Positions 1 to 40,648 of a DNA stretch of 40,648 bases are shown here, piece by piece. The position numbers were made by a program, and so were the translations under genes. This DNA comes from an uncultured Ignavibacteria bacterium. GTDB lineage: Bacteria > Bacteroidota > Ignavibacteria > Tepidaquicellales > Tepidaquicellaceae. The DNA lies in contig CALMST010000270.1 in assembly GCA_937872315.1 (NCBI GenBank), forward strand, positions 1 through 40,648, read 5' to 3'. Positions within the stretch are counted from its first letter, which is position 1; each line of letters begins with the position of its first letter. The notes under the pieces were generated by a model that did not search any database, was not told the DNA's origin, and saw only the letters and a list, made by a program, of their open reading frames with translations.

Positions 1-51
1 ATGACGGCAGGGGATTTTGTTGGGGTGAAGAAGCTGGTGGTACTTAAATAA
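1..51 (+). CDS. C-terminal tail of a T9SS-sorted protein (partial)
   Basis: The first 16 codons of the window read MTAGDFVGVKKLVVLK and then stop. This is nearly identical to the end of the next gene (MTAGEFIAVKKLVVLK), which is the last strand of a type A T9SS sorting domain. The gene therefore starts outside the window and is probably a paralogue of its downstream neighbour. A hairpin terminator follows 9 bases after the stop. Nothing can be said about the passenger domain. Confidence 0.7.
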   Translation: MTAGDFVGVKKLVVLK

Positions 52-59
52 ATGTTTTA

Positions 60-101
60 AAAATTGCAGCAGTAGCGAAAGTGCCTGCTGCAATTTTGTT
101 T
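60..101 (+). terminator. Rho-independent terminator
   Basis: A 13-bp perfect stem (AAAATTGCAGCAG at 60-72 with CTGCTGCAATTTT at 85-97) has a 12-base loop and runs into a short T-rich tail. It lies just after the stop of the truncated T9SS gene and before the next coding region. Confidence 0.7.
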
Positions 102-155
102 AAAAAGAGTTTGCTCTAAATAAAAAAAATCTCTAAAATTTATTAAATTAAATCC

Positions 156-1805
156 ATGAGGAAGAAAATGAAAACTAAAATTAAAATTAAAAATTATATC
201 GGAAAATACGGCGAAAGAAAAGGTATCACTAAATTCATTATTCTTTTTATTGTTTTTATTACGCTGTCTGCATTAACAGTTAATTCACAAACCATAACTT
301 TACCGGGAAGTACGATCGGTACTTTGTCATACCTGAATATCTCATATTCTAATGGCAGCGGAATAAGCGGAAGCTGGATCGGCTTGTATCCTGTGGAAGC
401 AAATGATCTTGGATATCTGACCTATCAGTATATTGATACAAGTGTAAACGGAAATCTAATGTTCAAGGAGATCGAGCAGACAGGACTTTTTAATTTCAGA
501 ATGTTCAGAGGAAATGGTTACGACAAGATCTGCACAAGCCCCACTTTCCTTATCAGACAAGGTGCCATACATGATTCTGCTTTTCAAAACGGCGGGATTT
601 ACAGAAGCGATGTGCTGCTGAATAATCTTGACAACTGGGGTGTCGTAGTTAAAATTACAAACACAGATAAGATAGTGGTAGCAGGCACTGCGAAGACAGG
701 AATACTTGATCCGGATAATTTTGAGATGAATGAATTCACGGTAACAAGATTTAATGCTGACGGTACTCTGGACAATAGCTTCGGACAAAACGGAATAGTC
801 CATACTTCTTTTAGCACGATCAGCGCAAAAGAAGTAAAAGCTATGGCAGTTCAGAATGACGGCAAGATCATAGTAGGCGGAAATGGCGTGATTCAGGGTA
901 ATAACAGGATGTATGCATTTATGATGATCAGATACACCATCAATGGTCAGCCTGACAACAGTTTCGGAACAAACGGACTTGTCATCACCAATATGCGTTA
1001 TTCAAATGAGCCTTTGAATTATTGTGATGATGACATGAGATGCATTGAAGTTCAGTACGATGGAAAAATTCTTGTATCGGGCGGATCAATTGTGAATCTG
1101 CCGTTCTTCCCCGGAAGACCTGTAATAGTAAGATACAACAGTAACGGAAGCCCTGATAATTTATTCGGAACAGAAGGCAAAGTTACACCTGATCTGAACA
1201 TTACTTACAGAGGATATGCAGAATCTATAATTCCTCCGACTCAGTCCGGAGACGGAAGCTTTTATATAGGAGTTACAGCTACTGCTCAGTCCGGTATGAA
1301 CGGAAATGTGATCTACAAACTTCATGAAAACGGAAATTTTGTAACAGGATTTGGAACAGGCGGGGCAGTTATCGATATGCGTCCGGGTTATCACAACAAT
1401 CAATATGTAAAGTCACTTGCTAAAGCTCCCGACGGATCGCTTATTCTAATGGGAGGAAGCAGTACTTTTGCATTCTGGACAATGAAGAAAGATGCTTCGG
1501 ATGGTTCTGTGATTTCCTCCTTCGGTGATAACGGTCTGGTATATTATGATCCGACATATTCAGGAGATACTCCGGGAGGTATGGTCTTCGGGAATGATGA
1601 TAATATAGTGATAGGAACTACGACATTAAATAACAGATGGTCAATCGCCAAGCTTTCATTGACCGGACAGATAATGCCTGAGTTCGGAACTTCTTTTTTC
1701 GAACTCAAAGAAAACAATAACACGGTTCAGAGTTTTGTCAGTTCGATAGCAAAGCGACGGGAAATACATTCTCACAGGAGGTTCAAAATATCCGAGCTCG
1801 GGTAA
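156..1805 (+). CDS. Delta-60-repeat T9SS surface protein, N-terminal part (frameshifted)
   Basis: This is a secreted protein with an N-terminal hydrophobic segment (about residues 25-44, cleavage likely after NSQ). Several copies of the delta-60 repeat follow, visible as QNDGKIIVGG, RYTINGQPDNSFGTNGLV, QYDGKILVSGG and SSFGDNGLVYYD; these form a predicted beta-propeller-like surface domain of unknown function. The frame ends in KRREIHSHRRFKISELG, which is unlike the family. From about 1750 the +1 frame continues with QSDGKYILTGGS and then the sorting domain, so this and the ORF at 1822-2148 are one gene split by an indel near 1746-1752. A second ATG at 168 has AGGAAG just upstream and may be the real start. 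Confidence 0.75.
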   Translation: MRKKMKTKIKIKNYIGKYGERKGITKFIILFIVFITLSALTVNSQTITLPGSTIGTLSYLNISYSNGSGISGSWIGLYPVEANDLGYLTYQYIDTSVNGNLMFKEIEQTGLFNFRMFRGNGYDKICTSPTFLIRQGAIHDSAFQNGGIYRSDVLLNNLDNWGVVVKITNTDKIVVAGTAKTGILDPDNFEMNEFTVTRFNADGTLDNSFGQNGIVHTSFSTISAKEVKAMAVQNDGKIIVGGNGVIQGNNRMYAFMMIRYTINGQPDNSFGTNGLVITNMRYSNEPLNYCDDDMRCIEVQYDGKILVSGGSIVNLPFFPGRPVIVRYNSNGSPDNLFGTEGKVTPDLNITYRGYAESIIPPTQSGDGSFYIGVTATAQSGMNGNVIYKLHENGNFVTGFGTGGAVIDMRPGYHNNQYVKSLAKAPDGSLILMGGSSTFAFWTMKKDASDGSVISSFGDNGLVYYDPTYSGDTPGGMVFGNDDNIVIGTTTLNNRWSIAKLSLTGQIMPEFGTSFFELKENNNTVQSFVSSIAKRREIHSHRRFKISELG

Positions 1806-1821
1806 CTGGGATCTCATCGTA

Positions 1822-2148
1822 ATGAGATTCAGGGAAAATCCTGAAGTTTACATCGGAATACATCAGATAAGTTCTGTGGTTCCGGAAAATTTTGAATTAC
1901 GTCAGAACTATCCGAACCCGTTCAATCCGGTGACGAATCTGGAATTTGGAATTCCGAATCTGGAATTTGTAACTTTAAAAATTTATGATGCTATGGGAAG
2001 AGAAGTAGTTACTCTTGTTAATGAAATCATAGAGCCGGGATATTACAAAATAAAATTCAATGCAGGTAATCTCGCAAGCGGAGTTTATTTTTACAGGATG
2101 ACTGCGGGGGAATTTATTGCGGTGAAGAAGTTAGTTGTTTTGAAGTAG
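1822..2148 (+). CDS. T9SS sorting domain, C-terminal part of the frameshifted gene
   Basis: This is the continuation of the delta-60-repeat protein in another frame. The frame is open from 1750, right after an in-frame TAG, and encodes QSDGKYILTGGS before the first ATG at 1822. It then carries the complete type A T9SS sorting domain: NYPNPFNP, the VTLKIYD strand, GREVVTLVNE, SGVYFYRM and the final KKLVVLK. That domain would direct export through the outer membrane and anchoring at the surface. An independently expressed 108-residue piece without a signal peptide makes no biological sense, so this is a broken gene or a sequencing error. The region at 1935-1969 is made of five heptamers. Confidence 0.75.
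   Translation: MRFRENPEVYIGIHQISSVVPENFELRQNYPNPFNPVTNLEFGIPNLEFVTLKIYDAMGREVVTLVNEIIEPGYYKIKFNAGNLASGVYFYRMTAGEFIAVKKLVVLK
1935..1969 (+). repeat. Five in-register 7-bp repeats inside sorting-domain coding DNA
   Basis: Five consecutive heptamers lie in register: GAATCTG, GAATTTG, GAATTCC, GAATCTG, GAATTTG. They encode the duplicated peptide NLEFGIPNLEFV of the T9SS sorting domain. Three heptamers equal 21 bp (seven codons), which is why the peptide repeats in phase. Confidence 0.85.
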
Positions 2149-2218
2149 TATCAGTTTAACAATTTTTCATCAATATAGAATTCAGGCAATCAAAGTGGCT
2201 TACATATTTAATCAACTG

Positions 2219-2257
2219 AAAAAGGTGTCAGGTCATAAGTCCGGACACCTTTTTTTA
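2219..2257. terminator. Bidirectional terminator between convergent genes
   Basis: An 11-bp stem (AAAAAGGTGTC paired with GACACCTTTTT) has a T-run on the plus side and an A-run on the other. It lies between the convergent T9SS gene (plus) and the lysine operon (minus), so it can end transcription from both sides. Confidence 0.75.
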
Positions 2258-2285
2258 ACTCAATACTCAATACTCAATACTCAAA
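2258..2285. repeat. ACTCAAT heptamer array over the end of the aminotransferase gene
   Basis: Three perfect ACTCAAT units and a fourth variant ACTCAAA lie in tandem. They cover the last codons and the stop of the minus-strand aminotransferase gene (which ends at 2267) and abut the terminator. Confidence 0.85.
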
Positions 2286-3469
2286 TAATCACTTTCCAGT
2301 ATAGACGCAAAAGCTGCAATGAAATAATCTATATTCTCTTTCGAAATTATCAACGGCGGAATAAGTCTTAGTACATTGTTGTTGGTAATATTGATAAAAA
2401 TATTTTTCTCCGCAAATTTCTGCATTAATGTTTGTGCGAATTCATCTTTAACCTCAACACCAAGCATCAACCCAATTCCTCTTATGTCTTTTATGATCTC
2501 AGGAAATTTTTTCTGTAATTGTTCAAGTTCGGTTTTCAATAATTTACCCATTTTATTTGCATTTTCCATAACTCCGTTTTCAAGTTCTTTCATCACTGCT
2601 ATACCGGCTGCGCATGAAACAGGATTGCCGCCAAAGGTCGTACCGTGTTCACCGGTTTTTATGATATCTTTGAGATCATCTTTTATTAAAACAACTCCAA
2701 GCGGAAGTCCGCCTCCGATACCTTTGGCAATGACACAAATGTCGGGTGTTATATCAAAGTGCTGAATAGAAAGAAACTTTCCCGTTCTGCCTGCTCCGCA
2801 CTGAATGCAGTCGGCAACAATAAGAAAATTATATTTGTGTTTTAGTTCCGTCAGTTTGTTAATGTAGCTCTCACTGACCGTACTCAAACCGCCTTCACCC
2901 TGAATGAATTCAAGAAAAACCGCAGCAGTATTTTCATCAACAGCTTCGGTTAGCTCTTTCTCATTGTTATGTGAAAGAAATTTAACACCAGGCATTAAAG
3001 GTTCATAACCAACTCTGTATTTTTCTTTATAGGTTAAAGACAAAGCCCCGTATGTCCTTCCGTGAAATCCTCCTTTAAAAGATATGATCTCGCTTTTACC
3101 AAGCGGGTTTGCATATTTACGGACGAGCTTAATGGCAGCTTCAATGGATTCGGTACCTGATGATGTCAGAAACAATTTATCGTATCCTGACAGTCTGAGA
3201 ATATTCTCCGCAAATTCGATCTGTGAATCCTGAAGAAAATAATTTGACAGGTGATTATATTTCTTCAATTGGTTTGTAATTGCTTCAGATACTGCCGGAT
3301 TATTGTAACCTAGAATATTCACCGCCAGTCCGGCAAACATATCAAGATATATCTCGCCTGATTTGGAATACAGCCAGACTCCTTTACCGTATTCGATCTC
3401 CTGTTCAAGCCGGTTGTATGTCTGAAGAAAAAACTTTTCTTCTTTTTGTTTGTTTGGTTTCACGCTCAT
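2267..3469 (-). CDS. argD: Class III aminotransferase, acetylornithine / succinyl-DAP type
   Basis: This PLP enzyme transfers an amino group from glutamate. In this operon the expected job is making N-succinyl-LL-diaminopimelate from the keto precursor (DapC role), and the same fold serves arginine synthesis (ArgD). It has full family length (400 aa). Visible motifs are TSSGTES (102-108) for phosphate binding, FHGRTYG (135-141), EFIQGEGG (187-194), D220 for the pyridine nitrogen, IAKGIGGG with the Schiff-base Lys249, and HGTTFGGNP. An oddity is that the usual Asp-Glu pair in DExQCGxGRTG reads ADCIQCGAGRTG here, with Cys221 in place of Glu. It is the last gene of the operon; its ATG shares one base with the stop of the decarboxylase gene (TAATG). 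The choice between ArgD and DapC rests on context. Confidence 0.85.
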   Translation of the reverse strand: MSVKPNKQKEEKFFLQTYNRLEQEIEYGKGVWLYSKSGEIYLDMFAGLAVNILGYNNPAVSEAITNQLKKYNHLSNYFLQDSQIEFAENILRLSGYDKLFLTSSGTESIEAAIKLVRKYANPLGKSEIISFKGGFHGRTYGALSLTYKEKYRVGYEPLMPGVKFLSHNNEKELTEAVDENTAAVFLEFIQGEGGLSTVSESYINKLTELKHKYNFLIVADCIQCGAGRTGKFLSIQHFDITPDICVIAKGIGGGLPLGVVLIKDDLKDIIKTGEHGTTFGGNPVSCAAGIAVMKELENGVMENANKMGKLLKTELEQLQKKFPEIIKDIRGIGLMLGVEVKDEFAQTLMQKFAEKNIFINITNNNVLRLIPPLIISKENIDYFIAAFASILESDYLSIEY

Positions 3470-4692
3470 TAATTTATAAACTCCTCGTAAGCTTTTTTAT
3501 GTGATAGAAAATCGGGCATACTTTCAGTAAAGCCATAAGCTCCGGCATTCAGAACTGCAAGTATGTCTCCGGGTTTTGTTTCGGGTAATTCAGCATTGTC
3601 ATCAAATTCATCAAGTGAAGTACAAAGCGGTCCGGCAATTAAATAATTTCCCTTACCGGCTCTTCCTTCGCGCAGTGCAGTAAGATTTACAAGGGGATGA
3701 TTCTGTCCTATAAGAGCAGGTCTGACCAGATGATGAACACCTCCGTCTGTAATAGCAATATTTTTTCCCTGAGACTCTTTAGTGTATAAAACTTTTGTCA
3801 AATATATTCCGCTAAGTCCCGAAAGGTATCTTCCCAATTCAAAATACATACTCGCATTCTTTGAAAATTTTTTGACTTTTTCATCCTTGAAAAATTCAAC
3901 AAGTCCTTTTCCGAGAGCACGTATGTCCATTTCATTTTCATCCCCGCTGTAAGGTATTCCGAATCCACCTCCGAGATCTATTCTTTTAACTTTGAGATCA
4001 AAATGATCATTAAAATGCATGGCAGTATTAATGACATCTTTAGTATTCTGCAGAATTTTTTTATGATCTAGTATCTGAGATGAGTTGAATATATGGATGC
4101 CATTAAGATTTATGTTCGCCATTTTATTTGCGAGTTTAATAAAATCCGGTATTTGTAAAAGATCTATCCCGAATTTGCTTACTCCGCTGCCACCAATAAT
4201 CCTGTTCTTTTCGCTTGAGTCAAACGGCGGATTAATTCTCACAAGTATATCCTGAATCATGTCTGCTTTTTCAGCTATTCTGTTTATCAGTTCGAGTTCC
4301 TGAAACGACTCCACATTAATACTGAGAATTTTTTTTGATACGGCAAACTTTATTTCCTTTTCGGTTTTTCCGGGTCCTGTTAACATCAAATGCTCATTGT
4401 CAAAGCCTGCAAACAATGCATTCTTCATTTCCATCAGCGAAGCAGTATCACAGCCGGCTCCGAGGTTATGTATAAATTTTAATATCTCTTTGTTTGGATT
4501 GCTCTTCTGAGCATAAAAGACCTTGAATTTTCCGGGTATATGTTTCCTGAATAATTCATACTGATGCGCAATGACCTTCTTGGAATAAAGATAAAAAGGA
4601 CTTTTGTAATTTTCTAAAAATGGTTTTATTTTTTCTATAGTATTAACAGCAAAAAACCTGTGCTTCTCAAGACTTGATCTATCAATATACAT
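3469..4692 (-). CDS. lysA: BtrK-like PLP decarboxylase in the LysA position
   Basis: This is a fold-type III PLP decarboxylase. By position it should do the last lysine step, diaminopimelate to L-lysine and CO2. Lys63 in VFYAQKSNPN binds PLP; LGGGFGIPY and ELGRYLSG are the phosphate and barrel motifs. The C-terminal half reads GPLCTSLD, then GDILAVLNAGAYGF and DFLSHKK. Classical LysA has CESxD and usually ends near SSxYN. The CTxLD plus FLSH pattern is that of BtrK and the exosortase-associated decarboxylases, so the substrate may differ (see findings). Length 407 aa is normal. Both ends overlap neighbours by one base as TAATG, which suggests translational coupling. The symbol is given from context and is less certain than the family. 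Confidence 0.75.
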   Translation of the reverse strand: MYIDRSSLEKHRFFAVNTIEKIKPFLENYKSPFYLYSKKVIAHQYELFRKHIPGKFKVFYAQKSNPNKEILKFIHNLGAGCDTASLMEMKNALFAGFDNEHLMLTGPGKTEKEIKFAVSKKILSINVESFQELELINRIAEKADMIQDILVRINPPFDSSEKNRIIGGSGVSKFGIDLLQIPDFIKLANKMANINLNGIHIFNSSQILDHKKILQNTKDVINTAMHFNDHFDLKVKRIDLGGGFGIPYSGDENEMDIRALGKGLVEFFKDEKVKKFSKNASMYFELGRYLSGLSGIYLTKVLYTKESQGKNIAITDGGVHHLVRPALIGQNHPLVNLTALREGRAGKGNYLIAGPLCTSLDEFDDNAELPETKPGDILAVLNAGAYGFTESMPDFLSHKKAYEEFIN

Positions 4693-5516
4693 TATCTTAA
4701 CAGATCCTCCAGACTGATTGACTTTCCTGTCTTGTCATCACGATATTTTATAATCACGGGACAATACAAGTGTATATTCTCCGCAACTCCTTTGCCCGAA
4801 CTAACAGGTCTGCTTCCGGCAACTACTACTGCATTCTCCGAAATTACTAAAGTCTTACCTTCTTCTTTTTTTATAAAATCTCCGTTAACATTATCAAATA
4901 CCGGAGTAGAGGCATTTAAAATCACACCCGTCCCTATCACCGCATTTTTTTTAATAACAGTACCTTCGTAAATTCCGCAATTGCCTCCTATGAAAACATT
5001 ATCCTCAATGATGACAGGCAATGCTCCTACCGGTTCTAGTACACCGCCGATCTGTGATGCTGCAGAAAGATGAACGTTCTTTCCGATCCTTGCGCATGAA
5101 CCGACCAGCGCATGTGAATCAATCATACTTCCTTCATCTACATAAGCTCCGATATTTATATAAGACGGCGGCATGATAATAGTCCCGCCTGCAACATATG
5201 CTCCGCTTCTTATTATTGAACCTCCGGGCACTATTCTTACTTTGTCATTTATTGATAAGTCTCTGAAAGCTAATGTATTCTTGTCAAAAAATTTCCAGTC
5301 TCCGATTTTTATCTCTGTCAGTTCGCCAAATTTAAATCCGAGTAAAATTGCTTCTTTTACCCATGCATTTACAATCCATTGATCATCTGTATATTCCACA
5401 ACCTGTACGTTTCCGATTTCAAGAGAACTGAGAAATTCCGGAAAAAACGACATCACATCTTCTCCGTTCAGATCATCTTTAGTTTTTAACTCATTGTATT
5501 TTTCTAATATTGTCAT
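4692..5516 (-). CDS. dapD: Tetrahydrodipicolinate N-succinyltransferase
   Basis: The enzyme transfers succinyl from succinyl-CoA to tetrahydrodipicolinate, committing the operon to the succinylase branch of lysine synthesis. The protein is 274 aa, the same length as E. coli DapD. A helical N-terminal domain is followed by a left-handed beta-helix of hexapeptide repeats (about residues 95-225), with the family hallmark stretches GAYVAGGTIIMPPSYINIG, GSMIDSHALVGSCA and ASQIGGVLEP. The family works as a cytoplasmic trimer. The start overlaps the dapA stop and the stop overlaps the lysA-like start, each as TAATG. Confidence 0.95.
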   Translation of the reverse strand: MTILEKYNELKTKDDLNGEDVMSFFPEFLSSLEIGNVQVVEYTDDQWIVNAWVKEAILLGFKFGELTEIKIGDWKFFDKNTLAFRDLSINDKVRIVPGGSIIRSGAYVAGGTIIMPPSYINIGAYVDEGSMIDSHALVGSCARIGKNVHLSAASQIGGVLEPVGALPVIIEDNVFIGGNCGIYEGTVIKKNAVIGTGVILNASTPVFDNVNGDFIKKEEGKTLVISENAVVVAGSRPVSSGKGVAENIHLYCPVIIKYRDDKTGKSISLEDLLR

Positions 5517-6394
5517 TACCTGATATTTAAATTTTGTAAAGTGCCTGCCATTATATCAAATGTTTTTCTTGTTGAAGGATAAAGCGGGGGTCGGAGTATG
5601 TTCTCGATCAATCCCAAAAACGCTAATCCGGCTTTTGCAGGTGTAGGATTGCTTTCTACAAAACAGCTTCTGAACAATGGCATTAATCTGTGATGTTCCG
5701 TGGCTGCATTTTTAAAATCATATCCAAGTATCAAATTCAGATAACCGGATAATTCTTTAGGCGCAAGATTTGACGCAACACTGATAACACCTTTAGCGCC
5801 TGTCGCGCAAAGAGAAAGTGTCTCATCGTCATTTCCCGATAATACAGAAAATCCTTCAGGGGAATCTCTTATGATCTCATTTATCTGATCATAATTGCTT
5901 GATGCCTCTTTTGTGGCAACAATGTTCTTAAGTTCAGCCAGTCTGAGACATGTGTCAGCATTCATGTTTATTGATGTTCTTGCCGGTACGTTATACATAA
6001 TTATCTTTTTTTCGGTGCATTCTGAGATTGCTTTAAAATGATTGTACATTCCCTGTTGTGTAGGCTTATTGTAATAAGGTGTAACAATCAGAAATGCATC
6101 CACTCCGGTTTTTTCAAATTCCTTTATGTTGCCGATAACGTGTTTAGTATTATTGCTGCCTGCACCGGCTACTACCGGAACTTTTCCTTTTGCTTCTTCT
6201 ACTGATATCTCAAGCAGCCTGAGTTTTTCATCATCTTCGAGGCAAGGTGTCTCTCCCGTAGTTCCGAGCGGAACTATAAAATGTATTCCGTTATCTATCT
6301 GCCTTTTTACAAGACTTCTGAATACATCATAATCAACAGACTGATCTTCTTTAAAAGGAGTAATTAATGCAGTGCCGCATCCTTTAATTTCCAT
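5516..6394 (-). CDS. dapA: 4-hydroxy-tetrahydrodipicolinate synthase
   Basis: DapA condenses aspartate semialdehyde with pyruvate, the first step specific to lysine. The 292-aa TIM barrel has GTTGETPCL (residues 44-52), Tyr134 in MYNVPARTS with Arg139 for the carboxylate, and the Schiff-base Lys162 in ATKEAS. SGNDD follows later. The length is normal. It lies between dapB (1-bp gap) and dapD (TAATG overlap). Feedback sensitivity to lysine cannot be judged from this reading. Confidence 0.95.
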   Translation of the reverse strand: MEIKGCGTALITPFKEDQSVDYDVFRSLVKRQIDNGIHFIVPLGTTGETPCLEDDEKLRLLEISVEEAKGKVPVVAGAGSNNTKHVIGNIKEFEKTGVDAFLIVTPYYNKPTQQGMYNHFKAISECTEKKIIMYNVPARTSINMNADTCLRLAELKNIVATKEASSNYDQINEIIRDSPEGFSVLSGNDDETLSLCATGAKGVISVASNLAPKELSGYLNLILGYDFKNAATEHHRLMPLFRSCFVESNPTPAKAGLAFLGLIENILRPPLYPSTRKTFDIMAGTLQNLNIR

Positions 6395-6395
6395 A

Positions 6396-7088
6396 TTATT
6401 TTTTATTTATTAATTTAGGTTTTATCATATCTTTGAAATTCCATATCCCTCCGGTTTCAGCTATCCATTCTGCCGCGATGACAGCGCCAAGAGCAAAACC
6501 CTCGCGTGAATATGCTTCATGTCTAACTGAAATTTTATCATATTCTGATTCAAATCCTGCTTCATGAATTCCTTTTATATAACCGCTTCTGACAGAGGAA
6601 ATTTCTGTTTCTCTTTCAGAACTTAAATTATTATCTATAATTTTTTTTATTGTGATAGCCGTACCTGATGGAACATCAAGCTTTTCCTTATGGTGAAGTT
6701 CGATTATGTAAGGATCATAATCCGCATGTTCGGAGATCAGTCCGGAAACAAGGTTCACTGCTTCAAAAAATATATTCACACCGAGCGAGAAATTAGATGC
6801 ATACACCAGGTTCGTATTTTTCTCTTTAAAATAATCAATGACTTCTGATTTAATGTCTTCCCAGCCGGTTGTTCCGACTACCACACTGCTGAATTTTTCC
6901 GCAAGAGTTTTATAATTCGCTTTGAATGCATCAGGTGTAGTAAAGTCAATGCAGACAGCATTGGAAACCGGCATTTCTGCAAGTTCTTTTTCCGAATCAA
7001 TTGTCTTTAAAAGATCATGACCTCTTTTTTTGAGAATGCCTTCTATGACCTTTCCCATTTTACCGTAACCGGTTATTACTATTTCCAT
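6396..7088 (-). CDS. dapB: 4-hydroxy-tetrahydrodipicolinate reductase
   Basis: DapB reduces the DapA product to tetrahydrodipicolinate with NAD(P)H. The 230-aa protein has an N-terminal Rossmann motif (GYGKMG, residues 7-12), DFTTPDAF, VGTTGW, and the substrate loop ELHHKEKLDVPSGTA with His132, His133 and Lys136. It is somewhat shorter than the usual 240-270 aa, mainly in the N-terminal half, but all key motifs are present. A 143-bp gap separates it from lysC upstream, the largest gap in the operon, so an internal promoter is possible there. Confidence 0.93.
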   Translation of the reverse strand: MEIVITGYGKMGKVIEGILKKRGHDLLKTIDSEKELAEMPVSNAVCIDFTTPDAFKANYKTLAEKFSSVVVGTTGWEDIKSEVIDYFKEKNTNLVYASNFSLGVNIFFEAVNLVSGLISEHADYDPYIIELHHKEKLDVPSGTAITIKKIIDNNLSSERETEISSVRSGYIKGIHEAGFESEYDKISVRHEAYSREGFALGAVIAAEWIAETGGIWNFKDMIKPKLINKK

Positions 7089-7231
7089 ATTTTGTTTTTT
7101 ATTTCACGCTTTCAGTAAGGGGCAGATTCTTTGCAGCATATCCACTGTGTCACTTTGTATAATAACCTTCAGGGATTTTGCTCCAATTTATATTTTCTCT
7201 GAGACTTATATCCGTAATTCAGGATTTACAT
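7089..7231 (-). other. lysC-dapB gap with a short in-frame open stretch
   Basis: This is the only long gap inside the lysine operon. An open frame at 7104-7187 (minus) encodes about 26 residues ending SDTVDMLQRICPLLKA and stops with TGA six codons before the dapB ATG, in the same frame as dapB. It has no standard start codon, since the first codon after the upstream stop is ATT. It could be a decayed coding remnant or chance. No terminator or known riboswitch was seen. Confidence 0.3.
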
Positions 7232-8596
7232 TCAGTTTTCAGCTGTTCCAAAAAATGTATCGTGCAATTTCTGCAACACTTCTTTCAATTTATCTTTATC
7301 CACTACAAAGCTGATATTGATAAGCGATGATCCGAGAGAGATCATTGTAATATTATAATCCGAAAGCACGCCGAATATCTTAGCCGCTATTCCTTTTGTG
7401 TTTCTGATATTACTTCCTACAACGCATACAAGTGATTTGTCTTTTTCGACATTTACCTTTGCAAATTCTGACAGTTCCGATTTTATCTCTTCCGGATAAT
7501 CATTGTTGTCCAGTGTAACTGAAACGTTAACTTCAGATGTAGTGATCAGATCAACGGAAGTTTTATGCCGGTCAAAAACCTCAAAAATTTTCCTGAGATA
7601 TCCGTATGAATTAAGCATCCTCATGGAAAATATATTCATCACCGTAATATTCTCCTTACAGGAAATTGATTTTACTTCTTTCCCATTATCAGAAACATAA
7701 TTAAGAATGATTGTGCCTTCGGTCTCAGGTGATCTGGAATTTTTTATCCATACCGGAATATTTTTTTCGACAGCAGGCTGAATAGTCATAGGGTGAAGAA
7801 CTTTCGCGCCGAAGTATGTGATCTCGGCAGCTTCCTCAAAAGATATTTTTGAAATTATCTTTGTACCCGTAACTTTGCCCGGATCGGCAGTCAGCATTCC
7901 GTCAACGTCTGTCCAGATCTGTATCTCTTCCGCATTCAAAGCCATGCCAACAAGTGATGCCGTATAATCCGAACCGCCTCTTCCGAGAACAGTCGGTGTT
8001 CCTTCCATCGAACTTGAAATAAATCCCTGTATTACCGGTACGGATCCGTTTTGAATACCTGCTGATAATGTGTTCTGTGTCCTGAGCGTAATCTCAGAAA
8101 TATTTGGCTCGCCTTTTAGAATGTTACTATCTGTAATTATAAAATCTCTCGAGTCAAGAAGCAAAGAGTTTATGCCTCTTTCTTTCATGGCAAAAGATGT
8201 CATAAGTGTTGACATAAGTTCGCCATAGGAAACAATTTTTACATGACTTTTTGGAGACAATTCAGATAAAAGAGAAACACCTTTCAGAAGATCTTTTATC
8301 TCTGAGAAATAATTTGTTAATTCCTGTTTGAGCCTGGAAAGAGAAGTTTCATCTTCAACGAGTCCTTTTGAAATTTCAAAATGTCTGTCTTTGAGATTCC
8401 CGATATCCTCATATGCCTTTGAGAGGTTGCCGTCAGCGGCGAGGTTAGCGCAATTGATCAGTGTATCTGTAGCTTTTGATATTGCTGACAGGACAACAAC
8501 CGGTTGTTCGTCAAGTTTGGATCTTACGATACCGCATAGTCTGTCAATAGCTTCCGCATCCTGTACAGACGTTCCGCCGAATTTCATTACTATCAT
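7232..8596 (-). CDS. lysC: Aspartate kinase
   Basis: LysC phosphorylates aspartate, the entry step for lysine, threonine and methionine. The 454-aa monofunctional enzyme starts MIVMKFGGTSV; it has VSYGELMST, GRGGSDYTASLVG and QIWTDVDGMLTADP for ATP and aspartate binding, and two C-terminal ACT domains (about residues 310-450) that would bind an allosteric amino acid. The start at 8596 overlaps the asd stop as ATGA, supporting coupling; a second ATG three codons in is the alternative start. Confidence 0.95.
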   Translation of the reverse strand: MIVMKFGGTSVQDAEAIDRLCGIVRSKLDEQPVVVLSAISKATDTLINCANLAADGNLSKAYEDIGNLKDRHFEISKGLVEDETSLSRLKQELTNYFSEIKDLLKGVSLLSELSPKSHVKIVSYGELMSTLMTSFAMKERGINSLLLDSRDFIITDSNILKGEPNISEITLRTQNTLSAGIQNGSVPVIQGFISSSMEGTPTVLGRGGSDYTASLVGMALNAEEIQIWTDVDGMLTADPGKVTGTKIISKISFEEAAEITYFGAKVLHPMTIQPAVEKNIPVWIKNSRSPETEGTIILNYVSDNGKEVKSISCKENITVMNIFSMRMLNSYGYLRKIFEVFDRHKTSVDLITTSEVNVSVTLDNNDYPEEIKSELSEFAKVNVEKDKSLVCVVGSNIRNTKGIAAKIFGVLSDYNITMISLGSSLINISFVVDKDKLKEVLQKLHDTFFGTAEN

Positions 8597-9630
8597 ATCA
8601 ATCCTTTCTTCACGAGATATTCCGCATTAATGATAGCTGCTCCGGCAGCACCCCGTATAGTGTTGTGTCCGAGTGCGGTATATTTCCAGTCAAGAACGCC
8701 GCATTCACGGAGATTACCTGCTGATACTGTCATACCGTTACCTTTTCCCGCATCCAGTAAAGGCTGAGGTCTGAATGGATCTTCAAAATATCTTATGACA
8801 TCAATTCCCGTGTCTTTCAAAAATTCAGAATTGTATTCATCGAGACTGTTTAATATTTCCATTCCTGAAGCTTTCTTTTCTGTCTCAAAAGAAACTGAAA
8901 TAGTATGTCCGTCTCTGACAGGAACTCTGTTGCACATAGCCGAAATTTTAAAATCTGCAAAATTAATTTTCCCGTTCTCATAGTTTCCGAAAATTTTTAG
9001 TGTCTCTGTTTCCATTTTCGCTTCCTCATCCGGAATATGCGGAATGACATTCCCGAGAATATCAAGTGAGGGAACTCCCGGATATCCTGCGCCGGAGATA
9101 GCCTGCATGGTTGTGACCATTACCTTTTTCAATCCGAAGCTTTTGTAAATTGGATAAAGAGACAGACAAAGCACTATGGTCGAACAGTTTGGATTTGTTA
9201 CAATAAATCCTTTCTTGTTATTCTGCTTTTGCGCTTCTATGAGTTTATAATGATCAGCATTTATTTCAGGGATGATAAGAGGCACATTATCAAACATTCT
9301 GTGATTTCTCGAATTACTGACTACGGCATAACCATTTTCAGCCATCGTACTCTCGATCTCACCTGCTACTTTGGAATCGAGTCCGGAAAACAAGATCTTA
9401 CAGCCGAGATCAGGCAGACAATTTTTTATCTTCATACCGGCAATGTTTTCCGGAATATCATTCGGCTCGAGCCAGTTAACCGCTTCCTCAAATACTTTAC
9501 CGGCAGATCTTTCTGAAGCCGCAATTTCAGTTACTTCGAACAAAGGATGCTTATCGAGAAGCGCTATAAGTTTCTGTCCCACTGCTCCTGTGCATCCGAG
9601 CACGCCTGCTTTTATTTTTTCTTGACTCAT
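8593..9630 (-). CDS. asd: Aspartate-semialdehyde dehydrogenase (archaeal/fungal-like type)
   Basis: The enzyme reduces aspartyl phosphate to the semialdehyde with NADPH. The 345-aa protein has an N-terminal Rossmann motif GCTGAVGQ (12-19), catalytic Cys149 in TNPNCSTI, and the histidine in RVPVRDGHT. The segment MQAISGAGYPGVPS resembles the archaeal and fungal branch of the family rather than the E. coli branch. It overlaps lysC by 4 bp and lies about 19 bp after the M20 gene, so all three are probably co-transcribed. Confidence 0.93.
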   Translation of the reverse strand: MSQEKIKAGVLGCTGAVGQKLIALLDKHPLFEVTEIAASERSAGKVFEEAVNWLEPNDIPENIAGMKIKNCLPDLGCKILFSGLDSKVAGEIESTMAENGYAVVSNSRNHRMFDNVPLIIPEINADHYKLIEAQKQNNKKGFIVTNPNCSTIVLCLSLYPIYKSFGLKKVMVTTMQAISGAGYPGVPSLDILGNVIPHIPDEEAKMETETLKIFGNYENGKINFADFKISAMCNRVPVRDGHTISVSFETEKKASGMEILNSLDEYNSEFLKDTGIDVIRYFEDPFRPQPLLDAGKGNGMTVSAGNLRECGVLDWKYTALGHNTIRGAAGAAIINAEYLVKKGLI

Positions 9631-9649
9631 TCTGATTATAAATTAAAGA

Positions 9650-10645
9650 TCAGTTTAGTTTTTGTTTTAATTTTTCATATATATCAATAAGATCATCAAC
9701 TGCTTTGTTCATATCCGAAATTTTAACTTTCTCATTCACGGTATGAGCATCCAGTATGCTGCCCGGACCATAGAGAAGACATTCGCCGAGATTATATAAT
9801 TCCGGGGCATCGCTTCCGTATGATACAACTCCCGTTTCAAAGCCATCGACGGTTACAAAGTCCATTGGTCTGTCACCGTATTTAAAATTCACTTCCGTCA
9901 GTTCATCGGTAAGCAGAGGAATGATCTCTTTCATATGATCATGTGTTGCTTTTGTTGTTCTGAAAAATATCTTCAGGCTTGCCTTTTCCGATACTACGTT
10001 ATGCGCATTATCGGAAACAACTTTACCAATGTTGAATGTAGTCTCACCGAGAATTTCATCTAAGGTGAATTCATATCTTCTCAATCTCTCTATGAATGAA
10101 GACATTCTCATAACGGCATCATCACCGTTTTCCGGATAACCGGAATGACAGGATCTGCCTTTAAAAACAAACTCTGCAAGAATATTACCTTTTGATGCGC
10201 GGATTAATTTATTTTCTGTCGGCTCTCCGACAATTACATACTTACTTCCGGTTATAACTTTGTTAGCGGCAATCGCCCCGTAAGAACCCACCTCTTCACC
10301 TGCCAGCATCAGCAGTCCGAAATTTGTATGACCTTTTTCAAAAAGTTTTTCACAGACATAAGCCAATACTGCGATCTGACCTTTTGCGTCGCAGGATCCT
10401 CTGCCTTTGATAAGATCTCCATCAAGCGACGGAGGAATGTAAGGAGGCACAGTGTCAAAATGCGAACAGAAAATTATTTCAGGCTTACCCCATTTATAAA
10501 ATAAATTCTTCTTTCCGTTTTCAATATCTATTACTTCTAACTCGGATCCTTCGGGGTTATAACTGCTTATTAGAAAATCCGCAACAGAATTCTCACTTCC
10601 CGAAGTGGAGTCTATATTCATTATGCTGATTAAAAATCCGGTCAA
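9650..10645 (-). CDS. dapE: M20 metallopeptidase, succinyl-DAP desuccinylase type
   Basis: This is a di-zinc hydrolase of the ArgE/DapE/LysK group. In this operon the expected reaction is removal of succinyl from N-succinyl-LL-DAP. From the chosen start, the ligands and base are His63 in CSHFDTV, Asp87 in GRGSCDAKG, Glu118-Glu119 in LAGEEVGS, and a late His in LDAHTVNE. The start is uncertain. The frame opens at a TTG at 10771, but the first 40 residues are unlike the family. Homology seems to begin at FLISIMNIDSTSGSE, so TTG at 10645 keeps the first helix, while the only ATG (10621) would cut it. It is the first gene of the operon. Acetylornithine deacetylase is the alternative activity. Confidence 0.8.
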   Translation of the reverse strand: MTGFLISIMNIDSTSGSENSVADFLISSYNPEGSELEVIDIENGKKNLFYKWGKPEIIFCSHFDTVPPYIPPSLDGDLIKGRGSCDAKGQIAVLAYVCEKLFEKGHTNFGLLMLAGEEVGSYGAIAANKVITGSKYVIVGEPTENKLIRASKGNILAEFVFKGRSCHSGYPENGDDAVMRMSSFIERLRRYEFTLDEILGETTFNIGKVVSDNAHNVVSEKASLKIFFRTTKATHDHMKEIIPLLTDELTEVNFKYGDRPMDFVTVDGFETGVVSYGSDAPELYNLGECLLYGPGSILDAHTVNEKVKISDMNKAVDDLIDIYEKLKQKLN

Positions 10646-11135
10646 TATTATATTTTTATCTTTTGCAAAAATTGTTTTACCGCTAATCCCCGGGACGGAG
10701 CAAAGACACAAAAGGTATTGTTGAAAACCTGAAATAATCAAATTTTCATTTACCGCCTGAATCTCCGGCAATTTTCCGGTGGAAATCCGATGGTAATTAT
10801 TTAAAGTCTCTGAAATGAATTGGGATTTTAATTGGCTTTCAGGATTATTGAATTTTTTGTTTTTTAATTCAAAAAAAGACCTGCAAATTTACTAAAAAAA
10901 AGTAAGTTTTAATATTCAAAAATGGGAATTTGGACACTGCATTGTTATCCCACCTCTGACCACTCTCCGGATCGGAAAGGGGAATATAGCGGAGATTATA
11001 GTAATATTATTAAGTTTCCTTACCGGGCAGGGTTTGGTGAGGAGTGTAAAATACTTTCACAAATCCAAGAATTTGGATTCTCAGACAGCAATGAAGTATA
11101 TGATTAAATCTGTGAGTATATTATATTTTCCGAAT
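10646..11135. other. Upstream region of the lysine operon
   Basis: This region lies between the start of the lysine operon and the end of the sugar dehydrogenase gene, both minus strand, so it should hold the operon promoter. On the minus strand TAAATTTG (10891-10884) fits the Bacteroidota -7 consensus TAnnTTTG, but the nearest TTG upstream is 25 bases away, longer than usual. No lysine riboswitch or attenuator was recognised. The rest holds a ~100-bp direct repeat copy. Confidence 0.4.
10948..11047. repeat. ~100-bp intergenic repeat, copy 1
   Basis: This shares long identical blocks with 12696-12799, including CTCTCCGGATCGGAAAGGGG, TAATATTATTAAGTTTCC and GGTGAGGAG, in the same orientation. 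Internal short inverted pairs (CCTTACC with GGTGAGG) could form hairpins. The two copies flank the sugar dehydrogenase gene. Confidence 0.85.
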
Positions 11136-12626
11136 TTACTTCACCATTACCATCCGTCTGGTCTCTTTAAAATCACCCGCGTTAAGTTCATAAAAATAAA
11201 TCCCGCTCGGCAGACCTGTTCCTCTGAACCTGACTTTGTATGTCCCCTGTGACAGCTGATCGTTTAAAATAACTGCGATCTGTCTGCCGTTCATGTCATA
11301 AACTTTCAGCATGACAAGTCCCTGTACCGGCAGGGCGAATTCAATGTCTGTCGAGGGATTGAAAGGATTCGGATAATTCTGATAAAGCGCATACTGTGAC
11401 GGCAGAGAATTAGCAGTATTGCCGGTGACAGGCTGTGCGGTTGTAACTGTAGTATCTGATAATTTATAGATCTTTCCAGCAGTCGAGCTGAAATGAATAA
11501 AGTACAGATCTTTTGCCGTATCCTCCGCAAAAGATACTATGCTATACTGTGTATCGAACAACTGCTGATTTACAGGAGGGCTAAGACTGTCAGGTGTAAG
11601 AGCAAAGATCTTTCCCGTCGTGTAATCCGCATAAATGTATTTTCCGTAAAGTCCCGGCATTTTACTTCCCCTGTACACATAACCGCCTGTGACAGTTGTA
11701 CCGACCGAATGGTTATAGGCATATACAGGATCCGTAGGAACAAATCCCGCAGTGTCACAGTTGATCTGAGGATTGAAACAAACAAAACCTTCCTTCCTGC
11801 GCCAGCCGTAATTTTTTCCTGACTCCACTATATCTATCTCTTCCCAGCCCGTCTGTCCCACGTCTGCAAGCCACAGCTTTCCGGTAACTTCGTCAAAAGA
11901 AAACTTCCACATGTTCCTGAATCCGTAAGCAAAGATCTCTTCCCTGTAATTGTCGGTATTCTGATAGTAAGGATTTGACGAAGGGATCGCATAGTTCCTT
12001 CCGCCTGAAGCAGAGTCAACACTTATCCTGTTGACCTTTCCGAATATCTCGGATTTGTTTTGCGCTTTGTTGTTAGGATCTCCGCCAGAACCCGGACTGC
12101 TGTCACCGAAACCAAAATACAGATATCCGTCTGCTCCGAATCTGATCGAGCTGCCGTTGTGATTTGAATTCGGGCAGGGAACAGTCATCAGCGCAAATTC
12201 AGAATCCTTCAGTGCGGAATCAGGATTGGCTGCGCTGGCTGTATATCTGTTAAGATTCAGTGTCAGGCTTGCTCCTGTGCCGCTCATGTAATAAACATAA
12301 AAATAACGGTTAATTTCGTAATCGGGATGAAAAGCTATCCCGAAAAGACCAGCATAAAAATACTGCGATACTCTGTCAGTGATATCAAGAAAGGTCTTTG
12401 TTGTGCTGACGTTCGGATCATTTTCAAACACTTTTATCTTACCGCCTTTTTCTAGAACAAACAGTCTGTTGGATCCGTCATCGGCAGTTACCATTTCAAC
12501 GGGATATACAAAGGTCAGATTCGGAAATGCTTCGTGTATGGCATATTGAGAAAACGAATCGCGTGGAGCTGTGAATATTGCTAATATAATGGTAAAGCCT
12601 GTTATTAAGGAAAGGATGGTTTTCAT
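11136..12626 (-). CDS. Secreted PQQ-type sugar dehydrogenase homologue with T9SS sorting domain
   Basis: The family is a six-bladed propeller (glucose/sorbosone dehydrogenase, also the fold of Hhip) that oxidises sugars with PQQ and calcium outside the cytoplasm. A signal peptide (residues 1-27, ending SFSQ) is followed by the propeller: VTADDGSNRLFVLEKGGKI, GLFGIAFHPDY, CPNSNHNGSSIRFGADG, YLYFGFGDSSPGSGGD, and the late ADVGQTGWEEIDIVESGKNY and GWRRKEG motifs. The sorting domain begins at NYPNPFNP and ends in RRMVMVK. Substrate and electron acceptor are unknown. It stands alone between two direct repeats and has no evident operon partner. Confidence 0.85.
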   Translation of the reverse strand: MKTILSLITGFTIILAIFTAPRDSFSQYAIHEAFPNLTFVYPVEMVTADDGSNRLFVLEKGGKIKVFENDPNVSTTKTFLDITDRVSQYFYAGLFGIAFHPDYEINRYFYVYYMSGTGASLTLNLNRYTASAANPDSALKDSEFALMTVPCPNSNHNGSSIRFGADGYLYFGFGDSSPGSGGDPNNKAQNKSEIFGKVNRISVDSASGGRNYAIPSSNPYYQNTDNYREEIFAYGFRNMWKFSFDEVTGKLWLADVGQTGWEEIDIVESGKNYGWRRKEGFVCFNPQINCDTAGFVPTDPVYAYNHSVGTTVTGGYVYRGSKMPGLYGKYIYADYTTGKIFALTPDSLSPPVNQQLFDTQYSIVSFAEDTAKDLYFIHFSSTAGKIYKLSDTTVTTAQPVTGNTANSLPSQYALYQNYPNPFNPSTDIEFALPVQGLVMLKVYDMNGRQIAVILNDQLSQGTYKVRFRGTGLPSGIYFYELNAGDFKETRRMVMVK

Positions 12627-12695
12627 TCTTAATTTTGGTTTCTCTAAAAATATGTATTACTGATAAATTTAAAAAGTTCTTTTAAAAAATATTTA

Positions 12696-12799
12696 ACCCC
12701 ACTCCTGAACTCTCTCCGGATCGGAAAGGGGAAAAGAGCGGGGATTATTTTAATATTATTAAGTTTCCTTACCAGGCAGGACATGGTGAGGAGAGTGTA
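12696..12799. repeat. ~100-bp intergenic repeat, copy 2
   Basis: This is a direct copy of the repeat at 10948-11047. It starts CCCCACTCCTGAACTCTC and ends GGTGAGGAGAGTGTA, and lies just upstream of the sugar dehydrogenase start. Differences are scattered substitutions, so the copies are not a fresh duplication. Confidence 0.85.
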
Positions 12800-12840
12800 T
12801 ATAAATTCTTGTAATTTCCGTAAACATTTTTCATCTGTTC

Positions 12841-13290
12841 TTAAAATTTTCTAACGAGTATCACTCCGGCTATAATTAAAACAATTCCGGTAATTCTAAG
12901 GAGACTAACAGGATGCTGAGGCGTGTCAAGGATATTGAAATGTTCCAGTAAAACTGAGAATATAAGCTGACCTGCAACTACAAGAGAAAATGTGACTCCC
13001 GGACCGAGTTTAGGAAAAGCAAGTATTATAACTGTAACATAAAATGCTCCCAGTATCCCGCCGATCCATGCATAATAAGGCGCGGTTTTTAATCCTTCCC
13101 AGGAAACCTGCTGTCTGGAAATATATATATACAGAATAAGAGCTGCCGTGCCTATAATGAAAGACAGCATTGAAGCATGCACAGGGCTATTGCCTGCTTT
13201 GGAAAGTTTGGTATTAAGTGCTGCCTGTATTGGCAGAAATGCTCCTGAAAAGAAAGCAAGGATGATCCAGAACAGTTTGCTAGGTTCCAT
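12841..13290 (-). CDS. YdcZ/DUF606-type small DMT transporter
   Basis: A 149-aa integral membrane protein with about five hydrophobic helices. The opening FSGAFLPIQAALNTKLSK and the later YYAWIGGILGAFYV, PKLGPGVTFSLVVAGQLIFS and GIVLIIAGVILV are typical of the DUF606 (YdcZ) half-size members of the drug/metabolite transporter superfamily. Such proteins may pair with a second half-transporter, but none is adjacent. The substrate is unknown. The gene follows the DinB-type gene on the same strand with a ~97-bp gap. Confidence 0.88.
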   Translation of the reverse strand: MEPSKLFWIILAFFSGAFLPIQAALNTKLSKAGNSPVHASMLSFIIGTAALILYIYISRQQVSWEGLKTAPYYAWIGGILGAFYVTVIILAFPKLGPGVTFSLVVAGQLIFSVLLEHFNILDTPQHPVSLLRITGIVLIIAGVILVRKF

Positions 13291-13359
13291 AATGAATTTG
13301 ATTTGTGATTTAAGATAAATTTATAACTGTTAGGTATTTAAGATATTATAACAGATCCG

Positions 13360-13387
13360 GAATTCCTTATTCCGGAACAAGGAATTC
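13360..13387. terminator. Palindromic hairpin after the DinB-type gene
   Basis: GAATTCCTT (13360-13368) pairs with AAGGAATTC (13379-13387), with a further inner palindrome TTCCGGAA. It directly touches the stop of the minus-strand DinB-type gene. There is no clear T-run after it, so termination is possible but not shown. Confidence 0.4.
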
Positions 13388-13927
13388 TCATCTCAGCTGT
13401 AACTTAATGATCTGTATATGCTCATACTCATGCAGCGCAACTACTCTCATTCTCCAGTAAACTGATTCCTTTCTGGCTTTATTTTTTTCAATGATGACTC
13501 TGCTCCATTGATCTTTGGAAAGTGATTTAAGAAGATCTGTCAGGATCTTTCTTCTCAGTTTGAAATAAGAAAGAAGTTCATTGGTGCTCATTTGATCAAA
13601 AAGTTTCATCTTCCCAATATCTCTTTCAGGATGGATGCGGAATACTTCAGGACTGTCAACAGTTATTGCCTGCAGCAATGTCATAGAATACACTTCCTCT
13701 ATATTAAGTAAATGAATAAGGTTTCCTCTGAATGATCTCTTTCCTGAAATAAGAGGCTTATTGTGATCTTTTTCAGGAATGAGTTTGCTCAATTTATATA
13801 GTTCATCGTGGGTAGAGATAAGGATCGTAAAAATATTTTTCACTGCTGATTCAGATTGTACGGCAGGAATACTTTTTTTTACGGTATTCATTTGTTTTTT
13901 CAGCTCAGTTATGTAATCTGCAGACAT
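13388..13927 (-). CDS. DinB-superfamily protein
   Basis: A 179-aa protein predicted to be a four-helix bundle. The DinB-superfamily metal site is visible as a histidine in NLIHLLNIEEVY and the pair in ALHEYEHIQII near the C-terminus. The superfamily includes metal-dependent thiol transferases and many proteins of unknown role, often stress-linked. No substrate can be assigned. It precedes the YdcZ-type gene on the same strand. Confidence 0.7.
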   Translation of the reverse strand: MSADYITELKKQMNTVKKSIPAVQSESAVKNIFTILISTHDELYKLSKLIPEKDHNKPLISGKRSFRGNLIHLLNIEEVYSMTLLQAITVDSPEVFRIHPERDIGKMKLFDQMSTNELLSYFKLRRKILTDLLKSLSKDQWSRVIIEKNKARKESVYWRMRVVALHEYEHIQIIKLQLR

Positions 13928-14411
13928 AAGTAATTTTAATAATGAAATTGAAGACGTTAAAATAATAAACTCTGATTAACGTGTAAAGGCAATGCAATAA
14001 GTTTTATCTGATCAGCATCAGCAGTGTTCAAAACAAATTAAAAAATTTATAAAATAATGTTACAGTTCAAATTAAATGGATTAGTTCTAGTTTCCATAAC
14101 ATAACCGCCTGTGATAAATTACCGAAAGAATTTCCGAAAACTCATCACCCGCGGGCTGTTTTTCTAAGCTTTTATCTTGTGATAGTTAAAAAGAAAAAGG
14201 GTTAGCCGGAGTAAATATAAATCTGTTAGTTAAATAATTAAAACGTTATGTGCAGTTTTTAAACAGTATAATCGTTAAAGTAATATCCCGGGAAATTTAA
14301 TCGGCAAAAATTTCTAAATTTTATAAAATATTTATTATCGGCAATTTGTTATTTAAAAGATCTTTTACAAATGAAAAAATCAATCAATGATCAGGGTCAG
14401 GATTAAATTTC
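13928..14411. other. Divergent intergenic region
   Basis: This lies between the DinB-type gene (minus) and the CHAD gene (plus), so it should contain both promoters. No coding frame of substance was seen. Most of its middle is a reverse-oriented, degenerate copy of the dispersed element (14057-14246). Confidence 0.5.
14057..14246 (-). repeat. Dispersed intergenic element, copy E (reverse)
   Basis: Read on the minus strand, GAAATTCTTTCGGTAATTTA followed by TCACAGGCGG matches the right end of the other copies. Similarity to the copy at 35341-35640 continues with GAAACTAGAACTAATCCATT against GAAAACTAAAACTAGTTCATT-type sequence. The other end is only recognisable as TTAAAACG near 14237-14244. 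Confidence 0.55.
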
Positions 14412-15209
14412 GTGACAGAAAATTTTATGAAAAAGATAAGTAAATATTCCGCAGGTCTGTTTTCTAAATTATTAGAAAATCTGTCAGAATATGAAATGGC
14501 AGCAGATCAGGAAACTCTGCACAGGATAAGGATCACGTTAAAAAAGATCAGATCCCTGTTCATTCTGTTAAGTTTTTGTGATTTAAAATTTAATTACCGC
14601 AAACAATTTCATCCCTTTAAAAAGATCTATAAAGAAGCAGGTTCTATCAGAAGTATTTTTATTACCCGAAAATTGTCTGTTGAATATGGCATAGAATTGA
14701 AAAAGAAAAGAAAAGATCTGATCCCGGATAATAATAAAGCGGAAAGCATCCCAGGTTTTATAAATGAAATTAGAAGAACTGAAAATTTTGTTTACAAAAA
14801 ATATTTTGAAATTCTGAAACATTTTGAAAAGATAAATGAAGACTGTTACCGGAAATACAATTCCAACAGAAAGAAAGAGTTAAAGAATTTAGTTTTCCCT
14901 TATGTTATAGAGTCAAAACTTCATAATGCAAGAAAGATCTGTAAGGAAATAACATTCCTGAATGAATTAAATAACAGCAGGAAAATAAACACTGATCTGT
15001 ATTTTGAGGAACTTCAGGATCTGATAGGAAACTGGCATGATAAAATTGAATTCAGAAATACCTTGGAGAATGGAAGTCCTGATATTTCATCTGAAAGTAC
15101 AGGGAAAATTGATAAGGAAATAGTTTCAGATCTGAGAAAAATAAAAAAACTTACGGCAGATCATTATAAAAACAAAAACCGATCAGGAAATCATCCAGCT
15201 AATCTGTAA
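14412..15209 (+). CDS. CHAD-domain protein
   Basis: A 265-aa all-helical, basic protein with the CHAD signature near the N-terminus: LHRIRITLKKIRSLFILLSF, the helix whose conserved His and basic residues face the anion-binding pore. CHAD proteins bind polyphosphate and are sometimes fused to CYTH triphosphatases; here there is no CYTH partner nearby. The GTG start at 14412 is preceded by AGGA at a good distance; ATG at 14427 is the alternative. The low-complexity, Lys-rich composition makes the C-terminal half diverged. Confidence 0.75.
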   Translation: MTENFMKKISKYSAGLFSKLLENLSEYEMAADQETLHRIRITLKKIRSLFILLSFCDLKFNYRKQFHPFKKIYKEAGSIRSIFITRKLSVEYGIELKKKRKDLIPDNNKAESIPGFINEIRRTENFVYKKYFEILKHFEKINEDCYRKYNSNRKKELKNLVFPYVIESKLHNARKICKEITFLNELNNSRKINTDLYFEELQDLIGNWHDKIEFRNTLENGSPDISSESTGKIDKEIVSDLRKIKKLTADHYKNKNRSGNHPANL

Positions 15210-15234
15210 ACAAAATATACTTATAAACAATAAA

Positions 15235-16548
15235 CTATTTCAAAAGCAGCATTCGTTTTGTATCTGTAAGAATTCCGTTGACAGTCAGCGAATAAAAATA
15301 AACACCGCTTGACATTTGATAATTGACAGTTGAAAATTGATAATTGTAATTACCTGCCGGCATTTTTTCATTCACTAAAGTTGCAACTTCATTTCCAAGT
15401 ACATCAAAAACTTTCAGGTTAACAAATCCCGGTTCCGAAATTCCAAATTCCAGATTAGTTGTCGGGTTGAAAGGATTGGGATAATTTTGTTTGAGTATAT
15501 ATTCCTCTGGAAAGTTTTGATTTTGAATAATATTTATGGAAGAGGTTGTTCTGTCATATTTCAGTATTTTACCACTTCCGCCGCACGAAAATCCGTAAAT
15601 GGTATCTGTAAAGACAATATCAAAGACAGCGGTATTTTCGGGGGCAGGGAAAGGTGTCCATGTCAAACCGGTGTCTCTGGAGAAGAGAAATTTTTCCGAA
15701 TATCCTGAAGCCATCCATATTTCCGAAGGAGTTCTCTGATCTATGCCGTATGAAAGACCGAAGACACCAAGCGTATCGTATAACCAGTTCATTCCCTGAT
15801 TTGTGGTTCTGGCAATGCTTGATCCGTATTCAAGATCACCACCCGAGCAAATGGTTTTCTGGTCATTTAAAATTGTAAGATCAAAAAACGGTTCGGGGGC
15901 AAGCACTGTCCCTTCCCAGTTGAAACCTCCATCCCTTGTCACCCAGGTTATTCCGGCAATATCCCTGAACCCTCCGCAGGCGTAACCTATATCGGGATCA
16001 TCATTAAAAAATTTTACTTTAAATACCGGCAGTAACAATTGTAAAGTGGAATCCGTTCTTGTTTTAGCCCAGTTGTTTCCATTATTGGTGGTCATTAATA
16101 TTGTTGAACCTACCCCTCCCATAAATCCCTTCAGCGAATCAACAAAAAAGACGCAGCTCAGAAATAAATTCGTATCCGGATACATTTCGTTCAGCCATGT
16201 ATCGCCGCCGTCAGTGGTGGTGAGCATCAAAGTCCCAAGATAATTCGGTGCAACGGGAAAGATCTCATAAGAGACTGCCCATCCTAGTCTTTCATTAAGA
16301 AAAAAAATATCTTCAATGTTATTGAATGTACCAGAGCTTTGGACAGTCCAGTCAGTGCCTCCGTTTGTTGTTCGAATAATAATTCCCGAGTCACCGGCAA
16401 TCCATCCGGTATTAGAATTTATGAATGAAATGTCAGTTAAATTTTTTGTTGTCGGACTTTCTATCACTGACCAGAAATCCTGTGAATGAGAATTATGTGG
16501 GTATATAAATAAAAATGTGATAAAAATAATTTTTAATACGTTATTCAT
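15235..16548 (-). CDS. Ycf48-like propeller protein with T9SS sorting domain, paralogue 1
   Basis: A signal peptide (MNNVLKIIFITFLFIYPHNS, then HSQ) is followed by repeated Ycf48/BNR-like blades with the pattern GWIAGDSGIIIRTTNGGTDW, GFMGGVGSTILMTTNNGNNW, ACGGFRDIAGITWVTRDGGF and GFSCGGSGKILKYD. The sorting domain starts at NYPNPFNP and ends in TKRMLLLK. In plants and cyanobacteria Ycf48 assists photosystem II assembly; in this group such proteins are generic surface propellers, so no photosynthetic role is implied. A close paralogue of similar length lies at 23725-25065. The sorting domain contains a heptamer-repeat insertion encoding FSTVNYQMSSG. Confidence 0.85.
   Translation of the reverse strand: MNNVLKIIFITFLFIYPHNSHSQDFWSVIESPTTKNLTDISFINSNTGWIAGDSGIIIRTTNGGTDWTVQSSGTFNNIEDIFFLNERLGWAVSYEIFPVAPNYLGTLMLTTTDGGDTWLNEMYPDTNLFLSCVFFVDSLKGFMGGVGSTILMTTNNGNNWAKTRTDSTLQLLLPVFKVKFFNDDPDIGYACGGFRDIAGITWVTRDGGFNWEGTVLAPEPFFDLTILNDQKTICSGGDLEYGSSIARTTNQGMNWLYDTLGVFGLSYGIDQRTPSEIWMASGYSEKFLFSRDTGLTWTPFPAPENTAVFDIVFTDTIYGFSCGGSGKILKYDRTTSSINIIQNQNFPEEYILKQNYPNPFNPTTNLEFGISEPGFVNLKVFDVLGNEVATLVNEKMPAGNYNYQFSTVNYQMSSGVYFYSLTVNGILTDTKRMLLLK
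15317..15350. repeat. 7-bp repeats inside the sorting-domain coding sequence
   Basis: On the plus strand the units are TGATAAT, TGACAGT, TGAAAAT, TGATAAT and a final partial TGTAAT. They lie in the minus-strand coding sequence for the T9SS domain and encode the atypical YQFSTVNYQMSSG segment where family members read roughly KFNAGNLASG. Confidence 0.8.
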
Positions 16549-17385
16549 AAATTTCTTGTAATTAAAATGAGTCTTCAGAATCCTGAATGACCAAGTATAA
16601 CTTTTGCTGAATATTGGTATTATCTGAATTTATAGCAATTAAGAAAAATCAATATATTTTTCCGGATAAAAATTTGTTTATAAATTTTAAAAAAAATTTG
16701 ATCCCGAATGTCCTGAAGAATGTAAAAGTAATTTAAGCTGACCGCTATGATCAGCAGCAATTTATTAATGATCTTTTTGCCACGAGTTATCACAAATTAA
16801 ACATTCCTGCAAATTATTTTATCAGATGATCTGTCAAAATCTGTTTAGATCTGTGTCTGATTAGCAGTTCGTAATTGGACGGTCAGATTAAGTAAAAGTA
16901 AAAATTAAAATTATAACATGAATGATCAAAGTCCTGAGCAAAATAAAATTATTACAATTAAAAAGTACTATCCGGATTTATTTTAAAAATTATAAAAAAA
17001 TTACAACCTGAAATAAACTTTCTTAAATAGAAAGTCTGTCAGATTTTTCCATATTCAGTTAAAGAGTTATTTATAAATCGTTATGGTTAAGATTGACAGT
17101 TAACATTACTTTCAGGAATTTTTATAAAAAGCAAAGATAGATCAAAAAATCAAATTTAAACAAGCGGGTAAATTATCATCAATGAAGAAAATAAAAATTT
17201 ATAACAGAAGAATTGTAAAGTTAAGTTATTCTCTCAAACGATATCCATTTGTATGCCAAAAATTGTAGATTGCTTTTTATATTTTAAAAAATCTTAAATA
17301 TTGACTTGAAACTTCTTTTAATATTAAAAAGATTATTATAGTTAAAACCCAAAAATTTAATTAATCTAACCGAAAGGAAATTTCC
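16549..17385. other. Long AT-rich divergent gap
   Basis: 837 bp between the Ycf48-like gene (minus) and the first large propeller gene (plus). No gene is supported. It holds a small hairpin near 16736-16755 (GCTGA with TCAGC) and TTGACTTGAAACTTC near 17302; GACTTGAA recurs about 70 bases before the next paralogue and may be part of a shared promoter. The rest shows nothing recognisable. Confidence 0.4.
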
Positions 17386-20235
17386 ATGAAGACAAAACTA
17401 CTTCTTCTATTGTCATTTCTTATGGTGTCCTGGTTTATGTATTCAGGATTCTCAAATGATGACGACAGTCCCAGATGGAACATTAACCCTAGCACAAGAA
17501 TCAGTATAAGTCCGGAAGGACAATATGTAGATCTTCCTCAGGGTACAAATGAAAAATACAGCAATGAAATAAGATACACTTCAACTCCACAAGGTGTATT
17601 TGCTGTCGGTCCAAACTTCAGAGTTCATCCAAGATCAGCAGGAACTCAGAGTGAAACACCAATTACCAGACACCCGTTAAATCCCAACTTCATGTATGCA
17701 TCAGCCAATACCTGGCAGGGCGGACTTTTCTGCACTTCATGGTATGTAACCACCAACGGCGGACTAACCTGGACGGGTAATGACTCAATGATCTCATCAG
17801 GAGGCGCATTTGTCAATAACAACGGTGATCCCGCTCCGATGGTAATGTACACCGGCAGAATGCTGATCTCTTATATCACTACTGCAGGAAGAATGGGTGC
17901 AAGCTATTCCACGAACAACGGAACTAACTGGTCATCTACCGTTACTTTCCCGGGTTCATCAACTGCATCTGATAAAAACCTATCGGCTACCGACGGACAA
18001 CCGTCAAGCCCTTATTACGGGAGATGCTATACAGTTTATACTGAATTTTCAGGTGCTTACGTAAACAGGATCGTATCTACATATTCCGATGACGGTGGTC
18101 TGACTTGGTCATCCGTAATTCCTGTCAGCCCGGTTCCTTCCGCAGGACATCATCATCAGGGATGTGATATCGTTGTGGACGTTTACGGATGGTGCCGTGT
18201 GGTATGGGCAAACTGTACTACCAACGGTCAGAACTCCACTGAGGATTCGCTCGGATGGGCAGAATCCGGTACGGGAGGTACATCATGGAGTGATGCTTCA
18301 AATCATAAGGTTAATACAAACGGAATCAGAACTTCAGATCTGCTTCCTTCTCCTCCAGCCGGAGTAATCAGAATGAACGGCTTTCCGAGAATTGCTACAG
18401 ACAGAACGTGTTTGTCTTCCAGAGACGATGATTATGTAGTAATGGCAGAAAAGAATTTTGCGCCGGCAATTGACAATGCTGATATAGTATTAATGAAAAC
18501 TCCTGACGGAGGATCATCATGGACAAGAACAAGGGTCAATCAGAATGCTGCAGGACCTTATGAATACTGTCCCGCAGTGGATGTTGATGAAACCGGAGCA
18601 ATTAATGTTGTTTATTACAGTACAAGAAACACAGCTACAAATGACTCTGCTGAGATATATCTGTCAAGATCCACTGACGGCGGAGCTACATTTACGGATA
18701 TTAAAGTATCTGATCATAAATTCAAACCACTGCCGATCTCCGGACTTGCTTCAGGATATCAGGGTGATTATATAGGCGTCACATCAGGCGGACCCGGAAA
18801 AATAGTTGCTTACTGGTGTGAGCAGGGTCCTTCAAGCGGAGGAAGATATCAGGCATGGTCTTCATTAATTGATATTACAAAAGGCGAGATCTGTGAAGAT
18901 TTTTCCTGTGATAATAACGCAGGTACATCTACATTGCCGGTTTATACTCCGAATTTCTTTGAAGAATACTCCGGAACGAATTACTGGAGAATTTTAACTC
19001 CAAGCGCTTACAACATCGGAGCTAATTCCGCAAGATTTAATTGCTGGTCAGCAGCTGCCGGGACACAGCAGTCACTTGTTTCATACCAGTTCCCGAATGC
19101 ACCGGCAAATACATATATAACTTTTGATGTTGCATACCAGCCATGGTCAGGCGGAAATGTTGATTCGCTTATTATCGAAACTTCTTCAAACCAGGGAGCT
19201 TCATATACCATTCGTGAAAAACTCTGGGGAGGTCTCGGTGCGCAGGCTGGTCCTTTAAATACAGTATTCACCGGCGGCGGGCAGTTAACTCCTACAGGCG
19301 GACAATGGAGATCAAGGATATATCCTATTCCTTCCGGAACAAACAAGATCAAGCTGAGAGCCAGAAGCGGATTCGGTAATGATATCTGGCTTGATAATAT
19401 CTGTGTCCAGACCTTACCTACACCTATTAATAATTCAATCGGGCTTGCAAACCAGGCAATGTTCATTAATACAAATCCTTACTGGAGACTTGCAAATGAA
19501 CCTGTGAAAGTATATCTGCACAGAACAGATTTCCCGAATATAGTTGTTGACTCTGCAACCGGAACTATGGGATCCAATGCAGTATGCGGTGATCTTCTCT
19601 TCAACAGAGCATTGAATGGTACTTACTACAAAGAGGTAAGACACAGAAATTCACTGGAGACCTGGAGCATAGTAGGTACTTCATACACAAGAGGAAGCAA
19701 TTCAAATTATAACTTCATTCAACCAGATAATCAGGCATACGGAAACAATCAGGCTGTAGTAAGTACATCTCCATTCTACAGAGGAATTTACAGCGGTGAT
19801 GTTGACCAGAATGGTTTAATTGATCTTGGTGATCTGATTGTAATTTACAATGATGCTATAAATTTTGTATCAGGATATGAAATAACGGATCTTAACGGTG
19901 ATCTGTTTACCAACTTAACGGATGTGTTGTATGCATATAATAACGCAGCCGATTTTGTTCAGGTATCAAGACCTCCGGGAGCCGAGCCGTTACCTGCTCC
20001 TCTTGAGGAAGAGGTTTCAAAACCTGTTTCTTTTGAAAATGATGCAGACAGACAGAAGTATGAACTTACTCAGAAATTATCTGAGCTGCAGATAACTGAC
20101 ATTGCAGAAGTATATGTTCCAAACTGGGGTGTCGATCTTAATGATGTTGAAAGATTAAGAAAAATGAAGATCGAAGAACAGAAAAACCTTAAATTAAATA
20201 TTAAGGTAGAAAATAATAACGCAGGAAACAGATAA
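17386..20235 (+). CDS. Large Asp-box propeller surface protein, paralogue A
   Basis: A 949-aa secreted protein. An N-terminal signal segment (about 1-22) is followed by a sialidase-like propeller with Asp-box motifs (TTNGGLTW, STNNGTNW, SDDGGLTW, TPDGGSSW, STDGGATF) to about residue 505. Next is a jelly-roll-like adhesion domain (about 520-690, EEYSGTNYW to GFGNDIWLDNICVQ), then a beta domain (VYLHRTDFPN, VRHRNSLETWS). A dockerin-like pair (802-872) has calcium-loop pattern GDVDQNGLIDLGD and TDLNGDLFTNLTD. A charged tail of about 77 residues ends NNAGNR. There is no classical T9SS domain. Catalytic sialidase residues are not evident, so an adhesive or structural role is more likely. GAAAGGAA precedes the ATG. 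Confidence 0.8.
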   Translation: MKTKLLLLLSFLMVSWFMYSGFSNDDDSPRWNINPSTRISISPEGQYVDLPQGTNEKYSNEIRYTSTPQGVFAVGPNFRVHPRSAGTQSETPITRHPLNPNFMYASANTWQGGLFCTSWYVTTNGGLTWTGNDSMISSGGAFVNNNGDPAPMVMYTGRMLISYITTAGRMGASYSTNNGTNWSSTVTFPGSSTASDKNLSATDGQPSSPYYGRCYTVYTEFSGAYVNRIVSTYSDDGGLTWSSVIPVSPVPSAGHHHQGCDIVVDVYGWCRVVWANCTTNGQNSTEDSLGWAESGTGGTSWSDASNHKVNTNGIRTSDLLPSPPAGVIRMNGFPRIATDRTCLSSRDDDYVVMAEKNFAPAIDNADIVLMKTPDGGSSWTRTRVNQNAAGPYEYCPAVDVDETGAINVVYYSTRNTATNDSAEIYLSRSTDGGATFTDIKVSDHKFKPLPISGLASGYQGDYIGVTSGGPGKIVAYWCEQGPSSGGRYQAWSSLIDITKGEICEDFSCDNNAGTSTLPVYTPNFFEEYSGTNYWRILTPSAYNIGANSARFNCWSAAAGTQQSLVSYQFPNAPANTYITFDVAYQPWSGGNVDSLIIETSSNQGASYTIREKLWGGLGAQAGPLNTVFTGGGQLTPTGGQWRSRIYPIPSGTNKIKLRARSGFGNDIWLDNICVQTLPTPINNSIGLANQAMFINTNPYWRLANEPVKVYLHRTDFPNIVVDSATGTMGSNAVCGDLLFNRALNGTYYKEVRHRNSLETWSIVGTSYTRGSNSNYNFIQPDNQAYGNNQAVVSTSPFYRGIYSGDVDQNGLIDLGDLIVIYNDAINFVSGYEITDLNGDLFTNLTDVLYAYNNAADFVQVSRPPGAEPLPAPLEEEVSKPVSFENDADRQKYELTQKLSELQITDIAEVYVPNWGVDLNDVERLRKMKIEEQKNLKLNIKVENNNAGNR

Positions 20236-20259
20236 TCTCTGCATAGTAATTTATATTAT

Positions 20260-20297
20260 AAAGGGACCAGGATTTATTTTCGGGTCCCTTTTTTTAT
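20260..20297 (+). terminator. Terminator of propeller gene A
   Basis: AAAGGGACC pairs with GGGTCCCTTT, followed by a run of T. It lies 25 bases after the stop. Confidence 0.85.
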
Positions 20298-20322
20298 TTT
20301 ATTGAGAAATTTTACTTAGAAA

Positions 20323-20426
20323 ATGAATATTATGAATTATGAATTATGAATTATGAATTATGAATATTATGAATTATGAATTATGAATTATGAATTATGA
20401 ATTATGAATTATGAATTATGAATTAC
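20323..20426. repeat. GAATTAT heptamer array
   Basis: About 100 bp of near-perfect 7-bp tandem repeats (GAATTAT) form two blocks interrupted by one TGAATAT unit. They lie between the tandem paralogues A and B. There are no spacers, so this is not a CRISPR. Confidence 0.95.
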
Positions 20427-20473
20427 AATTTAGGAATTAAATTATTTTTTCTTCAAAATTTATTATTTAACTT

Positions 20474-20536
20474 AATTAACCAATTAACCAATTAACCAAT
20501 TAACCAATTAACCAATTAACCAATTAACCAATCAGC
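20474..20536. repeat. CAATTAAC octamer array
   Basis: Six perfect 8-bp units (20481-20528) with partial units on both sides. They follow the heptamer array by about 50 bp and precede gene B by about 150 bp. Confidence 0.95.
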
Positions 20537-20687
20537 CAATGTGACAGGATAAAAACGATCTTAAATTTCCTTAAATTAATGTAATTCTTTGAAACCTAAA
20601 AAATGTATACAATTTTTATAGACTTGAATATCTCGCCTAATTAGTGGTTTTTAAACAAAATTTTAACACAAACCTAAACGAAAAAAA

Positions 20688-23531
20688 ATGAATCTCAAAG
20701 TACTTTTTACTATCTCAGTTTTTTTTCTTTTCGGGACAATATATTTCGGATTTACTCCGAATGATGACAGTCCTAAATGGAATCCAGACCCAAGAACTGC
20801 TATTTCTCAAAATCCTGAAGGACAGTATGTAGATCTTCCTCAGGGAACATTGGATAATTACAGTTCAGAAACACGATATACCTCAACTCCACAGGGAGTT
20901 TTTGCAGTCGGACCGAATTTCAGAGTTCATCCGAGAACAGCCGGAACTCAAAGTGAAGTTCCGATCACAAAACACCCTTTAAATCCGAATATAATGTATG
21001 CGTCAGCAAATACTTTCCAGGGCGGAAATTTCTGCACAGGCTGGTATGTAACCACTGATGGCGGCGTTTCATGGACAGGAAATGATTCCATGTATACAAC
21101 AGGCGGAGTTTTTCAGCCTAATTTCGGAGATCCTGCTCCTATGATCATGCACACCGGTAGATTTCTGATCTCATACATAACAACTACAGGAAGAATGGGT
21201 GCAAGTTATTCTACAAACAACGGAGCTAGCTGGGCGCCGACTGTAACTTTCCCAGGCGCCGGTACATCTTCGGATAAAAATCTTTCAGCTGTTGACGGTG
21301 AACCAACAAGCGCTTACTACGGCAGATGCTATACTGTCTATACAGAATTCAGCGGTGCTTATGTTAACAGGATCGTTTCAACTTATTCAACTGACGGCGG
21401 AGTTACCTGGTCAACTATCATCCCAATAAGTCCCGTGCCTTCTGCAGGTCATCACCATCAGGGTTGTGATGTTACTGTTGATATTTATGGATTTGTCAGA
21501 GTTGTCTATGCCAACTGTACAACTAACGGACAGAATTCCACTGAAGATTATTTAGGCTGGGCTGAATCAGGAAATGGCGGAGTTTCCTTTTCGGATATGT
21601 CTGATGTTAAAGTTAATACTAACGGAATAAGATCATCAGATTTTCTTACTGCTTCATCTTCAATAATAAGGGTAAACGGATTTCCAAGAATTGCTTCGGA
21701 CAGAACCTGTTTCTCAACTGCTGATGATGATTATGTAGTCATGGCTGAAAAGAATTTTTCCCCGGCTATTGATAACGGTGATATAGTTTTAATGAGAACT
21801 CAGGACGGTGGCAGCTCATGGACAAGAACAAGGGTCAATCAGAGTGCATCCGGAGCATATGAATGGTGTCCGGCAGTTGATGTTGATGAAACTGGCGCAA
21901 TTAATATTTGCTACTACAGCACTAGAAATGTTCCGACAAGTGATTCAGCGGAGATTTATCTTTCAAGATCTACTGACGGAGGTACTACATTTACTGATAT
22001 TAAAGTATCAGATCACAAATTCAAACCTGTTCCTATCTCTGGAACAGCAACAGGCTATCAGGGTGATTATATCGGTATTACTTCAGGCGGCGCCGGAAAG
22101 ATCCTGCCATACTGGTGCGAAGGAAGCACAGTCAGCGGTGGAAGATATCAGGCATGGTCAGCTTTGGTCGATGTAACAAAATCTAATATCAGTGAAGATT
22201 TTTCCTGTAATAATTTTACAGGTACTTTAACCACACCTGTTTATACGAGCAATTTATTTGAAGAATACTCAGGAACAAATTACTGGACTGTACAAACACC
22301 ATCTGCTTATAATATCGGAACTGGCGCAGCAAGATTCAATTGCTGGTCAGCAGCAGCGGGAACACAGCAATCGCTGATAACTTATCAGATCCCGAATGCT
22401 CCCGGAAATACTTATGTTACATTTGATGTAGCATACAGACCATGGTCAGGTGGAAATGTTGATTCTCTTATCATCGAAACTTCAAACAACAGCGGAGCTT
22501 CTTATACGATTCGTGAAAAACTATGGGGAGGTCTCGGAGCACAGGCAGGACCTCTTAATACAGTATTTTCGGGCGGCGGACAGTTCGTTCCTACAGGCGG
22601 TCAATGGTCGCCAAGGATATATGCTATTCCTGCCGGAACAAATAAGATCAAGATCAGAGGCAGAAGCGGATTCGGAAATGATATTTGGGTGGATAATCTG
22701 AATGTTCAGACTCTGCCGAATGCTGTGGAAAATAATATAGGATTATTAAACGAAGCAATGTTCTTACCAAGTGATCCTTTCTGGAGATTACTTGATACAG
22801 TATCTGTATATTTGCACAGAACGGATTTTCCGAACGTGGTTGTTGATTCATCCAGAGGTGTAATTATAAACGGAGGAAATGCTGTTGTTCAGGACTTGTA
22901 TTTTAACAAAGCTCTGACAGGTTCATATTACAGAGTTGTAAAACACAGAAATTCATTGGAGACCTGGAGTAATGCAGGTGTTACTTATACTAGAGGTGGC
23001 GGAGGTTCTTATAACTTTGTACCAAATAACGCATCTTACGGAAACAACATGGCGACTGTAAGCACATCTCCTTTATACAAAGGTCAGTACAGTGGTGATG
23101 TGGATCAAAATGGTATAATAGATCTCGGCGATCTGATAATTATATATAATGATGCTATTAATTTTGTAAACGGTTATGAAGTTTCTGATCTTGATGGAAA
23201 TTTGATAACAGACCTGACAGATCTTCTATATGCCTACAATAATGCTACATCTTTTGTTCAGGTAGTAAGACCTCCGGGAGCAGAACCACTTCCTGCACCT
23301 CAGATGGAAGAAGATACAAAACCTTTATCTTTTGAAAATGATGCTGACAGGCAAAAGTTTGAACTAACCCAGAGATTAATGGAACTGCAGAAAACTGATA
23401 TTGCAGAAAAGTATGTTCCTGACTGGGGAATCGATCTGAAAGATGCTGACAGATTAAGAAAAATTAAGATCGAAGATCAGAAAGATCTGAAGTTATATAT
23501 AAAAGTAGAAGGAAGTAACGCAGGTAATTAA
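20688..23531 (+). CDS. Large Asp-box propeller surface protein, paralogue B
   Basis: A 947-aa tandem duplicate of the preceding gene, collinear over its whole length with the same domain order: signal segment, Asp-box propeller (STNNGASW, STDGGVTW, TQDGGSSW, STDGGTTF), jelly-roll region, VYLHRTDFPN domain, dockerin-like pair (GDVDQNGIIDLGD, SDLDGNLITDLTD) and charged tail ending GSNAGN. The motif PSAGHHHQGCD is conserved with paralogue A. Its own terminator suggests a monocistronic unit. The region upstream is largely tandem repeats, so the promoter is probably within the last ~100 bp. Ligand unknown. Confidence 0.8.
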   Translation: MNLKVLFTISVFFLFGTIYFGFTPNDDSPKWNPDPRTAISQNPEGQYVDLPQGTLDNYSSETRYTSTPQGVFAVGPNFRVHPRTAGTQSEVPITKHPLNPNIMYASANTFQGGNFCTGWYVTTDGGVSWTGNDSMYTTGGVFQPNFGDPAPMIMHTGRFLISYITTTGRMGASYSTNNGASWAPTVTFPGAGTSSDKNLSAVDGEPTSAYYGRCYTVYTEFSGAYVNRIVSTYSTDGGVTWSTIIPISPVPSAGHHHQGCDVTVDIYGFVRVVYANCTTNGQNSTEDYLGWAESGNGGVSFSDMSDVKVNTNGIRSSDFLTASSSIIRVNGFPRIASDRTCFSTADDDYVVMAEKNFSPAIDNGDIVLMRTQDGGSSWTRTRVNQSASGAYEWCPAVDVDETGAINICYYSTRNVPTSDSAEIYLSRSTDGGTTFTDIKVSDHKFKPVPISGTATGYQGDYIGITSGGAGKILPYWCEGSTVSGGRYQAWSALVDVTKSNISEDFSCNNFTGTLTTPVYTSNLFEEYSGTNYWTVQTPSAYNIGTGAARFNCWSAAAGTQQSLITYQIPNAPGNTYVTFDVAYRPWSGGNVDSLIIETSNNSGASYTIREKLWGGLGAQAGPLNTVFSGGGQFVPTGGQWSPRIYAIPAGTNKIKIRGRSGFGNDIWVDNLNVQTLPNAVENNIGLLNEAMFLPSDPFWRLLDTVSVYLHRTDFPNVVVDSSRGVIINGGNAVVQDLYFNKALTGSYYRVVKHRNSLETWSNAGVTYTRGGGGSYNFVPNNASYGNNMATVSTSPLYKGQYSGDVDQNGIIDLGDLIIIYNDAINFVNGYEVSDLDGNLITDLTDLLYAYNNATSFVQVVRPPGAEPLPAPQMEEDTKPLSFENDADRQKFELTQRLMELQKTDIAEKYVPDWGIDLKDADRLRKIKIEDQKDLKLYIKVEGSNAGN

Positions 23532-23556
23532 TAAATCTGCAAGCTCAGATATTTTG

Positions 23557-23592
23557 AAAGGGATCCGGAATTATTTCCGGATCCCTTTTTTA
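23557..23592 (+). terminator. Terminator of propeller gene B
   Basis: AAAGGGATCCGGAA pairs with TTCCGGATCCCTTT, with a 3-base loop and a T-run. It is a strong hairpin 25 bases after the stop. Confidence 0.9.
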
Positions 23593-23724
23593 TTTAGTTA
23601 AAAATTACTAGCTACGAATAACGAGTTAAGAGCTATTATCCGGTTCAGCAGAACGGAAAATAAATTACAAATCATAATCTACTCATCACTATCCACACAT
23701 TTTACCAATCTGTAATGCCGGAAA

Positions 23725-25065
23725 CTATTTCAGAAGTATCATTCGTCTTGTATCAATTAACTCATTTCCTAAATACAGGGAATAGAAATACATTCCGCCG
23801 GGAATATTATTTCCATTGAATTCTATTTCATATTTCCCCGGCTGCTTGATCTCATTTATTAAGTTAGCGACTTCTTTTCCAAGAACATCATACAGGATTA
23901 TCTTTATATTATCCGTAACTTTTAACTCAAAACTTATAACTGAAACGGGATTGAACGGATTTGGATAATTCTGATAAAGTTCAGCTCTATCAGGAATTAT
24001 AGTATTATCGGTTGCAATGTTAACTTTAAGCGGTTCATATCTGAGTATAGCGCCGTTATTTCCGACAGCCCAGCCGTGTGTTGAATCAGTGAAGTCAACT
24101 GAATATATTTCCGCATTATCCGTAACGGGTAAATCAGTCCATGTATTACCGGAATCATAAGATACAGCCCAGTTAAGCGCATAGCCAAGCGCCATCCAAG
24201 CTTCTTCCGGTCTTCTGAAATCAATGGAATATGCCTGGCCGAAAAGATTCAGGGATTCGTAATTCCAGTTAAGTCCTGCATTGGAAGTTCTGCTCAGCTG
24301 GACTCCGTATTCAAAATCACCGCCGGCAGAAATTAATCTGTTCTGATCAAATACATAGAAATCATAAAACGGTTCGGGAGAATAAACGTCAGCCGACCAG
24401 TTGAATCCGCCGTCCGTTGTTCTCCAGATAACTCCCGCAATATCAATATATCCTCCGCAGGCAAATCCATTTAACGGTGAGGAAAAAGTAATTTTGGAAA
24501 TAAGAAAAGAAGAATATTCGGAAGAGTCCACTGTTGACGGCTGCCATGATTTTCCTCCGTCAGATGTTTTATACAAAGATCCCTGAATTCCACCCATAAA
24601 ACCATTCAATGAATCCCGGAAATTGATAGTTGTAAAAAACTTTGATGAATCCGGAAAGACTTCTGATGTCCAAACCTGACCCCCGTTTGTAGTAGTGAGA
24701 ATAGTTGTACCTGAGAAAAGAAATTCATTTGCCACAACCCAGCCGAGTCTGTTATTCAGAAAAAAAATATCATTTATGTAATAGCTGATAGTGGAATTCT
24801 GTATCTCAAAGTTATAACCTCCGTCAGAAGTATGAATGATCACCCCGTCATCACCGGCAGCCCAGCCGTGAAGATTATCTGTAAAAATACAATTTCTTAA
24901 AGATACATTTACGGGACTATTGACTTTGATCCATTGGGGTTGAGCAACAGATGATGATCCCGTCAGAAAAATTATCAGAATTGTTAAAAATATTTTAAAT
25001 ACAAGAAGATACCTGGAAATAAAAGTTGTCAATATTTTGTAGTTTTTCATTGAAATTGTATACAT
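23725..25065 (-). CDS. Ycf48-like propeller protein with T9SS sorting domain, paralogue 2
   Basis: A 446-aa paralogue of the product of 15235-16548. The hydrophobic N-terminus (to about residue 42, ending SSVAQ) is followed by blades such as GWAAGDDGVIIHTSDGGYNF, GFMGGIQGSLYKTSDGGKSW, GFACGGYIDIAGVIWRTTDG and GWAVGNNGAILRYE. The sorting domain begins NYPNPFNPVSV and ends DTRRMILLK. Here the SGVYFY region reads PGGMYFYSL and lacks the heptamer insertion of paralogue 1. It is divergent from propeller gene C with only 43 bp between the starts. An ATG five codons inside (MKNYKIL) is an alternative start. Confidence 0.85.
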   Translation of the reverse strand: MYTISMKNYKILTTFISRYLLVFKIFLTILIIFLTGSSSVAQPQWIKVNSPVNVSLRNCIFTDNLHGWAAGDDGVIIHTSDGGYNFEIQNSTISYYINDIFFLNNRLGWVVANEFLFSGTTILTTTNGGQVWTSEVFPDSSKFFTTINFRDSLNGFMGGIQGSLYKTSDGGKSWQPSTVDSSEYSSFLISKITFSSPLNGFACGGYIDIAGVIWRTTDGGFNWSADVYSPEPFYDFYVFDQNRLISAGGDFEYGVQLSRTSNAGLNWNYESLNLFGQAYSIDFRRPEEAWMALGYALNWAVSYDSGNTWTDLPVTDNAEIYSVDFTDSTHGWAVGNNGAILRYEPLKVNIATDNTIIPDRAELYQNYPNPFNPVSVISFELKVTDNIKIILYDVLGKEVANLINEIKQPGKYEIEFNGNNIPGGMYFYSLYLGNELIDTRRMILLK

Positions 25066-25108
25066 ATAAATATACTTTAAATATCCAAAAAATTAAACCA
25101 ATTCTTAC

Positions 25109-28100
25109 ATGAAAAAAGCTCCACTCTTTAAAAAAGGATTAACATCCCTTTTAGTATTTTTGATCTTTTCTGCTGTCGGCTTTGAGATATTTCAGGGTCA
25201 GAAGACAATTGAAGTTCCGGTTAATGAAAAAATGTTTGATTATGATGAAAGCGACCCTCTGATAGACAGACCAACAAGAGAAGCCTTCAGCCATGTTATT
25301 GAAAGCACTGATGAAGATCTCGACATAATCACAGATGCAAACGGCTTCGATAATTTTGAGATCGGCGTGGATTTTGCCGAGATGATGGTCGTTTCCAATC
25401 CGAGAGATCCGCTGAATATGCAGTTTGGTGTGAACTCCGGCGGCGGACAGAATGCCTATTACACAACTGACGGATACAACTGGAATTCAAGTAATCCATC
25501 TTATCACTCTTCAACCTGTTGTGATCCCTGGTCAGCTTTTGACAGTTTAGGCAGATTGACCTATGGATCAGGTGTCAGCGGACAGTATATTTACAGATCG
25601 TCAAATGGTGGAGCAACTTATGGACCTGCTATATTGTCTGTATCCGGAAATGACAGAAATACTCTTGCAGCAGATCAGACAAACGGTCCATACTCAAATT
25701 ATCTGTATGCTGCTATTACGCCGGGTAATTTTTCGAGAAGCTTAAATAACGGACTTACCTGGACGACCACTTATTCTCCTTCTAATACTGTACCGGGAGT
25801 TATGATTGCCGTCGGACCAAACGGAAATACACAGGGCGGTTGTGTTATGTATGTAACAAATACAGGTACTTCACAAAATGTTACTTATACATTTCACCGG
25901 TCTCTTGACGGCGGAGCAACTTTTTCCGTAAGATCGAGTCTTACTGTTGCGGGATATGTCGGAACGCTGAATACAGCCGGCAGGCTTGTAATCAACAACG
26001 GAAGAACAAGACCTTATCCGATGATCGCTATGGATAATAGTTATGGTCCTAATAGAGGAAGACTTTATCTTGTATATGCTTCAAACGTCCCTGCAGGTAA
26101 CGGAAACAAACCTGATATAATTTTGCAGTATTCTGACAATCAGGGATCAACCTGGTCAAATAAAATTACAGTCAATGATGTAACTACAGGCGATCAATGG
26201 TTTCCTGCTATATGGTGCGAAAAGGAAACCGGAAGACTATACATTAAATGGTATGACACCAGGGAAAATCCGGCAACTTATGCTGTGAACGTCTATGCAA
26301 CATATACTGATGACGGCGGTGCTACTTTTGCTCCGAATCAGAAACTTACCAATCAGTCATGGACATATCCAAGCCCTGCATGTTCTCCAAATACAAACTG
26401 CTACAGAGGTGACTATGATGGCATGACAGCAAATACAAAAACAGGTTTTGCTGTATGGTATGACGGAAGGTCAAGTTCATATAAAAACGTTGCATCATAT
26501 TTTCCTGATTTTGGTCTGCTTGCTTCTCCGTCTTCACAAACAATAAATCAGACAAATGACAGCAGGAATTTTGCAATAGAGATCCCTGCAGTTAAATTAT
26601 ACACGGATGTCACCACTTTCAGCGCAACGGTATCTCCAACACCTGCTGCGGGAACCATAGAGCTTGAATTCCTTGGAGGGAATACTTTATCAAGTTATCC
26701 GAATACTAAATACATGAAGGTCAAAACAGTCGGAACTGTAACTTCAGGTGTATATACAGTCGATGTCACAGCGCAGGGATCTAACGGTACACCGGTGCAT
26801 AAGAGATCAGTAACTGTAACAGTAAACTCATCCGTAAGCGCAGCGCCATGTGATGATTTTACCGGATTAAAGTTTCCTCCTGCTACTATGTTTGGAGAAT
26901 ATTCCGGAACAAACTACTGGTCACGAAGTTCTGTATCGGCTTATGGATCTGGAAGCGGCGCAGCAAAGTTTAATTTCTATTCTGCCAATGTGGGTGTCGT
27001 ACAGTCCCTGGTATCAAACAATTTTGCGGCAGCCGGTGCGGGAACATATCTTACTTTTGATGAAGCTTATGCTCCATATGCTTCTGCTTCATTCGGTCCA
27101 GATACTTTAGTTGTCGAAGTGTCAAATAATTCAGGTAATACTTACACTGCATTAGCAAATCTGATCGGAAGATTTGACGGGACAGGTGAATTAAATACTG
27201 CTCCTCCTCAATTAAACTCGTTTGTTCCTGAAAATTCAGAATGGAGACCAAAAATATATGAGCTCCCTGTAGGTACAAATAAGATAAGACTGAAAGCAAA
27301 GAGCGGTTATGGTAACGATCTATATCTGGATAATATTTGTGTGCAGACATTACCTGCAGCTATAGAGAATAATATAGGTCTGATCAATGAAGCTATGTTC
27401 ATACCGACGAACCCGTACTGGAGGCTTCTTGATACTGTGACTGTTTATCTGCACAGAACAGATTTTCCTAATGTAGTAGTTGATTCATCCAAAGGTGTAG
27501 CGGGAAATAATGCGGTTGTGCAGGATCTCTATTTTAATAAAGCTCTGGACGGAACATATTACAGAGTAGTAAAACACAGAAATGCGCTTGAAACATGGAG
27601 TAATGTGGGAGTGTCGTATACAAGGGGACTTTCAGGATCTCATAACTTTGTTCCTAACAATCAGTCTTATGGAAACAATATGGCTACAGTCAGCACGTCT
27701 CCATTCTATAAAGGACAATACAGCGGTGATATTGATCAAAACGGAGTGATCGACCTTAGTGATGTGATCGGAATTTATAACGATGCTCTTAATTTTGTCA
27801 CAGGATATGAAGTCTCGGATCTTGATGGTAATTTAGTTACAGACCTTTCAGATTTACTTTATTCATATAATAATGCATCGACTTTTGTTGAAGTTGTCAG
27901 ACCTCCGGGAGCACTGCCTGCACCTAATCCTCAGGAAACTGAATCTGAAAATATCCCGGTTACTTTTGAAAATGAAGCACAAAAGCAAAAGTATGAAATG
28001 GGATTGAAACAGTCAGTGATTCAGAAAAATGAAGTTAAGGAAAATTATGTTCCGAATTGGGGAGTAGAAGAAAAAGAAGCGACCAGAATAAGAAAGCAAA

Positions 28101-28162
28101 AGTTGAATGAACAAAATTCATTGCATAAGGATCAGGGCAGTAATAATGTAGGTAACAGGTAA
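25109..28162 (+). CDS. Large Asp-box propeller surface protein, paralogue C
   Basis: A 1017-aa secreted protein. Its C-terminal ~450 residues match paralogues A and B closely (EYSGTNYW, VYLHRTDFPNVVVDS, KHRNALETWSNVG, GDIDQNGVIDLSD, SDLDGNLVTDLSD, then a charged tail ending NNVGNR). The N-terminal propeller is different: it has Asp boxes such as SSNGGATY, SLDGGATF, YSDNQGSTW and TDDGGATF, lacks the HHHQGCD stretch, and is followed by an extra Ig-like domain (about 480-575). This looks like a shared C-terminal cassette joined to a different head. The N-terminal anchor (residues 10-28) is a signal sequence. Divergent with the Ycf48-like gene. Confidence 0.8.
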   Translation: MKKAPLFKKGLTSLLVFLIFSAVGFEIFQGQKTIEVPVNEKMFDYDESDPLIDRPTREAFSHVIESTDEDLDIITDANGFDNFEIGVDFAEMMVVSNPRDPLNMQFGVNSGGGQNAYYTTDGYNWNSSNPSYHSSTCCDPWSAFDSLGRLTYGSGVSGQYIYRSSNGGATYGPAILSVSGNDRNTLAADQTNGPYSNYLYAAITPGNFSRSLNNGLTWTTTYSPSNTVPGVMIAVGPNGNTQGGCVMYVTNTGTSQNVTYTFHRSLDGGATFSVRSSLTVAGYVGTLNTAGRLVINNGRTRPYPMIAMDNSYGPNRGRLYLVYASNVPAGNGNKPDIILQYSDNQGSTWSNKITVNDVTTGDQWFPAIWCEKETGRLYIKWYDTRENPATYAVNVYATYTDDGGATFAPNQKLTNQSWTYPSPACSPNTNCYRGDYDGMTANTKTGFAVWYDGRSSSYKNVASYFPDFGLLASPSSQTINQTNDSRNFAIEIPAVKLYTDVTTFSATVSPTPAAGTIELEFLGGNTLSSYPNTKYMKVKTVGTVTSGVYTVDVTAQGSNGTPVHKRSVTVTVNSSVSAAPCDDFTGLKFPPATMFGEYSGTNYWSRSSVSAYGSGSGAAKFNFYSANVGVVQSLVSNNFAAAGAGTYLTFDEAYAPYASASFGPDTLVVEVSNNSGNTYTALANLIGRFDGTGELNTAPPQLNSFVPENSEWRPKIYELPVGTNKIRLKAKSGYGNDLYLDNICVQTLPAAIENNIGLINEAMFIPTNPYWRLLDTVTVYLHRTDFPNVVVDSSKGVAGNNAVVQDLYFNKALDGTYYRVVKHRNALETWSNVGVSYTRGLSGSHNFVPNNQSYGNNMATVSTSPFYKGQYSGDIDQNGVIDLSDVIGIYNDALNFVTGYEVSDLDGNLVTDLSDLLYSYNNASTFVEVVRPPGALPAPNPQETESENIPVTFENEAQKQKYEMGLKQSVIQKNEVKENYVPNWGVEEKEATRIRKQKLNEQNSLHKDQGSNNVGNR

Positions 28163-28188
28163 CATTACCAAAAAAATATATGTAATCC

Positions 28189-28225
28189 GGGAGACTTAAA
28201 TTAATTTTTAAGTCTCCCTTTTTAT
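28189..28225 (+). terminator. Terminator of propeller gene C
   Basis: GGGAGACTTAAA pairs with TTTAAGTCTCCC around a 6-base loop, followed by a T-run. Confidence 0.9.
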
Positions 28226-28860
28226 TTATTTATCTCATTTTCAAATCCACCGGGAAGTATATAATTTTATTTTCAATTTTAGAAATTCAATTCTTACAAA
28301 AGCGTTTTAAAGAAATACAGAATAGATTCATCTGTTTTCCGGATTACCTTCACTTGTCATCATTATATAGATTATAAAAATATACTGCCGGAAATTTTTC
28401 CATAATTGCTGCAAAATTTCAACACCCCGCACGGCAGAGAGAGCGCTGCCGTGTGTCCATGACATGAAATTTTTGCTTAAAGGCATTACACTGAATTTCT
28501 TCCGGCAATTTATCACTGGCGGGTTTATCTCACAACCTGAATTGTATGATCCTCAAATGGATTTATTTATCATATTAATTAAAAGAATATTCTGTACAGA
28601 GTATTAAATTAAATTTAATCCCGGATTAAAATTCTTTGTATTAATTATAAAAAAAGATTCCTATTTTGTGTTAAGGCAGAAATCAACCCCAAAGATTGAT
28701 CTCTATTTTCAGAACTAATAAATTAAATAAAAAATAATCATATTTTTATAAAGGGATTTCCACGTTATCCCGGAATTTTAGGTTACTTTTTTTACACATC
28801 TGAAATTTTCGGTTAATGTGATTTTTATCCGGTAATATTAAGATGATTATTTAAGGTGAA
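28226..28860. other. Intergenic region holding a dispersed element
   Basis: No gene is supported in this gap. The first half is copy A of the dispersed element with a nested inverted repeat. The second half (about 28540-28860) is AT-rich leader DNA of the next gene with no recognisable motif. Confidence 0.5.
28302..28530 (+). repeat. Dispersed intergenic element, copy A
   Basis: The left end is GCGTTTTAAAGAAATACAG followed by AATAGATTCATCTG. The right end is CTGAATTTCTTCCGGCAATT then TATCACTGGCGGG. AAGAAATACAG on the left is almost the inverse of CTGAATTTCTT on the right. In the middle, CACGGCAG (28430-28437) pairs with CTGCCGTG (28446-28453); further out, GCAAAATTTCA pairs with TGAAATTTTTGC, and GCCGGAAATT with AATTTCTTCCGGC. 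The core is therefore a long imperfect hairpin. Confidence 0.75.
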
Positions 28861-30321
28861 ATGAATTTTAAGGAGAAACTTACATTAATAATAATTATAG
28901 TTACTTTATTTCGAGGTACTGAAGCTTTTGCTGAAGATCCGAATTTTGATCTAAGACTTACAAACCGTAATTATATCTCTTCAAACGAAGGATATTTTGA
29001 CATTGTCCTCAGGCATAGAAATCCGGAGCAGTCTGATTTTTTATATGCCGGAGCGGAATATGTCATTATACTCAATACTGATTTTCAGACAGAACACTTA
29101 AATTATGTTTATTCAATTGATACGGCTACTTACGGATCGGAAAGAATCCCGCTGAATTACATTGGAGGCTTATTAAAAAATTTTGATACCCTGAAAATAA
29201 TTCAGGGAGATTCCATTCAGAGCGGGAATGAACCTGTGATCTCATCTTCTTCAGGTACACTGGTTGCGCGAATCAGATTTTATAATCCGGATCTTTATTC
29301 AAACAGTTGTTTACTTGAAGAGCAATTCAGCTGGAAGACCGGTCCTCCAGGAGTATTTACAAGAGTTTACTTCAGAAATAGCGGAGAAACAGATCTTATC
29401 AACAACAGCTTTTCTTCTTTCAGTACTTATGATCTTTGCGCAGGTTCATTTTGTTGTCTTGAGGCTCCGCTTCATCCTCCGGTAAGATTATCACCGGAGA
29501 ATAATGACTCAGAACTTTCTGCACCGGTAACTCTTCTTTGGCAAAAAGGATTTCCCGTAAATTATTCCGCTCGTCTTCAGGTTGCCGAAGATTCAGCTTT
29601 CAATATTATTTTGTTAGACAGTTCATTTACTTTGCCGGACGGTAATGAAGATGTCAGCTTAACTCTTGCCACGCTTACCGCACCGGGTGATTATTACTGG
29701 AGGGTAAAGCAGGGAGGAATTCCTCCGCAGGGGGCATATAATGAAGCATGGAAATTCACGATCATTCCGGATTCAATTAATCTGAATTTAACGGTAATAC
29801 CCGAAGGTCTTTTCAGATTCAATCAATTTGATTTTGAATATAAGGCATATTTAAGAAATGTAAATGCTCCGTTCGAAATAGTGGATTCCTGTAATGTCTC
29901 TTCTTCGGATTCATTGTTTAGGAATACTTTGAAATTCGTGAACGCATTACCCGGGACATATTATATAGTAGTCATAAAAAACGGTTGCATTGAGACGTGG
30001 AGTAAAGAAGGAGGGGAGTATCTTGCCGGCGGTATTGTAAATGAATATGATTTTTCGCTTGATGATTCACAGGCATATTACGAAAACATGATCTTAGTCA
30101 GGAATAAATACTGCATGTACAGCGGCGATGTAAATCAGGATCAGAATATTGATCTTTATGATGTAATATCTGTTTATTATAATTCCAATAGCTTTAATTC
30201 CATTAATAATCATACTGATCTTACCGGCGACAGTATCACTGACCTTAATGATATATTAATTACCGGGAACAATTCCAAAAAATTTGTAAGTTCCCGTTCT
30301 CCGGATTTCCTGAAGATGTGA
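28861..30321 (+). CDS. Secreted protein with dockerin-like C-terminal module
   Basis: A 486-aa protein with a signal peptide (about 1-25, ending AFAED). The N-terminal beta domain (27-190) begins DLRLTNRNYISSNEGYF. A fibronectin-III-like segment follows (PPVRLSPENNDSELSAPVTL to YYWRVKQGG). The C-terminal module is the one found in the large propeller proteins: YKAYLRN, GTYYIVVIKNGCIETWSKEG, then a dockerin-like pair SGDVNQDQNIDLYD and TDLTGDSITDLNDI. It ends RSPDFLKM without the charged tail of A-C. GGTGAA precedes the ATG. The function is unknown, and surface location is likely. Confidence 0.75.
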   Translation: MNFKEKLTLIIIIVTLFRGTEAFAEDPNFDLRLTNRNYISSNEGYFDIVLRHRNPEQSDFLYAGAEYVIILNTDFQTEHLNYVYSIDTATYGSERIPLNYIGGLLKNFDTLKIIQGDSIQSGNEPVISSSSGTLVARIRFYNPDLYSNSCLLEEQFSWKTGPPGVFTRVYFRNSGETDLINNSFSSFSTYDLCAGSFCCLEAPLHPPVRLSPENNDSELSAPVTLLWQKGFPVNYSARLQVAEDSAFNIILLDSSFTLPDGNEDVSLTLATLTAPGDYYWRVKQGGIPPQGAYNEAWKFTIIPDSINLNLTVIPEGLFRFNQFDFEYKAYLRNVNAPFEIVDSCNVSSSDSLFRNTLKFVNALPGTYYIVVIKNGCIETWSKEGGEYLAGGIVNEYDFSLDDSQAYYENMILVRNKYCMYSGDVNQDQNIDLYDVISVYYNSNSFNSINNHTDLTGDSITDLNDILITGNNSKKFVSSRSPDFLKM

Positions 30322-30352
30322 TCATAAACATTTTTGATATATAGTCTTTGAC

Positions 30353-30408
30353 AAAAAGTTTGTTTACAATATTCTTCATTTTAAATTTTAGCCTTCAAAC
30401 TTTTTTAT
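30353..30408 (+). terminator. Weak candidate terminator
   Basis: AAAAAGTTTG (30353-30362) can pair with CAAACTTTTTT (30396-30406), but the loop of about 33 bases is long. Confidence 0.3.
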
Positions 30409-30516
30409 AATCAACTTCATCAGCACGGGGTATATATGATCTGATAATATTGTGATTCTGCTCTCAAGATCGATATATTAGCAATTTATAATTTTTCTCT
30501 AAAATTTTTGATCTGC

Positions 30517-30600
30517 TTTTAGTAAATATTGCTTCAATTTTAGTAATTATTGTTTCACTTACAGTAATTCTTCCTTCACCTGCAGTAATTATGCACTGAC
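30517..30600. repeat. Degenerate 21-bp minisatellite, four units
   Basis: Four consecutive 21-bp units share the core AGTAAtTattnttTCAc: they start TTTTAGTAAATATTG, TTTTAGTAATTATTG, TTACAGTAATTCTTC and CTGCAGTAATTATGC. On the minus strand one frame is open through all units but has no start codon and a stop directly before it. Confidence 0.8.
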
Positions 30601-30751
30601 CTTATATGTTGGTCTGTTGAATCTATGTAAGAAATATTTTCCAGGCTTGAATTCAGTGCTTTTATCATACAAATATCAAACTACTTTGAATAATTTTTTA
30701 TATCTATGCAGACGGGCGGGGTTCACTGAATGCGGGAAGGAAAGAATGAAA

Positions 30752-31702
30752 TTATTTCCTCAGCTCAGATAATTCCCTGAAAAGTCCGGCTTCTTTATCG
30801 GAAAGATTGACCGGTATTTCAATAAAAAGTTTTGCATACAGATCCCCGAAAGTATTAGCTTTACCGTAAACAGGCATTCCCATTCCCTGTAATCTCAATA
30901 TTTTTCCGTTTTGTGACTCTTTCGGAATGTTTACATTTATTGTTCCTTTGAATGTCTTTAAAGGCGCTTTGCCGCCGAGTACGGTCAGATAAAGATTAAC
31001 CCGAAGATCAGTGTAGAGGTCGTTTCCTTTTCTTTCAAACATCGGATCTTTCAGTACATGTATCTTAAGTAAAAGATCTCCTTTCGGTCCGTCATTGTAT
31101 CCCGGATTTCCTTTACCGGGAAGTTTAAGTGTTTGACCGTCAGCTATGCCCGGTCTTATCTTAAGCTTTATAGATTCTCCGTCTAGATCAAAATATTTCT
31201 CAGCTCCCTTGTAAGCATCTTCAAGAGTAATGCTCATTTCAGCGCTGACATCCTGACCTTTCATCCTGGCTGTTCTTCTGCTGCTTCTGCTTCTTGACTG
31301 ACCGCCTCCGAAACCCTGTCCGAAAAGCGTTTCAAAAAAATCAGAGAATCCGCCTGCATCACCGAATCCACCGCCCATATCACCGCTGCTGTATGTGTAT
31401 TGCCTCTGGCCGCCTCCGCCCTGACTGGAATATTGAGACCAGTCAAAACCCTGATCTGCACCGCCGGACTGCTGATAATACTTCCAGTTCTCTCCAAGCT
31501 CATCATACTTTTTTCTTTTCTCTTTATCGCTTAAAACTTCATTTGCTTCATTAAGCTCCTTGAATTTATTCTCCGCTTCAGCATTATCCTTGTTCTTATC
31601 AGGGTGATATTTTATAGCTAATTTTCTATAAGCCTTTTTTATTTCATCCTGCGATGCTTTTTTATCCACACCCAGTATTTTATAGTAATCTTTGTATTCC
31701 AT
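30752..31702 (-). CDS. CbpA-type DnaJ co-chaperone
   Basis: This co-chaperone stimulates DnaK. The J-domain (residues 4-69) has the catalytic HPD at 33-35 and the [20 protein letters not shown] helix. A Gly/Ser-rich linker (about 77-150, [19 protein letters not shown]) leads to the two-part DnaJ C-terminal domain ([11 protein letters not shown]-like [19 protein letters not shown], then [18 protein letters not shown]). There is no CxxCxGxG zinc finger, so it is the CbpA class and not classical DnaJ. The length of 316 aa fits. The small membrane-protein gene lies 18 bp upstream on the same strand. Confidence 0.93.
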
Positions 31703-31720
31703 TAATATATAAATTTCTGT

Positions 31721-31975
31721 TTAACTTTTTTTGAATATGATAATAATTAATATTGCAATTATCCAAAGCAATATGCCTGAAAATCCGGCAATATAGCTTT
31801 TAAAGATCTTGTTTTTTCCTTCAAGAGAATTGCCGGATTCCCTGAAGATCTTTCCTGCCTGATAGCCTGAAATTAAAGCAATTACTGAACCAATTCCCAT
31901 GATCCAGACCAATCCGAAAATTATACCCCTGTTTGTAATTCTGTCAAACTCTTTCTGAAGAATCTCTTTTTCCAT
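31721..31975 (-). CDS. Small two-helix membrane protein
   Basis: An 84-aa protein of unknown family. An N-terminal charged helix (MEKEILQKEFDRITNRG) is followed by a first hydrophobic span (IIFGLVWIMGIGSVIALISG), a basic loop (GKNKIFKSY), and a second span (IAGFSGILLWIIAILIIIIF) ending KKS. It is predicted to be in the inner membrane. It directly precedes the DnaJ-type gene with an 18-bp gap, so the two are probably co-transcribed. No function can be given. Confidence 0.65.
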   Translation of the reverse strand: MEKEILQKEFDRITNRGIIFGLVWIMGIGSVIALISGYQAGKIFRESGNSLEGKNKIFKSYIAGFSGILLWIIAILIIIIFKKS

Positions 31976-32502
31976 TTAGTAAATTAAAATCAAAATAGAT
32001 TTAATGAATTTATTTATCAAGGATAACATTAGTTGCAATTATCCGGCATTAAACACTTCCGTCCAAATCGTTTTAAAGAAATACAGTTCTTATGTATCTG
32101 TTCTCCGGTCCGAACTCTTCCCATTGAACGATCAAATGAATAAAGCTAAGAATTACCACCGGCATGTTATCTGCCATAATTTATCACATGCGGGTAATTT
32201 TACTTTACATACTGAAATGTCTGATCGTGAATTATATATAAATCAGATATTAGTTTAAAAAATGTTGCAGAGAGAACCGGGCAGCAAATTTGAATATTAA
32301 CTGATCAAGCTGAAAAGTTTTACTTTACCAATATTAAATTAATATTATCTTTGAATTTTTCTTATTATGAGATTTTTATTTAAGGGATTATTAATTAATT
32401 TATCAGAGTTATTTTATACTTAAACTAATTTGCTTGCCTTATTAAACGGGACTGTATAATTTTTTAAGTCAAATCTTATAAAACATAAAGGAGTAAATTC
32501 AA
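31976..32502. other. Intergenic region with dispersed element
   Basis: This is a divergent gap between the small membrane protein (minus) and the DUF1737 gene (plus). It contains copy B of the dispersed element. TATCTTTG at 32346-32353 matches the Bacteroidota -7 motif TAnnTTTG, 150 bp before the DUF1737 start, but without a clear -33 partner. Confidence 0.4.
32065..32225 (+). repeat. Dispersed intergenic element, copy B
   Basis: The left end AAATCGTTTTAAAGAAATAC (then AG) matches copy A. The right end GCCATAATTTATCACATGCG matches the GGCAATTTATCAC end of the others. It then shares AAATGTCTGATC with copy C. Confidence 0.65.
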
Positions 32503-32685
32503 ATGGAATATACAATTGTATCGGCAGATGATGAAAAATTGCTTGTCAGTAAAGTAAATCAAATGCTTGGAGATGGATGGGAAACAGAAGGCGGAGTAGC
32601 GATCTCAGCCGGCGGAACATTCTATCAGGCAATGATATTGTTTGATGATGAAGGTGATGAATTTGAAACCGGTGAGGAATTGTAA
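32503..32685 (+). CDS. DUF1737 small protein
   Basis: A 60-aa cytoplasmic protein matching DUF1737: EYTIVSADDEKLLVSKVNQM, then LGDGWETEGGVAIS and GGTFYQAMI, ending in an acidic tail (DDEGDEFETGEEL). The domain is short, common in bacteria and of unknown function. A good ribosome binding site (AGGAG) lies about 10 bases before the ATG. It appears to be a single-gene unit with a terminator downstream. Confidence 0.85.
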   Translation: MEYTIVSADDEKLLVSKVNQMLGDGWETEGGVAISAGGTFYQAMILFDDEGDEFETGEEL

Positions 32686-32745
32686 TATCATTCTTTCCTG
32701 ATATGGATCATAAAAAGGATCCGTCATTTATCTGTTCTTAATTTT

Positions 32746-32805
32746 AGAAGCAGAAAAACAGTGAATATTTTTTTTAATTTATCTGTAATTCTGCTTCTTT
32801 TTTTA
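32746..32805. terminator. Terminator between convergent DUF1737 gene and radC
   Basis: AGAAGCAGAA (32746-32755) pairs with TTCTGCTTCT (32789-32798), followed by a T-run on the plus strand. The loop is long and AT-rich. Confidence 0.6.
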
Positions 32806-32821
32806 TAAGAATTTATAAAGT

Positions 32822-33586
32822 CTATATTAAAAATTTTTCTTTAAAACTGAAGTATTTGTTTTCAGTAAATATCAGATGATCCAGAACTTCTATCCCCATT
32901 ATCTTTCCCGCATCCACAAGTCTTTTTGTAATTTTAATATCATCTTCGGACGGCTCTGTATCTCCCGAAGGATGGTTATGTGAAATTATAATGTGCGCAG
33001 CATGCCTTTTTATTGCTGATTCAAAAGTCTCCCGCGGATGCACAAGACTTGCTGTAAGCGTGCCTACCGATATCTGGTCAATGCCGATAAAATTGTTTCT
33101 TGTATCTAGTGAGATCACAAAAAAATGTTCTTTGGAATAGTTAAGAATCTTATTTCTTAAAATTCCAAATAAAATATCAGGTGATGTAACGGCATTATAT
33201 CTTTTCCTTTCGGACTCTTTTGAGTCATTTGAAATTCTTAATTCTTCCATGACCTTTTTTGCTATTGCAAAACTTGCTTTCAGCTTGGAAGCTTTCATCT
33301 GTCCGAGTCCTTTTATGTGCTGTAGATCTTCAAGAGATGCGTCCATGATTCCTTTAAGTGAACCGAATTGCATTAATAATTTCTGTGAGATCATCAGAAC
33401 TGATTCTCCTTTAATGCCTGTATTAAGAATAATAGAAATGAGCTCTGCAGAAGTCAGATTGTCTGCTCCTAATTCAATAAGTCTTTCACGGGGTCTTTCG
33501 GATTTCGGGAGGTCCTGTACGGTATAGGATATTTCTTTTCTATTGTCATAGCATCCATCTTTCAAAGGTTTCCGCATCATTTTCAT
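32822..33586 (-). CDS. radC: RadC-family JAMM protein
   Basis: A 254-aa protein with an N-terminal helix-hairpin-helix region (LQHIKGLGQMKASKLKAS, residues 88-105) and a C-terminal JAB1/MPN metalloprotease-like domain. The JAMM motif is complete: His203 and His205 in SHNHPSGD, and Ser213/Asp216 in PSEDD. Despite the historical name, a DNA repair role is not firmly supported for the family; a nuclease or peptidase role has been proposed. AAAAGGAC precedes the start at 33586. The tRNA-Pro gene lies 53 bp upstream on the same strand. Confidence 0.93.
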   Translation of the reverse strand: MKMMRKPLKDGCYDNRKEISYTVQDLPKSERPRERLIELGADNLTSAELISIILNTGIKGESVLMISQKLLMQFGSLKGIMDASLEDLQHIKGLGQMKASKLKASFAIAKKVMEELRISNDSKESERKRYNAVTSPDILFGILRNKILNYSKEHFFVISLDTRNNFIGIDQISVGTLTASLVHPRETFESAIKRHAAHIIISHNHPSGDTEPSEDDIKITKRLVDAGKIMGIEVLDHLIFTENKYFSFKEKFLI

Positions 33587-33639
33587 ATTTGTCCTTTTTA
33601 ATTATCGAATCTGTTACAAAAAATTATCAATTATTTCAG

Positions 33640-33713
33640 TCGGGATGGGCAGACTCGAACTGCCGGCCTCACGCCCCCCAGACGTGCGATCTAGCCAACT
33701 GATCTACACCCCG
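33640..33713 (-). tRNA. tRNA-Pro (GGG)
   Basis: The minus strand folds into a full cloverleaf of 74 nt. Acceptor CGGGGTG pairs with CATCCCG; T8 A9 follow; D-stem GATC/GATC; anticodon stem CACGT/GCGTG with loop CTGGGGG, giving anticodon GGG; T-stem GGCAG/CTGCC with TTCGAGT loop; discriminator A. C1-G72 and A73 fit bacterial tRNA-Pro. CCA is not encoded. Confidence 0.93.
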
Positions 33714-33715
33714 AT

Positions 33716-33733
33716 AATCCGCTTAAGCGGATT
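33716..33733. repeat. Perfect 18-bp palindrome next to the tRNA
   Basis: AATCCGCTTAAGCGGATT is a perfect inverted repeat ending two bases upstream of the mature tRNA 5' end. Confidence 0.85.
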
Positions 33734-33739
33734 CTATGA

Positions 33740-33788
33740 CTAACCAGTCAACCATTTAACTAATCAACCGATCAACCAATTGCAACTT
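33740..33788. repeat. Degenerate 8-bp array (TCAACCAA-like)
   Basis: Units in register are CTAACCAG, TCAACCAT, TTAACTAA, TCAACCGA and TCAACCAA. The sequence resembles the clean octamer array at 20474-20536. Confidence 0.7.
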
Positions 33789-33891
33789 AATGAACTAAAT
33801 CACTTTTTTCAAACCTTTTATGAATGACCCGGAAAATTATTTATAAATAATGCTTAACAATAAAAAATATAACGATAAGATCCACTTTCAT

Positions 33892-34022
33892 CCAAAACGT
33901 TTTAAAAAAATTCAGAATAAATTCATCTGAACTCCTGCTTACATATTTCTTTTGAGCTTTCAAAAAATCGATGCAAAGAAAAATCGCCCGTTGGTTAACT
34001 TTCTAAAATGTCTGATCCTGAA
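33892..34022 (+). repeat. Dispersed intergenic element, copy C
   Basis: The left end is AAAACGTTTTAAAAAAATTC, then AGAATAAATTCATCTG. The right side is degenerate; it retains AAAATGTCTGATC, shared with copy B. It fills much of the 33714-34081 gap, in which no gene is supported. Confidence 0.6.
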
Positions 34023-34081
34023 GGTGATTTAAACCGGATATTATTTTTTAAAAAATGTTCCGGACCTTAATATATTAGATC

Positions 34082-34531
34082 TTATTTATTCTGATTTAAG
34101 TCAACAGCTTCAAGCTTTGCAATTACTCCCGTTACATCAGACAAATACAGGAAATTATTTTTGATCCTGTATAAACTTGTCTTTTCAAGGACTTTAAAAA
34201 AATCTTTTTCGGTATCCATTGAATTTTCACAGAACATTTCAGTAGAAGCCACGGGTCCGAATTTAATGAATTCACCAGAAATCGTATAGCTAGCAAAAAA
34301 ATTATTGCAACCTCCGCTGCCGTTTGCCTCATTACTGCCTTTTTCCAGTAAAATGTATATATCTTTCCCGCTTTCAGGAGTAAAGACCTTCGTGTCATTC
34401 AGAGTTCGTAATACCCATCTGGTATCGGTTATGGATTTTACGGATATTTCCGAATTATTGTCAGATGAGGAACAGGAACTGAAATAAATCAATGCGAGGA
34501 ATAATGATAAAAATAAAAAATGTTTTTTCAA
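34082..34531 (-). CDS. META-domain lipoprotein (HslJ-like)
   Basis: A 149-aa protein with a lipoprotein signal (lipobox IYFSSC, acylated Cys about residue 20) and a single META domain. Recognisable parts are TRWVLRTLND, GSGGCNNFFASYTISGEFIK, FGPVASTEMFCENSMDTE, and LYLSDVTGVIAKLEA. Relatives such as HslJ are linked to heat shock or novobiocin resistance in E. coli, but the biochemical role is unknown. It follows pdxH by about 43 bp on the same strand and may be co-transcribed. Confidence 0.88.
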   Translation of the reverse strand: MKKHFLFLSLFLALIYFSSCSSSDNNSEISVKSITDTRWVLRTLNDTKVFTPESGKDIYILLEKGSNEANGSGGCNNFFASYTISGEFIKFGPVASTEMFCENSMDTEKDFFKVLEKTSLYRIKNNFLYLSDVTGVIAKLEAVDLNQNK

Positions 34532-34574
34532 TATTCTGAAATTTAATTAATAATAAATTCATAATGTGAATTGC

Positions 34575-35225
34575 TCAGGGTGAAAGTCTTGCAGTCTTCC
34601 AGTTATTGTTTTCTTTTGTAAACAATATCCTGTCATGCAGTCTGTTTTGTCTGCCCTGCCAGAATTCCATATTGTCAGGAATCAGCCTGAATCCTCCCCA
34701 GAATGCCGGAAGAGGGATTTCATTACCGTTAAATTTTTCCTTTAATGAAATGAATTTTTCATCAAGGTATTTTCTGTCCGGGATCACCGAACTTTGATCA
34801 GAGCATAAAGCCGCTATCTGACTGTCATAAGGTCTTGAATGAAAATATATCTCCGAATCTTCTCTGGAAACTTTTTCAGTTTTGCCGCTGATCCTGATCT
34901 GTCTTTCCAAAGATCTCCAGAAAAAAAGTAAAGACGCATAAGGATTTTCCTCAAGCTCCTTTCCTTTTCTGCTGTGATAATTGGTAAAAAAAAGAAAACC
35001 GTTTTTGTCAAATCCTTTTAGCAAAACAGTTCTAACACTGGGTTTGCCGTCTTTTGTGCTTGTAGCAAGAGACATTGCATTGGCTTCTGATGGATCCGAT
35101 TCCAGAGCTTTATCAAACCATTCCTGAAAAAGTGTAAAAGGATCCTTTGAGATGGTGGATCCGTTCAGTTCATTTTTTTCGTTAAAGACATAATCTTTTC
35201 TTATGCCGGCTGTATTATTATTCAT
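34575..35225 (-). CDS. pdxH: Pyridoxamine 5'-phosphate oxidase
   Basis: This FMN enzyme oxidises PNP or PMP to the cofactor PLP, which the aminotransferase and decarboxylase of this window need. The 216-aa protein has full length. The family motifs are visible: PSVRTVLLKGFDKNGFLFFT, NYHSRKGKELEENP, FFWRSLERQIRISG, SRPYDSQIAALCSDQSSVI, and the C-terminal FWQGRQNRLHDRI with the basic residues that contact FMN/PLP. It lies upstream of the META lipoprotein gene. Confidence 0.95.
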   Translation of the reverse strand: MNNNTAGIRKDYVFNEKNELNGSTISKDPFTLFQEWFDKALESDPSEANAMSLATSTKDGKPSVRTVLLKGFDKNGFLFFTNYHSRKGKELEENPYASLLFFWRSLERQIRISGKTEKVSREDSEIYFHSRPYDSQIAALCSDQSSVIPDRKYLDEKFISLKEKFNGNEIPLPAFWGGFRLIPDNMEFWQGRQNRLHDRILFTKENNNWKTARLSP

Positions 35226-35799
35226 TCTGATTAATTGATGTTTTAATTTATTGATTAATATTTATAATTTTAATGTAAAATTAATTATCAGATATAAAGA
35301 TGATTTACAATATTTTAAAACTAAATTTCAGAACACATCCGACCAAAAACGTTTTAGTTAAATATTGAATAGATTCAATTTTACATCTCTTTACTTTTTT
35401 TCTTTTAATCGTTCAAAAAAGGAAGTAAAGGTAATCCGCCGGCTTGTTATAAAATCAATTTGCCCGAAAATTATTTTTAACCGTTGTCAAAAAAATCAAC
35501 TCTCCGCCTGTCATAAAAGCTCTGCTTATGTCCCGGACAGGTAAATTCTTATTATCACCAGTGCTCTGAATTTCTTGAGGCAATTTATCACAAACTGGTG
35601 TGTATTGAAAACTAAAACTAGTTCATTGATTTTGGACTGCAATTCTTTTTTTATTAAAATTAAAATTTATCACGGAAAGTAGTAATTTTTACGGCATTTC
35701 TCTTTATTCTTTTCAATTGATTAAACCTATCTGAATATTTAATTTGAGACTCATTTTCACTAAATAGCGGTCTATAAAAAATACCAATTAAAAACTTTT
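35226..35799. other. Divergent intergenic region
   Basis: This lies between pdxH (minus) and mgtE (plus), so it should contain both promoters. It is mostly copy D of the dispersed element. No gene is supported. Confidence 0.5.
35341..35640 (+). repeat. Dispersed intergenic element, copy D
   Basis: The left end AAAACGTTTTAGTTAAATAT (then TGAATAGATTCA) is clear. The right end is CTGAATTTCTTGAGGCAATT then TATCACAAACTGG. It continues into GAAAACTAAAACTAGTTC, shared with reverse copy E. It is the longest copy. Confidence 0.7.
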
Positions 35800-37197
35800 T
35801 TGTCAGAAGAATCAAAAAATAAATCGGTTTTAGATATTGATAACAGTTTTCTGGATGATATCACAGACCTTATCCATGAAAAGTCAGATGCAGCTCTGAT
35901 CAATATAATCACTGACCTGTATGATTTTGATATAGCTGTTATTCTTGATAATCTGAAAGAGGATGAAGATGCTTTGTATCTTTTTTCACTTTTAAATATC
36001 GAAACTGCCGGAGAGGTCATACTGGAGATCAGTGATGACCGCAGGGAGTTTATTGCCGAAAAACTCAACAGTGAAAAAATATCCCGCATTGTGAGTGAAA
36101 TGCATTCGGATGATGCAACTGATTTTGTATCCGAACTTGATTCCGATAAAAAAGATGAAGTTTTAGATAATCTTGATAAGATCGACAGGGAAGATTCACA
36201 TGAAGTACGCGAGCTTTTAAAATATGATGAGTCCACTGCCGGCGGTATCATGGGCAAGGAATATATTGCCGTCAATCAGCTCATGACAGTAGCTGAAGCT
36301 GTGTCAGAGATTCAGGAAAAAGCGGAAGAGGTTGATCAGTTTTATAATCTCTGGATCGTTGATAATGATAGCAGACTTGTAGGAATACTTTCCCTGAAAA
36401 GATTATTCATAGCGCTTAAGCACCCTGAAAAAACAATGGGTGAGATCATGAATCCTGATGTGATATCCGTGGAAGAACATATGGATCAGGAAGAAGTTGC
36501 AAAAATTTTTCAGAGCTATGACCTTGTTTCATTGCCGGTTGTAGATTCAGGACATAAGATTGTTGGAAAGATCAGCATAGATGATATCGTTGACGTTATA
36601 GAAGAAGAATATTCAGAAAACGTAGCAAGAATGGCCGGAACAGATGCGGAAGAGCTTGAGAAAAAATCCCCGTTTCAGATTGCCAAGCTTCGTCTGCCCT
36701 GGCTTATAGTAACTTTACTAATAGAGCTTATTGCTGTCTTTGTAGTTCAGGCGCACGATGAAATATTAGGAAAGGTAATCTTACTTGCCGCATTTATGCC
36801 TATAATCTCAGCTATATCAGGCAATACAGGACTGCAGTCCGCGGCTATTGTCGTAAGAGGACTTGATACTGGAAATATAAACATTAACCGCTGGTGGGAA
36901 CCTCTCGGCAGACAGTTTAAAACAAATCTGATCATCGGTTCTGCCGTGGCGCTGATAGTAGGTTTGACAGGCTATATATTATCAGATTCGGAAAGTCTGA
37001 AATTCGCAATGTCAGTTGCTATATCAATGTTCATCTCTATAAACATTGCCGGACTTATAGGTACAATGTCTCCCATGCTTTCAAAGCGATTGGGATTTGA
37101 TCCGGCGATTACTTCAGGACCGTTTGAAACTGCTTTTCAGGATGTGATAGGAATATCAATATTTTTAACGATATCAACCTTTCTGCTTACACATTGA
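35800..37197 (+). CDS. mgtE: MgtE-family magnesium transporter
   Basis: A 465-aa Mg2+ channel/transporter of the inner membrane. The N-terminal MgtE_N domain (about 30-130, with MHSDDATDFVSELD) senses Mg2+. A CBS pair follows (about 150-275: AVNQLMTVAEAV, MNPDVISVEEHMDQEEVAKI, VSLPVVDSGHKIVGKISIDD). Five membrane helices follow from about residue 300, with AFMPIISAISGNTGLQSAAI and GTMSPMLSKRLGFDPAITSG lining the pore. TTG is the only reasonable start, since the next Met lies 100 codons in. The stop overlaps the start of the PAP2 gene. Confidence 0.93.
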   Translation: MSEESKNKSVLDIDNSFLDDITDLIHEKSDAALINIITDLYDFDIAVILDNLKEDEDALYLFSLLNIETAGEVILEISDDRREFIAEKLNSEKISRIVSEMHSDDATDFVSELDSDKKDEVLDNLDKIDREDSHEVRELLKYDESTAGGIMGKEYIAVNQLMTVAEAVSEIQEKAEEVDQFYNLWIVDNDSRLVGILSLKRLFIALKHPEKTMGEIMNPDVISVEEHMDQEEVAKIFQSYDLVSLPVVDSGHKIVGKISIDDIVDVIEEEYSENVARMAGTDAEELEKKSPFQIAKLRLPWLIVTLLIELIAVFVVQAHDEILGKVILLAAFMPIISAISGNTGLQSAAIVVRGLDTGNININRWWEPLGRQFKTNLIIGSAVALIVGLTGYILSDSESLKFAMSVAISMFISINIAGLIGTMSPMLSKRLGFDPAITSGPFETAFQDVIGISIFLTISTFLLTH

Positions 37198-38162
37198 ATA
37201 AACCAAACAAAAACTTTTTCAAAGTAGTCAGGGAAAATGCAAAATATCTGGACATCCCGGACGTTACAAATCAATTATTCCTTTTACTTCTCGGGCTGAT
37301 CAGTCTTATATTTATTGAATCCACTGCGGAAAGAATATTAATCCCATTGATCAATATTTTTTTCTGCCTGTTGATAATCTATTTTGTATCGCATTATGAA
37401 AAGAAGCCTGAACCCGAAAGAAGAGTAAGATCGCTTACAAGATTTTTAAGATTCTGGTATCCCGGGTTTATGATATTCTTTTGCTTTAAGGAAATTTATA
37501 TCATAATGATCAATGCCAATAATCAATTGTATGATAAATATCTTATTGAAATAGACAGGTGGATGTTCGGAACCGATCCGGCATTATTTCTAAGTCATTA
37601 CATTAATCCATACGCAGTTGAATTTCTTCAGATCGCATACGGGTTTTTTTATGTCATGCCTCTGATCTATGCAATGGAACTATACTTCTGGCACAGATAC
37701 GAAGAATTAAAGTATGCCTTCTTTGTGATATTTTTCGGATTCTATCTTTCTTTTATCGGCTATATGATTATACCGGCTATCGGTCCGAGATTTACGATTT
37801 TTAATTTCAGCAGTATAGATACGGAACTTCCGGGAATTTTTGCGGCTAAGTTCATAAGAGATGTAATAAATTTCGGTGAGTCGATCCCGGCCGGAGTCAG
37901 TGATCCCGAGAATTTTGCCCAGCGTGATGCTTTCCCTTCGGGTCATACTCTGATCGTAATTCTCATAACTTATCTTTCACACAAAATCAAATCAAATTCG
38001 TTTTACTTCTATCTGCCTTACTGTTTTATACTTATCTTTTCAACTGTTTATCTAAGATATCATTATGTGATAGATCTTATTGCGGCAATTCCCATAGCTG
38101 CGTTTACAATATGGACGGCGAATAAACTGTATAAAGGAAAGATCAACTTCGGTAAGTCATAA
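37194..38162 (+). CDS. PAP2-superfamily membrane phosphatase
   Basis: A 322-aa protein with six or more membrane helices. The acid phosphatase motifs are present: QRDAFPSGHT (C2, catalytic His) and YLRYHYVIDLIAA (C3, with Arg, His, Asp). The topology and the wording of C3 resemble the PAP2_3 / Aur1-like group that acts on lipid phosphates or transfers head groups; the actual lipid is unknown. The TTG start overlaps the mgtE stop by 4 bp (TTGA), so translation is probably coupled. It converges on hemW with only 5 bp between the stops. Confidence 0.85.
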   Translation: MNKPNKNFFKVVRENAKYLDIPDVTNQLFLLLLGLISLIFIESTAERILIPLINIFFCLLIIYFVSHYEKKPEPERRVRSLTRFLRFWYPGFMIFFCFKEIYIIMINANNQLYDKYLIEIDRWMFGTDPALFLSHYINPYAVEFLQIAYGFFYVMPLIYAMELYFWHRYEELKYAFFVIFFGFYLSFIGYMIIPAIGPRFTIFNFSSIDTELPGIFAAKFIRDVINFGESIPAGVSDPENFAQRDAFPSGHTLIVILITYLSHKIKSNSFYFYLPYCFILIFSTVYLRYHYVIDLIAAIPIAAFTIWTANKLYKGKINFGKS

Positions 38163-38167
38163 ATTCT

Positions 38168-39286
38168 TTAAAAGTATTTGGAGATGATCTCATCGGCAAC
38201 GGCATATCCTTTTCCATTCAGATAAAATCTAACTGAATCCGTTTCGGCAAAACCATTTTTTATGAGTTCATTTATCTGATCTGAAAATCTGATCCCGAAA
38301 TCCTGATCAAATTTTTCTATATATTTTTCAAAATTAATACCGCTGCTTCTTAAGGCGAGCATTACATATTCTAAATGCTTTTGCTTGTTGTCAGGTTCGT
38401 ATTTATCTTCACAGGGCAATTTTTTAATATCAATGTGTGAATTATATTTGCTGATACTGCTGAAATTATTCCATCGCGTTCCGTTAAAAAAAGAATGAGC
38501 CGAAGGTCCGAATCCGAGATAATTTTCATATTCCCAGTATTTGAGATTATGCCTGCTGCGTGAATTTTTCCTGGCAAAGTTGGAGACTTCATAATGCTCA
38601 AAACCATTCCCCGTTAATTTCTCCGAAACGTAATTATAAAGTCTTGCTTCAATAGTATCAGTATTTTTCTCAAACAATTTTCTTTCAAGAGATTTATATA
38701 AAACGGTTTTCTTCTCATATGTAAGAGTATAAGCTGAAATATGTGAGACTCCAAGCTCTATAGCTTTGGACAAAGATAGATCAAGATCTTCAACGGATTG
38801 AGAGGGGAGAGAGTATATTATGTCGAGACTTATATTTTCAAAATGCTTTGCTGCATTTTTAACTACGGTCTGCGCTTCATGTGATGTATGCTGTCTGGTT
38901 AAGAACTTTAGCTCAGGATCAAGGAATGACTGCACTCCGAGACTTAACCGATTGATACCGGCTGATCTGTAATCGCCGGCATTTTTATTCAAAAAATCTT
39001 CTGGGTTTGATTCAAGTGTAACTTCACTGTCATTTGATATTTTAAAACATTTGTTAAGATGGTCGAGAATTTCTTTTATCTGATCCGGGGAAAGGATTGA
39101 AGGCGTACCGCCCCCGAAAAAAACTGTATCAAATTCATGTCCGGTATAAATTCCGGAATAATATGAGATCTCGTTTTTAAGAGAAGAAATGAACCGCGAA
39201 ATAAGTTCAAGATTGGTTACAAGATAAAAGTCGCAGTAGTTACATCTTTTGGAACAGAATGGTATGTGAATATAGATGCCTGACAT
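38168..39286 (-). CDS. hemW: HemW-like radical SAM haem chaperone
   Basis: A radical SAM protein of the HemN/HemW group. The chosen ATG at 39286 gives a 372-aa protein starting MSGIYIHIPFCSKRCNYCDF, with the cluster cysteines at 11, 15 and 18. FFGGGTPSIL, VTLESNPEDF and RLSLGVQSF follow, with a HemN C-terminal domain (YEVSNFARKNSRSRHNLKYW, then GFGPSAHSF). This fits HemW (haem insertion) better than the longer true coproporphyrinogen oxidase HemN. The frame is open up to 39349, but that extension contains a terminator hairpin and lacks homology. Downstream of lepB. Confidence 0.93.
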   Translation of the reverse strand: MSGIYIHIPFCSKRCNYCDFYLVTNLELISRFISSLKNEISYYSGIYTGHEFDTVFFGGGTPSILSPDQIKEILDHLNKCFKISNDSEVTLESNPEDFLNKNAGDYRSAGINRLSLGVQSFLDPELKFLTRQHTSHEAQTVVKNAAKHFENISLDIIYSLPSQSVEDLDLSLSKAIELGVSHISAYTLTYEKKTVLYKSLERKLFEKNTDTIEARLYNYVSEKLTGNGFEHYEVSNFARKNSRSRHNLKYWEYENYLGFGPSAHSFFNGTRWNNFSSISKYNSHIDIKKLPCEDKYEPDNKQKHLEYVMLALRSSGINFEKYIEKFDQDFGIRFSDQINELIKNGFAETDSVRFYLNGKGYAVADEIISKYF

Positions 39287-39317
39287 TGCGATGAGTTTGT
39301 AAAGTTTATAAACAGTA

Positions 39318-39355
39318 AAATAACAAGACCTCACAATTATAATAATCATGAGGTC
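39318..39355 (-). terminator. Terminator after lepB
   Basis: On the minus strand GACCTCA (39355-39349) pairs with TGAGGTC (39333-39327), followed by the T-rich TTGTTATTTT. It lies about 55 bases after the lepB stop and inside the 5' extension of the hemW frame, so it supports the later hemW start. Confidence 0.55.
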
Positions 39356-39410
39356 GGTAAAATTTAAAACAATTATGTAATCCGGGATATAAGTTCAGCA
39401 AGATCCCTGA

Positions 39411-40367
39411 TCAGCGTATCATAGTTCCTATCCTTTCCCATCTTGTAGTGCTTAGCAGATCGAAGAAATTAAGGAATGAAATGCTCGGATCCCATGACCA
39501 GTAAATCAGAAGCGCTTCGCCGACTATATTATCAACTGGCATAAAGCCCCAGAATCTGCTGTCGAGAGAATTATTCCTGTTGTCTCCCATCATAAACAGA
39601 TAATCTCTTTCGACTGTGTATTCACCGTTTGGTAAGTCCACTCCATCAACTTTTATAATCCGGTCAGAAGACATATTTATTTTATGACCTTCTTTTTCGA
39701 CAAACATTTTCCATCCCTCGTAATTTTCATCATCTATCTTTATCTTATCTCCTTTTTTCGGAACTCGTATTGGTCCGTACCAGTCTTCATTCCATTTAGA
39801 TCCTTTAGGGAACATTCTAGGATTTACAAATTCTTCAGGTCTTTTTACATTATCAAACTGCGCATGAGGCGGATTGGGATAGATCTCGCCGTTTATATAC
39901 AGCTGCTTGTCTATGATCTGCAGCGAATCTCCCGGCAAGGCGACACATCTTTTAATATAATTTACAACTTCCTTCGACTCCAGTTCGTCCCGGTCTCCGG
40001 GAAAATCAAAAACTATAATATCACCTCTCTTGGGATCCTTGAATCCGGGTAACTGAAAATAGGGGATCCGGATATCTGTAAAAGGAATGTTTCTGGGTGA
40101 AGTTGCGCCGTAAGTAAATTTTGTGACAAGCAAAAAATCACCAACCATCAGTGTCTTTTCCATCGAACCTGTAGGTATCCTGAATGCTTCAAAGAATAAT
40201 ATTTTAATTATAAAAGCAACTACACCTGCATAAACCAATGCATCAATAAATTCGCGGGATTTGGATTTTTTCGTCTTATCTTTATCTTTAATATTATCCG
40301 GCTTTTTTCCTCCGGATCGGGAAGATCTCTTTAATTCGTCTGTTTTTTGATTTCTGTATTTATCCAC
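39411..40367 (-). CDS. lepB: Signal peptidase I
   Basis: The enzyme cleaves signal peptides of exported proteins, such as the many secreted proteins in this window, at the periplasmic face of the inner membrane. A basic N-terminus is followed by one membrane anchor (about 41-60). Catalytic Ser68 is in IPTGSMEKTL and Lys139 in NYIKRCVALPGD. The later MGDNRNNSLDSRFWGFMP motif is complete. The length is 318 aa, with an insert between the two catalytic boxes and the MGDNR box that is common in this phylum. Confidence 0.94.
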   Translation of the reverse strand: MDKYRNQKTDELKRSSRSGGKKPDNIKDKDKTKKSKSREFIDALVYAGVVAFIIKILFFEAFRIPTGSMEKTLMVGDFLLVTKFTYGATSPRNIPFTDIRIPYFQLPGFKDPKRGDIIVFDFPGDRDELESKEVVNYIKRCVALPGDSLQIIDKQLYINGEIYPNPPHAQFDNVKRPEEFVNPRMFPKGSKWNEDWYGPIRVPKKGDKIKIDDENYEGWKMFVEKEGHKINMSSDRIIKVDGVDLPNGEYTVERDYLFMMGDNRNNSLDSRFWGFMPVDNIVGEALLIYWSWDPSISFLNFFDLLSTTRWERIGTMIR

Positions 40368-40648
40368 TACTTATTTTTTTTAACTATGAATTTTAATTAT
40401 TCTGATTATTCTAATTACTTTTATATACACATATAACGCTTAAAACTCTAATGATAGCTGTGCTTTTTTTTTAATATGAATTTTATTGGTTTTTATTTTA
40501 ATCATGACCGTGAAATTGTTTACGGCCAGCATATCAGATTTATAATCAACTGTTTAAAAAGATTTAAAGTATTTTATCTCTCTGTTATTAAAAATTAAAA
40601 ATTAAAAATTAAAAATTAAAAATTAAAAATTAAAAATTAAAAATTAAA
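40368..40648. other. Upstream region of lepB ending in a repeat
   Basis: An AT-rich region of about 280 bp before the minus-strand lepB start. No gene or clear promoter motif was recognised. The last 61 bases are a heptamer array. Confidence 0.4.
40588..40648. repeat. TTAAAAA heptamer array, cut by window end
   Basis: At least 8.7 perfect copies of TTAAAAA run to the last base of the window. Confidence 0.95.

Follow-up and report, generated by a model that had tools for sequence, protein, structure and literature searches.

Here we describe a fold-III PLP-dependent decarboxylase, encoded in a lysine operon of an uncultured Ignavibacteria bacterium, which very probably takes over the last step of lysine synthesis from LysA; this degree of confidence attaches to the last-step role and to no single substrate. 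The window, i.e., the whole stretch of DNA analyzed, comprises 40,648 nucleotides. All four DAP routes are described as ending in one shared step, the action of LysA on meso-diaminopimelate (meso-DAP) (PMC8277567), and here classical LysA would have been displaced by an enzyme of the BtrK/exosortase branch. The first-pass annotation had suggested such a recruitment, and the suggestion is well supported by three lines of evidence: the exact co-occurrence of the gene with dapA and dapB, the conservation of the operon, and a copy in a Bdellovibrionota metagenome-assembled genome (MAG) devoid of LysA. These observations, like the tree and the residues discussed below, were obtained by computation.

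Some considerations weigh against the last-step role. A Thermotoga LysA variant with the same Glu-to-Thr change (E315T) lost most of its DAP activity (PMC8277567), and the enzymes characterized on the BtrK side have substrates that are acylated or bound to a carrier (PMC7857480).

Organization of the operon

The minus strand of the window contains a run of eight genes, in the order M20-asd-lysC-dapB-dapA-dapD-decarboxylase-argD:

2267..3469, minus strand: class III aminotransferase, ArgD/DapC type (TIGR00707, 417.7 bits, above the cut-off of 410.05)
3469..4692, minus strand: fold-III PLP decarboxylase, proposed LysA replacement (407 aa, ATG start; Pfam PF02784 and PF00278)
4692..5516, minus strand: dapD, tetrahydrodipicolinate N-succinyltransferase (NF008808, 305 bits, above the cut-off of 204)
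5516..6394, minus strand: dapA (TIGR00674, 319 bits, above cut-off)
6396..7088, minus strand: dapB (TIGR00036, 135.9 bits, above cut-off)
7232..8596, minus strand: lysC, lysine-sensitive-type aspartokinase (NF006570, 484.6 bits, above the cut-off of 455)
8593..9630, minus strand: asd, aspartate-semialdehyde dehydrogenase (TIGR00978, 414.6 bits, above cut-off)
9650..10771, minus strand: M20 deacylase, ArgE/DapE type, candidate desuccinylase (TIGR01910, 115.7 bits, below the cut-off of 217.6)

The operon holds lysine-pathway genes only, ligase and carrier-protein genes being absent from it. The decarboxylase gene overlaps each of its neighbors, dapD and the aminotransferase gene, by one base, which suggests that the three are translationally coupled. 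A search for a lysine riboswitch upstream of the operon returned none.

The locus had been described as a textbook lysine operon, which is right as regards the flanking lysine genes and too generous in two respects: the eight-gene run includes no dapF, and the M20 enzyme is of a generic ArgE/DapE type, for which the DapE equivalog cut-off was not reached in any NCBIfam model. The dapF gene of this genome sits outside the operon, directly after a gene which we take to be lptD-like. Its product passes the DapF equivalog cut-off, and meso-DAP can therefore be made in this organism.

M20 homologues are the first gene of the operon in five other genomes. The true start of the M20 gene at 9650-10771 is probably internal, since its orthologues measure only about 330 aa. 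A paralogue with 56% identity lies elsewhere in the same genome (L191:1498-2487), beside a gene that is presumably FtcD-like, and in two relatives the operon copy of M20 is closer to this paralogue than to the M20 of the window. Elsewhere in the window, two adjacent ORFs (17386-20235 and 20688-23531; 949 and 947 aa), each with weak BNR-repeat matches, are possibly a tandem duplication.

Co-occurrence with dapA and dapB and the search for LysA

Among 29 genomes of the GTDB family, that of the window included, orthologues of the decarboxylase (about 52-83% identity) are found in 11, a count that takes in split copies from two fragmented assemblies. dapA and dapB are each present in 11/29, and these are the same 11 genomes; the remaining 18 lack all three genes, and one genus (g8) contains both states. 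Being genomes of a single family, they are not mutually independent in these counts. The order M20-asd-lysC-dapB-dapA-dapD-decarboxylase is intact in five other genomes from five genera, and partial in a sixth where a contig end cuts the operon; in the full loci read, a set that leaves out G018, G020, G026 and G028 among the 11, the decarboxylase gene is always the last of the dap genes. The observation is far from a chance one: orthologues occur in 11 family genomes, and every locus that was read shows this operon. The genomic context is that of a LysA: a place in the operon and 11/11 co-occurrence with dapA and dapB.

A second, classical lysA was sought, as had been advised, in the genome of the window and in its family, and no LysA with the CE(S/T)xD motif was found across the 29 genomes; the sister family does carry one, scoring about 466 bits. 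The genome of the window is a MAG, 96% complete in 386 contigs, so that lysA could be missing by chance; yet the same absence extends across the whole family. LysW, which belongs to the aminoadipate route, is lacking in this genome and in all but one of the family.

Two other fold-III decarboxylases were considered as hidden LysA enzymes and discarded. The only other one in the genome of the window (474 aa, L001:1060-2484, contig C174) has GPCCFASD, and neither the LysA Glu nor the RP arginine; it adjoins a 370-aa gene with no NCBIfam match. A further conserved enzyme of 450-470 aa occurs in family genomes (L047-L054, L058-L060) and carries GPLCMNID; it also lacks the LysA Glu and Arg, and its top NCBIfam score is for the N-citrylornithine decarboxylase FslC (202.6 bits, cut-off 500).

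DapF occurs across the family irrespective of dapA and dapB, and for this reason gives no help on the substrate. Several of the 18 genomes without dapA and dapB are 98-99% complete, LysW is missing in all but one, nearly all carry a DapF homologue, and their MurE, where read (among loci L154-L180), has the meso-DAP-type DNPR motif. The third residue of the stem peptide and lysine might be obtained by uptake in these organisms, or lanthionine might be used, both standing as possibilities; for DapF homologues, other roles are possible (PMC11602996).

The Bdellovibrionota copy

When 84,980 species genomes were scanned for motif patterns typical of the clade, a procedure that detects only genomes keeping one of two short motifs, ten loci were returned, nine of them titled Ignavibacteria(e) or Bacteroidetes and one belonging to an Oligoflexia (Bdellovibrionota) MAG. 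A sample of 395 genomes spanning the phylum contained no other comparable protein.

In the Oligoflexia MAG (L102:3136-9230), the asd-lysC-dapB-dapA-dapD-decarboxylase block is intact, with 63-74% identity to the window; it adjoins hslVU, and the M20 and aminotransferase genes are absent there. No LysA was found in this MAG, whose sole other intact fold-III match is SpeA-sized, accompanied by a decayed fragment, and the only strong ArgE/DapE-type M20 found is a YgeY-type enzyme. The copy is an apparent transfer of the whole pathway as an Ignavibacterial-type lysine operon. That it would be a misbinned Ignavibacterial contig is conceivable but not supported: the operon loci of Ignavibacteria contain no hslVU, and the GC content is continuous.

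Family scores, fold and phylogeny

The best NCBIfam score of the decarboxylase, 299.9 bits, is for the exosortase-associated model TIGR03099, far under its cut-off of 478.45; the LysA equivalog TIGR01048 gives 290.5 bits (cut-off 297.9) and the FslC model 91.6 bits (cut-off 500). About half of the orthologues exceed the TIGR01048 cut-off, with 303-309 bits. Annotation pipelines would consequently name these lysA. The AlphaFold model has a mean pLDDT of 83.4, and its best PDB matches are BtrK, SbnH and the Helicobacter pylori DAP decarboxylase, i.e., Helicobacter LysA, at about 28-29% identity each; BtrK is the best PDB match by sequence as well as by fold.

A phylogeny with LysA, BtrK and exosortase types, recommended in the first-pass annotation, resolves the decarboxylase clade, the BtrK/exosortase-like enzymes and LysA as three groups, each monophyletic. 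Rooted with SpeA, the tree places the clade outside both LysA and the BtrK/exosortase clade, as sister to the latter (SH-aLRT 100). An AU test (p 0.007) rejects the topology in which the clade and LysA are united to the exclusion of BtrK, the SpeA outgroup branch being very long. The earlier designation "BtrK-type" therefore stands for the side of the tree on which the enzyme falls, and needs amendment in that the enzyme belongs to a separate, mosaic clade keeping an arginine that BtrK-type enzymes lack.

Could the enzyme nevertheless be an ordinary LysA in which the motif change is harmless? The orthologues that pass TIGR01048, scoring up to 308.7 bits, speak for it. Besides the rejected topology, however, three features of LysA have been replaced, namely its Glu, its stacking His and its C-terminal YN.R, and in the Thermotoga enzyme that Glu matters for function (PMC8277567), all of which makes this reading very improbable.

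Active-site residues

The alignment used to compare residues comprised 10 sequences of the decarboxylase clade, 10 BtrK-like enzymes and 27 LysA. The relevant elements are:

3610..3633, minus strand: GPLCTSLD, residues 354-361, the C357 loop, with Thr358 at the LysA Glu position
3721..3723, minus strand: Arg324, within HHLVRPAL, the counterpart of Arg285 in Thermotoga LysA (distal carboxylate)
4075..4095, minus strand: HIFNSSQ, residues 200-206, with Phe202 at the place of the PLP-stacking His
3523..3525, minus strand: Glu390, four residues past the PLP-phosphate Tyr386, invariant and unique in the clade
3499..3510, minus strand: FLSH, residues 395-398 (DFLSH, 394-398), common to the BtrK/exosortase type, where LysA has YN.R

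GPLCTSLD and the C-terminal DFLSH had been noticed previously in the product of 3469-4692, and both are there, on the minus strand. At the position of Thr358, T occurs in 10/10 clade members and in 9/10 BtrK-like enzymes, and E in 27/27 LysA; at that of Arg324, R occurs throughout the clade (10/10) and LysA (27/27), and in 0/10 BtrK-like enzymes. Where the clade has Glu390, A is found in 9/10 BtrK-like enzymes and M or L in 25/27 LysA. More generally, the clade has R324, P325, L327, K173, I165 and H332 in common with LysA alone, and P66, P107, Y297, P333, L356, T358, F395 and L396 with BtrK-like enzymes alone, while Q62, M103, E161, I166, G167, N203, S204, E390 and M392 are its own; among the latter, Asn203 and Ser204 of HIFNSSQ occur in no other group of the alignment. 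In terms of its residues, the clade reads as a LysA/BtrK mosaic. The specificity-helix segment has the length of that of LysA, to which most BtrK-like enzymes add 4-5 residues.

In Thermotoga LysA, R249 and R285 hold the distal carboxylate of the substrate and E315 its distal amine; H179 is stacked on PLP, whose phosphate is contacted by Y343 and S182 (PMC8277567). That this Glu contacts the substrate in DAP decarboxylases had been stated in the first-pass annotation. Matched by motif, with Thermotoga LysA lying outside the residue alignment, the Thermotoga residues correspond to R288, R324, T358, F202, Y386 and S205 of the window enzyme (for R249, R285, E315, H179, Y343 and S182, respectively). 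The E315T change converted Thermotoga LysA into a D-2-aminopimelate decarboxylase; with most other substitutions of E315, DAP activity persisted only at a reduced level (PMC8277567). The natural enzyme therefore bears the substitution that spoiled Thermotoga LysA, yet the carboxylate clamp R288/R324 has been kept.

We infer from these residues how the enzyme would work. Lys63 would carry PLP, and Arg288 and Arg324 would hold the distal carboxylate of the substrate, as in LysA. Since Thr358 occupies the position of the usual Glu, the latter cannot hold the distal amine, which would be held by another group or else would not be a free amine. Glu390 is a candidate for replacing the lost Glu in this function. 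Loops 162-171, 357-362 and 387-395 of the AlphaFold model have pLDDT below 50, so that distances to Glu390 cannot be judged from it; as these are the decisive loops, the model was dropped as a guide to the active site.

The same Glu-to-Thr change that turns Thermotoga LysA into a 2-aminopimelate decarboxylase (PMC8277567) lends some plausibility to a different product, as had been contemplated earlier, e.g., a diamine or a 2-aminopimelate derivative, lysine being obtained from elsewhere. Furthermore, clade-2 enzymes besides the DAP and D-ornithine decarboxylases usually belong to specialized metabolism (PMC7857480). Against this stand the strict linkage to dapA, dapB, dapD, asd and lysC, an operon with no ligase or carrier-protein gene, and the fact that the genome shows no other lysine route, LysW being absent; a different product is thus improbable, although a little less so than an ordinary LysA.

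Free or acylated substrate

Within the last-step role, free DAP, meso and LL forms taken together, is our first-choice substrate, a preference that we hold with some reserve. If the enzyme used meso-DAP in the manner of LysA, the distal amine would fall to a residue other than the usual Glu, with Glu390 as the candidate. It is quite conceivable, at somewhat less than even chances, that lysine is made without a DAP epimerase, by an L-center-specific, BtrK-derived enzyme acting either on LL-DAP or on N-succinyl-LL-DAP before desuccinylation. The two routes are variants of the best explanation that differ in substrate.

In the first, free LL-DAP would be converted into L-lysine in one step with no need for DapF. 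BtrK, from the sister group, uses an L-center (PMC7857480), and dapF lies outside the operon in the genome of the window, its presence in the family being unrelated to that of dapA and dapB. On the other hand, no sequence marker of the choice between D- and L-centers emerged from this analysis, and DapF is intact, which makes meso-DAP available to a D-specific enzyme. Taken by itself, free LL-DAP is rather unlikely.

In the second, which we regard as slightly less likely again, N-succinyl-LL-DAP would be decarboxylated at its free L-center into N2-succinyl-L-lysine, from which the M20 deacylase would release L-lysine; if so, lysine would need neither DapF nor the action of DapE on DAP. The known relatives in which the Glu is replaced, FigC (with a C354-M355 loop), SbnH, AcsE and BtrK, all use an L-center with the distal group acylated or tethered (PMC7857480). 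Plasmid BtrK-like genes adjoin AMP-ligase and carrier-protein genes. Binding of the distal carboxylate by Arg288 and Arg324 would be retained, DapD is encoded in the operon, and the M20 enzyme reaches no DapE equivalog cut-off. Nevertheless, the resemblance of the specificity-helix segment to that of LysA, in length as in sequence, suggests a pocket of the size of DAP. The M20 enzyme could equally be an ordinary DapE, and a relative that has no dap genes carries the same type; for that reason it was set aside as an arbiter between free and acylated substrates.

Implications

The displacement of LysA by a relative from the carrier-bound/acyl branch would mean that the last step of lysine synthesis is replaceable. 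Should lysine indeed be made here without a DAP epimerase, this would constitute a new ending of the pathway, mobile between phyla as a single operon. The origin of the choice between D- and L-centers within the fold would be testable by a simple swap. Moreover, pipelines hide LysA replacements of this kind, the lysA cut-off being passed by part of the orthologues.

The component families are known. Of their combination, in which a complete lysine operon has an enzyme from the BtrK side as its only candidate for DAP decarboxylation, no description was found in a search that took in only a minority of subscription journals. The literature searched yielded no papers on a decarboxylase of N-succinyl-DAP or LL-DAP.

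Comparison with known systems

With LysA (TIGR01048) the decarboxylase has in common the fold, the PLP lysine, the position at the end of a dap operon, both distal-carboxylate arginines and the length of the specificity-helix segment. It differs in having Thr for the distal-amine Glu and Phe for the PLP-stacking His, in ending with FLSH where LysA has YN.R, and in lying outside the LysA clade.

BtrK, the L-glutamyl-[BtrI carrier protein] decarboxylase (2J66, 7RU7), resembles it in CTxxD, in an aromatic residue at the place of the stacking His and in FLxH; unlike the window enzyme, BtrK lacks the RPAL arginine and belongs to a separate clade, and the operon described here has no carrier protein or ligase. 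The exosortase A system-associated decarboxylase (TIGR03099) shares CTxLD and AYGL..FLxH, whereas the window enzyme remains far below the cut-off of that model, has no exosortase or acyl-CoA ligase context and keeps the LysA Arg324. Finally, FigC/FslC, SbnH and AcsE, which act on acyl substrates, share the overall fold, and in FigC the Glu of the Cys loop is also replaced (Met355); these enzymes, however, have a siderophore context and a lower similarity to the decarboxylase.
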